Origin: a virus
Virus record (IMG/VR): IMGVR_UViG_3300025326_000005
Coordinates: 1 to 42,776 of that record
DNA: 42,776 nucleotides
Strand: one strand, 5' to 3'
The translations under genes and the position numbers were made by a program. Below are positions 1-42,776 of the stretch, one piece after another (the first letter of the stretch is position 1; each line of letters opens with the position of its first letter). Below the pieces are notes generated by a model that searched no databases, was not told the DNA's origin, and worked only from the letters and a program-made list of their open reading frames with translations.

Positions 1-127
1 ATATAGATCATGCCGTGCGCGATTCACTTATTCATAAATATATTACATGGTCAGAACGACTTGACTATGAAATATATAAGTTAGCAGGCACATATATCAA
101 TGTCAATTCACCTAAACAAGTTTTCAT
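1..127. repeat. Terminal direct repeat, left copy (assembly overlap of a circular genome)
   Basis: Bases 1-127 are identical to 42650-42776 as far as I can read. The repeat lies inside the polymerase gene and the reading frame runs cleanly through it, so it is not a gene boundary. A length of 127 equals a common maximum assembly k-mer, which favours an assembler overlap over a true virion end repeat. The unique genome would be 42,649 bases. Confidence 0.95.
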
Positions 128-1391
128 ACTCTTGTATGAAACTCTTAAACTTCCGCAAAGATTTGGAACTGGTGAAGAACATATTACTGCATTGATAAAT
201 AGCTCTAAGGTTAAAGATGAACATAAGGTTCTTTTAGAAAAAATACTTGAGAAACGTCGAGTCGATAAATCTATTGGAACATACTTATTAGCACTACCTG
301 ATTTCGATGGCAAAATGAAAACGACATTCTTTCTATGCCTCGAAACAGGTAGAACTGCAACAAGTATGCAAGAAGAACCTATTAGACCTTCTATTTCGAT
401 TACGGATTCTAATGGAAAGAAAAAGGAAAAAGCTATAGGAGCTTCTTTCCAAGTAATGACTAAACATGGAGATATAGGTCAGGATGTAAGATCAGTATAT
501 ATTCCAGAAAAAGAATTTATATTCTTATCAGCAGATAGCAGTCAAGCTGAAGCTAGAGTAACATCTCTACTATCTAATGATGAAAAAATGTTAAGCATGT
601 ATGATAATCATGATATACATGCTCTTACAGCATCATGGTTTTTTGGTGGAACTGAAGATGATTATTCTAAAAAGAAACTAGGATATGAAGTTCCTACTAG
701 ATTCATAGGTAAAACTTTACGACATGCTGGTGAACGTGGAGCTAAAGGTAAACGCGCGGCTATTGAAGTAAATACAAACGCGCGGAAGTATAAGATTGAT
801 ATAAAGATTACTGATACTCAAGCGGATGCTGCATTAAATATATTTCATAGAATGTGTCCTAACATTCAAGCAGTATATTTCAAAGAAGTTATTGAATGTA
901 TTAAGACAACACGAATGTTAACTGCTCCATTACCATATGGAATAGATGCTCCATGTGGGGGTAAAAGAATATTCTATGAACGCTGGGGAGATGAATTATT
1001 TAGAGAAGCATTTAGTTATTTACCGCAACGCGCAGTTACAGATAATACTAAAGCTGCAATGCTAAGAATTAAAAAGATCATGCCTGACATAAGAATTATT
1101 ATGGAAGCTCACGATTCAATTTTATTTATGATTCGAGAAGATGAACTTGAAGATCGTGCTGTAATAGTCAAACAAGAAATGGAAAGATCATTAGACTTTA
1201 GTTCATGTAGTTTACCAAGACACAACTTAACTATTCCATGTGAATTAGAGACAGGATATAATTACATGGAATTAAAGAAATTTAAGTTTGCACATGACTA
1301 TCCACTACTATCAGGAATACCTGAAGCAATAATGGATGTTCCATTTAAGTTTAAAGGAGTTACTAGAACAGACAACTGGATAGTTTCATAA
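1..1391 (+). CDS. polA: UDG-exonuclease-DNA polymerase A fusion, C-terminal part (polymerase domain)
   Basis: This is the 3' part of a gene that starts at 41491; joined across the circle it encodes 849 residues. The part here is the family A polymerase domain, which copies the phage genome. Motif A is ADSSQAEAR (catalytic Asp near residue 565 of the full protein). Motif B starts at R620 and K624, with His at 628 where E. coli Pol I has Phe762 and Arg at 632 where it has Tyr766. Motif C is HDS (757-759) instead of the usual HDE. TGRTATS matches the conserved TGR motif. The gene is followed nine bases later by a small gene with an SSB-like tail. The apparent GTG start at base 15 is only where the linear window cuts the frame. 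The family is secure; the biochemical effect of the altered motifs is not known. Confidence 0.93.
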   Translation, partial: IDHAVRDSLIHKYITWSERLDYEIYKLAGTYINVNSPKQVFILLYETLKLPQRFGTGEEHITALINSSKVKDEHKVLLEKILEKRRVDKSIGTYLLALPDFDGKMKTTFFLCLETGRTATSMQEEPIRPSISITDSNGKKKEKAIGASFQVMTKHGDIGQDVRSVYIPEKEFIFLSADSSQAEARVTSLLSNDEKMLSMYDNHDIHALTASWFFGGTEDDYSKKKLGYEVPTRFIGKTLRHAGERGAKGKRAAIEVNTNARKYKIDIKITDTQADAALNIFHRMCPNIQAVYFKEVIECIKTTRMLTAPLPYGIDAPCGGKRIFYERWGDELFREAFSYLPQRAVTDNTKAAMLRIKKIMPDIRIIMEAHDSILFMIREDELEDRAVIVKQEMERSLDFSSCSLPRHNLTIPCELETGYNYMELKKFKFAHDYPLLSGIPEAIMDVPFKFKGVTRTDNWIVS

Positions 1392-1399
1392 GGAGTTGT

Positions 1400-1609
1400 A
1401 TGAAAAGATATGAACTGACATTAGTTACTAGAGATGATAATAATCCAGAAGGAAATTGGACTGCATCAAAAATAGATAAGATTCTAGCAGATGAATTAGT
1501 TGAATTAATTGCACAGTTTGTTTTGCTTATAGCTAATATACGTATTAATGAAAAAGGATCTCATACAGATAATAAAATGGAGATACTTGATGATGACATA
1601 CCTTTCTGA
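1400..1609 (+). CDS. Small acidic protein with SSB-like C-terminal tail
   Basis: The product has 69 residues and I recognise no domain. Its last residues, LDDDIPF, closely match the C-terminal tip of bacterial SSB (DDDIPF), the peptide by which SSB recruits PriA, RecO, RecQ, exonuclease I and other partners. No OB fold is visible, so this is probably not an SSB itself. It starts nine bases after the polymerase stop, preceded by AAGGAG. A reasonable inference is a factor that uses the SSB tail to recruit or block host replication proteins. The tail is seen directly; the role is inferred. Confidence 0.8.
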   Translation: MKRYELTLVTRDDNNPEGNWTASKIDKILADELVELIAQFVLLIANIRINEKGSHTDNKMEILDDDIPF

Positions 1610-1706
1610 AGTATGCTCTAAATGCGGACTAGATAGTATGAATTGTAGGTGTGAAAATTTTCATCCTAATAAGATTGTAATTAATTTGTCTTTAGAAGAA
1701 TGCTGA
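1590..1706 (+). CDS. Tiny zinc-ribbon-like protein
   Basis: A 38-codon frame (37 residues if ATG 1593 is used) that overlaps the end of the preceding gene by 20 bases. It carries CSKC followed by CRC, four cysteines spaced for one zinc ion. A GGAG lies about seven bases before the start. It ends with a short hydrophobic stretch and a terminal Cys. The overlap, ribosome site and cysteines make it a plausible coupled gene, but it is short and its function is unknown. Confidence 0.55.
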   Translation: MMTYLSEVCSKCGLDSMNCRCENFHPNKIVINLSLEEC

Positions 1707-1712
1707 GTATTA

Positions 1713-1811
1713 ATGAAGTTCTTGAAGCATGAATATATTCCTTATACTAATGAAGCATTGAGTGAACTTATTAACAAAATTTACGATTTCATAGACAATC
1801 ATGAAAAGTGA
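1713..1811 (+). CDS. Possible very small protein, unknown
   Basis: A 32-residue frame that fills the gap before the methyltransferase gene and overlaps its ATG by 11 bases. The product is charged and could form a helix, with no recognisable motif. Only a weak AGAAG lies upstream. Tight packing on both sides is the main argument for it. It may simply be leader sequence. Confidence 0.35.
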   Translation: MKFLKHEYIPYTNEALSELINKIYDFIDNHEK

Positions 1812-2229
1812 TGAAAGAGAAACATCTAATAAACTCTTTGAAGAATTACATAAAGAATTTAACTTTGAAATAGATTTAGCGGCATCAGATAAATTACATA
1901 AACTTCCATTATATTATACTAAATATAATTCTGCTTTTAATTATCCTTGGGATAAAAGAAGTTTCCTAAATCCCCCTTACAGTAATCTATATAAATGGGT
2001 TGAATACGCTGATAAACAATTTGGATTAATAGTCATGATTTTACCATGTGATACTAGCACAGCATGGTTTCATGATTTTATATGGAATGATAAGATTCAT
2101 AGGACTAGATCAGGTTGGCAAATAAGATTGCCTCGCGGTCGGTTTACTTTTGGTAGTTATACTAATACACCTAAATTTGCCACGATAATTGCTGTTCATA
2201 ATTATCAATTCAGTTACTCGGCGTATTAA
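1801..2229 (+). CDS. Phage DNA N6-adenine methyltransferase (Dam-like)
   Basis: The 142-residue product resembles the phage Dam family (PF05869): an opening EIDLAAS segment, the catalytic NPPY motif at residues 57-60, then VMILPCDTSTAWF and a GRFTF segment near the end, in the family order. NPPY is the amino-methyltransferase signature that positions the target adenine. Such enzymes commonly protect phage DNA from restriction or mark it for replication timing. The protein is short for a methyltransferase but normal for this family. No strong ribosome site precedes the ATG; translation may be coupled to the small frame upstream. Confidence 0.88.
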   Translation: MKSDERETSNKLFEELHKEFNFEIDLAASDKLHKLPLYYTKYNSAFNYPWDKRSFLNPPYSNLYKWVEYADKQFGLIVMILPCDTSTAWFHDFIWNDKIHRTRSGWQIRLPRGRFTFGSYTNTPKFATIIAVHNYQFSYSAY

Positions 2230-2231
2230 AA

Positions 2232-3446
2232 ATGAGTTGGCTGACTAACCTTATAGAACAGCATAAAGAATTAGAAAGTCCACAATCATTTTGGTTATGG
2301 TCAGGATTATGTACTATCTCGGCTGTCGTTAAGGATAACATTTGGATTGATCGTGGTGGAGCATATAAACTCTATCCAAATATATACGTCATGCTACATG
2401 CAGATAGCGGATTAAAAAAAGGTAAACCTGTAAGTCTAGCTAAGGAACTAGTTAAACGTGTTAATAATACACGAATCATTAGTGGCCGTTCTAGTATACA
2501 AGGCATACTAAAAAAACTTGGAACAGCCTATACAGTTCCCGGTGGTAAAGTAGTTAATAGATCAGTTGGTTTTATTGTAGCAAGTGAATTTTCTTCAAGT
2601 CTAGTTAGTGACCCTGCTGCAATGACTATATTAACTGACTTATATGATAGACAATGGAATGAAGGTGAATGGGAATCATTATTAAAAATGGAAACTTTTG
2701 AATTGAAAGATCCTACTATCTCCATGCTAGTAGCTACGAATGAAGCTCATTTTGAAGATTTCATAGCTAGAAAAGATATACATGGTGGATTTATAGGAAG
2801 GATGTTCGTAATTGCTGAAAGCGAAGTTGAGCAATTAAATCCTTTAATTCGACGAATGAAGATAGTTCCTGACATAGAAAAATTAGCTGTTTATCTTAAA
2901 GAAGTAGCAAAACTTCAGGGACCATTTGAAGATTTAGAAGGAACTTCAGCAGGTAAATTATATGAAGATTGGTATATGCATTTTTACGGAATGGTTAAAG
3001 ATCAGAAGATAAAAGATGCAACTGGCACAATTCAAAGATTTGGTGACTCAGTATTAAAAGTAGCTATATTACTTGCACTAGCTGATGAACCGAAATTAGT
3101 CATACGCGAATCGAATATGAGCATGGCAATTCAAATTTGTGAGAAACTAATTTCAGGAGTTAGAAAAACAACATTAGGTAAGGTTAAGAAAGATGACATG
3201 AATACGAATCGTAAGACTATTCTAATAAATGAATTAATGAACCGCGCCGGTCATTCTATATCTAGATTACAATTAAATAAACAATATTGGATGCATGGTA
3301 ATACTAATGAATGGGACGATTGTATTGCTTCAATAGAAACGGCAGGAATGATTATAATAGAATCTATAGGCAATCAAGTAATTATTAGAATGCCAGATAC
3401 ACAATATCAAGAAATGAAAGAATATCTGGAGGGAAAGAATAAATGA
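2232..3446 (+). CDS. DUF3987-like P-loop protein, probable replicative helicase
   Basis: The 404-residue product resembles the DUF3987 family of phage and plasmid replication proteins. The N-terminal half has a Walker A-like segment, HADSGLKKGKP (residues 56-66), with Lys/Gly order unlike a textbook P-loop, and a hydrophobic strand ending in ASEF as a Walker B candidate. The C-terminal region (about 325-400) looks like a winged-helix DNA-binding segment. It begins two bases after the methyltransferase stop and overlaps the next gene by four bases. No other replicative helicase is evident near the polymerase, so this is the best candidate. Confidence is high for the family and moderate for helicase function. 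Confidence 0.72.
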   Translation: MSWLTNLIEQHKELESPQSFWLWSGLCTISAVVKDNIWIDRGGAYKLYPNIYVMLHADSGLKKGKPVSLAKELVKRVNNTRIISGRSSIQGILKKLGTAYTVPGGKVVNRSVGFIVASEFSSSLVSDPAAMTILTDLYDRQWNEGEWESLLKMETFELKDPTISMLVATNEAHFEDFIARKDIHGGFIGRMFVIAESEVEQLNPLIRRMKIVPDIEKLAVYLKEVAKLQGPFEDLEGTSAGKLYEDWYMHFYGMVKDQKIKDATGTIQRFGDSVLKVAILLALADEPKLVIRESNMSMAIQICEKLISGVRKTTLGKVKKDDMNTNRKTILINELMNRAGHSISRLQLNKQYWMHGNTNEWDDCIASIETAGMIIIESIGNQVIIRMPDTQYQEMKEYLEGKNK

Positions 3447-3775
3447 ATTATCAAATTACTTTTGATCCCGATGGTGGAGATATGGGTCGCGCGAGTCTCA
3501 CACATATTAATCCATTTGAATTTCAAATGATTCTTCCTCACATTGCTCATATATTAGAATGTTTATATTTATCTAACTTATTTCCATTATCATTCAAATA
3601 TGCTTTTGAATTTTCAGCTCATTATAATAATGAAATACTTCTTATAATGAATACAATTAAATTACCACCACATGTTAAATTTTATGAATGTGATGGAAGA
3701 AAAATATTTGAAATGCGCGGCGCATCAGGAGGTCTAGTATCTAGTTATATTTGTTATTTAATTACAGGAGAATAA
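3443..3775 (+). CDS. Hypothetical protein
   Basis: A 110-residue product starting in an ATGA overlap with the helicase-like gene, so the two are probably translationally coupled. No known domain is recognised. It has several hydrophobic stretches in the middle (about residues 30-70) but no convincing membrane helix. The C-terminal segment DGRKIFEMRGASGG resembles DGRKIFEIRDSSGG in the major capsid protein (17215-18468), which is curious but may be chance or a shared beta-hairpin. Confidence 0.75.
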   Translation: MNYQITFDPDGGDMGRASLTHINPFEFQMILPHIAHILECLYLSNLFPLSFKYAFEFSAHYNNEILLIMNTIKLPPHVKFYECDGRKIFEMRGASGGLVSSYICYLITGE

Positions 3776-3777
3776 AT

Positions 3778-4206
3778 ATGATAGACTATCTAGAATTAGT
3801 CGAAGATTTCCATAAGAAATATAATCATTATCTAGGTGATTTACATATGTTAACTCCTAATGAAACAATTGACTTAAGAAAAAAACTAATAGAAGAAGAA
3901 ACTATAGAATTCATTAATGCTTCTCTGAAAATGACTTTTCTTGGATTTGAGAGACTATCCAAGAAAACCGAATATTCAATACATATGACTGAAATCGCAG
4001 ATGCTCTCGCGGATCTGTTATATGTAGTATTTGGAGCCGCACTTGCATATGGTATTCCAATAGAAGAAGTATTCAAAGAAGTGCATCGTTCTAATATGAC
4101 TAAGAGTATGCTTAAAGATGAGAAATCAATTAAAGGAAAGACAATTAAGGGCGAAGATTATGATCCACCTAGAATTAAAGAAATAATAGAGAGGCATATG
4201 AAATGA
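3778..4206 (+). CDS. MazG-like NTP pyrophosphohydrolase
   Basis: A 142-residue all-alpha protein. EEETIEF near residue 40 and ALADLLYVVFGAALAYGIP near residues 80-100 give the E-x-x-E and D motifs of the MazG/phosphoribosyl-ATP pyrophosphohydrolase superfamily, which coordinate magnesium and hydrolyse NTPs to NMP and pyrophosphate. In phages these enzymes are thought to tune nucleotide or alarmone pools or remove modified dNTPs. I chose ATG 3778, not the upstream in-frame TTG at 3751, because AGGAG sits eight bases before it. It lies in the replication module between a hypothetical gene and a short coupled gene. Confidence 0.85.
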   Translation: MIDYLELVEDFHKKYNHYLGDLHMLTPNETIDLRKKLIEEETIEFINASLKMTFLGFERLSKKTEYSIHMTEIADALADLLYVVFGAALAYGIPIEEVFKEVHRSNMTKSMLKDEKSIKGKTIKGEDYDPPRIKEIIERHMK

Positions 4207-4367
4207 ATCATATTGAAATTAATAATTATTTAACTCGCTTAAAGCATAAAAGATATTACACCGGCACTCTTTCTATAGTAGAACCTGATTGGATGACTGA
4301 TATTAAAGCTCTTATTAAAATTATTGAACAATTATTAAAAGATATTAATATAGCAACTGGAGCATAA
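4203..4367 (+). CDS. Small hypothetical protein
   Basis: A 54-residue frame starting in an ATGA overlap with the pyrophosphohydrolase stop and ending one base before the next ATG. The C-terminal half is predicted helical and leucine/isoleucine-rich. No motif is recognised. Tight coupling on both sides supports a real gene. Confidence 0.6.
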   Translation: MNHIEINNYLTRLKHKRYYTGTLSIVEPDWMTDIKALIKIIEQLLKDINIATGA

Positions 4368-4368
4368 T

Positions 4369-4629
4369 ATGACAAGACAACAACTTATTGAAATAAATTT
4401 TGAGTTTCTTCGTAAATATAGTTGGTCAACTCCTGACATACAAAAACGCATAAGTAATTTTTTCTCTTGGTTTGATAAAGAAGAAAAGCAGGAAGAAAAT
4501 TTTGCTACACTGATAATAATTATTAGCTTTCTTTGTGCGACTATTCCAGGTCTGAAAGATCATATAGAATATCATACAAAAACACTTTTGGAGACAATAA
4601 ATGATAAAGATAAATCAGAAAAACAATAA
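4369..4629 (+). CDS. Small hypothetical protein
   Basis: An 86-residue product with no recognised domain. The N-terminal half is polar and aromatic; residues 46-60 are strongly hydrophobic (LIIIISFLCATIPG), which could be a buried helix or a single membrane segment. The tail is highly charged. Its 3' end overlaps the next gene by 29 bases in another frame. Confidence 0.6.
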   Translation: MTRQQLIEINFEFLRKYSWSTPDIQKRISNFFSWFDKEEKQEENFATLIIIISFLCATIPGLKDHIEYHTKTLLETINDKDKSEKQ

Positions 4630-4792
4630 CTTTTCCTGTCCTTTTTGTGGATTATCTAGTAGAGGAATTTTATCAGTGTTTTCTATACCAGTGCATATAT
4701 GCAAAGACGTTCCTAATCCTCCCGGTATATTTATAATTGGTAAAGATTTAGATTTCATTATTGCTCATTTTGAGAGAAAAGGCAACGAATGA
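4601..4792 (+). CDS. Small zinc-finger-like protein
   Basis: A 63-residue product with CPFC near residue 13 and a further Cys at about 34, which is only part of a classical zinc ribbon. GGAG lies eight bases upstream of the ATG. It overlaps both neighbours and ends in the ATGA that starts the M15-like gene. The pattern resembles short phage proteins with degenerate ribbons; no function can be assigned. Confidence 0.6.
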   Translation: MIKINQKNNNFSCPFCGLSSRGILSVFSIPVHICKDVPNPPGIFIIGKDLDFIIAHFERKGNE

Positions 4793-5097
4793 AAATTACT
4801 ATAAAAACTGGAGTTGAACCTCCAATTTTAATTATACTAGCCGCTTTTACTAATTCTGTTTCTAAATTAGATTTAAGCTTAGTTAATGTAACATCAGGAA
4901 TAGATGGAAAACATAAGAGTAAAAGTAAACATTATCAATTATGTGCGCTTGATTTCTCTAGTAAAATATATTTAAAAGATAAATTAGATGATTTAATAGA
5001 TGATCTTAAATCACGACTAGGACCAGACTACGATGTAATATTAGAAGATTTTAATGGCCCGAATGAACATATCCATGTGGAGTTTGATCCAAAATGA
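4789..5097 (+). CDS. M15-like metallopeptidase, possible endolysin
   Basis: A 102-residue product with the zinc ligand pattern of the M15 D-Ala-D-Ala carboxypeptidase/L-Ala-D-Glu endopeptidase family: SKHYQLCALDF gives H48 and D55 in the H-x6-D spacing, and HIHVEF gives H94/H96. TSGIDGKH just before matches the family's usual lead-in. The family cleaves peptidoglycan stem peptides. There is no signal peptide or membrane anchor, as for holin-dependent endolysins. It is short and sits in the replication arm, not next to lysis genes, so a non-lytic role is possible. No other clear endolysin is seen in the genome. Confidence 0.72.
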   Translation: MKITIKTGVEPPILIILAAFTNSVSKLDLSLVNVTSGIDGKHKSKSKHYQLCALDFSSKIYLKDKLDDLIDDLKSRLGPDYDVILEDFNGPNEHIHVEFDPK

Positions 5098-5408
5098 TTA
5101 AATCGCGCATTCCTGAATTTACTGAAACATTGAGATTAATGCATGAAATTCATATTAAGAAAAATGCAGATTATACACCAGAAGATAATCCATTTTTCAA
5201 CTTTGATTTTACTAAAATGGTATTACATTTCTTTAAAGATGAAAGGGATATACCATTCATAGTTCCAATAGCAACTAAACTTGCGCGGCTGTCAGTTTTA
5301 CTAGAAAAGCAAACTAAGCCTAATAATGAATCAATTCAGGATTCATTAGTAGATATAGCCAATTATATTATATTATGGAAGTGTGATATTTCTAGGAGGA
5401 GAGTATGA
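5094..5408 (+). CDS. DUF1599-type nucleotide-modification-associated protein
   Basis: A 104-residue product with the DUF1599 pattern: KKNADYTPEDNPFFNF near residues 22-40, ATKLARLSVLL near 65 and DSLVDIANYIILWK near 85-98. This family is associated by gene context with phage nucleotide metabolism and modification but has no proven reaction that I know of. It is coupled to the M15-like gene by an ATGA overlap and to the next gene by another overlap. Confidence 0.8.
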   Translation: MIKSRIPEFTETLRLMHEIHIKKNADYTPEDNPFFNFDFTKMVLHFFKDERDIPFIVPIATKLARLSVLLEKQTKPNNESIQDSLVDIANYIILWKCDISRRRV

Positions 5409-5551
5409 CTTTCAAGCAGATTATATATCGGGGATTACTCGGAGCTATAGTATATTGGATAAATAAATACTGTTGGTATAAGTCTCTTAATTGTGCTGAT
5501 AAGTGGTTAGTGCATAATGGATATTTATTAGACTATAAACATTACTCCTGA
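5405..5551 (+). CDS. Small hypothetical protein at the convergent end of the plus arm
   Basis: A 48-residue frame with a strong ribosome site (AGGAGGA) four bases before its ATG, overlapping the DUF1599 gene by four bases. The product is basic and aromatic with a short hydrophobic stretch (residues 10-19). Its last ten bases overlap the end of the minus-strand gene at 5542-7476, so the two transcription arms meet tail to tail with no visible terminator between them. Confidence 0.65.
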   Translation: MTFKQIIYRGLLGAIVYWINKYCWYKSLNCADKWLVHNGYLLDYKHYS

Positions 5552-7476
5552 CCATAAGTTTGTATACCCATACCAAACGCGCTTGGCACAATTAAAGGAA
5601 GTAATTCAGGTTCTTCTTTTGCTAAATCAATAACATCTTGAATTATTATAGGAAGAACTCTATTTTTAATTTCTTCTGGAATAGATGATGGTTGACCTTG
5701 AAAATTTGTTCCTCTAAGCATTTCAATTGCAAATGTTAATACGGGATGTAATTTAGATTCACCAAATTTAGCAGCAACAGATAATCTAGTAGGTCTACCA
5801 AATTCACCAGCAGTTAGATCAGTAACATTACCACTAAGGGTAGAAGTAGATTGTCCAGATATTAATTTACTAGCAGCTACTATATACTGTTGAAAACCAC
5901 CATAAGGATCTATACGTGTATTACCAATTTGAATTTTACCAAAATCTGAAGATGTAGGATTCATGTCTACATCTCCACCAGCCATAGATCCTAATGTAGC
6001 TATTGTAGTTCCAGCACCAGCAACAGAGAATAATGCTTTTAATGCTTGTTTTCTAGTAAATGGATCTAATCTATAATAATAATTAGGATTAAGCATTTGC
6101 ACGCGCGATGCAATTAATCTAGGACTAAATAGAGTAGAATTCAATAATGGCGCGTGTCTCTCTAATTTACCAAGAGAACCACGACCAGTTGAATTATTTA
6201 CAAATTCAGCTAAATTTCGCGCAAGTGTTAAATCAGTTTTTGGATCTTTACCTATTGCAGTAGCATCCTTTACAAGTGAATTAAATGTATCAAATCTCAA
6301 TTTATTTAAGAATGCCACATATGCGCGATTCGATCTCCTAACACCCGGAATCTTTTCAGCCCATGTTGACATGAACTGTTCTTCACGATTAGATAAATTA
6401 GTGAGATCAGTTAATTGTAATTTATTATGAACCGCGAATCCAAAATCAGGACTTTGCTCTATAGCTTCTTGTGTAGCTCTAAATGCTTTTTCACTACCCC
6501 AAGATTTAAACATATCATCAAGACTAGTCCAGAATTGCTTACGATTAATCATAGGCAATCCCTGTCTTAATGGAGCAGAAAAATCCCAACTAGCCATTAA
6601 TGATCTAGGAAGATTAACAACTTCAGATACTAGAGTTTGTTTCCTATCTACTAACTTCATTTTATTTATTGCTTCATCAATAAGTTCATCTCCAAATACA
6701 CGGCGCATTATTTTCAATTCACTAGCTTGAGGAATATCTCCCTTTAATATTTTAGATAATCCTTGACCAGCATGAATTTTAGTAAACTGATCTCCAATAG
6801 GAGCTTTCCAAATCATACTAAATAATTCATCTACATCAGGTTGTTCTAATTGATTTCTTAAAGCAGGCATACCTAATTTAGTATGCTCTCCCTTTAATGC
6901 ACCTAAACGTGCGAATAGTCCTTCTTCACCAGGTATTTCTAATGCTGGCTGCATTCGTTGCATTTTAGATGCACGTTCAGCAGTATATAACTGTTCTTGA
7001 CTTTTCCTAAGTGGCTGAGCTTCAGTAATTGCAGTAACCAATTTATCAATCGCGCGTGGTTTTGCAGGACTAATTATTTCAGGAATCTCGCTAGAGACTT
7101 TAACTGTAGATGGTGAAGTTCTTGCTAATATATTAGGATTAGGAATTTCACCAGCAATTTGACTCATTTTACGTAATTGTCTGAATTTTGCAATCCCCCC
7201 AATTAAACCAGCAGTTTCACCAGCAATAGCTAATGGAGTAGTTAATTGCATTCCAAATGATTTAATTGCTGATCTTTTTGGATCTTTAATCCATTCTTCA
7301 GTAGTAGGTTCTTCTACCCCTGGAATAAATGATGTAGTTGCTGCTTTCAATAATTTACTTAATATACCTTTATTTTCAGGAACTTCTTCTATAACAGGTT
7401 CATCATCAAATTCTTCTATAGGTGAATCATATAACGGCTCATCATCATCAAATTCTTCAATAGGAACTTGAGCCAT
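5542..7476 (-). CDS. Large internal virion/ejection protein
   Basis: A 644-residue product, last gene of the virion arm. The N-terminus carries an imperfect acidic repeat (PIEEFDDDEP, then PIEEFDDEP). Residues about 40-130 are hydrophobic and helical, the middle is long and helical, and a glycine/alanine hydrophobic segment (about 478-500, FSVAGAGTTIATLGSMAGG) could cross a membrane. These are features of podovirus ejection proteins that leave the capsid with the DNA and form a conduit across the host envelope. It follows two other probable ejection proteins, as the core proteins do in many podoviruses. GGAGAAG precedes the ATG, which shares a base with the upstream stop. The assignment rests on position and composition. 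Confidence 0.65.
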   Translation of the reverse strand: MAQVPIEEFDDDEPLYDSPIEEFDDEPVIEEVPENKGILSKLLKAATTSFIPGVEEPTTEEWIKDPKRSAIKSFGMQLTTPLAIAGETAGLIGGIAKFRQLRKMSQIAGEIPNPNILARTSPSTVKVSSEIPEIISPAKPRAIDKLVTAITEAQPLRKSQEQLYTAERASKMQRMQPALEIPGEEGLFARLGALKGEHTKLGMPALRNQLEQPDVDELFSMIWKAPIGDQFTKIHAGQGLSKILKGDIPQASELKIMRRVFGDELIDEAINKMKLVDRKQTLVSEVVNLPRSLMASWDFSAPLRQGLPMINRKQFWTSLDDMFKSWGSEKAFRATQEAIEQSPDFGFAVHNKLQLTDLTNLSNREEQFMSTWAEKIPGVRRSNRAYVAFLNKLRFDTFNSLVKDATAIGKDPKTDLTLARNLAEFVNNSTGRGSLGKLERHAPLLNSTLFSPRLIASRVQMLNPNYYYRLDPFTRKQALKALFSVAGAGTTIATLGSMAGGDVDMNPTSSDFGKIQIGNTRIDPYGGFQQYIVAASKLISGQSTSTLSGNVTDLTAGEFGRPTRLSVAAKFGESKLHPVLTFAIEMLRGTNFQGQPSSIPEEIKNRVLPIIIQDVIDLAKEEPELLPLIVPSAFGMGIQTYGQE

Positions 7477-8600
7477 TATTTCTTCTCCCCAAGCGCAGCA
7501 TAACCCTGTGTTAATGCGCGGCTCAATTCAGATCGTCTAATCTTAGTTTCCTTACCAGAGGGATTAATAACTGGAACTAATTCGTCATTAGTAGGTTTTA
7601 GATTTCTAGTTTCACCAGGCTTTAATGGTGCTTTATCAATATTCTTTAGTCTAGGATCATTTATATCTTCTAATGAAGTTTCTTCTTTAGTATCAACTTT
7701 CTTATCAGTAGAACTATCACCATAAATTGATTCTATTATTTTATTATAATCAGTTTTTTCTCTCGCACCAAAACCGAAAATACCACCTGAAGGAACTTTA
7801 GCAATATTTACTCTATCTCCAGCAATAGTTATTCCAAATTCTCTAGCTATATCAGGATTTTTAAGAACAAATTCTTGAGCACGATTAGCTACTTTTCGAC
7901 GCTGATCAAGAGGTAATGTGCCTTTTTCGGCTGTTGCTTTTATCTTTTCAGCTTGAGTTAATCTTTCCTGTCTACCTCTTTCACCTATCTGTTCCATTTC
8001 GCCTTTTTGCTGTCTTTCACTCTTTACACGTTCTGCACTTACTGCTAATGCTGCCTTATCACGATCACTTAGTTCATTAGATTGAATATCAGTCTTAAGA
8101 GTCCTAGACGGATCTTGTGGATTAATTGCATAAACAAAACCATCATTACCAACCTGAAATTTCCAGTCTGGATTATTAGCTTTGAATTCTTCTAATTTCA
8201 ATTTGCGCGAACCGAGTTCTTTCTCAGTTTCTAATTCTTTTTCACCTAATGCTAATTTACCTTTTTGACTAGCTTCACCAATATCTAATTCGCGCTTAGC
8301 TAATTCCATCTTCTTATGCGCTAATTCAAGAGATGGATCATAAACTACATCCATCCTTTGATTACGTAACTTTTCTAATCCTGGCTGAACATATGGCGTA
8401 TGAGGCACATATGATCTTGCATTTCCCTCAGATGCAGCCATTCTATTACGCTGCCTTAATCCACTGAAATCAGTTGGTATACGAACGCGCACAGGTTCGT
8501 TACCAAATAGATTACTAAAATCGGGGCCAGGAAATTCTAGTTCATTATTCTGGTCAATACCGTAAACTTTTTGTTGTCTTGGCTGATTAAAAAACGGCAT
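7476..8600 (-). CDS. Probable internal virion protein with long coiled coil
   Basis: A 374-residue product. Residues about 95-150 and 175-235 are highly charged and rich in Glu, Lys, Gln and Ala, typical of long coiled coils; the C-terminal third is polar and possibly disordered. I use ATG 8600 because GGAG lies six bases upstream; TTG 8612 and ATG 8603 are in-frame alternatives. It is packed between two other probable ejection proteins and sharing stop/start bases with the 644-residue gene. Function inferred from order only. Confidence 0.6.
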   Translation of the reverse strand: MPFFNQPRQQKVYGIDQNNELEFPGPDFSNLFGNEPVRVRIPTDFSGLRQRNRMAASEGNARSYVPHTPYVQPGLEKLRNQRMDVVYDPSLELAHKKMELAKRELDIGEASQKGKLALGEKELETEKELGSRKLKLEEFKANNPDWKFQVGNDGFVYAINPQDPSRTLKTDIQSNELSDRDKAALAVSAERVKSERQQKGEMEQIGERGRQERLTQAEKIKATAEKGTLPLDQRRKVANRAQEFVLKNPDIAREFGITIAGDRVNIAKVPSGGIFGFGAREKTDYNKIIESIYGDSSTDKKVDTKEETSLEDINDPRLKNIDKAPLKPGETRNLKPTNDELVPVINPSGKETKIRRSELSRALTQGYAALGEKK

Positions 8601-8614
8601 CATACTCTCCAATT

Positions 8615-9658
8615 CTATGTATATATCTGTCTATTTATTGGAGAAGGAGATCCTTGACCATATGATTGATTATAATTAGGTTGATTATACCCACTAAATA
8701 TTCCACCCTGATTAGGATATCTTAATCCCCCACCTAATCCACCAAATGACCCACCCTTCCAAAAATTACCTGACATTTGCTGATTAGGAACTTTACCTGC
8801 TAAATTCATTGTCTTAAATATTTGATCAGCAACATCTCTATTTCTTTCCATACCCTGCGCGATTCCAGTTTGCATTACATCAGCAGCAGATTCAGCCTGT
8901 CCAGGTCTAGTTCCATATAATTGAGAAGCTGTTTTATAAGCATCTAATAAAGATTGTTGAGATTCTTGCTGCATTTGCTGTCGTGCTAATTCAGCCTGTA
9001 AATTAGATTGTTGTGCCTGCTGGCCCATTCCTAAACGTGCTAATTCAGCTTGCAAATTAGATTGCTGTGCTTGCATTCCTCTACCAGAAGCGGCTTCAGT
9101 CAATCTTTCTAATCCACTCATACCAGCTAATTTACCTTCTCTAATCATTGGAGCTAACATAGCCTCTACATTAGTAGAAGCATCAGCTAATTGTCCTGCT
9201 AAACCTCCAGTTAATTTAGCAGTAGCAGCAGTATAATTTGGTGAATATCCACCTTGCAATGCTCTTTGTCTATTCAAATTTTGCATTGCATTAGCATATG
9301 TTGCTCTTATAGGAGAGACTCCTCTAGCTCTAATATTAGAAACATCTTCTCCACTAAATCCACCAGTATCGGCAAATTGACTATATCTAGATAATATACC
9401 AGGATCAGCACCAGCAGCAGTTATAGGAGCAATTGCACCAGGAGCAGTTATAGAACTAGTCGCGCCTGGCTGATATGGTTGATAATTCTTAAGACCACTT
9501 AGAATATCTTGATAGTCAGTAATTGACTTATCAGCAGCACTACTATATCTATCCCATAAATTTTGATTTGTAGGTGCTTGCCCCGCAGAAGGATCACTAT
9601 AAGATGTCTGTCTACTAGGAGTAGAGACAATTCTTTGATTAGGATTCCAAAGTGCCAT
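8615..9658 (-). CDS. Probable internal virion/ejection protein, Gln/Ala-rich with tandem repeat
   Basis: A 347-residue product. Residues about 95-290 are helical and Ala/Gln-rich and contain two copies of AQQSNLQAELAR 18 residues apart. The C-terminus is rich in Gly, Asn, Gln and Tyr and is probably disordered. The composition resembles podovirus inner-core proteins (the T7 gp14 position). GAGG precedes the ATG. It starts the three-gene block of probable ejection proteins. Homology cannot be proven by eye. Confidence 0.6.
   Translation of the reverse strand: MALWNPNQRIVSTPSRQTSYSDPSAGQAPTNQNLWDRYSSAADKSITDYQDILSGLKNYQPYQPGATSSITAPGAIAPITAAGADPGILSRYSQFADTGGFSGEDVSNIRARGVSPIRATYANAMQNLNRQRALQGGYSPNYTAATAKLTGGLAGQLADASTNVEAMLAPMIREGKLAGMSGLERLTEAASGRGMQAQQSNLQAELARLGMGQQAQQSNLQAELARQQMQQESQQSLLDAYKTASQLYGTRPGQAESAADVMQTGIAQGMERNRDVADQIFKTMNLAGKVPNQQMSGNFWKGGSFGGLGGGLRYPNQGGIFSGYNQPNYNQSYGQGSPSPINRQIYT
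8982..9074. repeat. Tandem coding repeat (54-base period) in ejection-protein gene
   Basis: Two 39-base copies (8982-9020 and 9036-9074) differ at four positions, all C/T changes that are silent in the protein. The protein copy is AQQSNLQAELAR. Silent divergence suggests that the duplicated peptide is maintained by selection. Confidence 0.8.
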
Positions 9659-9672
9659 TATATCCTCACTTA

Positions 9673-10017
9673 CTAACCAAGAGTAATTTCATCACCTGTA
9701 ATAACAATAACAAGAATATTATTAGTTCCTGCTGATAGTGTAAGAATTTCAGCAGCATCCATAACTAAATACATGAATATCTCTCTAACTGAGTCAGTAA
9801 CACCAGCAGCCGCAGCTGGAATACTATAAGATGACCATAATCTAGTTCCAGCAGCATCAGCACCTACTGATAAAGTAAATGTAACAGGTGAACCAGATGG
9901 ATTAGATACATGAATCTGTCTAATAACAGTTTTAGTTAATGCGGGAACAGTATATACTGTAGCCGGACCTGTAGCAATTGCTGCCGGTCCATATAATCTT
10001 TTTGCTGTTCTTGGCAT
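9673..10017 (-). CDS. Small beta-rich structural protein (probable virion decoration or fibre accessory)
   Basis: A 114-residue product rich in Thr, Val, Ala and Ile with alternating hydrophobic patterns typical of beta-sandwich virion proteins, and a middle segment HVSNPSGSPVTFTLSVGAD that resembles phage fibre/decoration beta folds. It lies between the collagen-like fibre gene and the ejection proteins. It resembles in style the 114-residue product at 27257-27601, although I see no clear sequence identity. Function uncertain. Confidence 0.6.
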   Translation of the reverse strand: MPRTAKRLYGPAAIATGPATVYTVPALTKTVIRQIHVSNPSGSPVTFTLSVGADAAGTRLWSSYSIPAAAAGVTDSVREIFMYLVMDAAEILTLSAGTNNILVIVITGDEITLG

Positions 10018-10145
10018 TGTTACCTCATTTTAATGGTTTCATCTCTATAATTTCTTCTGTATCATCTTTAAATTCATAATTGATTAGTTACATCTGCTAA
10101 TATCCAAAATATAACTGCTGTATTATTAGCAACTGATCAAATTAT
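10018..10145 (-). pseudogene. Possible remnant of a fibre C-terminus
   Basis: This non-coding gap, read on the minus strand after the stop of the collagen-like gene, encodes NTAVIFWILADVTNQL in one frame and then NYEFKDDTEEIIEMKPLK plus a stop in another. The join resembles the genuine fibre end (WATNDQIIINGVYE versus DVTNQ..INYEF), as if an older C-terminus had been displaced and then frameshifted. No start codon or ribosome site is available. This is a reading by eye and could be chance. Confidence 0.35.
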
Positions 10146-10198
10146 TTAAGAAGCTGATTCATATACACCATTTATAATAATTTGATCATTAGTTGCCC
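10126..10198. repeat. Imperfect inverted repeat around the fibre stop codon
   Basis: GCAACTGATCAAATTAT near 10131 pairs with ATAATTTGATCATTAGTTGC near 10175, leaving a three-base bulge. The fibre gene stop lies between the arms. The minus-strand RNA could form a stem of about 17 pairs at the gene end. There is no T-run, so it is not a standard terminator; it may be RNA 3' protection or a scar of fibre-end recombination. Confidence 0.5.
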
Positions 10199-10916
10199 AA
10201 ACAATAGGATTATCATGTGATAATGATGATCCACTAGTATCTACATTAGCAACTCCTAATAGAGTATCATTTGCTAAATAACCAATTAATATATAATATC
10301 TTGCTCCTGCATCAGTAAGTCTTGCTGGAAAAGCTTGAATATTAATTTCAGCATCAGCCGAAGCTAAAAGAGGAAGAGCAAAATTATAAGCCCCTTCACC
10401 TGCACCAGAAGTATTTCCAAATTTCCAGTTTATTACAAAAAAAACTAACTTTCCAATTTTAATATATCTTCCTGTTAATGATCCATTTCCTATAGTTGGA
10501 TTCGTTACTGAGGCTGTTAAAGTAGGAGTGAATGATTGCCAAGCAGGTATTATTAATGGATTCTGAACAAAAAATAAAGATTCTTCACCATCAATACCAT
10601 CTAATCCGGGCGGGCCTTGCATACCACTAGGACCAGCAGATCCAGCAACACCATTTAATCCTTGTATTCCATCTATACCATCAATACCATCAATACCATC
10701 TATTCCTGGGGGACCTAAATTAGAACCTGCTAAATTATTATTCGTAACAAATATATTATCTACAGAACCCCCAACACTATTCAGATTATCACTAACAATT
10801 TTCAATCCAGTTATTAACTGATCAATAACTTGGAACAAAGCATTATTCTTTGTCTGTATACCTGAAGTTAACAGAACAGATTTAAGTCTATCTAAATTAG
10901 GATCTTTGAATGCCAT
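10146..10916 (-). CDS. Collagen-like tail fibre protein
   Basis: A 256-residue product. Residues about 68-112 form Gly-X-Y collagen repeats (for example GPPGIDGIDGIDGIDGIQG, then further GPSG/GPPG units), which trimerise in phage fibres. The N-terminal 65 residues are helical and probably attach to the tail; the C-terminal 140 residues are beta-rich and end in a probable receptor-facing knob. Neighbouring genes encode other tail proteins. Phage collagen-like segments are common in fibres, so the class is well supported. The DNA of the GID block is a 9-base tandem repeat that could change length by slippage. Confidence 0.82.
   Translation of the reverse strand: MAFKDPNLDRLKSVLLTSGIQTKNNALFQVIDQLITGLKIVSDNLNSVGGSVDNIFVTNNNLAGSNLGPPGIDGIDGIDGIDGIQGLNGVAGSAGPSGMQGPPGLDGIDGEESLFFVQNPLIIPAWQSFTPTLTASVTNPTIGNGSLTGRYIKIGKLVFFVINWKFGNTSGAGEGAYNFALPLLASADAEINIQAFPARLTDAGARYYILIGYLANDTLLGVANVDTSGSSLSHDNPIVWATNDQIIINGVYESAS
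10671..10706. repeat. 9-base tandem repeat encoding Gly-Ile-Asp
   Basis: Four units of ATCAATACC and close variants (plus-strand reading) encode the GID collagen triplets of the fibre on the minus strand. The units are multiples of three, so gain or loss of copies would keep the frame and alter fibre length. Confidence 0.85.
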
Positions 10917-11188
10917 TATTCAGGATAACTAGTAGCTTTTGGTTTAACAAATATTGCTATCTTAGAAATAGTAAATACTTCATCCATGAACTCAGTTTTA
11001 ATTTCTAAATAAGCACGTTGATCAACAAAATTAGCCAAGCGTGAAGGAATTAAATTAGTAGAAGCAGACATAGTTAAATCTATTAATTCCTCAGAATTCA
11101 CATCATCTAGACTATATAAAGTCATCTTCAAGTCACCATTACCTGTAACTCGAAGTCTAACAAGCCCAAAATGATTTATAAAGCTCAT
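10916..11188 (-). CDS. Small tail/fibre-associated protein
   Basis: A 90-residue product with no recognised family. It is beta-rich in the first half (LVRLRVTGNGDLKMTLYSL). It overlaps the preceding tail gene by four bases and shares a base with the start of the collagen-like gene, so the three are co-translated. Probably a virion component; no specific role can be given. Confidence 0.65.
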   Translation of the reverse strand: MSFINHFGLVRLRVTGNGDLKMTLYSLDDVNSEELIDLTMSASTNLIPSRLANFVDQRAYLEIKTEFMDEVFTISKIAIFVKPKATSYPE

Positions 11189-12297
11189 CCTACAAATCCA
11201 GTCTTTACTGTAGGATTAGGAATCTTAACATCAACTGAATCAGTCATATCTCTATTATATATAGTATCGTTAGTCTTACCAGGAACTATTGTATATACTC
11301 CAGATACATCAGCAGGTAATGCACTTGGCTGTGGAGGCGGTGGAATACTAGGCGTATATGCTCCAATGAATACTTCAACTGATTCAACTGGTGTGGCAAG
11401 TATCCCTATTATTCCAATCTTTCCATCTATAATTCCTGGCATTACTGGTAATGTTATTATAACTTGACCTGCTGTTTGAGATACTATAGGAGCAACTACA
11501 TTAACTATTCCAGTTTCATAGCCGGGATTTGAATTTGGTGTAACTCTATAGTAAACCTCAAAACTACTAAACTCAAGAAGTTTTTCTTCTCCATCAGTAA
11601 TAGTTATATTATCACCTTCGTCTGCATCTAGAGTATCAATAGAAAATTGAGTAGACCATAATTCGTATTCTCCAACTATAACTGGACCAACTCCACCCCC
11701 TGTAATATACCATTCACCAGGGCGATCATAAAAATATTCTATAATATTACCACTAAATGGATTTCCATCAGGATCTACATCACCTTGAAAACTATTAGGT
11801 TTTAGAACACCTAATACAGAAAATCCTCCAGGAGGAGGATAATTTGGTGGGGGTGTATATAATGCACGAACAGCATCACCAATTAAAATATTAATTCCAA
11901 TAATACTTATTAAAGATATAGGTAAAGTTACTTCAATATAAGTTGTATAAGTTAATGAGCCAGTATCAAATAATGTATAAGGAACTAATGGAGTAAGTGT
12001 AATTTCAACAGTAGCAGGAGCAGATGATAAATCTAAATTTGCGTGCTCCATACCAGAATATAATTTAGCACTTACAATCCTAAAACCAGAATGAGGTAAC
12101 GTTCCAATTGTATATCCTCGATCATTTCCATCATCTAAATATATACGGCCCCTAGAAAAAGAAACTTCAACATGACCATTATAAGGACCAGGTTGAGTAG
12201 CTGGATATTGTAAAGTTTGTCCATAAGTAGCATCTGGAATTAAATCTCCACCATATGATGCTCTATTAGGACCATAAAAAACTGCAAAAGTAGGCAT
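11185..12297 (-). CDS. Tail-associated structural protein, beta-rich and proline-rich
   Basis: A 370-residue product from ATG 12297 (MPTFAVFYGPNR); an upstream in-frame start at 12342 would overlap the previous gene by 38 bases and adds an implausible hydrophobic leader. A GGTGG motif lies about ten bases before the chosen start. The protein is beta-rich with Pro/Gly-rich linkers, including SIPPPPQPSALP near the C-terminus. No family is recognised. It follows the stabilisation-like protein and precedes the fibre genes. Confidence 0.65.
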   Translation of the reverse strand: MPTFAVFYGPNRASYGGDLIPDATYGQTLQYPATQPGPYNGHVEVSFSRGRIYLDDGNDRGYTIGTLPHSGFRIVSAKLYSGMEHANLDLSSAPATVEITLTPLVPYTLFDTGSLTYTTYIEVTLPISLISIIGINILIGDAVRALYTPPPNYPPPGGFSVLGVLKPNSFQGDVDPDGNPFSGNIIEYFYDRPGEWYITGGGVGPVIVGEYELWSTQFSIDTLDADEGDNITITDGEEKLLEFSSFEVYYRVTPNSNPGYETGIVNVVAPIVSQTAGQVIITLPVMPGIIDGKIGIIGILATPVESVEVFIGAYTPSIPPPPQPSALPADVSGVYTIVPGKTNDTIYNRDMTDSVDVKIPNPTVKTGFVG

Positions 12298-12304
12298 TAT
12301 TAAT

Positions 12305-13852
12305 TTACCACCAAGTAAAATAATCAGGTATAATTCCACCAAGAATTAATTCATCTATATTTACAAGTGCAATTGAACTTACATTAAAATAAAAACTCCA
12401 GAAAGCCCATCGAATATTCTTAGGGTCCATTCCATTTTTATAATCACCTACTAAAAGTCTACCATCTTTTAATACAACATATATTCGTTGATTTGTAGGA
12501 TCATTTAGAATTTGCATCCTACGAAATCCATTTCGATCTAATTCAAACCAAGCATTTTGTATCTTCCATGTTAACTCAGGAGATGAATATTGACCATTAA
12601 ATAAGCTAATTCCTTTATAACTTGCTACTATTAAATAATCTACTGAAGCTGAACCAGAATCTAATACAGTAGCAATTCCATGAACTGGACAGCCAAGAGC
12701 ATTATCAATAATAGTAAGAGGCCATGCTGAGGGTTCTTCACCATTATCTATATATGAAAGAGTCCTTGCGCGCTTGAATACATACAATACATCTCTTAAT
12801 TCTTGAACATTAGTTATTGGATTTCCATCTAATGGAGCAATTATCAATCCATCAATTTGCGATATAGCTTCAGGTTCACCTGCTGTTGATACAAGAACTA
12901 TAGAAATATCATCGAATGTGGCGTGTAAACAGAGTCTATTATGATAAAGAGTTAATCCAACACCAGCAGGTATCTCTGCATAATTATCTAATAAATGACT
13001 AGTATCCTCAAGTAAATCAGCATCAAAAAATGAAATATTAGAAAGAGTCGTAGTAGAATTATCAGGAACAGTCGCGCCCGGAATAAAGAAATATTGATAA
13101 CCAGTTAAATCTCCATTAAAACTAGCTATCTTTTTAGTAGCTACAATATGACGTTTAGTAATATGAGATTCACCTGAAACTGGAATATTAGTAAAAGTAA
13201 CAGATAATGCAGCAACAGTAGTAAATTGTGCAAATGCTGCGGGTGCGGATAACCAACCTGTATCACTCTCAAATACTACACCAAATAAATGTAACCCCGG
13301 ATCAGTATTACCAGCAGCACCATTACTTACAGTTACATTTCCAGTAGGAGGTAATCCGGCAGCTTTTCTAGCCGGAGTTCCATCTCCCATATATACATAT
13401 AAAAATTCATCTTCTAATCCTTTTTCAACATTTAAAGAACCATTAGCAAATGATGAAAATGGAGTTATATATGCGCGACCAGCAAATGGAATAAATCCAA
13501 AATCACGCATTCCAGTTATAGTTAATAATGGACCATATGCAGTTGATTCATCTACTATATGATATATTTCTCCATCTCCTGCACCATTCTCAACTAGTAA
13601 TATTACAGTATTTGCATCTTGAGTAGGATAATTATAAGCTCTAAGTATACCAGATAGGGGTGAGCCTACACTTTGATGTAAGCCCACCCCATCTCTAGTC
13701 TTAATAGTATTAGTCCCTACAAATTTTATATTATCAGCCTGCTGAAAATGATCTAAAGGAGTATTATCAGGATCTCCACGATCCCATAATCCTCCCAATT
13801 TATCAATATCAACAGGCTGATGACTTCTTATCGAACCATCACGAACAGACAT
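12305..13852 (-). CDS. Probable tail hub/DNA-stabilisation protein (beta-propeller-like)
   Basis: A 515-residue beta-rich product opening with a segment typical of phage stabilisation/tail-hub proteins (KLGGLWDRGDPDNTPLDHFQQADNI, then TRDGV), in which the early region reads like 'list of properties' strands of a propeller. P22 gp10 and related packaged-DNA stabilisation proteins share this start and size. In that role it would close the portal channel after packaging. It is placed between the beta-helix protein and other tail proteins. Class supported by pattern only. Confidence 0.65.
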   Translation of the reverse strand: MSVRDGSIRSHQPVDIDKLGGLWDRGDPDNTPLDHFQQADNIKFVGTNTIKTRDGVGLHQSVGSPLSGILRAYNYPTQDANTVILLVENGAGDGEIYHIVDESTAYGPLLTITGMRDFGFIPFAGRAYITPFSSFANGSLNVEKGLEDEFLYVYMGDGTPARKAAGLPPTGNVTVSNGAAGNTDPGLHLFGVVFESDTGWLSAPAAFAQFTTVAALSVTFTNIPVSGESHITKRHIVATKKIASFNGDLTGYQYFFIPGATVPDNSTTTLSNISFFDADLLEDTSHLLDNYAEIPAGVGLTLYHNRLCLHATFDDISIVLVSTAGEPEAISQIDGLIIAPLDGNPITNVQELRDVLYVFKRARTLSYIDNGEEPSAWPLTIIDNALGCPVHGIATVLDSGSASVDYLIVASYKGISLFNGQYSSPELTWKIQNAWFELDRNGFRRMQILNDPTNQRIYVVLKDGRLLVGDYKNGMDPKNIRWAFWSFYFNVSSIALVNIDELILGGIIPDYFTWW

Positions 13853-13857
13853 ATTAG

Positions 13858-14784
13858 TTATGCAGGCTGTCCGATAGCCAATGCTGCTTGATCAGTTACA
13901 TAATTCATCCAAACATCAGTAGCAGCGCCAGTAAAACCACTACCAGGAGCTATTTGAACTTCTGTATTATTAAAATGATTTAAAAGAATCTGATTATTTC
14001 CGCCCTGCACAGATACAGCAGTTGTAGAAATAACTTTATTTGTTGCTCCAGAACCAGCTGTAAAGAAGGTATTCTTATTAATCAGTGCAAAATTAAGAGA
14101 CATCTTAATATCATTAAGATTTGCACGAAATTGACTATTCTTAATAATCCATCCTTGTGGAACATCGATTCCTGTGCTAATTCCTTTAAGAGCAGTATCT
14201 CCAAGCTGTTGAAATCTACAATCATCAATTAATACAAAACTACATCCACCAACATCTTCAATTCCTATACCATTTGCACCACCGCCAACAAAATAACATC
14301 CAATAAATTCTGCATGTGAACCATCCATATCACTAGCAATTTCTGCTCTTGATAAACGCACACATGCAGATGTGGCTACCGGTGCAAATTGAATATTAGC
14401 TATTTTCCATCCTTGTTCTCTAATCTTTAATAATGGTGTAGTAGCAACAGGTGTAGTAGGGGAAAGCCAACTAGCTCCACCACCTGTAGGAACACCACCA
14501 TCAGTAGATTGTCTAGGTCTATTAGCAGCACCGATAATAGTTACATCAAATACATCTTGCGGAGTAACTGCTTGTTCCCTAAGAACTCCACCAAGAATAA
14601 TTAAATCTCTACTACGAAGATTTGGAGCTAACTCAGTGAATGTTGCAAAAGAACCGCGAGGACCATAACCTTGTGGAAAAATATAATGAACATTATTAGC
14701 AACACCAAGAGCTTTACTACCAAATAATCCACGATTTATTTCTGCGGTAAGTCCTTGTTCTCTCCAAAATCCCTGCATTGTCAT
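13858..14784 (-). CDS. Right-handed beta-helix tail protein
   Basis: A 308-residue product whose residues about 95-290 show regular short strands with Asn ladders (ECCYFVGGG-like turns, IDDCRFQQLG, IKNSQFRANLND, INKNTFF, LLNHFNNTEV), the signature of parallel beta-helix proteins such as tailspikes and polysaccharide-binding adaptors. No catalytic residues can be assigned. It may bind or degrade surface glycans, or serve as a rigid tail appendage. The gene is separated from the adaptor gene by a 74-base gap with small repeats. Confidence 0.7.
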   Translation of the reverse strand: MTMQGFWREQGLTAEINRGLFGSKALGVANNVHYIFPQGYGPRGSFATFTELAPNLRSRDLIILGGVLREQAVTPQDVFDVTIIGAANRPRQSTDGGVPTGGGASWLSPTTPVATTPLLKIREQGWKIANIQFAPVATSACVRLSRAEIASDMDGSHAEFIGCYFVGGGANGIGIEDVGGCSFVLIDDCRFQQLGDTALKGISTGIDVPQGWIIKNSQFRANLNDIKMSLNFALINKNTFFTAGSGATNKVISTTAVSVQGGNNQILLNHFNNTEVQIAPGSGFTGAATDVWMNYVTDQAALAIGQPA

Positions 14785-14806
14785 ACTCCCTCCAGCTAAT
14801 TAGCCA

Positions 14807-14852
14807 GTATGCATTATTGTGTATGCATTATTACATACTAAATATTGCATAC
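14807..14852. repeat. Direct and inverted GTATGCA repeats between tail and adaptor genes
   Basis: GTATGCATTATT occurs at 14807-14818 and 14821-14832, and TGCATAC at 14846-14852 can pair with GTATGCA. This is the only sizeable gap in this part of the virion arm. It may be a processing or regulatory hairpin in the minus-strand message; there is no T-run for a terminator. Confidence 0.5.
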
Positions 14853-14858
14853 CAGAGG

Positions 14859-15548
14859 TTAAATAACACTTCTACGAGTTTTATACGATGATCTAAATGA
14901 TCTACGTCTAGTATTCATAATCTGAGAAGATTTAATTGAAATACCTAATGTGCGATCTAATGCTTCAGTAGCTTGATTAGATAATGCTTGAGCACGAGTT
15001 TCATTTTCTTCAATAAATATAGCACAAAGAGCAGCAGTTTGATAACCCAAATAAGATTTAATATTTCTAATTGGAATATCAGTATTTATTACTCCTATAG
15101 CTATAGGAGTAGCAAATATTGATTTCAAATAATCTAGTTTAATTTCAACATTAGCATTAGCACCAATAAATCTAAGCGCATTACTTTGCCATGTCCAATC
15201 AATTAACTGATTAGCTAATGTAGTTCGCTTAGGTAAAAATTCCCATTTCCTCATTGGAACGAAATCATCAGTAGCACCATCAGCACGTTCGTGCAATGCG
15301 CGAATCTCAATTAAATCAGTAGGTAATGCTGGTGTAGTTGCAAAGCCAATTGTTACAACTCCAGCAGTAATATCTAGCGCAGCTGAAACTTCATTAGTTA
15401 CTGGAATATTATTTAATTCAAATAATTCCTGAAGCTCATCTAATGCCATGTTTAAATATGGCAGACAAGCTGCATTAGTATATTTAGTTTGAGCAGTATC
15501 ATTCATTAACGATGCTGCCATACCAATAATAGAAGCAGGCGTTGCCAT
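14859..15548 (-). CDS. Head-tail adaptor-like protein
   Basis: A 229-residue product. The first 40 residues (MATPASIIGMAASLMNDTAQTKYTNAACLPYLNMALDELQ in pattern) are helical and resemble phage adaptor proteins that dock under the portal (P22 gp4/HK97 gp6-like families), which begin with a short helix, a 'Tdaellp.lN.AlreL' type motif and a beta region. The C-terminus is Arg/Ser-rich. Order (after capsid and completion genes, before tail genes) fits. Moderate confidence. Confidence 0.65.
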   Translation of the reverse strand: MATPASIIGMAASLMNDTAQTKYTNAACLPYLNMALDELQELFELNNIPVTNEVSAALDITAGVVTIGFATTPALPTDLIEIRALHERADGATDDFVPMRKWEFLPKRTTLANQLIDWTWQSNALRFIGANANVEIKLDYLKSIFATPIAIGVINTDIPIRNIKSYLGYQTAALCAIFIEENETRAQALSNQATEALDRTLGISIKSSQIMNTRRRSFRSSYKTRRSVI

Positions 15549-15550
15549 AT

Positions 15551-16231
15551 TTAACTCGCAGCAGCTAATCCAAGTGATTCATACTTCTTCTTATCAACCA
15601 CTGTCTTACAATTATTACAAACAGGAAAATTAGTATTCCTTAACATACCACAAGCAGGACAAGGACTCATTTCAGTTGAAGCAATATGATCTTTCAACCA
15701 AGCTTTTTCTCTTAATCCTAATTCAGAAGCAGCTAATTTCATATCATTAGTTATAGTAATTGGATTACCATTAGTTCTTGACCAAAGAATATCAGCCATT
15801 TTAACTAAAATTTCATACCATTTATTTTGTTTATTTCGCGCCTTTTCTAATTGATGCTTATGACTTTGCATTAAAGTTGCAAGAGTTATCTCGCCGGGAA
15901 TAAAAAATAATCCTGGCATAGCATCAAGCATATTACATCCTAATATACCATTACAAAAATCCTTCACCACCGAATCAGCAATTAAAACAGAAGCCTGTGG
16001 AATTTCTAGCATGGGCTGATTTTCATCAAATTCTTTCCACCATGAAGAACTTCCTACAACTAATGTTGCTGGTTTAGCAAATGAACCAGCAGGAATTACA
16101 AACTTGCCAGGCTGAATAGTAGGCTTGAATTCTATTATCTCTTTTGGAAAAATAGATACAATAGTAGATTTATCCATCGTATTTACAGGGGCACGCGGAA
16201 TTATTCGCTTAACGTTTAATAAAAAACTCAT
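15551..16231 (-). CDS. Head completion-region protein with C-terminal zinc ribbon
   Basis: A 226-residue product. The N-terminal half is beta-rich; residues about 85-185 are helical. Near the C-terminus CPACGMLRNTNFPVCNNC gives two CxxC knuckles separated by about ten residues, a classical zinc ribbon. Zinc ribbons are unusual in virion-assembly proteins, but several occur in this genome. It lies between two unassigned genes behind the capsid gene. The exact function is unknown. Confidence 0.65.
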   Translation of the reverse strand: MSFLLNVKRIIPRAPVNTMDKSTIVSIFPKEIIEFKPTIQPGKFVIPAGSFAKPATLVVGSSSWWKEFDENQPMLEIPQASVLIADSVVKDFCNGILGCNMLDAMPGLFFIPGEITLATLMQSHKHQLEKARNKQNKWYEILVKMADILWSRTNGNPITITNDMKLAASELGLREKAWLKDHIASTEMSPCPACGMLRNTNFPVCNNCKTVVDKKKYESLGLAAAS

Positions 16232-16234
16232 ATT

Positions 16235-16789
16235 TCAACCCTCATAATTTCTAGGAACAATTATTGCCTGTTTATGTGCTATTGCATCTGTAGTATCAGT
16301 TTCATTCCCAAACAATTCCTCCTGTATTTTTTGAACGCGCACTTCTTGATTATACTTTGCTGCTTCTGGTTCAGTATCAGGATCTTTTTCTCTTACTACA
16401 TTTCTTCGACCTAAAAGCTCATCAATGATGAACTTGCAAGCATCTAATCTAGGGGGTAAATAATTACCCTTATTATCTTCAAAAACCCAAAATGGTTCAT
16501 AAGATAATTTACAATCAGGAAGTTCTTCCATATTCATAAATGGAACAGGAGTTAAACGTTCCAAAATATACTTTGCTTTAATCCATTGACGATATTTTGG
16601 AACTTCTCTAACTTCTGTTACAGTTCTAAGGAATATGCCTTCACGAGTAAAATCATTATAAGTGCCGAATCTTTTTTCAAGTTGATCTTCAGAAAATACT
16701 ACTCTCCAAGTAACCTGATTAGTATCAGATTTACCATAAAATTTATCTAACCAATAATTTATATATTCTAATGTTTCGATTAACTTCAT
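16235..16789 (-). CDS. Hypothetical head-region protein
   Basis: A 184-residue product rich in Trp, Tyr and charged residues, with no recognised domain. The first gene after the capsid/decoration pair, separated from it by a hairpin and repeats. Three bases separate it from the zinc-ribbon gene. It may be a head completion or scaffold-like factor. Confidence 0.65.
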   Translation of the reverse strand: MKLIETLEYINYWLDKFYGKSDTNQVTWRVVFSEDQLEKRFGTYNDFTREGIFLRTVTEVREVPKYRQWIKAKYILERLTPVPFMNMEELPDCKLSYEPFWVFEDNKGNYLPPRLDACKFIIDELLGRRNVVREKDPDTEPEAAKYNQEVRVQKIQEELFGNETDTTDAIAHKQAIIVPRNYEG

Positions 16790-16799
16790 ATTTTTATGT

Positions 16800-16831
16800 T
16801 GCCAGGTTCTATTTATACACTGAACCCGGCA
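16800..16831 (-). terminator. Stem-loop after the capsid/decoration genes
   Basis: TGCCAGGTTC (16800-16809) and GAACCCGGCA (16822-16831) pair around a 12-base loop. On the minus-strand RNA all ten pairs form with one G.U; on the plus-strand RNA the same position is an A.C mismatch. This supports a function in the minus-strand message. There is no U-run downstream, so it is more likely partial termination or mRNA stabilisation after the highly expressed capsid gene than a full intrinsic terminator. Confidence 0.6.
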
Positions 16832-16845
16832 AAGAGTGTTTTTGA

Positions 16846-16894
16846 TTAATTACTAATTATTCAGTTAATTACTAATTATTCAGTTAATTACTAA
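16846..16894. repeat. 19-base tandem repeat at the end of the decoration-like gene
   Basis: TTAATTACTAATTATTCAG occurs at 16846-16864 and 16865-16883, with a partial third copy to 16894 that contains the stop codon of the next minus-strand gene. On the minus strand the repeated unit follows the stop. It looks like a recent slippage duplication. Confidence 0.85.
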
Positions 16895-17208
16895 ACAACA
16901 GCATTTACATAATATTTAGCACTAATCGGATCATACATTAGAATTACCGGTCTATTTTGAACAGGCTGATAAGCCGTCAGAATATTACCATTTGTTAAAA
17001 ACAATCCAGGACTAGCATCAGTGAAACATAAAACTACTTCATGATACCCCGTTGTAGGCGGAGTAATAGTTGCTACTTGAACAGTTCCAGTAACAAAAGT
17101 AAAACGGTTAACCGGAGTAATAGTTGCAGCAGATGCAAGAGTTACTGGTAGAGGTTGCTTATTACTCTGAGCAACATTGAGATTCTGATGAAGTAAGTCA
17201 GACATCAT
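16891..17208 (-). CDS. Small capsid decoration or head-fibre-like protein
   Basis: A 105-residue beta-rich product immediately behind the major capsid gene. Its pattern (alternating Thr/Val/Ile, then VVLCFTDASPGLFLTNGNI and a C-terminal YYVNAVV strand) fits small decoration proteins that bind the capsid surface. No membrane segment. Position is the main support. Confidence 0.65.
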   Translation of the reverse strand: MMSDLLHQNLNVAQSNKQPLPVTLASAATITPVNRFTFVTGTVQVATITPPTTGYHEVVLCFTDASPGLFLTNGNILTAYQPVQNRPVILMYDPISAKYYVNAVV

Positions 17209-17214
17209 AACCTC

Positions 17215-18468
17215 CTAATATCCGTCTGGAACTTGAAGATTATCAATATAAGCGGTAGCAGCAGGATTCGTTGGGAATACCTGCATTCCTACCACCATAT
17301 AGAAGATTTCAGAAGTAGCCACACCACCAGAAGAATCACGAATTTCAAATATCTTTCTTCCATCAGTTGTATAGAAACCAATAGGAAGAATCTCAGCGCG
17401 CTTCCAAATAGACTTATTAACAAAATCTATACGCTTCTGATTCCAGTTAAAACTCTTTTTAACCGGAGCACCAGCAAGCTGCATATTATCATTAAAATAC
17501 ATATTCAAAGCTTCCTCTTTAGGCTGCTTATGAATAGAAATAGCTAACTGTCCAATCTCCTCATATGCCGCAGCCTGAGCAGGATTAAGCCATGCTTCAG
17601 GAGCAACAGTATTATCTTCACCAACACGATTACCCATCTTAGTTACTGCAAGCCTAGGTAAAGGTAAGGCTAATGCAGAATTAAGACCATTAACACGATT
17701 AGAACGAATTTCAGGAGTTGACGATCTTGCAAATCCAAGCCAAGTTCCAGACGAAGAATTACTATGATGATAACGAATACCAAGTAATGCTTCACCAGGA
17801 GTAGCAGGAGTAGCAATACCATCAGTAACAAGAATATCAGTAGCCACTGCACCAGCAATAGCAGGAGTTACATCAATAGTCTTATTTTCAATATCCCATA
17901 AAGTAATAGTTCCCTTACCACGTAAAGTAGCAAGAGTAGAATCAAATACCTGAACAACCTGACCATAACGAACTAATCGCGCACCAAAACCGTCACTATC
18001 AAGAACATAAGTATCTACACCACCAGCAGTAGATACTGAACCAATAGTTCCAATTGATCCACTACCATCACCTTGACATTGAGAATCAATTTGACGGCGA
18101 ATTTCATCTAATGCAGAAGCAGTCATTCTACGAACAGCATTAACAACTGCCTTGCGCGGATCATCAGTAGACCACTGAGTTAACTTAGTATATTCAATAT
18201 TCTCTGACAAGAATACAGCACTAACAAGCGCCTTATCGAACTTCGGTCCACCACCACGGCCGAGTCCTCCACCATCAGGATTAAAATACTGAAAAGCTCC
18301 ACCAGGACGTAACTCTAATGGAACGCGCATCTGACGATAACTGACTTTCTCTACATCAGCCTTACTAAGCTGAGAATAAAACTTATCCTCACGCTCAAAT
18401 ACAATCTGAACCTTAGGAATTACACGCTCAAGTTCTAATCCAGCAACATCAGCTTCAACTACAGCCAT
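17215..18468 (-). CDS. Major capsid protein (HK97 fold, probable)
   Basis: A 417-residue product without low-complexity regions, located directly after the scaffold gene, as expected for the major capsid protein. The N-terminal arm (ERVIPKVQIVFEREDKFYSQL) and a helix with YRQMRVPLELRPGG are followed by DDPRKAVVNAVRRMTASALDEIRRQID, which reads like the spine helix of the HK97 fold; the remainder is beta-rich with an insertion. GGAG precedes the ATG. It should be one of the most abundant virion proteins. Confidence 0.85.
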   Translation of the reverse strand: MAVVEADVAGLELERVIPKVQIVFEREDKFYSQLSKADVEKVSYRQMRVPLELRPGGAFQYFNPDGGGLGRGGGPKFDKALVSAVFLSENIEYTKLTQWSTDDPRKAVVNAVRRMTASALDEIRRQIDSQCQGDGSGSIGTIGSVSTAGGVDTYVLDSDGFGARLVRYGQVVQVFDSTLATLRGKGTITLWDIENKTIDVTPAIAGAVATDILVTDGIATPATPGEALLGIRYHHSNSSSGTWLGFARSSTPEIRSNRVNGLNSALALPLPRLAVTKMGNRVGEDNTVAPEAWLNPAQAAAYEEIGQLAISIHKQPKEEALNMYFNDNMQLAGAPVKKSFNWNQKRIDFVNKSIWKRAEILPIGFYTTDGRKIFEIRDSSGGVATSEIFYMVVGMQVFPTNPAATAYIDNLQVPDGY

Positions 18469-18480
18469 ATAAACTCCAGT

Positions 18481-19731
18481 TTAGTCTTGCATTAAAAAGT
18501 CTCTTGTAGTCATATGCTTTGGAATATCCTTGGCTTCTTTAATTTTTGTGGCTGAAGCTGGCCTATTAGGTGGAACATGGCCCTTCTTAGGCGTTTCATC
18601 ATTATCAACTTTTTTGCCTAAACCCTTTAAGGCTTCATTACGAGTTTTCTTAATAACATTTGGAAGTAACATCTTAGCCTTAGATAAATAAGTAGATCTA
18701 ATTTTATCTATAGATTCCTTGGAGAAATTTGCACTAAAGGCTCTCTCCCAAAGCTTGTCTAATAATGTTCGGAATCTATGATCATTATCAATTTCTGTCT
18801 CTAATAATTCTAATGTTTCTCTTGAAGCATTTTTCTTAACATAGTCGCTCATAGAACTCTTTGGATCTATGTGCCTATCTATCGTAGACTTCAAGACATT
18901 TTTAACTCTAAAATCTAAATCATCTCGAACTGATTCAAAACGCTCTTTAATAAATGCTTCGCGTTCAGAATTTAATTTCGATGCTTCATCGTTATCCGAT
19001 TCTTTCTCTTTAGATAATTTAGTATGAGGAACGAAATCAGTCGATCCAAAAATGAATTTATGAAAAGCTCTTGCTGCCTCTAACAAATCATCATCACCAG
19101 ATGTTTTTGCTTCACGAGCCATTGCAACTACTGCATTCTTAAGCACTCCATTCATAACATGATAATGAGCATCTTTATCAACTTTAGCCAGTGATGTTAG
19201 ATATTCATCAACTAACTTATTAAATGCTTCAGGATTTGAATTCTTTATTGCATGTAATATAGGAATTGTATTACCCTTAACTAAATCTGCTTCCAGCTTA
19301 TCTAAAGTAGAAGATTTAGAAACTGCTGTTTTAGCATCCTCAATTGTTGGAAGTAATTCAGTATATTGCTGTTCGCGGTAATAAGCCTTTTCTAAATACG
19401 GAAACTCTTTGAAAAGAGTAGGATACTTAGCTAAAATTTCTCTACGCTTAACAGGGGCTATTATCTCATCTTCATCATCTTCTTTAATATTTTCATCATC
19501 TTCTAAATCAATTTCGTCGTCATCCTTATCATCTTCATCTTTATCATCTTCATCCTTATCATCAGATTTAATAACCTTAGCCTTCTTATCAGTCTTATCC
19601 GTATCATCATCCTTCTTATCATCATCCTTCTTATCATCAGAAATATCATCCTTTAAAAGATCATAAATATCTTCTTTACTTAAATCATTACTAGAAGGAG
19701 CTACAATAGAATCATTATTCTCCGGAGGCAT
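18481..19731 (-). CDS. Scaffolding protein, acidic
   Basis: A 416-residue product. Residues about 25-95 are an extreme run of Asp, Lys and Glu; the rest is helical (KYPTLFKEFPYLEKAYYREQQ is a typical scaffold start of the helical part). A highly charged, helical protein between portal and capsid is the standard scaffold, which shapes the procapsid and is then released or cleaved. The start overlaps the portal stop by 17 bases. The Asp/Lys DNA segment is a slippery codon repeat. Confidence 0.85.
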   Translation of the reverse strand: MPPENNDSIVAPSSNDLSKEDIYDLLKDDISDDKKDDDKKDDDTDKTDKKAKVIKSDDKDEDDKDEDDKDDDEIDLEDDENIKEDDEDEIIAPVKRREILAKYPTLFKEFPYLEKAYYREQQYTELLPTIEDAKTAVSKSSTLDKLEADLVKGNTIPILHAIKNSNPEAFNKLVDEYLTSLAKVDKDAHYHVMNGVLKNAVVAMAREAKTSGDDDLLEAARAFHKFIFGSTDFVPHTKLSKEKESDNDEASKLNSEREAFIKERFESVRDDLDFRVKNVLKSTIDRHIDPKSSMSDYVKKNASRETLELLETEIDNDHRFRTLLDKLWERAFSANFSKESIDKIRSTYLSKAKMLLPNVIKKTRNEALKGLGKKVDNDETPKKGHVPPNRPASATKIKEAKDIPKHMTTRDFLMQD

Positions 19732-21910
19732 TTGATTTCTCCAATGGTGCTGCTAATGGTTTTTGCGGTGGAGCAGCAGGCTGTGCAGCACTCATAGCCT
19801 TAGCTAGCTCATTGTGTATCTGAAAATGCAACAGAACGTTTCTGTAACCTTCTTTGTTATTAAGTCGTGTTTGTCTACCTACTTCACTAACTAACCAATG
19901 TCTACATACCTCAGATTCTATAACATGATTATCTAATTCTGGATCTACTTCAACAGAAGGTTCTTCTTTTTCTTCTAATTCTCCTGTCTCCATATTATCG
20001 AAAGGAACAAATATTGGACTAGAACTAAGTAATATTTGAATTTCATCTGATTGCTTCTGACGATAATCTTCTCCAGGAACAGTAAAATCATTAAGCCCAA
20101 TAGCTTCCTTTATGAATGGTAAATTCTCAGGAGCCATTAGAGATTGTAATATAATTGGATTATTACTCTGCATTAATTGCATTATAATATCTTTCTTCTG
20201 CGCCCAAGTAATTGGTAGTTGATCACTTGTTTCTAATTCAACTGAACCAATTTTACCTTGAATTTCAGCTTTCTGAATATAAACATTTATAAATTTACCA
20301 TTATCATCTTGTTCCACAAATCTTTCATCATCCATAATATTCTTTATATATGCAGGTATTACCTTGCTAAATATTTCTTTCCACCAAATAGTCAACATCC
20401 TCCAAGGAGTTTGTAATCTTTGTAGAGCCTGTGCGCGGCTCATACTATATTCACTAGCAGTTTTACTACCACTTATATTAGAACCACCAAACAACGCTGG
20501 TAATGCACCAACTACTAGTTGTCCGCGTTCATTCATCCAATTAGAAAATGGTAATATTTCACCTGATAAAGACGCAGTTTTAACTTCATGAAATGATTCA
20601 GCTAAATTCTTACCACTGCGCGCCTTAGCAGGAAAAATACTTCCTGGTAAAACTTCTGACTGTCTATAGGCATTAAAATCTAATGTATTAGGATCTGCAA
20701 ATGTCTGTGGAATACCATGCTCAATTGTTTGAAGAACCAAAGATATAATATCATTAGTAATATCTTGAACTGAAACTAATAACATTCCTAATGGATCATG
20801 ATGTAAATAGTCAGAAAGAGGATTCCTAGTAAGAGTCCAATGATCATCTAAACATTCTTCTTCAGCTTCAGCAAAACAATCATTTATAAAAACTACTTTA
20901 ACACCAGTCTTATAAAGCGCATTTAACTTATCAATATCAGCTTGTTCAGATAAGATATTAAAAGCACTCGGTCTAATCCAATGATTTCCAACCGTTACAT
21001 TATTTATTGGATATTCACCCTGATATTGTAAATTTAGTCTACCCCATTGATCGTAAAGATAACCACCACTTTTACCAGATGCAATCTCACGACTAATCTT
21101 ATCCTTTAATTCAGGATAACGAGCTAATACATTAGAATAATGCGTTTCATAACCAAATGTTAATAAAGGAATATCTTCCTGTTTCATTGCATAATTAGGA
21201 ACTCTAACATATAAACCACCATAAACTTCTAATTTCTGTCTAGACTTTGGTTTATTAGTTTTACCAACAATACGGTAGCTCTCTATTTCTTCCTTAGAAT
21301 ATTCAGCCTGTATAGTCGATTCACAATTTGGACAGAAATTTGCATTTGGCTCATCTAAATTAGAACCACATTCAGGACATTTATAAGTTTCAATTTCCTC
21401 AGTATATTTCTCAGTTTTATTAACTTCAACAGTTCCATATTTCTCAGATTCGTCAGTATAATTATAACAGGCAATCATTCCTTCTGTGCAATAAATATAA
21501 AGAGCATGAAGCCAAAGAAGAACAGCATCATTATGCTTAAAAACTAATTCTGCAATCTTATCACCAGCTTTAGCAGTAGATAAATCTAGAGTATTCTCTG
21601 CATCATCAGGGACACATTTAACTGGAGGAATTACAACAGATAGAGCAGCAATAATAGATTCGAGATAAGCACGAAAGATGTTAACAGGCTTATCATAAAC
21701 CTGTTGATCTTCACTAGATGATTTATCATTAAATACGCGCCAGTCATGCGCGATTTCACTATACCATATTTTCTGAAACCCCTCCCAATATAACTTAAGC
21801 TGCCTCCATTGTTTAATTTGCCGTTCGCGCACGGCTCTATCTTCTTGATCAAAATGATCAACAATGGTTTTTAGTAATTTCTGAATTTCTTCAGAAGTTT
21901 TTTGACTCAT
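19715..21910 (-). CDS. Portal protein with inserted zinc ribbon
   Basis: A 731-residue product, length typical of P22-like portals. The N-terminal helices (REROIKQW-like, WRQLKLYWEGFQKIWY), the mid-region NDIISLVLQTIEHGIPQTF and GSKTASEYSMSRAQALQRLQTPW correspond to conserved portal segments. The protein forms the 12-fold DNA gate of the head. Residues 178-196 (CPECGSNLDEPNANFCPNC) form an inserted zinc ribbon, which is not usual in the family and probably lies on the outer rim. It follows the ART-like gene with a shared base. Confidence 0.88.
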   Translation of the reverse strand: MSQKTSEEIQKLLKTIVDHFDQEDRAVRERQIKQWRQLKLYWEGFQKIWYSEIAHDWRVFNDKSSSEDQQVYDKPVNIFRAYLESIIAALSVVIPPVKCVPDDAENTLDLSTAKAGDKIAELVFKHNDAVLLWLHALYIYCTEGMIACYNYTDESEKYGTVEVNKTEKYTEEIETYKCPECGSNLDEPNANFCPNCESTIQAEYSKEEIESYRIVGKTNKPKSRQKLEVYGGLYVRVPNYAMKQEDIPLLTFGYETHYSNVLARYPELKDKISREIASGKSGGYLYDQWGRLNLQYQGEYPINNVTVGNHWIRPSAFNILSEQADIDKLNALYKTGVKVVFINDCFAEAEEECLDDHWTLTRNPLSDYLHHDPLGMLLVSVQDITNDIISLVLQTIEHGIPQTFADPNTLDFNAYRQSEVLPGSIFPAKARSGKNLAESFHEVKTASLSGEILPFSNWMNERGQLVVGALPALFGGSNISGSKTASEYSMSRAQALQRLQTPWRMLTIWWKEIFSKVIPAYIKNIMDDERFVEQDDNGKFINVYIQKAEIQGKIGSVELETSDQLPITWAQKKDIIMQLMQSNNPIILQSLMAPENLPFIKEAIGLNDFTVPGEDYRQKQSDEIQILLSSSPIFVPFDNMETGELEEKEEPSVEVDPELDNHVIESEVCRHWLVSEVGRQTRLNNKEGYRNVLLHFQIHNELAKAMSAAQPAAPPQKPLAAPLEKSNASGE

Positions 21911-22851
21911 TATCTTATACCAGACTTAGTAGCTAATTCACTCATTAAATGAGTATATTCAGCTTGACTTATTACACTATTTTTAAGCTGATCTTGAAGA
22001 ATATTGTATGTAGTATCAAGATCTCCTATCTTAGAAGTATCAGGAAAAATACCTGCTATTACATCTCTAATGTTTTTCTCTCCAACAATAGCCTCAGGTT
22101 CCTGTATAATCCATTTTTTGGGTATACTTCTTATTTCATTAGGATCAATAATAGCCTTAAGTTTTTCTCTACTAGGATCTTGTATAGCCCATGCTGGTTG
22201 ACCATAATCACTATATCTAACTCCTTCAAATCCTGCTTTATTTAATAACTCCGGATCTCGTCGAAAAATATTTGACAATGATTCAGAAGTTGCTTCAGAA
22301 GAAGGATTAGAAGCAATATCTGCTAAAATAGATTGAGGATTAGAAGCATACCAGGGAGGATTTTGAGATAATAAACTTTTTTCTAAACCAGCTTGTTTCA
22401 ATCTATACAAATCTTCTGGATCTAAACCACCCATTAAATCAAGTGTATCACTAACATCTAATTGAGAAATTCTTACATTACCACCGGACTCAGCAGATGG
22501 AGTAAAACCAAGAGTATAATGAGGTTTTTGAGCAAAATGCATAGCAGCAGGTGTGCTCATTAAATCAGCTCTATTAACTCTTAATGGATCAAATCGTGTA
22601 AATGGCTTTCCACGAGTTCCATGAAATACATACTTACCAGCCGGAAAAGGTATTCCTGCTCCTAAAATATCTGGAGCTAATTCACCTAAAGTATAACCTA
22701 ATTTTTCACTTAATGGACTTTCTATATTAGGTTCATCACCAATTCCTAATAAACCTCTAGGTATACTTCCAGCAAAATCTATTGCAGCCTTAGACGCACG
22801 TTTAATAAGAGATTCAGGCTCTTTTGGAGCTATGCTCTTATTTCTTGGCAT
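21910..22851 (-). CDS. ADP-ribosyltransferase-like protein, possibly virion-delivered
   Basis: A 313-residue product. The first 70 residues are Gly/Ala/Pro-rich and hydrophobic. From residue 74, YVFHGTRGKPFTRFD has the HGT strand with spaced Phe-Asp seen in ADP-ribosyltransferase domains of phage effector and polyvalent proteins; AMHFAQKPHYTLGFT (103-117) and, around 204-240, FEGVRYSDYGQPAWAIQDP match the second and third conserved strands. Such domains transfer ADP-ribose from NAD to host proteins. Its place between metallopeptidase-like and portal genes suggests packaging with the virion, as for T4 Alt. The catalytic triad cannot be fixed without a model. Confidence 0.62.
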   Translation of the reverse strand: MPRNKSIAPKEPESLIKRASKAAIDFAGSIPRGLLGIGDEPNIESPLSEKLGYTLGELAPDILGAGIPFPAGKYVFHGTRGKPFTRFDPLRVNRADLMSTPAAMHFAQKPHYTLGFTPSAESGGNVRISQLDVSDTLDLMGGLDPEDLYRLKQAGLEKSLLSQNPPWYASNPQSILADIASNPSSEATSESLSNIFRRDPELLNKAGFEGVRYSDYGQPAWAIQDPSREKLKAIIDPNEIRSIPKKWIIQEPEAIVGEKNIRDVIAGIFPDTSKIGDLDTTYNILQDQLKNSVISQAEYTHLMSELATKSGIR

Positions 22852-23314
22852 TTACACTAGTCCATGTCGATGGTAATTTAATATCTTTCTGTAACATTCC
22901 ACGAGTAGGTCTTAAACTATAATCTACTTCAGCAGCTAATGCTTCTTCTTCAAAAGGACGTGAACTATATCCTGATATAAGAGGACGAATTTTCTGTTCA
23001 AATAAAAATTTAGGAAGTCCCTCTCGCTGTCTTTGTTTAACATGAGTTAATTCATGCGCGAGTTTATCTTCTAATTCATTCTGCGGAATATTCTGTAATA
23101 CATTTGGATCAACATTAATACTTTTACCAAATGTTCCAACAGACATTTCAGCAGGATCAGAACGAAGTTTATTAATAGTTCGTTCTAATAATGACATATT
23201 TCTAATAGGAACCTGAGTCGCGCCTGGATATTCTGATTCAAGAGACATTAATGCCCTATCTACATTTGAATCATTATCAATTAAACGACGTGGATTAGAC
23301 GGCCCTACCGGCAT
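22838..23314 (-). CDS. Zincin metallopeptidase-like protein
   Basis: A 158-residue product with HELTHVKQRQ (H87, E88, H91), the HExxH zinc motif, preceded by a helix and followed by a likely third acidic ligand in EEEALAAEVDY (about 122-132). This arrangement (HExxH followed by E-x-x-x-D in a helix) resembles gluzincins of the DUF4157 type found in phages and toxins. It may process virion proteins or act on the host after injection. The first gene-end overlaps the ART-like gene by 14 bases, so the two are coupled. Substrate unknown. Confidence 0.7.
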   Translation of the reverse strand: MPVGPSNPRRLIDNDSNVDRALMSLESEYPGATQVPIRNMSLLERTINKLRSDPAEMSVGTFGKSINVDPNVLQNIPQNELEDKLAHELTHVKQRQREGLPKFLFEQKIRPLISGYSSRPFEEEALAAEVDYSLRPTRGMLQKDIKLPSTWTSVNAKK

Positions 23315-23433
23315 TACTTTTCCTTACTATACTTTCCTTTACCAGTTTTCTTTATCATTTCACGCGCAATTTCAGGTGATGGCCCTGCGCCCTTCTTTCG
23401 TTTCTTTTCAGGATTATGCGCCATCATTTGCAT
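23314..23433 (-). CDS. Small basic protein
   Basis: A 39-residue frame from ATG 23433 (or 45 residues from GTG 23451, which lies inside the upstream gene). It is rich in Lys and ends in GKGKYSKEK. Short, Lys-rich proteins of this style (EIAREMIKKTGKG) recur beside phage terminase and portal genes. The stop overlaps the next gene's ATG by one base. Function unknown. Confidence 0.6.
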   Translation of the reverse strand: MQMMAHNPEKKRKKGAGPSPEIAREMIKKTGKGKYSKEK

Positions 23434-23437
23434 GAAC

Positions 23438-23815
23438 TTATACTGCTTCACGCTGTGAACTGGCATTAGATAGTGTCTCCATGTCTAATCCTAAATCTTT
23501 TTCTAATTTCTCAGTAGATTCGTTATAACGTTTTATCGCCCTTGCTTTTTCTCTATCTTCTTGTTCCAATAACTGTTTTCTTACAGCCCAAGGTATTGTC
23601 TTAGGTTGTATTGGTTCAGATGAAACTGTAACTTCATCCTTAATTACTGGTTTATTTAGATTTAAAAGACTTTCAAGTAGTTGTTTCTTTTCATAGTTAA
23701 CAATATCTAATTGCTGTTTTAATATTTCACATGACTTACAGACATACTTATCATCACGATCTTCTTTACAAGATTCGCAATGAGGATTAAGTAAATGATG
23801 AAGCCATTTAAGCAT
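23438..23815 (-). CDS. Zinc-knuckle coiled-coil protein next to terminase
   Basis: A 125-residue product. The N-terminus has CESC and CKSC (residues 15-29), consistent with one zinc ion, followed by a helix with heptad leucines (about 30-55) and a second charged helix (about 80-110). It overlaps the terminase stop by eight bases. It may assist packaging or assembly; no known family can be named. Confidence 0.65.
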   Translation of the reverse strand: MLKWLHHLLNPHCESCKEDRDDKYVCKSCEILKQQLDIVNYEKKQLLESLLNLNKPVIKDEVTVSSEPIQPKTIPWAVRKQLLEQEDREKARAIKRYNESTEKLEKDLGLDMETLSNASSQREAV

Positions 23816-25436
23816 TTTGATTCCTATGAAAACGACTTACAGGAGTTATTATACTAGTTGATTCGATACGTTTTGCGTCACGATAAAAAGCAGTCCAATC
23901 TTGACTAGTTTGAAGTTTATTAATTAAATCTTCATTTGCTTTTAGTTTTTGCATTTCATCGACATCATTAAATAATGAATCAGCCAAGTCAATCATATAG
24001 CGAATCCCATCAAGAGGATCATCACCATCAAATTCTGCTATATCTTCTACAGGTTTTCCTTCTTTAGATTTTGCATAAACAGCTGATTTAATTGCATTGA
24101 CTAATATTGGACAACCAACTATCTGAAGTTTCGGTATATTTGTTTCAACTATAGCAGGTCTAAATGAATCAAGGTATGAATTATATTCAGATTCACCTCT
24201 ATTACGAAGTAACCACATAGCATGTTCGTTATTGAATAAACGAGCTTCCTGTTTAGGAGTAATTTTAGGAGCCCATCTTAAATATTCATGTAATAACATC
24301 TTACCAGCAATGCGCGATCCAGGCGTATTAGAACTTAATTCAATAGATATTCCTAGAGCTTCTTCAATCTGTTCTTGTATAGTATGTTCTTGTCCGCGAT
24401 CCTGTCCAGCAGATTTACAGAATTTAGTGATTCGCGGATTTTCTTTTTCAATGAATTCTCTAGCAACCGCTCCCCAAGTAGAAATCTTAGTCTTATACCA
24501 ATATAATTCACGATAAACATATAATCTCTTATCAGGAGATATAGCACCAAAACCTATCCAAGTCATTGCTCTAAATCCCCAATCACCAACTACTATTTTA
24601 GGCCACCATTCAGGAATATCCATAGATTCTATTACATGCAAAGCATTCTCAGGCTCATCAGGATATTGTTTATCTCTAAATTCCTCAAATACCTGACCAA
24701 GATAAGCATCAAAAGAACCATAAAGTTTTGCTTGCTTATCGTGCTCAGGTAGAGCTTGTAAACTATTCTTATAGTCAGGATCAATATGAGGATTATCAGC
24801 TTGAGTAGCATGAATGAATATTCGTTTAATATTTCCCTTGCCTACAATTATCTTACCACCAGCAGGATAAGGATCTATATATCGTTTCTTAACGAATGTA
24901 TGACCAATCCCACCAGGCATGAATGCCGTGCGTATAATTGCAGGTAATGATTTATCTGATGTCCGAACGCGCGTAAATCCAATATATAAATAAATATACT
25001 CAACAAATGATGTAAGCTCGTCTGGAGTATATAAATTAATTTCCATTGAATCATATTTATGAACATCATCTTCATTCTCACAATGAGCTAAATAAATTAT
25101 AGATCCAGCAGGTTCAGTTCCTGCACCATATTGATCTTCACGTAAAAATGTCCATGTCATTTCCTGTTTATTATACTTCGCACCAAACGGTCTATATAAC
25201 TCTCTAGAGCGAGGAACAATCTCATTCCTCAATTCTGGATAAGTTCTTCGCATAAATACTTGCTTAAATTTTGGATTTTTATACCATTGTCTGACGAGTG
25301 GAATGACAAGTAATAATTCACTTTTACCAGAACCAGCCCCACCACCAAATCCTGCTTCTTTAATAGAATCAGGAATAGATAGAAATAGTTCCTGCTTTCT
25401 TGTAGGATGCCACTCATTGTTGATATTAAAAGGCAT
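23808..25436 (-). CDS. terL: Terminase large subunit
   Basis: A 542-residue packaging motor protein. Walker A is GGGAGSGKS (31-39); Walker B is INLYTPDE (D139, E140). The C-terminal RNase H-like nuclease shows VVGDWGF (Asp284), an Asp in QDRGQEHTI (about 347) and DDPLDGIRYMIDLAD (about 476-490) as its third acidic cluster. It cuts concatemeric DNA and pumps it into the procapsid. Neighbours (small structural genes before, portal after) fit. The family is secure; the packaging mode (pac versus cos) cannot be read off. Confidence 0.95.
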   Translation of the reverse strand: MPFNINNEWHPTRKQELFLSIPDSIKEAGFGGGAGSGKSELLLVIPLVRQWYKNPKFKQVFMRRTYPELRNEIVPRSRELYRPFGAKYNKQEMTWTFLREDQYGAGTEPAGSIIYLAHCENEDDVHKYDSMEINLYTPDELTSFVEYIYLYIGFTRVRTSDKSLPAIIRTAFMPGGIGHTFVKKRYIDPYPAGGKIIVGKGNIKRIFIHATQADNPHIDPDYKNSLQALPEHDKQAKLYGSFDAYLGQVFEEFRDKQYPDEPENALHVIESMDIPEWWPKIVVGDWGFRAMTWIGFGAISPDKRLYVYRELYWYKTKISTWGAVAREFIEKENPRITKFCKSAGQDRGQEHTIQEQIEEALGISIELSSNTPGSRIAGKMLLHEYLRWAPKITPKQEARLFNNEHAMWLLRNRGESEYNSYLDSFRPAIVETNIPKLQIVGCPILVNAIKSAVYAKSKEGKPVEDIAEFDGDDPLDGIRYMIDLADSLFNDVDEMQKLKANEDLINKLQTSQDWTAFYRDAKRIESTSIITPVSRFHRNQNA

Positions 25437-25460
25437 GATTATTTATATTAATTAAATAGA

Positions 25461-26477
25461 TTAGATAACAGCACCTTGAATGAATGCCTTAGCACATTCT
25501 TTCTGAATAGGACTAATTAATTCAGAACGTAATCCAGATTCATAATGAAATGTTGCACCACAACCATATGATACTGCTTCACGCGCGAGTCTACGAAATA
25601 CATGAACATCATTAGATCGATTGCCAGGAATATTTATATCGCCAGCACCAAGAGGCTCATTATCCATTACAGGACCATGAGTTCCCGGTGTAGCACCATC
25701 AGGATCTCCATATATTGAAAAGTAAATATATCGTCCTATTAACATAGCCTTCGGAAGATCACGTCTGTTATGAATAGTAGAATAATCCCAAGCAGGAATG
25801 ATAGGAAACTCTCCACCTAATCCTGAACCGCGCGAGATTATTTTAGCATTCACTGGACGATAGAATCTATATGGATCAAATCCATTCTGCTTCCATTCAT
25901 TTCCTAATTCAATTAATTGAGTAGTATCAAATAATGCTGAACAAACATCATTTAAAAATAACTGCTGATCAATATATACTGGTAATTTATATTGAGCATC
26001 AGCTAAAACAACTACCTCTGGAATTTGTCCCTTCGCGTTCAATAACTTCACGAAATCATTTAGTCGACTTAAACTATATGAAGGATTAAAACTAGCAAGA
26101 TTATGACACATCAAAAAGAATCGCGGTCCATCGAATCCCAATTCGCGCATTTCTTCCATTATATCCATCCAATTATCATTCTCTAAATACTTCTTGAATA
26201 GTAAGAATGAAGTATATTGAATTAATTTAGTTCCTTCCCAATCACCAAAACTATTTAATCGAAGAAATTCAGTTCCTCTAACTTCAATTGTATCAGCCGG
26301 TTGAATAATTGGAATACCATTTAACTCTTTTATAAGTCGAATAGGTGATTTACCCTCTCTATATATTTGCCATAAGAAATGAGCATAATCAGTATCTGCA
26401 GGTATATTAGGCGTAGTTCTAGTGATCTGTTTTATAAAAGCATTATCACCGTTAATTAATGCGTCGTAAGTAAGCAT
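25461..26477 (-). CDS. Possible TIM-barrel glycoside hydrolase-like protein
   Basis: A 338-residue product. The repeating alpha/beta pattern and two acidic motifs, ELGNEW (about 191) and VMDNEPLGAG (about 272), are reminiscent of clan A glycosidases, in which Asn-Glu carries the acid/base. ATFHYESGLRSE near the end could be a last barrel strand. It lies between a small helical gene and terminase, an unusual place for a glycosidase; it may be a virion-associated depolymerase or lysis enzyme. No signal peptide. This is a pattern reading and needs structural confirmation. Confidence 0.45.
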   Translation of the reverse strand: MLTYDALINGDNAFIKQITRTTPNIPADTDYAHFLWQIYREGKSPIRLIKELNGIPIIQPADTIEVRGTEFLRLNSFGDWEGTKLIQYTSFLLFKKYLENDNWMDIMEEMRELGFDGPRFFLMCHNLASFNPSYSLSRLNDFVKLLNAKGQIPEVVVLADAQYKLPVYIDQQLFLNDVCSALFDTTQLIELGNEWKQNGFDPYRFYRPVNAKIISRGSGLGGEFPIIPAWDYSTIHNRRDLPKAMLIGRYIYFSIYGDPDGATPGTHGPVMDNEPLGAGDINIPGNRSNDVHVFRRLAREAVSYGCGATFHYESGLRSELISPIQKECAKAFIQGAVI

Positions 26478-26478
26478 A

Positions 26479-26739
26479 TTACTGGATGGGATTAGTCTTT
26501 TTAGTAATGATATTCATTAATGTAACTGTAGCACGCACAACTTCTCGATAAGCCTTTTCAACTTCATCATCATCTAATAAATCCTTATTAAATCCTTTTT
26601 CAAAGGTATTTAATATATCCTTTATTAATACTGAAGCAGCATCTTCTTTTTCCTTACCTTTTCGTCCCTTAACTTTCTCAACGTCTAAAATAACATTTAA
26701 AATATTTGGAATTAAATCAATAGCAATTTTAGCCCACAT
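26479..26739 (-). CDS. Small helical protein, unknown
   Basis: An 86-residue product with an amphipathic N-terminal segment (MWAKIAIDLIPNILNVILDV) and a charged middle rich in Lys, Glu and Asp. It may be membrane-associated, but the N-terminal segment is short for a membrane helix. Stands one base from the putative glycosidase gene. Could be lysis-related, purely from context. Confidence 0.6.
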   Translation of the reverse strand: MWAKIAIDLIPNILNVILDVEKVKGRKGKEKEDAASVLIKDILNTFEKGFNKDLLDDDEVEKAYREVVRATVTLMNIITKKTNPIQ

Positions 26740-26750
26740 GAATTGATCTC

Positions 26751-27254
26751 CTAACCAATGAAATGCTTTAAATACGAAAGTCTTAGCTCTAAAGATCCAG
26801 TAGCAAGACCAGGATTAACCATTGTCCCCCAAGCACCACCATTTATTAACCCTATACTAAATCCTTTTCCAACTTTATCTGGTAATAGAGGAATTTCTAC
26901 GAATGGATTATTGAATATGTAAACTTGTCTTGAGGCTGATCCTAGAAGTGCTATTGCAGTTATAGGAGTAGTTGCTCCATCTAAAAAATAAATTGAGTCG
27001 TCAGATAATAGATCATCTCCAGTATAAAATATTGCAACTTTAGTTAAATCTGTAACATCATATGCTTCGCCGCCAAAATTCATAATAGCAATAGCACTAA
27101 TTAATTCTAAAATATAATTAGGATGAACATCTGGAACTAATTGCAAACCATCTTCTGCACTTAATTGACCAGGATTAGTTCCTACAATAGTTGTAGGAGG
27201 TATAACTATATTGTATTTAATAACTTCACTGCCAAGAAATATACTATTTGCCAT
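26751..27254 (-). CDS. Beta-rich structural protein, unknown
   Basis: A 167-residue product, beta-rich with many Ile, Val, Leu and Gly residues and no charge clusters. It resembles decoration or fibre base proteins in composition. Two bases separate it from the preceding gene. No family recognised. Confidence 0.6.
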   Translation of the reverse strand: MANSIFLGSEVIKYNIVIPPTTIVGTNPGQLSAEDGLQLVPDVHPNYILELISAIAIMNFGGEAYDVTDLTKVAIFYTGDDLLSDDSIYFLDGATTPITAIALLGSASRQVYIFNNPFVEIPLLPDKVGKGFSIGLINGGAWGTMVNPGLATGSLELRLSYLKHFIG

Positions 27255-27256
27255 AG

Positions 27257-27601
27257 TTAGTCTCCACTAAATATTGTAACAGTAATATCACCGCCACCAG
27301 TAATATCAGAATCTATTCTAGCTCTTAAAGCAAAATATTTATTACTAGCATGAATAGCTAATACAGCATCACTATTTACAACTGTAGCATTTATAGATTG
27401 TATAAGTGACCAATCTCCTGCATAATCAGGATCATGAGATTCTTCGATTTGAATACTACCCCCTGTGATAGTTCCTGCGCCAATGATAAAAATTACTAAT
27501 GCTTCGTGTGAATCAGGAACAACAGCTACATTACCATTTCCACTAACAGTGGCTTCATCCTGTAATGTATATTTAACACCTTTTTGTAATGCAACTGCCA
27601 T
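27257..27601 (-). CDS. Small beta-sandwich-like structural protein
   Basis: A 114-residue product with regular beta pattern and a GTITGGSIQIEESHDPDYAGDWSLIQSI middle segment; this 'sum of contributions per data point' pattern is common in phage proteins that resemble small virion beta-sandwich domains. Function unknown. Its ribosome site lies in a 13-base tandem repeat that follows the membrane protein gene. Confidence 0.6.
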   Translation of the reverse strand: MAVALQKGVKYTLQDEATVSGNGNVAVVPDSHEALVIFIIGAGTITGGSIQIEESHDPDYAGDWSLIQSINATVVNSDAVLAIHASNKYFALRARIDSDITGGGDITVTIFSGD

Positions 27602-27609
27602 GATATTAC

Positions 27610-27640
27610 CTTCCTATTAAGGCTTCCTATTAAGGCTTCC
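27610..27640. repeat. 13-base tandem repeat at a stop/ribosome-site junction
   Basis: CTTCCTATTAAGG occurs at 27610-27622 and 27623-27635, plus CTTCC. On the minus strand each unit reads CCTTAATAGGAAG and so carries a stop codon and a purine-rich AGGAAG. The duplication extends the end of the membrane protein gene and doubles the ribosome site of the next gene. Confidence 0.85.
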
Positions 27641-27926
27641 AACAAGCCTGTTTCTGATCTTCATTCTTAGACGCATTAACACATAATTGTCTAGTTAAAA
27701 GATTCTGGACACGCATGTATTCTTCCATATTCTGGTATAAATCTTCTGTTTCATTATGATGAAATATTAGATTCTCTCTAATTCCTGTAACATCTAATTT
27801 CATAATATCTATATTACTAGCTACATTATTAGATAGAATATATGTTAACCATAACGCAATAGCCGCAGTTGGTCCAACAACCCATAATGTTTTAGCCCAC
27901 CAGGGTTGATCTGATAATTTATTCAT
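27630..27926 (-). CDS. Single-pass membrane protein, possible holin or spanin-like
   Basis: A 98-residue product with one clear membrane helix (about residues 12-30, LWVVGPTAAIALWLTYILS) after a short polar N-terminus, and a long charged C-terminal domain with two Cys. This topology fits class III holins, spanins or other lysis accessory proteins. It is next to the small terminase candidate and no endolysin is adjacent. The 5' end overlaps that gene by eight bases. Confidence 0.55.
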   Translation of the reverse strand: MNKLSDQPWWAKTLWVVGPTAAIALWLTYILSNNVASNIDIMKLDVTGIRENLIFHHNETEDLYQNMEEYMRVQNLLTRQLCVNASKNEDQKQACWKP

Positions 27927-28488
27927 TTGCGTTTATCACGTCAAAATCAGATTCCTGTTTTTGCCTTGGTGCAAAAAATACAAAATTAGGACCAATGCGT
28001 GGATTATTATCTTCTGTCTGAGGTTCAATATTCTTTATTATGACAGACATATCTTTAGCTATGCCTGCCGCTTCGGAGGCTTTAGTATTTTCTAATTTGT
28101 CTTGAGTGATTGATTCTAAAGCAGAGAGTAGCTTAGAGGACGCGCGTTTAGTAATTGTTTCTCTGACTTTATCTAGGTGGGTTTTTAATTCTCTGTTTGG
28201 GTTGTTATAGTCAGCTAATGAAGTAGTTCCTTTACCATAAGCATCAGTAGAATCATGACTGACACCAAAATTCTCGGCTAATGATATAGCACTAGTCCTA
28301 CCATTAACAATCTTTTCCTCTCCAATGATTTTACGTAATGAAGTAGGAACATTAACATCTCCATTAGACCGACCGCGCGGATTATGTTGAATTATTTTAG
28401 GATTAGACTGAACTGATTGACATGACTGACCTGAATGACTAGATTGAATAGCCGATTCAAATAATTCGTCTGATACTATTCCTAACAT
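27919..28488 (-). CDS. Probable terminase small subunit
   Basis: A 189-residue product, first gene of the virion arm. Residues about 60-85 (TSAISLAENFGVSHDSTDAYGKG) read as a helix-turn-helix, followed by a helical segment (95-150) suitable for oligomerisation. Small terminases bind the packaging site through an HTH and form rings. The N-terminus is Ser/Gln-rich. No sequence-level match is claimed; position at the head of the packaging operon is the main reason. An HTH regulator is the alternative. Confidence 0.5.
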   Translation of the reverse strand: MLGIVSDELFESAIQSSHSGQSCQSVQSNPKIIQHNPRGRSNGDVNVPTSLRKIIGEEKIVNGRTSAISLAENFGVSHDSTDAYGKGTTSLADYNNPNRELKTHLDKVRETITKRASSKLLSALESITQDKLENTKASEAAGIAKDMSVIIKNIEPQTEDNNPRIGPNFVFFAPRQKQESDFDVINANE

Positions 28489-28573
28489 GATTACTCCTAT
28501 TTATATCAGACCAAATAACCAATCATTTATATATTATAATATTATCTTCAGAGGGTATTATCCCTTGCCTCGG

Positions 28574-28603
28574 AGTATACCACTGACCAGACTGTCAAGT
28601 CAA
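28574..28603 (-). promoter_or_regulatory. Predicted sigma70 promoter for the virion arm
   Basis: On the minus strand TTGACT (28603-28598) and TATACT (28579-28574) are separated by 18 bases, with TGG just before the -10 as an extended -10. Transcription would start near 28567, about 80 bases before the first gene's ATG. Confidence 0.6.
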
Positions 28604-28623
28604 GTGTCTGAAGAATGAATTAT

Positions 28624-28672
28624 ATTATATATTATATAAATATACACTATTATATATTATATAAACATACAC
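28624..28672. repeat. 24-base AT-rich direct repeats (candidate DNA-unwinding element)
   Basis: Two 24-base copies (28624-28647 and 28649-28672) differ at one position. Each has an almost pure A/T body (ATTATATATTATATAAA) ending in a CAC. They lie about 150 bases from the palindrome array. Confidence 0.75.
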
Positions 28673-28687
28673 ACAAACAGACTAGAA

Positions 28688-28799
28688 TATGGGACCCTAT
28701 TTATAAAATAAAATAAAGTAAAGTATAAAATAAAGTATAAAATTACATCCATCCATCGAGGTTGATATTCCCTGCCGGATCTGCCCAGTATGGGACCCT
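28688..28799. repeat. Two copies of TATGGGACCCT, 101 bases apart
   Basis: TATGGGACCCT is at 28688-28698 and 28789-28799. The core GGGACCC is palindromic, and the second copy abuts the start of the palindrome array. A paired protein site is possible. Confidence 0.7.
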
Positions 28800-28820
28800 T
28801 TAACATGTGTATAGGGGTAG

Positions 28821-28977
28821 TTTTGAAATGTCAAAACCTTACTCTTTGAAATGTCAAAACTTTAGAAGGCTAAGATTTTGAATTGTCAAAACTATAATCT
28901 TTGACATGTCAAATTCTATCCTCAGCAGGCTGACAAAAAATGTCAGACAAAAATTGTCACATGACAATAAATGTCAT
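28821..28977. promoter_or_regulatory. Palindromic operator/iteron array (TTTGA..TGTCAAA and TGACA..TGTCA)
   Basis: Four sites with the pattern TTTGAwwTGTCAAA are centred near 28828.5, 28851.5, 28883.5 and 28906.5; their spacing is 23, 32 and 23. They are followed by CTGACAAAAAATGTCAG (centre 28938, again about 32 away), ATTGTCACATGACAAT (28953-28968) and ATGACAATAAATGTCAT (28961-28977), made of the same TGACA/TGTCA half-sites. All sites are dyad-symmetric. Spacings near two and three helical turns suggest cooperative dimers on one DNA face. The array ends about 70 bases before the first plus-strand gene. Confidence 0.85.
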
Positions 28978-29048
28978 CGGAAGGGGCGGTAACTCATTGA
29001 TAGATGATATAAAACTATGGCATAAGACATGCAATAGTAGTCAGTAGC

Positions 29049-29468
29049 ATGGCACTCTCACTAATTAACCTCGAACGCGCATTAAGACAAGGTAAGACGC
29101 CCGAGAGTCTAAAGGCCGAATTCCTTCAGAAGGGCGCACAAAAAGCTGGATACCTTTACATTACCTCGAAAGGTATGAAGGTTGTTATCAAGCTAGATTC
29201 AGGCGGATACAATAACAGTAATCAGAAACGTCCACCTGATTTGACTTCCTACGGATGCAAGACTATCTATCAGACTCTCGCGGGCAAATACATTATTCAA
29301 GAATACGTTACTCCGTTACGGATGCGCGGATCTAATGTCGATAATGTTCCGACCCATCATCCTGCATGGGACATTTTCTGGAAGATTAACAGACATGAAG
29401 CGGGAGATTATCACGCGGCGAATTTCGGTATCGACACTCTCGGCCGTCTAACTTGTTTTGATTGGTAA
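29049..29468 (+). CDS. Minimal kinase-like protein (APH/protein-kinase-like fold)
   Basis: A 139-residue product, first gene of the plus arm. KVVIKLD (44-50) resembles the VAIK beta-3 Lys; IIQEYVTPL (82-90) fits the hinge; GDYHAANFG (119-127) is the GDxHxxN catalytic loop of aminoglycoside-phosphotransferase-like kinases (Asp120 base, Asn125 metal); LTCFDW (134-139) fits the metal-binding Asp segment, at which the protein ends. It lacks the C-lobe helices of normal kinases. It could be a true minimal kinase, a pseudokinase or a domain that needs a partner. The region is richer in G and C than the right arm. No good ribosome site precedes ATG 29049. Confidence 0.6.
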   Translation: MALSLINLERALRQGKTPESLKAEFLQKGAQKAGYLYITSKGMKVVIKLDSGGYNNSNQKRPPDLTSYGCKTIYQTLAGKYIIQEYVTPLRMRGSNVDNVPTHHPAWDIFWKINRHEAGDYHAANFGIDTLGRLTCFDW

Positions 29469-29473
29469 ATATC

Positions 29474-29857
29474 ATGTATATCACTCAAAATCTAGGAAGG
29501 AATGATTGTGTCCTTATCAGTCTTGCAAACTATACAGGTAAGGACTACAATATGATTCTGAAAATTGCGAATGATCTAGGCTTAAAAGAAAGTTACATTA
29601 TTCGATTTGGCATTCCACAAGACTTAACTCCATCGATTATTCGTGTTCTAATAGGCAAGTTACCGCGCGTTTTTACTGTGCTGCCGGAGGTTACATTTAG
29701 CGGTTTAGCTTCGTGGAAGAAACCTCATTCCCATTCCGGTCATATGACTTGTATGGTAGACGGCAACGTATTTGACACCGACGGCGCTATTCGTTCAAGA
29801 GAAGATTATCAGACGTATTACGGTGTAGTTCTCAAGAGAGCATACTATTTAGACTAG
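29474..29857 (+). CDS. C39-like papain-fold protein
   Basis: A 127-residue product. NDCVLISLANYTG supplies the nucleophile candidate Cys12 at the head of a helix and GHMTCMVDGNVFDTDG the His90 and Asp101 candidates, the order of papain-fold (C39/transglutaminase-like) cysteine peptidases. Comparable small proteins occur in many phages, with no proven substrate known to me. I use ATG 29474; a TTG at 29462 is in frame but overlaps the upstream stop. It follows the kinase-like gene by five bases. Confidence 0.68.
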   Translation: MYITQNLGRNDCVLISLANYTGKDYNMILKIANDLGLKESYIIRFGIPQDLTPSIIRVLIGKLPRVFTVLPEVTFSGLASWKKPHSHSGHMTCMVDGNVFDTDGAIRSREDYQTYYGVVLKRAYYLD

Positions 29858-29867
29858 GGAGAATAAA

Positions 29868-30077
29868 ATGAAAGAATGTCCTATCTGCAAGTATTCGTTT
29901 AGCGCGCATCGATCCCATTGCCCAATATGTGGCGCGGCTCATGTAAGTCAAAGGTTCTATATTGACCTTGCATTCCTACCTCGATGCCTTCAAATCGTAT
30001 CAGCCATAAACGCCGAACGTGTCGGTCACTACAGAACGCGCATGTTGAAATTTGATACATGCGATCCCGATCAATAA
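29868..30077 (+). CDS. Small zinc-ribbon protein
   Basis: A 69-residue product with CPIC (4-7) and CPIC (18-21), a classic double-knuckle zinc ribbon, followed by a helical, basic segment. AGGGAG precedes the ATG. Third gene of the early cluster. May bind DNA, RNA or a host protein. Confidence 0.8.
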   Translation: MKECPICKYSFSAHRSHCPICGAAHVSQRFYIDLAFLPRCLQIVSAINAERVGHYRTRMLKFDTCDPDQ

Positions 30078-30085
30078 AACTTGTG

Positions 30086-30117
30086 TCTGTCCTAGAGTGT
30101 CACAATTCTAGGACAGA
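30086..30117. promoter_or_regulatory. Inverted repeat operator upstream of promoter P1
   Basis: CTGTCCTAGA (30087-30096) and TCTAGGACAG (30107-30116) are perfect inverted copies with a ten-base spacer; flanking T/A adds one more pair. Half-sites TGTCCT and AGGACA recur around promoter P2, where their spacing is shorter by ten bases, one turn of the helix. The site ends 32 bases before the -35 box of P1. It could also act as a stem-loop at the end of the upstream transcript, but no T-run follows. Confidence 0.65.
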
Positions 30118-30148
30118 ACAGAATTCTTAGAGATCACGATTTTAGTAG

Positions 30149-30177
30149 TTGACAAGGTAATCCCGACATGCTACAAT
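30149..30177 (+). promoter_or_regulatory. Consensus sigma70 promoter P1
   Basis: TTGACA (30149-30154), 17 bases, TACAAT (30172-30177), with TGC before the -10 as an extended -10. It is followed 40 bases later by GGGAGG and the ATG of the next gene. Predicted start near 30184. Confidence 0.85.
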
Positions 30178-30217
30178 GGTCTTAGATAGGGCAATCAAGC
30201 CCAAGGGAGGTTAGACG

Positions 30218-30616
30218 ATGACTGCTACAGGCCGCACAATCAAGGTTGGTGACGTGACACTACCCGAGCACACGGACACTCTCTCATTCACGGTGCCGCC
30301 AACCGACAAGATCAAGCCTGAACAGGCTACTAGGGCCGGCGAGAAATACGAAAAGACTTTCGTGTTTCCTCAGGTATCTTCGGTAGACGAGGCAGAACTT
30401 GTTGCTCTTGAAAAGGAGTGGACGTTAGTTGAATTCGTGAATGACAAGCTCAAGAATGCCGCGCGTGCAAGTGCATATCAGAATGAGGCTGCATTGTATC
30501 GCGTGACCGAGATTTCTGCGGAGGATATCAAGGATCGTATGGTCCGAGATTTCATTCGTCTTGGTCATAGTGAAGCAGAGGCACGTGCATTGCTCGATTC
30601 TCTCATGACGAAGTAA
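30218..30616 (+). CDS. Unknown protein in its own promoter-terminator unit
   Basis: A 132-residue product, not recognised. The N-terminal half is beta-like and Pro/Thr-rich; residues about 75-130 are helical and charged (NDKLKNAARASAYQNEAALYRV, then DIKDRMVRDFIRLGHSEAEARALLDSLM). GGGAGG is seven bases before the ATG. The codon choice and G+C content look higher than in most of the genome. It sits alone between a consensus promoter and a strong terminator, as transferred accessory ('moron') genes do. A role in host takeover or superinfection control is inferred from layout only. Confidence 0.8.
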   Translation: MTATGRTIKVGDVTLPEHTDTLSFTVPPTDKIKPEQATRAGEKYEKTFVFPQVSSVDEAELVALEKEWTLVEFVNDKLKNAARASAYQNEAALYRVTEISAEDIKDRMVRDFIRLGHSEAEARALLDSLMTK

Positions 30617-30623
30617 GCTCGCC

Positions 30624-30680
30624 ATAGACCGGATATAGTTCAGTATATGAACGTGTCCGGTCTATTCTTTTTTCATTCTT
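30624..30680 (+). terminator. Strong intrinsic terminator
   Basis: ATAGACCGGA (30624-30633) pairs perfectly with TCCGGTCTAT (30656-30665), with an inner GTTCA/TGAAC helix in the loop, followed by TCTTTTTTC and further T-runs. It closes the one-gene unit started by P1. Confidence 0.92.
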
Positions 30681-30886
30681 TTTTCCAGTATTACATAATT
30701 GATTAGGGAGAGAGAGGTAAAGGTATCTCTGTCTCTCTCTCTCTCCTAGACAGGATGGTCGATATCCCACCTGCCAATGTCCTGTTTAGGTGACACTTCT
30801 CGGAGGAGGTTTTCTCTTTTCTTTTTTTTATTTTTTTTTTTTTTTAATAATAATCATAAATTATATAATTACCAACAAGCTATAAC
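30681..30886 (+). promoter_or_regulatory. Non-coding stretch with purine/pyrimidine arms and long T-tracts
   Basis: No convincing gene lies here. GGGAGAGAGAGG (30706-30717) can pair with the CT-rich tract near 30732-30749, and the same CT tract is complementary to the GA-rich leader of the P2 transcript (30935-30966). Between them TGTCCT occurs at 30778, and T-tracts of 8 and 15 bases stand at 30822-30829 and 30831-30845. The T-tracts may be terminator tails, but no good stem precedes them. Confidence 0.5.
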
Positions 30887-30904
30887 TGTCCACTTCTTAG
30901 GACA
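30887..30904. promoter_or_regulatory. Operator half-site pair just upstream of P2
   Basis: TGTCCACTTCTTAGGACA: half-sites TGTCC and AGGACA in a 6-6-6 arrangement. It ends one base before the -35 box of P2, so a bound protein would touch or block RNA polymerase. Confidence 0.65.
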
Positions 30905-30905
30905 C

Positions 30906-30934
30906 TTGACAAGGGCTGCTGGCCGTGCTACAAT
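30906..30934 (+). promoter_or_regulatory. Consensus sigma70 promoter P2
   Basis: TTGACA (30906-30911), 17 bases, TACAAT (30929-30934), with TGC before the -10. The -35 and flank (TTGACAAGG) and the -10 region (TGCTACAAT) are identical to P1, so they probably have a common origin or common selection. It would drive the operon from 31010 onward with a GA-rich leader. Confidence 0.85.
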
Positions 30935-30968
30935 AAGAGAGAGAGAGATAGAGAGAGGTAGAGGGGAG

Positions 30969-30986
30969 TGTCCTGAAAGGAGGACA
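30969..30986. promoter_or_regulatory. Operator half-site pair downstream of P2
   Basis: TGTCCTGAAAGGAGGACA, the same 6-6-6 palindrome as at 30887. Its centre is 82 bases from the upstream site, about eight helical turns, which would allow looping across the promoter. In the RNA it can also form a small hairpin that contains AAGGAGG. Confidence 0.65.
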
Positions 30987-31009
30987 TTATATAATTGGAG
31001 AAATAAAGG

Positions 31010-31243
31010 ATGAGTTTCATTTGTGACATTTGCCATAAACCTACTGAACCGCGTATACCTATGAAACGCGCGGTTATTGAGACTCGAAACAGAATCTATA
31101 CTCAAAAGGATGGTAGACAGACCTATGGAATAGAAACGGTTAGAGAGATTGCTACTTGCCTTGAATGCTGTGTATGGAAACCAGCAAATGAAGAACAGGC
31201 GGATGCTAGATTTATCAGACACCTCTTAATAAGGACTAAATAA
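31010..31243 (+). CDS. Small zinc protein carrying a copy of a helicase motif VI segment
   Basis: A 77-residue product. The N-terminal CDIC and the later CLECC supply a zinc site. The end, WKPANEEQADARFIR, nearly repeats WNPANEEQAEARFIR, motif VI of the SNF2 helicase at 33600-35663. The DNA is 36 of 44 identical between 31175-31218 and 35400-35443, with a 14-base identical run, so this is a true shared segment and not only convergence. First gene after P2; overlaps the next by one base. Function unknown; a helicase-binding decoy or regulator is conceivable. Confidence 0.78.
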   Translation: MSFICDICHKPTEPRIPMKRAVIETRNRIYTQKDGRQTYGIETVREIATCLECCVWKPANEEQADARFIRHLLIRTK

Positions 31244-31542
31244 TGGAATTAACTTCTAGACAAGTCGCAAAGATTCTTGGCGTATCAATATCAACAATTT
31301 CTAAGCTAGTCATAGCAAAGACTTTGCGCGACATCGGCCATACTGCTAACGGTGGTAAAAGACACCAACTTAGGTTTGACTCGAAAGAAATTCGAGAATT
31401 CGCAAAGACATATCAGTCGAGATCAAAGTCATCTCGTATCATTCAATCAAGTAATTCTCCTGTAATGAAGATTGATACGCTGATCAACACTATTCGGAGT
31501 CTTGAAGCAAAGGTCGATAGACTCATTTCTATGTGGAGTTAA
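31243..31542 (+). CDS. Helix-turn-helix DNA-binding protein (MerR/excisionase type)
   Basis: A 99-residue product starting with LTSRQVAKILGVSISTISKLV, a typical helix-turn-helix of the MerR/excisionase class, followed by KTLRDIGHTANGGKRHQLRFDSKEI that resembles the wing. The C-terminus (about 75-97) has heptad spacing for dimerisation. It is the second gene of the P2 operon and a candidate for binding the TGTCCT operators (autoregulation) or the TGTCAAA array. No integrase is present, so excisionase function is unlikely. Confidence 0.85.
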   Translation: MELTSRQVAKILGVSISTISKLVIAKTLRDIGHTANGGKRHQLRFDSKEIREFAKTYQSRSKSSRIIQSSNSPVMKIDTLINTIRSLEAKVDRLISMWS

Positions 31543-31578
31543 TGATAGGTTAGCTAATTGTTCCTACAAAACATTAGC

Positions 31579-31627
31579 ATCATTATTTGAATTTAGCCGT
31601 TTGACAAATAATGATTATTAAAACGGC
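31579..31627 (+). ncRNA. Candidate pseudoknot or switching hairpins
   Basis: ATCATTATTTG (31579-31589) pairs with CAAATAATGAT (31605-31615), 11 perfect pairs. GCCGTTT (31596-31602), inside that loop, pairs with AAACGGC (31621-31627) beyond the stem. The crossing order is that of an H-type pseudoknot, or of two exclusive hairpins. It lies after the HTH gene and 22 bases before a small gene, so it may control translation of that gene. The loop crossing the 11-pair stem is only five bases, which would strain a full pseudoknot. Confidence 0.5.
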
Positions 31628-31648
31628 CATCTAATAATTAAGAATAAA

Positions 31649-31813
31649 ATGAATACTTCACCTATTGATCAAAAATGGATAATGAATTACTGTGATAGCC
31701 TTCTACAACTTATCGCAAAATTACCTGTAGAAGAAAATGTTATGCGCGATACTCTTTTACGTCGTGTCGAATGTGTAATGGATTTATTGACTGCGTGGCA
31801 AACTAAAAAGTAA
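31649..31813 (+). CDS. Small hypothetical protein
   Basis: A 54-residue frame with normal phage codon use and predicted helices (residues 9-24 and 30-52). No motif is recognised. The ribosome site is weak, but a possible pseudoknot lies just upstream and a structured RNA just downstream. Confidence is moderate because it is short and alone in its gap. Confidence 0.55.
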   Translation: MNTSPIDQKWIMNYCDSLLQLIAKLPVEENVMRDTLLRRVECVMDLLTAWQTKK

Positions 31814-31816
31814 TGC

Positions 31817-31938
31817 ACTAGATTCTCTCATTTTTGTGGATTACAAGTTCACAAGGTGTGATAAATTGGATTACTCACCAAAGTAATCACACGACTAACC
31901 TTGAGTAAGTTAGTAAACTGCAGGTGAGAGAACCTAGT
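31817..31938 (+). ncRNA. Candidate multi-branched structured RNA (cloverleaf-like)
   Basis: CTAGATTCTCTCA (31818-31830) pairs with TGAGAGAACCTAG (31925-31937), one A.C mismatch in the plus RNA; A31817/T31938 extends it. Inside are three hairpins: TTGTGGA/TTCACAA (31834-31840 with 31848-31854), GTGTG/CACAC plus ATTACT/AGTAAT (31856-31892), and ACTAAC/GTTAGT (31894-31914). The 3' end lies 28 bases before the next ATG. It has no tRNA features. It could be a riboswitch-like leader or a free RNA. The mismatch becomes G.U on the minus strand, so the active strand is not certain. Confidence 0.55.
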
Positions 31939-31965
31939 TGATTATTTTGTGGAGTTAACATTGAA

Positions 31966-32337
31966 ATGAGAATATATCCACGCCAGTTTAATATCAAATC
32001 ATTACATAAAACTATTTCAGAACTAAGTCTTAATATTATCGATGATTCTCTAAATTTCAATTTTACAGACGGTTCAAGATTAAAACTTCATGATAACTCT
32101 CTTACATGCTGTGAAAAACGTTACATGGTGACTGATGATAATCTTAATGATTTCATCGGTGCGATACTGCTTAGAATTGAAATACGTGATGCGCCTGATG
32201 TAATAAACGAAATACTTGAAGTTCATGAAGTTCAATTTCTTGCTGTGACTACCAGTAAAGGTATATTCACAATATCGAATCACAATGAACATAACGGATA
32301 CTATGGTGGATTTTCAATTGAAGCAATTGAAGGATAA
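31966..32337 (+). CDS. DUF7448-like phage protein
   Basis: A 123-residue product. DGSRLKLHDNSLTCCEKRYMVTDDNL (about 36-60) and the C-terminal HNEHNGYYGGFSIEA form a distinctive pattern that I associate with the DUF7448 group of phage proteins, function unknown. GTGGAG lies 11 bases before the ATG, directly after the structured RNA. The strict Cys-Cys-Glu-x-Arg-Tyr and HNEHNGYYGGF segments suggest a conserved active or binding site. Confidence 0.78.
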   Translation: MRIYPRQFNIKSLHKTISELSLNIIDDSLNFNFTDGSRLKLHDNSLTCCEKRYMVTDDNLNDFIGAILLRIEIRDAPDVINEILEVHEVQFLAVTTSKGIFTISNHNEHNGYYGGFSIEAIEG

Positions 32338-32342
32338 AAATC

Positions 32343-32627
32343 GTGTCTAAAAAGTCAAAGCGTCATACTCACAAGTATCATAAGGTATTAGTTGCTGGAG
32401 ATCCTGTATGGGCATGCGCACTTCCCGACTGTTCACATTATATGCCTAATCATATGAGTGAACTAGTTCCTGGTCGTGCATCCTTATGTTGGAATTGTGG
32501 AGAGAAATTCATTCTCGACAATACTAACATGAGAGAGACTAATCAGCCTACTTGTATTAATTGTTATAGAGCAACTGACTGGACTAGTAATATAGAGGAA
32601 TTCATTTCTAATAAGGTAGCCGAGTAA
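32343..32627 (+). CDS. Zinc-finger protein, two cysteine pairs
   Basis: A 94-residue product starting at GTG 32343 after AAGGAT. Residues show C-x4-C near 25-30, CWNC (49-52) and CINC (about 71-74), enough for one or two zinc ions. The N-terminus is His/Lys-rich. It shares a base with the next gene, also a zinc protein. Possibly nucleic acid binding. Confidence 0.72.
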   Translation: MSKKSKRHTHKYHKVLVAGDPVWACALPDCSHYMPNHMSELVPGRASLCWNCGEKFILDNTNMRETNQPTCINCYRATDWTSNIEEFISNKVAE

Positions 32628-33379
32628 TGAACCATAAATTCATTCCTTCCCAATTAGATAATACTAAATGCGCGAATTGTAAATTTCCACCGAACGCGCA
32701 TGATGATTCTGCACAATGTGAAGCGTGCGGAAAAATCACTATCTGTGATATATACATAGATATGCTTTTCTGTATCGAATGTATTGAGAAAGAAAAGAAT
32801 TTTGATGCTGCGAGAGAAAATAATTCTGACAAGCGCGTAGAAGAAATGGAAACTGACCTAGTAGAACGTAGTAGAGCAATAGATCAATCATTACAGATTC
32901 GCACCGATCTATTCAATGCTGCCACAATTGCAATAGTTGATTTAAAGAAAGCAATCGACGAAGATCCTACAATTGAAAATAAGAATTATAAACTGGCTGA
33001 AGAACTTGATGCGCGGTTTCGGCATTTCAGATCAATAATCTTTGACTTAGATGAACGAAGATTACAACTTGCTAATGAACAACGTGCAATTCAAGTTTAT
33101 CTGAATGACTTAGCTTCTAAGCTACGTAAAGAAGAACGTGAAAAGTTAAGACTTCAAGATATTAATTATCAACCGCGCCCGATCAAGATTGATAAGCCTA
33201 AGACATTCACGAAGCGAAAGCTTGATAAAGCAGAGCTTAAGAAATATGCCAATGAATTAGGAATTAGTGAGTTTACACTACAGACTATTGTAGTCAGTAA
33301 GGGCGTAACAGTCGAACAGGCCGCGAATATTTTACGTAAAGCAATTAAAGAATCTAAGTCAGAACATAATATAGCATAG
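32627..33379 (+). CDS. Zinc-finger and coiled-coil protein
   Basis: A 250-residue product. CANC, CEAC and CIEC near the N-terminus (15-53) give zinc knuckles; residues about 60-190 form a long charged helix likely to be a coiled coil; the last 50 residues (KRKLDKAELKKYANELGISEFTLQTIVVSKGVTVEQAANILRKA) resemble a small helical DNA-binding or UBA-like domain. No named family. It lies directly upstream of the helicase cluster. Confidence 0.72.
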   Translation: MNHKFIPSQLDNTKCANCKFPPNAHDDSAQCEACGKITICDIYIDMLFCIECIEKEKNFDAARENNSDKRVEEMETDLVERSRAIDQSLQIRTDLFNAATIAIVDLKKAIDEDPTIENKNYKLAEELDARFRHFRSIIFDLDERRLQLANEQRAIQVYLNDLASKLRKEEREKLRLQDINYQPRPIKIDKPKTFTKRKLDKAELKKYANELGISEFTLQTIVVSKGVTVEQAANILRKAIKESKSEHNIA

Positions 33380-33389
33380 AGACTTAGTA

Positions 33390-33545
33390 ATGAAAGTAAT
33401 CAATCGAATAGATGATCGTCCTACTGATGGTAATGGATTACTACCATCATATTGTCCCGAATGTGACGGTAATCTAGATTTTAAGAGAATCAATTCTATT
33501 CTCCATCTTATTTGTAGAGAATGCAAAAAGGCAATTAAAATATGA
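33390..33545 (+). CDS. Small zinc-ribbon protein
   Basis: A 51-residue frame with CPEC (22-25) and CREC (42-45), a classical zinc ribbon of archaeal/phage transcription-factor style. It lies ten bases behind the coiled-coil gene and overlaps the next tiny frame by four bases (ATGA). Confidence 0.7.
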   Translation: MKVINRIDDRPTDGNGLLPSYCPECDGNLDFKRINSILHLICRECKKAIKI

Positions 33546-33607
33546 TACCTAAATGGTATTGGATAAGATTGAAAGTCTGGATTAGGAATATATTAGATAA
33601 TGACTAG
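33542..33607 (+). CDS. Possible 21-residue peptide
   Basis: A short frame linking the zinc-ribbon gene and the helicase gene by overlaps at both ends. The product is Trp/Ile/Arg-rich and amphipathic. It may be real, or only a translational bridge. Confidence 0.3.
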   Translation: MIPKWYWIRLKVWIRNILDND

Positions 33608-35663
33608 ACAAGAAGCTACTAAGTTCTTACGAGAAGAACTTAATAAATACAATTTAACAGATTGGCATATCAGATTGAATAACAATCTGGAAGGCCGAAA
33701 TGTATTTCTAGGTCTTTGTTCCTACAAAGACAAGTGTATTATTCTAAATTCTCACCATATTGAAATTCATCCTGATCCTGAAGTAGTTAATACAATTAGA
33801 CATGAAGTAGCACATGCTTTAACTCCTGGTATGGGACATAATGAAACATGGAGAGCTAAAGCTATTGAAGTAGGTTGCACTAATACTGCACCATGTAGCC
33901 ATTTATTTTTAGATCCTACAATAATCGATGCTATTAGATCGGGCGCGGATGTTCAAGTTGAATTTGAAACTGAAGTTATTCATCATCCGAAATATAAGAT
34001 ATCTAGACTTCAGGAACTTTGTCCATTTTGCAATAAGGTAGCAATTGAGAAGTTCGTTGCTGAAACATTCGATAATGAAGGTAATAAGGTTAAGCTAATT
34101 ACCTATGAATGTTTCCATGTAGTCAGGAAAGTAATTCCGCGCGGCACGCCATTCGAAGATTTTATTACTTACGAACATCGAGGTAATAATTGTATTCATA
34201 ATTGGGATAAGAATCATTGTGTTAAGTGTAATGCATATAGGTTATACGATTTTCAAGTTGTCGGCGCAAGATTCTTAGAAATTGCATTAGCAACTAAAAA
34301 GGGGGGCGGATTACTTGACGATATGGGTTTAGGTAAGACTGTTCAAGCATTAGCATATCTAAATTTCCATGAAGAAAAGTTTCCTGTTCTATTCATAGTT
34401 AAAAGTGGAATTAAATTTCAATTTTTCAAGGAAATCATTCGTTGGCTTGGTCCTAAGTATGCTGCACAAGTAATTTCTACTAGCAGGGATTATATTCTAC
34501 CGGGATTGAAATGCTACATTGTATCTTATGATCTACTCAGATTTTTTCCAATTGAAAAGATTCATGCTATTGGAATAAAGACAGTAATTCTTGATGAAGT
34601 TCAGCAAATTAAGAATCCTGATTCTGCAAGAACTAAAGAAGTTAGAAAATTAGTTAAGGATGCACAAGTTATCCCAATGTCTGGAACTCCATGGAAGAAT
34701 AGGGGGTCTGAATTTTTTGTCTGTCTAAACATGCTAGATCCTACACGGTTCCAATCATATCAGGGATTCATGCAAAGATGGGTAGATACATATTATCATG
34801 GAGATAAGTTAAAGATTGGTGGAATACGTAATCCTGAAAAGTTTAGAGAATTTGTATCAGATATTATCATACGTCGTGAACGAATAGAAGTAATGAAAGA
34901 ACTTCCAGTAGTTACTAGAAATATGCTCTATTGGGAGTTAGATAAAATCTCTCAAGGCGCATATGAAGAAGGACTAGCAGACTTTGTAGCATGGTATAAC
35001 AATAAAGTAATAGGTGGAGAAGAAGATTCTTTCGAGACTCAGACTAATATGTTAGCTAAACTAGCAAGGCTACGACATATTACAGGACTAGCTAAAATAC
35101 CTGCTACACTAGCATTTACTGAAGAATTTTTTGAAGATACAGATCGAAAGTTAGTGATATTCGTTCATCATAGGGATGTTGGACAATTAATACATAATGC
35201 AATAAATGAGAAGTTATCTGAATGGAATAATGGTATCAAGTTATTTCAGTTAACATCAGAGAAAACTCCTGAAGAAAGATTTACTATTCAGGAAGAATTC
35301 AATAAATCTCCACGCGCGGTTTTAGTAGCATCTACTCTCGCTTCAGGTGAAGGATTAAATTTACAGACATGTGCTGATTGTATAATGCATGAAAGACAAT
35401 GGAATCCGGCGAATGAAGAACAGGCTGAAGCGAGATTTATTCGTATCGGTCAAGTCGCTAATGCTGTAAATGCAACATACATAACAGCGGCAGGTAGTGT
35501 AGATGAACATTTAAATGGAATCATAGAAACAAAGAGAATACAGTTTCATCTTGCAATGAATAAAGGTGAAATGGCTAAATGGAATCAGGGAGATATTGTC
35601 AAAGAATTAGCAGAAAATCTAGTTCGAGATTATATGAATAAGATGAAGGGAAGGGTTGCTTGA
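33600..35663 (+). CDS. SprT-like metalloprotease fused to SNF2 helicase
   Basis: A 687-residue product. Residues 1-100 form a SprT-like zinc protease: HEVAH (68-72) with third ligand His80 in GMGHNETW. CPFC (141-144) and later Cys171, Cys198, CVKC (207-210) form zinc sites. From 217 there is an SNF2 ATPase: QVVGARFLEIAL, Walker A GLGKT (243-247), DEVQ (332-335), SGTPWKN (361-367), and motif VI NPANEEQAEARFIRIGQ (about 601-617). Spartan/SprT proteins degrade DNA-protein crosslinks and SNF2 ATPases move on duplex DNA, so a remover of DNA-bound proteins is a strong inference. The layout is unusual for a phage. Confidence 0.9.
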   Translation: MTRQEATKFLREELNKYNLTDWHIRLNNNLEGRNVFLGLCSYKDKCIILNSHHIEIHPDPEVVNTIRHEVAHALTPGMGHNETWRAKAIEVGCTNTAPCSHLFLDPTIIDAIRSGADVQVEFETEVIHHPKYKISRLQELCPFCNKVAIEKFVAETFDNEGNKVKLITYECFHVVRKVIPRGTPFEDFITYEHRGNNCIHNWDKNHCVKCNAYRLYDFQVVGARFLEIALATKKGGGLLDDMGLGKTVQALAYLNFHEEKFPVLFIVKSGIKFQFFKEIIRWLGPKYAAQVISTSRDYILPGLKCYIVSYDLLRFFPIEKIHAIGIKTVILDEVQQIKNPDSARTKEVRKLVKDAQVIPMSGTPWKNRGSEFFVCLNMLDPTRFQSYQGFMQRWVDTYYHGDKLKIGGIRNPEKFREFVSDIIIRRERIEVMKELPVVTRNMLYWELDKISQGAYEEGLADFVAWYNNKVIGGEEDSFETQTNMLAKLARLRHITGLAKIPATLAFTEEFFEDTDRKLVIFVHHRDVGQLIHNAINEKLSEWNNGIKLFQLTSEKTPEERFTIQEEFNKSPRAVLVASTLASGEGLNLQTCADCIMHERQWNPANEEQAEARFIRIGQVANAVNATYITAAGSVDEHLNGIIETKRIQFHLAMNKGEMAKWNQGDIVKELAENLVRDYMNKMKGRVA

Positions 35664-35664
35664 T

Positions 35665-35850
35665 ATGAAATATAGAATGATAAGAATAACAACTGAAAAG
35701 GAAGAAATAGAAGTTACAGCACCGTCTATTCTTGAAGCTATAGACATAGCTACTGATAATACTCCTGATAAGATAAAAATAATAAGTATTCATAATCATG
35801 CTCCCAATATAGAAGTAGATTATAATTCAATAATTAAGGTAAGAAAATAA
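35665..35850 (+). CDS. Small hypothetical protein
   Basis: A 61-residue product from ATG 35665, chosen over TTG 35656, which lies in the helicase gene. It begins MKYRMIRITTEKEEIEV and could be a small alpha/beta fold. One base separates it from the helicase stop. It is followed by a 113-base gap with only tiny frames. Confidence 0.6.
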   Translation: MKYRMIRITTEKEEIEVTAPSILEAIDIATDNTPDKIKIISIHNHAPNIEVDYNSIIKVRK

Positions 35851-35963
35851 ATGATGAAACCAATTAGTAAGAAAAAGATTTTGTAAATATTCATAAAAAC
35901 TTATTTACTATGAAAAGTGCAACTAAAATTATCTATCAAATAATTATTGAACCAAATAAATAA

Positions 35964-36182
35964 ATGAACTACAAATTCAATATAGGCGAAAAAATAACAT
36001 TCGATCCTGCTACTGATCAAGGTAGAGTCATCATTACTCTATTGAATCAGTTACAACTGCCTGATATTGGAATAGTGAACGCGCAAAGCCTAGAACATGG
36101 ACTAAAGTCTTATACAGTTAAATTCAGTGATAATCATATACTGTATGATATTCTAGAAAATACTTTAATGAGGTTGAATTAA
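35964..36182 (+). CDS. Small hypothetical protein
   Basis: A 72-residue product with no known domain. Mixed alpha/beta pattern (KFNIGEKITFDPATDQGRVIITLL). The preceding gap (35851-35963) holds no supported gene. Two bases separate it from the next gene. Confidence 0.6.
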   Translation: MNYKFNIGEKITFDPATDQGRVIITLLNQLQLPDIGIVNAQSLEHGLKSYTVKFSDNHILYDILENTLMRLN

Positions 36183-36184
36183 TT

Positions 36185-36376
36185 ATGCATGAAAAAGAAG
36201 TAAGATACAATCCAATAATTTATTTAGGCGATGGAGTATATTTAGGTAAAGATGATATTGGTCGTCTATGGCTTTATACTTATGATGGAGTATTCTTTAC
36301 AAATAATAATATATGTCTTAAATCAGAAACAATTCATGCTTTATTAGGGGCACTAAAAGTTTTTAAGGCTATATAA
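36185..36376 (+). CDS. Small conserved phage protein
   Basis: A 63-residue product. The pattern IIYLGDGVYLGKDDIGRLWLYTYDGV followed by a C-terminal helix (TIHALLGALKVF) resembles a small phage protein that I have seen in many phage genomes, without known function. The stop shares a base with the next gene's ATG. Confidence 0.7.
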   Translation: MHEKEVRYNPIIYLGDGVYLGKDDIGRLWLYTYDGVFFTNNNICLKSETIHALLGALKVFKAI

Positions 36377-36546
36377 TGTCTAAGTATATTGAATGTTCAC
36401 AATGTAAAAGTAAAAATACAGAGATTGAAGTAGATAGAGATGTTGATGAATATTATTATGTTTGTGTATGGTGTAAAGATTGTTTAACTTATTCTCCTTT
36501 TCCTTTAGACGAAGATTGGAGAGAATACTATGTATCTAACACATAA
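36376..36546 (+). CDS. Small zinc-ribbon protein
   Basis: A 56-residue frame with CSQC (7-10) and CVWC/CKDC (30-36), consistent with a zinc ribbon. Translationally coupled (TAATG) to the upstream gene. The tail is acidic and aromatic. Role unknown. Confidence 0.7.
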   Translation: MSKYIECSQCKSKNTEIEVDRDVDEYYYVCVWCKDCLTYSPFPLDEDWREYYVSNT

Positions 36547-36568
36547 CTAAAAGAGAGTATATAAATAC

Positions 36569-37525
36569 ATGTCAGAAATAATCATACCCCGAAAGAATAT
36601 AATTCTAGACGCAACAGTCCTATCAACATTAATGGGCTGCACTAGACTAACTGACTTTAGATTTAATCATCATTTAATTGCTATTGATGGTAAATCTAAT
36701 TCACTAGAATCAGGTTCTATAGTCCATAAAGTATTGGAGTATTATCATAAGAGTTTAATTAATGGATTTAATCAAGAATTAGCAATTCAAAATGGTCTTA
36801 CTGCTGGAGAATTATACATTCGCGGTTGTAAATTCTGTTCAGGATTTATTTCATCCCCAGAAAATCCTAAGCCACAATGTAATCATCAGATAAATGAATT
36901 TGAGGGAGTTAAAAATACTCCTGAAGAATCTACTAATAAACCTAATCGTATTGGCTGGCGATATGCATTAGATACTTGTCAGCAATACTTTGAATTTTAT
37001 AGAAATGATTATTGGACGACATTAGAAGTTGAAACAGTTAAGAGTAAGATTCTATATCAGGATGATGAGATTAGAATTCTTTGGAAGGCAAAGCTAGATT
37101 TAGTTGTGGATACCAATCAGGGAATCTATCCCGTTGATCATAAGACTATGAAACAGAACAGAGATACAATATCTCTGAATAATCAATTCATAGGTCAGTG
37201 TTTACTTCTAGACACACGAACAGTTATTATCAACAAGATAGGTTTCCAAACTAGTCTAGAGCCTAAAGAGAAATTCAAACGAGTAACAATGTCTTACTCG
37301 GCTGATAGACTAATAGAGTGGCAGTCTGAAATTTTACCATACTATGCTAAGCGTATGCTTCATGCTGCCGAATCTGAATATTGGGCGCCAAATTTTGATC
37401 ATTGTGAAACTAAATATGGGGTATGCGCGTTCAAAGAAATTTGTGAAGCTAATCGAGACATGCGCGAAGAACTAATTAAACAGCAATTTATTGTTGGTGA
37501 ACCTTGGGAACCTCGTGATGATTAA
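36569..37525 (+). CDS. RecB/Cas4-like PD-(D/E)xK nuclease with likely iron-sulfur site
   Basis: A 318-residue product. Residues 45-60 (LESGSIVHKVLEYYH) give the helix with His53; KLDLVV (Asp177) and VDHKT (Asp190, Lys192) are the PD-(D/E)xK catalytic elements. Cys24 and C279/C286/C292 are spaced like the iron-sulfur cysteines of Cas4/AddB-type exonucleases; an inserted region (C87, C90, C104) may hold a zinc site. The family processes DNA ends during recombination. It stands in the same arm as Sak4-like and ssDNA-binding proteins, suggesting one recombination pathway. Confidence 0.82.
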   Translation: MSEIIIPRKNIILDATVLSTLMGCTRLTDFRFNHHLIAIDGKSNSLESGSIVHKVLEYYHKSLINGFNQELAIQNGLTAGELYIRGCKFCSGFISSPENPKPQCNHQINEFEGVKNTPEESTNKPNRIGWRYALDTCQQYFEFYRNDYWTTLEVETVKSKILYQDDEIRILWKAKLDLVVDTNQGIYPVDHKTMKQNRDTISLNNQFIGQCLLLDTRTVIINKIGFQTSLEPKEKFKRVTMSYSADRLIEWQSEILPYYAKRMLHAAESEYWAPNFDHCETKYGVCAFKEICEANRDMREELIKQQFIVGEPWEPRDD

Positions 37526-37703
37526 ATATAAGTTTATGCGATATCTTGTCGTCTTTATGAACGGACACAAAGAAGAAATCTTCGGTTGTGATTGGATGGA
37601 TGTAAATCACATTCTGAATGAGCTAATCGTCCGTGTCGGTGTTCCACCGGACCTGATCTACATGCTGGATCTGCGAAGGACTAACAAAGGACCATTAGCA
37701 TAA
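37518..37703 (+). CDS. Small hypothetical protein ending inside a tRNA gene
   Basis: A 61-residue product from ATG 37518, overlapping the nuclease gene by eight bases; an upstream TTG at 37491 and ATG 37536 are alternatives. The last codons and the stop (TAA at 37701-37703) lie within the 5' part of the tRNA-Met gene that starts at 37689, so message and tRNA must be separated by processing. Confidence 0.65.
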   Translation: MIKYKFMRYLVVFMNGHKEEIFGCDWMDVNHILNELIVRVGVPPDLIYMLDLRRTNKGPLA

Positions 37704-37765
37704 TTGGTTAATGCACTCGGCCCATAACCGAGCTTATATAGGTTCAAGTCCTATATGGTCCACCA
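37689..37765 (+). tRNA. tRNA-Met-like (anticodon CAU) with C at position 33
   Basis: Acceptor GGACCAT/ATGGTCC, D stem GCAT/ATGC, anticodon stem CTCGG/CCGAG with loop CCCATAA (anticodon 37723-37725), T stem ATAGG/CCTAT with loop TTCAAGT, and an encoded CCA. All stems pair perfectly. The first acceptor pair is G-C, so it is not an initiator. Position 33 is C instead of the nearly universal U. It could also be an Ile-type CAU tRNA that needs lysidine modification; the sequence cannot decide. Confidence 0.9.
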
Positions 37766-37776
37766 ATATATAACCT

Positions 37777-37863
37777 GCGCGTTTGGTGGAACTGGTATAC
37801 ACAAGAGACTTAAAATCTCTCGCTAGCAATAGCATATAGGTTCAAATCCTATAACGCGCACCA
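37777..37863 (+). tRNA. tRNA-Leu (anticodon UAA)
   Basis: Acceptor GCGCGTT/AACGCGC, anticodon stem AGAGA/TCTCT with loop CTTAAAA (anticodon TAA at 37811-37813), long class II variable arm with GCTA/TAGC, T stem ATAGG/CCTAT, and an encoded CCA. It reads UUA, which appears to be by far the commonest Leu codon of this AT-rich phage, so it probably supplements the host pool. Confidence 0.95.
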
Positions 37864-37882
37864 TAATTATTAGGAGAAAATA

Positions 37883-38062
37883 ATGCCTATAATTGATGAC
37901 TGGTCAATCACTGAAGCAATGATAAAGTATGGTGGAAGTTTTGTTAATAGACTTGGAATACTATATCGCTTTGCTGATGAAGAAAATGAAAAGAAATTAA
38001 AAGAAGCTTTTTCTGAATATTTTGAGAAATATAGAGAAATAGCTATAAAGTATAACACCTAA
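37883..38062 (+). CDS. Small charged hypothetical protein
   Basis: A 59-residue frame with a strong AGGAG six bases before the ATG, starting 19 bases after the tRNA-Leu CCA. The C-terminal half is a charged helix (about 31-55). No motif recognised. Confidence 0.7.
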   Translation: MPIIDDWSITEAMIKYGGSFVNRLGILYRFADEENEKKLKEAFSEYFEKYREIAIKYNT

Positions 38063-38078
38063 GAGTTAGGAAAAAATA

Positions 38079-38309
38079 ATGACTCCAGTAAAATTTCCAC
38101 AACAAACTACTGTATGGGCAAGAGATCAACCTCCATATCATCCATTACCAGCTTATACTGATAATCAACAAACTATAAGTTGTTGGCGTTTAACATATAA
38201 AGAGCGTCTATCTGTGTTAATCTTCGGTAAGCTATGGCTTAGACAGATGAATTTTGGAAAACCACTTCAACCACAAGAACTAATGATTAAAAATCCATTT
38301 GTATTATAA
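38079..38309 (+). CDS. Conserved small phage protein
   Basis: A 76-residue product with the pattern WARDQPPYHPLP then ISCWRLTYKERLSVLIFGKLWL and a C-terminal PLQPQEL. I recognise this Trp-Arg-Leu-x-x-x-Glu-Arg-Leu pattern from many phage genomes; its function is unknown. TTAGG precedes the start. Confidence 0.75.
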   Translation: MTPVKFPQQTTVWARDQPPYHPLPAYTDNQQTISCWRLTYKERLSVLIFGKLWLRQMNFGKPLQPQELMIKNPFVL

Positions 38310-38315
38310 TAAATA

Positions 38316-38531
38316 ATGATAATAGTCAAAGCCATATTAAAATCAAAATTACTAGATGGTATTGAAGTAATGACTGTTCCTATAGGAACAGAATACTTCA
38401 TTGATCTGAATAGTAAAATAACTTTAGATTGGTTTAATAAAGATGTAAATTATGGTAAAAAAATTGAAGCTGTAGTAGATGTAATGAATGGAGGATACTT
38501 ACCTTTTGAATTACTGGAGATTAAACTATGA
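38316..38531 (+). CDS. Small hypothetical protein
   Basis: A 71-residue product, mixed alpha/beta, with no recognised motif. The stop overlaps the next ATG (ATGA). Confidence 0.6.
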   Translation: MIIVKAILKSKLLDGIEVMTVPIGTEYFIDLNSKITLDWFNKDVNYGKKIEAVVDVMNGGYLPFELLEIKL

Positions 38532-38719
38532 AACCAGAAAATGTAAATTGTCCTGAATGTAATGGTCCCATGATTTCACGTAAAGGAAAATTTGGTATCT
38601 TTTGGGGTTGCTTACAGTTTCCCTTATGTAAAGGAACTAGAGATAATATGGGAATGTCTAGGGAAGATAGAGAATCTTTGATGGATAGAAGTGAAATTAG
38701 TGGAACTGATTATGAATAA
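38528..38719 (+). CDS. Topoisomerase-type zinc ribbon protein
   Basis: A 63-residue product with CPECNGPMISRKGKFGIFWGC and FPLCKGT, the C-terminal zinc ribbon of type IA topoisomerases (C-x2-C, 18-24 residues, C, x5, C). It stands alone without the topoisomerase body, as in several phages. The remaining 25 residues are acidic. It probably binds single-stranded DNA. Confidence 0.78.
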   Translation: MKPENVNCPECNGPMISRKGKFGIFWGCLQFPLCKGTRDNMGMSREDRESLMDRSEISGTDYE

Positions 38720-38948
38720 ACCAATTGCGATACTCTCATCGGATTTTTATCGAACATTAGATTGGGCTAGAATTACATTTGATTTAGTAGAAATAAATTT
38801 TATGCTAAGAATGCTGATAGATAGTAAGGGGCAACAATATTGTATAATAATCGATCCTCAGCAAGCTCTTGGACGAGAATTTTCCAGTTACATAAAAGCA
38901 CCTGATTATATTGATTTAGAAACTATAATTCAGTCAAGAGTTAGATAA
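38712..38948 (+). CDS. Small hypothetical protein
   Basis: A 78-residue product from ATG 38712; GTG 38691 is an in-frame alternative that would overlap more. Hydrophobic N-terminal half, no motif. Ends at the first copy of a 23-base repeat. Confidence 0.6.
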   Translation: MNKPIAILSSDFYRTLDWARITFDLVEINFMLRMLIDSKGQQYCIIIDPQQALGREFSSYIKAPDYIDLETIIQSRVR

Positions 38949-38963
38949 AAAATGCCAACACTA
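38941..38963. repeat. Gene-junction direct repeat, first copy
   Basis: A 23-base sequence that starts TTAGATAAAAAATGCCAACA and spans the stop of one gene and the start of the next. It is identical at 39265-39287, 324 bases further on. The unit includes stop, spacer and first codons (MPTL). Confidence 0.9.
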
Positions 38964-39272
38964 TTTCATCTATATATTATAAGACATAAAGCTACTAATG
39001 AAGTAATGCCTCAAATGAAAAAGAATAGAGGTTATACTAGTTGGAATCCTATTTGTAATGATTATCCTGAACAAGCACTAGACATACCTAGATTATTAAC
39101 ATCTAAAAAGCAAGCTAAGATGGTTATTAATCAATGGTTCAATATGCCTAATGCTCACTATGAAATCATTGATGAAGATTATAATATTTGTTTCAAAGAT
39201 GATGGCCGAAAGAAAGAAGATTTAGAAATAGTAATGGTAGAAATTAACGAATCTCCCGTAAAAATTAGATAA
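38952..39272 (+). CDS. Hypothetical protein flanked by identical junction repeats
   Basis: A 106-residue product starting MPTLFHLYIIRHKATNEVMPQM, with no known domain; a central KNRGYTSW segment is a recognisable phage pattern. Identical 23-base sequences stand at its start and at the next gene's start, so the whole gene can be removed or gained by homologous recombination with the flanking frame preserved. The ribosome site is weak. Confidence 0.7.
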   Translation: MPTLFHLYIIRHKATNEVMPQMKKNRGYTSWNPICNDYPEQALDIPRLLTSKKQAKMVINQWFNMPNAHYEIIDEDYNICFKDDGRKKEDLEIVMVEINESPVKIR

Positions 39273-39287
39273 AAAATGCCAACACTA
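39265..39287. repeat. Gene-junction direct repeat, second copy
   Basis: Identical to 38941-38963, at the junction to the Sak4-like gene. Confidence 0.9.
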
Positions 39288-40085
39288 GATACAGTTGACC
39301 CTTCTATACTTTTTAGTATGTTTAAAGGAGAACCTGGAACTAGAAAGTCTACTCAAGCCTTATCTTATCCTAAACCCCAATATTGGTTTTCATGGGATAG
39401 AAAGATGGAGGCATTACTAAAACCCATGAAACTGTGGGGTATAGATCCAAAACAAATTAACTTTGATGATTATGAAGATTGGAATAAGGCTGCTATTAAA
39501 CTAGAAAGAATGCAAGTAGATTGTCCATATAAAACTATCATTGTAGATAGTATAACTTCCTGCGCGGATGCGGCATTACGACAATCAATGAAATTAAAGA
39601 AAGGAACTAGTAGAAAAAGTGGAGCTACAGCCGGGAAGGAAATTGCTGGTATTCCAGTAAACGAATTAGAAGATTACATGGCTGAAGCAGGAGCATTGAG
39701 TGAATTAATTGCTCTGCTCAAAGATATTCACCGGTATCATAAAATGCATGTCATATTGATCGCGCATGTAATTCAAGCCGAATATAAATCAATAACAGGC
39801 GAGACTCATATGTCTCGAACAATTGTAACAGCAGGAAAAAGAATTGCTCCAAAAATTCCTGCTTACTGCACTGAAGTCTATCATTTCAATATAGATAAAG
39901 GTTTTGATATTTCAGCAGGAGGTAACTATGGATTATTAACAGAGCATACCGGCGATGACTTTGCTAGAACTTCACTTCCACTAGATCGAAAAATAATTTT
40001 CAACAATGATCCTATCTATGATAAGTATATCAAACCTGCAATAGACCAACTTAAAGAACCTTCACAACTAACAAAAACTTTCTAA
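39276..40085 (+). CDS. Sak4-like RecA-type recombination ATPase
   Basis: A 269-residue product. Walker A is GEPGTRKST (18-26) and Walker B TIIVDS (about 87-92); after it VILIAHVIQ reads as the sensor strand. Size, the early P-loop and a following ssDNA-binding-like gene match the Sak4 group of phage RecA-like annealing proteins. With the RecB-like nuclease it would form a recombination pathway. Confidence 0.85.
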   Translation: MPTLDTVDPSILFSMFKGEPGTRKSTQALSYPKPQYWFSWDRKMEALLKPMKLWGIDPKQINFDDYEDWNKAAIKLERMQVDCPYKTIIVDSITSCADAALRQSMKLKKGTSRKSGATAGKEIAGIPVNELEDYMAEAGALSELIALLKDIHRYHKMHVILIAHVIQAEYKSITGETHMSRTIVTAGKRIAPKIPAYCTEVYHFNIDKGFDISAGGNYGLLTEHTGDDFARTSLPLDRKIIFNNDPIYDKYIKPAIDQLKEPSQLTKTF

Positions 40086-40097
40086 AAACAAACAACA

Positions 40098-40490
40098 ATG
40101 CCTATCATTTCATTCACTGAAAAAGACTTGCTTCGTGGAACTGTAGTTGAGCCTGCTTGGTATCGTTTGAAGATTGAAAATATTGGTGAAGCATTATCAA
40201 AGGATAAGAATTCCACTAACTACCCTGTAGAGGCTACCATTATTGCTAATGCTGATAATGGGGATGCGCGATTCGCTAACGTGCCGATTGAATGGAATTT
40301 CAATAGTAAGGCTCTCGGCTTTACTAAAGGATTTCTTGCTGCTTTCGGTGTTGAATTAAAGCCTGGAGTTAGGTTTGATCTTGCTAATGCTGCTGGTAAG
40401 GAACTCGATGTATTTATTGAGAATAAGGAATATGAGGGGCGAATCATAAACAACGTTCCTCACAAGTATCGAACTCCAAGGACTGCATAG
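40098..40490 (+). CDS. ssDNA-binding-like protein (DUF669 type)
   Basis: A 130-residue product with beta-rich body (WYRLKIENIGEAL, then YPVEATIIANADNGDARFANVPIEWNFN, and ELDVFIENKEYEGRIINNV). The layout matches the small ssDNA-binding proteins encoded after Sak4 genes (DUF669-like). It has no acidic C-terminal tip; an SSB-like tip is instead found on the 69-residue protein at 1400-1609. Confidence 0.72.
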   Translation: MPIISFTEKDLLRGTVVEPAWYRLKIENIGEALSKDKNSTNYPVEATIIANADNGDARFANVPIEWNFNSKALGFTKGFLAAFGVELKPGVRFDLANAAGKELDVFIENKEYEGRIINNVPHKYRTPRTA

Positions 40491-40815
40491 TAATATAGTT
40501 GCCAATCATATAGCTAAACATATAACCTATATGATAGCTGAAGACTTTAAACTGTAGGCCACAGTGGAGAGTGTCTGAAATGAATGTGTGGATAAAGTGG
40601 CCCACACTGGCAACTGCAACAAATAGCGTAGAATTCTGTCTATGTTTATTACACCACATAGCCTACAATATTCGATAATATTCTCCGTTGAGAATTGTAA
40701 TATGTCGGTATTGTGCCTAAAGACTAAGCAATACGTGTAATAGACATGACAGATAGGGGCGGAGCACAATGTATACTTAATTGTATATACGTGCTCCGCT
40801 CCGTTGTATAAAATT
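40491..40815 (+). ncRNA. 325-base non-coding stretch with dense predicted RNA structure
   Basis: No convincing gene is visible. AGTTGCCA (40497-40504) pairs with TGGCAACT (40608-40615) around ATCATATAG/CTATATGAT (40505-40513 with 40527-40535) and GGCCAC/GTGGCC (40557-40562 with 40597-40602). Further helices are GTAG/CTAC with CTATGT/ACATAG (40628-40666), AATATT/AATATT (40667-40682), and ATGTC/GACAT with GTATTG/CAATAC (40702-40747). AATTCT at 40632 can also pair with AGAATT at 40691. Together these suggest a folded RNA, not random spacer. Confidence 0.55.
40756..40802 (+). terminator. Long GC-rich hairpin closing the structured stretch
   Basis: GGGGCGGAGCAC (40756-40767) pairs with GTGCTCCGCTCC (40791-40802), 12 pairs with one G.U, and GTATA/TATAC extends the inside. 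The stem is far more GC-rich than its surroundings. No U-run follows in either direction, so a processing or regulatory hairpin is as likely as a terminator. It lies 13 bases before the next ATG. Confidence 0.6.
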
Positions 40816-40968
40816 ATGGCTGAAAAAATCGAAGAATTAACACTAGAAAAATTGAAGGAAGTATTCTATGTAACTATGCATTTAAGTAGAGTAGCTGATG
40901 TAGATGAATCATGGAAAATCTTCTTGAGAATTTTAAGAAAACATTGCATTATTATTTCTGAAAGGTAA
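40816..40968 (+). CDS. Small helical hypothetical protein
   Basis: A 50-residue frame starting 13 bases after the GC-rich hairpin, without a visible ribosome site. Predicted all-helical and charged. The start might be controlled by the hairpin. No motif. Confidence 0.6.
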   Translation: MAEKIEELTLEKLKEVFYVTMHLSRVADVDESWKIFLRILRKHCIIISER

Positions 40969-40975
40969 TGATTCA

Positions 40976-41239
40976 ATGACTGAAGATACTAACCGCGCGA
41001 CTGGAAAGATTATTAAAGTGCATGAAGCAGGATGGGGATTTATTTCTTCGCATGATATTGAATTTACTAGAATCTTTTTTCATTGGCAGGCTCTTGTTCA
41101 AGATACCTTGAATTTTAAGGATCTTAGGATTGGTATGAAAGTAGAGTTTACTCCTGTAAAGCATATCGATCCTGAAACAAAGAAGGAAGGCTATCGAGCA
41201 CATAAAATTCGAGTAATTGAAAACGAAGTCAAGACTTAG
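40976..41239 (+). CDS. Cold-shock-domain protein
   Basis: An 87-residue product with the cold-shock OB fold: GKIIKVHEAGWGFIS (RNP1-like GWGFIS) and RIFFHWQAL (RNP2-like), then GMKVEFTPV and a final strand. Cold-shock proteins bind single-stranded RNA/DNA and melt RNA structure. Its place beside the structured RNA is suggestive. ATG 40976 follows the previous stop by seven bases. Confidence 0.85.
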   Translation: MTEDTNRATGKIIKVHEAGWGFISSHDIEFTRIFFHWQALVQDTLNFKDLRIGMKVEFTPVKHIDPETKKEGYRAHKIRVIENEVKT

Positions 41240-41249
41240 TAGGGATAGA

Positions 41250-41498
41250 TTGACTTTCAGAGAGAGATATAAAAAAGAAATTAGATGGGAAGCTAAGGCT
41301 TCCGTTATAGAATTATTTCATCTTCTCTCTAAAGAAAGAAATAAAAGTTGGACTATAGAGAACACAGCTAAATATTTCGGAGTAAGTTCAGGACTGATAA
41401 GTGAGGATTTGAAATTAGCACGCGCGATTCATGATGATCAGTTAATACTACAGTGTCCTAGTAGACAAAAGGCGTTGAAAAAATTGAATAATGGATAA
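41250..41498 (+). CDS. Helix-turn-helix protein upstream of polymerase
   Basis: An 82-residue product from TTG 41250, chosen because AGGGA lies upstream; an earlier TTG at 41217 would overlap the cold-shock gene. WTIENTAKYFGVSSGLISEDLKLARAI is a clear helix-turn-helix. It overlaps the polymerase start by eight bases, so both are coupled. A candidate regulator or origin-binding protein. Confidence 0.72.
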   Translation: MTFRERYKKEIRWEAKASVIELFHLLSKERNKSWTIENTAKYFGVSSGLISEDLKLARAIHDDQLILQCPSRQKALKKLNNG

Positions 41499-42776
41499 AA
41501 CTTACGTCCCCGCATCAGGTCCAATTGGCGCTAAATTAATGATACTAGGCGAAGCACCTAGTTATGCTGAAACTGAAGCTAGACAACTTTTTGTCGGCCC
41601 ATCTGGTAGAGAATTAGATAGATTACTTAAAGATGCTGGTATTAATAGATCATCATGCTGGATTAGTAATGTCAGTAAATATGAAGTTCTGCCTAATCTA
41701 CAAGGTAAGAAAATTCCATTTATTATTCGTGCTAAAAATGCAGGAATAGATGTTGATCAACAACTTGAAGAATTACAGATTGAGATAAATTCAATTAAAC
41801 CACACTGTATTCTAGCATTAGGCGGAACTGCATTATGGGCATTAACAGGAAAAACTAAGATACAAGATTATCGTGGTTCTCTAATGTTAGGCATGGGACA
41901 TAAAACTGTTCCAACTTTTCATCCTGCGCATTTATTACATCAATCGGGCGGAGAGATTCGTGGATACTGGAACAGACAAGTAATGCTATTTGATTTTAAA
42001 CGCGCTCTCAATCAGAGTAGATTCTCTGAATTAGTTCTTCCAAAAAGAATCTTATCAGTATGCAAAAGTTCCGCGCAGTTAGCTGATTTTTTTGAACGAC
42101 ACAAAGGATATACTAAACCAGCAATTGATATTGAAGCTGGTGGATCTTGTCTACCAATTTGTATTGGAATTGCATTTACTCCAAAAGAAGGAATAACAGT
42201 TCCTTTATGGAATACTGAAAATATATCAAGCATTCCTAATGCTGATCTAGTTCAGATATGGATCATGCTAGCTAACTTTCTAGCTAGTCATGATATAGTA
42301 GGACAGAATTTTAAGTATGACCAAGACAAGATTAGAAGATTAGGATTTAAGATTCGATCCCTAACTTCAGATACACTTCTTAAAGCCTTCGCAATCAATC
42401 CAGAATTACCCAAAAATCTAGCTTTCAATACCAGTATATATACTGAGGAACCATTCTATAAGAATGAAGGAATGTATGAAGGTTCAATGAATGATTTGCT
42501 ATTAGGATGTGCACGTGATTCATGCGTCACTAAAGAAATTGATTTAGCAATGGACCCTGATTTAGATGAATTAGAATTAAGACCATTCTATGAAAATTTT
42601 CTGATACATCTTCATGATCTATATCTTGGAATAGAGAATGAAGGATTCTATATAGATCATGCCGTGCGCGATTCACTTATTCATAAATATATTACATGGT
42701 CAGAACGACTTGACTATGAAATATATAAGTTAGCAGGCACATATATCAATGTCAATTCACCTAAACAAGTTTTCAT
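41491..42776 (+). CDS. polA: UDG-exonuclease-DNA polymerase A fusion, N-terminal part
   Basis: Start of the 849-residue polymerase, which continues at base 1. Residues 1-175 resemble a family 4/5 uracil-DNA glycosylase: GEAPSYAE (20-27), FVGPSGRELDRLL (34-46) and FHPAHLL (143-149). The iron-sulfur cysteines of true family 4 enzymes are missing. Residues 205-350 form a 3'-5' exonuclease: DIE (213-215), NFKYD (273-277), and a final Asp343 in GCARDS where most have Tyr-x3-Asp. The polymerase domain follows. UDG-like domains fused to phage polymerases are known (SPO1); activity here is uncertain. Confidence 0.9.
   Translation, partial: MDKTYVPASGPIGAKLMILGEAPSYAETEARQLFVGPSGRELDRLLKDAGINRSSCWISNVSKYEVLPNLQGKKIPFIIRAKNAGIDVDQQLEELQIEINSIKPHCILALGGTALWALTGKTKIQDYRGSLMLGMGHKTVPTFHPAHLLHQSGGEIRGYWNRQVMLFDFKRALNQSRFSELVLPKRILSVCKSSAQLADFFERHKGYTKPAIDIEAGGSCLPICIGIAFTPKEGITVPLWNTENISSIPNADLVQIWIMLANFLASHDIVGQNFKYDQDKIRRLGFKIRSLTSDTLLKAFAINPELPKNLAFNTSIYTEEPFYKNEGMYEGSMNDLLLGCARDSCVTKEIDLAMDPDLDELELRPFYENFLIHLHDLYLGIENEGFYIDHAVRDSLIHKYITWSERLDYEIYKLAGTYINVNSPKQVF
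42650..42776. repeat. Terminal direct repeat, right copy
   Basis: Identical to bases 1-127; see the left copy. The polymerase frame continues through both copies in phase, which confirms that the ends join. Confidence 0.95.

Follow-up and report, generated by a model that had tools for sequence, protein, structure and literature searches.

Covarying RNA elements downstream of a single-stranded DNA-binding-like gene in an uncultured virus clade

Positions 40,491 to 40,815 of IMGVR_UViG_3300025326_000005, a 42.8-kb virus record analysed here over its whole length (the window), raise the question of whether 325 bases with several predicted helices form one structured RNA, as originally predicted, and what such an RNA might do beside genes for DNA-handling proteins. 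The 325 bases are three RNA elements, here termed E1, E2 and E3, of which E1 and E3 recur independently in other viruses. The structured nature of the stretch is thus borne out, by covariation in independent relatives and by strand-specific wobbles, but the single RNA is not, because E1 and E3 occur separately elsewhere.

The locus and its relatives

The source of the window looks like an uncultured, tailed-phage-like virus, with a polymerase reading frame that spans the record ends and has distant records as its sole matches. Genes point rightward between ~28.9 kb and, across the record ends, 5.4 kb; those between 28.5 and 5.5 kb point leftward, and the GC skew switches near 5.5 and 28.5 kb, matching the switches in gene direction. 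The stretch lies in the rightward arm, in the order Sak4-like recombinase, single-stranded DNA-binding-like (SSB-like) protein, stretch, ~50-aa ORF, cold-shock-domain (CSD) protein and polymerase. Two back-to-back tRNA genes, Met(CAU) and Leu(UAA), are found in the same operon at 37689-37765 and 37777-37863. The features of the locus are as follows.

40098..40490, + strand: gene for an ssDNA-binding-like OB-fold protein, 130 aa, immediately 5' of E1
40497..40615, + strand: E1, covarying four-helix RNA domain with 15 distinct homologs
40635..40753, + strand: E2, multibranched domain with a ~19-bp closing helix, folding z -4.7
40756..40802, + strand: E3, 12-bp GC-rich hairpin (stem 40756-40767 with 40791-40802, GAUA on the 5' side) with an internal loop and an inner stem
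40817..40968, + strand: ~50-aa ORF between E3 and the cold-shock gene
40976..41239, + strand: CSD protein gene, 87 aa, Pfam CSD E 4.9e-7

The stretch had been placed between recombination and cold-shock genes, with the latter next to it. In fact, the OB-fold gene is directly 5' and the recombinase lies one gene further upstream, while the ~50-aa ORF, for which no related protein was present among the fetched loci, intervenes before the cold-shock gene. The SSB-like protein gave no match in Pfam or PHROGs; its AlphaFold2 model (pLDDT 90) has as its top PDB match PrgE of pCF10, an OB-fold protein with a solved DNA-bound structure (Foldseek E 3e-5), followed by SSBs with weak E values.

Relatives were gathered by scanning for the SSB-like and CSD proteins, with confirmation by tblastn, together with gene-independent DNA-pattern scans, and their loci are labelled L###. 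They share a syntenic cassette composed of the Sak4-like gene, the SSB-like gene, a first RNA slot, an acidic protein gene, a second RNA slot, E3, none to several small genes, the CSD gene and the polymerase gene; the SSB-like gene is syntenic in all related loci and the CSD gene is kept across the viral clade. The SSB-like protein is encoded by no cultured phage in the collection searched, and a scan of bacterial genome contigs with the SSB profile found no relatives. Of 79 related loci, 73 have a small ORF rich in Asp and Glu, usually situated after slot 1 and before E3, and by the same test this ORF is missing in the window, L011, L017, L032, L034 and L090. Since the window has no acidic gene, E1, E2 and E3 abut there and resemble one RNA. 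The acidic small proteins often carry a VDMDE motif, reach ~70% D/E over 35 aa, and are possibly DNA mimics or SSB-tail mimics.

The helices originally described (an 8-pair closing stem, a 9-pair hairpin and a 12-pair GC-rich hairpin) are all present at their computed coordinates, and the folding energy check proposed with them was run: the 325 nt fold at -109.3 kcal/mol, compared with a shuffled mean of -71.2 (z -6.4; 0/100 shuffles as low), and the elements folded separately score z -3.4 (E1), -4.7 (E2) and -7.4 (E3). Many 120-nt windows of the same genome nevertheless score z < -4, so that folding energy alone is weak evidence, and the analysis relies on relatives instead, with covariation taken as the decisive evidence for structure. 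Across the clade, the median folding z in the slot downstream of the SSB gene is modestly lower than in the SSB coding sequence (-1.6 versus -1.2). Partly intergenic windows near 32401-32520, 30601-30720 and 28921-29040, with folding z < -4.8, may hold further RNA elements.

E1, a covarying four-helix domain

E1 begins ~7-18 nt past the SSB-like stop codon in the copies inspected (6-7 nt in the window) and consists of a closing helix and three further helical arms:

40498-40504 with 40608-40614, + strand: P1 closing helix; covariation in 7/7 pairs, with 100% of cells paired across the 15 sequences
40505-40513 with 40527-40535, + strand: P2 hairpin, AUCAUAUAG/CUAUAUGAU; two-sided change in 7/9 pairs, 96.9% paired
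40542-40545 with 40573-40576, + strand: P3a; two-sided change in 4/4 pairs
40551-40555 with 40561-40565, + strand: P3b, loop AGGCC; two-sided change in 5/5 pairs
40586-40591 with 40602-40607, + strand: P4 hairpin, conserved loop AUAAAGUGGC; two-sided change in 4/6 pairs, 93.3% paired

In the window fold, an eighth pair (A40497-U40615) extends P1 to the 8-pair stem AGUUGCCA/UGGCAACU (40497-40504 with 40608-40615). Pattern and gene searches yielded twelve distinct copies of E1, ten of which went into a covariance model (R1), and three more copies were then added. These three (L173, L177 and L200; 98, 56 and 46 bits) were located by R1 in loci outside model building. In the resulting 15-sequence alignment, which is fitted to the covariance model, pairing holds in 95.0% of base-pair cells, and two-sided change is seen in 27 of the 31 pairs; double-change cells number 121, compared with 36.5 in shuffles, and sliding the pairing partner by 1-3 columns lowers pairing to 32-43%. 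A MAFFT alignment of ten E1 sequences agrees (92.6% paired, 20/31 pairs, 0/500 shuffles), as does RNAalifold on twelve.

All 15 copies lie directly 3' of the stop codon of an SSB-like gene, at distances that are short and narrowly distributed, and the gene downstream varies from copy to copy; the near-constant distance to the SSB-like stop and the variable downstream gene tie E1 to the SSB-like message. Gene-independent DNA-pattern scans of viral contigs likewise recovered E1 at the SSB-like site only, the other pattern matches being without E1. On whole records, R1 finds a single clear copy in three and one in the window, with a fourth record reaching only E 0.07. An exact-pattern scan of bacterial genome contigs gave 0 matches, and searches of Rfam, plasmids and cultured phages gave no relatives.

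Within the clade the distribution of E1 is patchy. It occurs in 15 of the sampled lineages only (109 distinct SSB-downstream slots having been extracted), most members having E3 without E1, and requires 8 changes on a tree of the concatenated SSB-like and CSD proteins. Furthermore, E1 identity barely tracks SSB identity (r 0.20), the window and L026 being 80% identical in the RNA and 50% in the protein. Together, the tree changes and the weak tracking suggest repeated loss or replacement of E1, or its recombinational exchange, and the patchiness indicates that the job of E1 is dispensable or replaceable.

Dozens of nucleotides in the loops and junctions of E1 are invariant or nearly so. Most copies retain the P4 loop AUAAAG, together with the junctions UGRAG and RAAUKAA, despite changes in the helices, and the 13-nt P2 loop, CUAAACNUAUAAC, is kept in most; in L177 and L200 the P2 loop has diverged while the P4 loop and junctions are kept. 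It is possible that the P3 loop AGGCC is a kissing partner of the P4 loop: for this candidate pair, 56 of 60 cells are paired in 12 sequences, a result weakly above permutation (863/10000), and L132, L177 and L200, when inspected, deviate from it. In two loci (L027:2466-2642 and L043:3697-3873), the P3 hairpin is enlarged by ~40 nt with its own sub-hairpin, E1 being otherwise unchanged.

A conserved reading frame had been named as the finding that would speak against an RNA, and no such frame is present: in 12/12 E1 sequences checked, stops interrupt each of the three sense frames, so a protein-coding role is rejected. An apparent peptide, VSEMNVWIKWP, in the 3' half of E1 was also rejected, since its surroundings are unconserved as protein and the changes in P4 are compensatory. 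Finally, a fusion of SSB and acidic protein by readthrough or frameshifting was rejected, as the frame is open in 17/73 loci, in mixed frames, and E1 is closed in every frame.

E3 and E2

The second recurrent element, E3, is a hairpin of 12 bp in the window (-31.6 kcal/mol, z -7.4), in which an inner stem and an asymmetric internal loop lie inside an outer stem with a 5' flank of GAUA (alternatively GACA or AAUA). From 61 distinct hairpins extracted, 48 were aligned, and compensatory change is seen in 11 of the 12 stem pairs; covariation in relatives, a check that accompanied the original prediction, is present in E1 and E3 alike. E3 is nearly universal in the viral clade. With the E3 covariance model (R2), 16 of 18 related viral records have exactly one copy each and the window likewise has one (E 4e-9), and E3 is present in 53 of 63 further SSB-clade loci, with one more cut off at a contig end.

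E3 is reminiscent of an intrinsic terminator: its stem is GC-rich, and most relatives have a short, conserved run of UUU behind it, within a 3' flank of GC(C/T)UUU in which T reaches 84, 85 and 74% at +3 to +5. It differs from one in that its long loop holds an inner stem and a conserved internal-loop motif, and in a U-tract that is weak or absent: no U-rich tract directly follows the stem, and the tail in the window, GUUGUAUAAAAUU, is without a proper U-tract. A terminator scan did not list E3, the loop limit of that scan (3-8) also excluding it. The next start codon follows ~10 nt past the E3 stem in L013 and ~10-60 nt downstream in many relatives; a start codon at ~10 nt is too near for a new promoter, and transcription most likely reads through. 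The longest complement to the E3 5' arm, as would be needed for an alternative or antiterminator pairing, was 6.5, compared with 6.6 in shuffled sequence.

E2 is probably a real element, thinly supported. A single, diverged relative could be detected, in locus L011; it has its own 12-bp closing helix and shares an invariant 16-nt core (GUAAUAUGUCGGUAUU); no further E2 relatives were found, and the other pattern matches fit neither R1 nor R2. The long-range AATTCT/AGAATT contact that had been suggested falls outside the predicted fold and is unconserved in L011, the sole relative of that part, and is not retained here.

Proposed roles and alternatives

The strand that folds can be read from the wobble pairs. 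GU pairs outnumber AC mismatches 46:3 in E3 and 17:4 in E1, and because A-C mismatches are the wobbles read on the other strand, this excess shows that it is the + strand, in the coding sense, that folds. E1-E3 are most likely mRNA elements, and we infer from sequence that they are transcribed. The reading we favour, at slightly less than an even chance, is that of three cis-acting RNA structures on a polycistronic virus mRNA, with E1 shaping SSB output and E3 setting readthrough. The elements would lie on one message between the SSB-like gene and the small ORF, cold-shock and DNA polymerase genes. A terminating ribosome would cover the 5' edge of E1, which would fold once that ribosome departs; it could then insulate the SSB message or make it more stable, and gate output downstream; conservation of its loop sequences is the ground for proposing that E1 may also bind a protein or small molecule. 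For E3, the short U-tract and the start codons ~10-60 nt downstream suggest a leaky terminator, or a processing or exonuclease-blocking hairpin in a readthrough operon, which would set the flow of transcripts into the cold-shock and polymerase genes. The strong loop conservation of E1 suggests something more specific than a passive barrier. A bolder version, which we hold as a tentative minority view, is that E1 represents a new RNA class, either a ribozyme or a phage riboswitch/aptamer, which adopts a specific tertiary fold, responds to how far infection has advanced or otherwise to its state, controls the ssDNA-binding module and is the best conserved of several unrelated folded elements at one site in the clade.

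Among the alternatives, the one that survives best, although it is doubtful, is that E1 is a ligand-binding, riboswitch-like aptamer or a protein-binding operator, for example one by which the SSB-like or CSD protein autoregulates the operon. Conservation of the loops and junctions exceeds what a plain barrier needs. OB-fold and CSD proteins are single-strand binders, and the neighbouring genes encode members of both families. However, the Shine-Dalgarno of the next gene is by inspection usually outside E1, alternative pairing with an E3 arm does not exceed that of shuffled sequence, the gene downstream of E1 differs among copies, and Rfam offers no riboswitch match. It is unlikely that E3 and/or E1 would serve mainly as an RNA processing site, with E3 a signal for RNase III of the T7 early type or E1 a self-cleaving ribozyme. 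In the RNase III sites of T7 early mRNA, an asymmetric internal loop separates a long lower stem from an upper one, and the intergenic, irregular hairpin of E3 is of similar build, but its sequence is unrelated and its cleavage putative. Likewise, E1 is compact and multi-helix with conserved junctions, as might suit a ribozyme, but no catalytic core is recognised in it and no Rfam ribozyme matches it.

The idea first put forward for this locus, a free noncoding RNA comprising E1-E3 and acting with the cold-shock protein, appears quite improbable. It draws on the lack of an acidic gene in the window, where E1-E2-E3 also contain no convincing coding ORF, but a coding gene separates the elements in most relatives, E1 adjoins the SSB-like gene rather than the CSD gene, many relatives have at least one gene between E3 and the CSD gene, and the promoter scan gave no signal above chance (36 found versus 39 expected). 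No evidence for such an RNA-protein system was found. Large phage RNAs of the GOLLD/ROOL type are noncoding, several hundred nt long and ornate; E1 shares with them only that it is noncoding RNA in a phage genome, being ~120 nt and without an Rfam match.

Very improbable, too, would be an antitermination RNA resembling put of phage HK022, with E1 acting on downstream terminators such as E3. The HK022 putRNA is ~70 nt, comprises two stem-loops and lies near early promoters (PMC9378689). As with E1, it is a phage cis-acting structured RNA inside a transcript (an early one for put), and E1 precedes a terminator-like hairpin in an operon that runs rightward; against this, E1 has four helices and sits mid-operon behind the SSB-like gene, and most clade members carry E3 without E1. 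More improbable still is a role of the elements as single-stranded DNA, in a replication origin or priming site: they occur in single copy per genome beside Sak4-like, SSB-like and polymerase genes, but there is no GC-skew inflection near 40.5 kb, the excess of GU wobbles in the mRNA sense is in keeping with RNA, and the spacing from the stop codon is tight. Chance folding without function, to which the low z-scores in many other genome windows might point, has negligible probability, being refuted for E1 and E3 by covariation far above shuffles and slid controls, with E2 weakly supported.

Compared with known families, Rfam 15 at gathering threshold returned two tRNAs only in the window, with one spurious miRNA up to E 5, and 0 matches in 20 related loci. 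Literature searches gave no recognisable match, the nearest by gene context being the STAXI motif (RF01728). That motif, a pseudoknot repeated in tandem, is found close to genes for proteins that bind single-stranded DNA or otherwise handle DNA (Weinberg et al. 2010, PMC2864571). E1 is likewise a structured RNA beside ssDNA-binding and DNA-handling genes, but forms a single four-helix domain rather than a repeated pseudoknot, and the STAXI model finds nothing in the window or related loci. By these comparisons, E1 and E3 are new families of a familiar kind, namely cis-located structured phage RNAs. They add two RNA element families supported by compensatory change to an uncultured virus clade with no representative among the cultured-phage records searched; their covariance models can be used for further searches, and the loop conservation of E1 makes it a testable aptamer or catalytic candidate. 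In addition, the presence of differing folded elements at one fixed site in related viruses constitutes a natural experiment on the function of intercistronic RNA.

Several such elements were observed. In loci whose slot 1 is without E1 (L061, L109, L123, L089, L116 and L012-L016), a GC-rich hairpin lies just after the SSB-like stop, and its loop can, by eye, pair downstream (GACCUA with UAGGUC, GACCUU with AAGGUC, GGCCAU with AUGGCC), so that the structure resembles an H-type pseudoknot with covariation, positioned 5' of the acidic-protein gene. Slot 1 of L055 and L101 has in common GUAAGCAYGUAAAAUGAYGGAA within a GC-rich hairpin, possibly another RNA family. Finally, a candidate H-type pseudoknot (CUGCCC..GAGCAU..GGCAG..AUGCUC) occurs shortly 5' of the cold-shock gene in one subclade (L053, L064, L077, L079, L082, L104 and L119).
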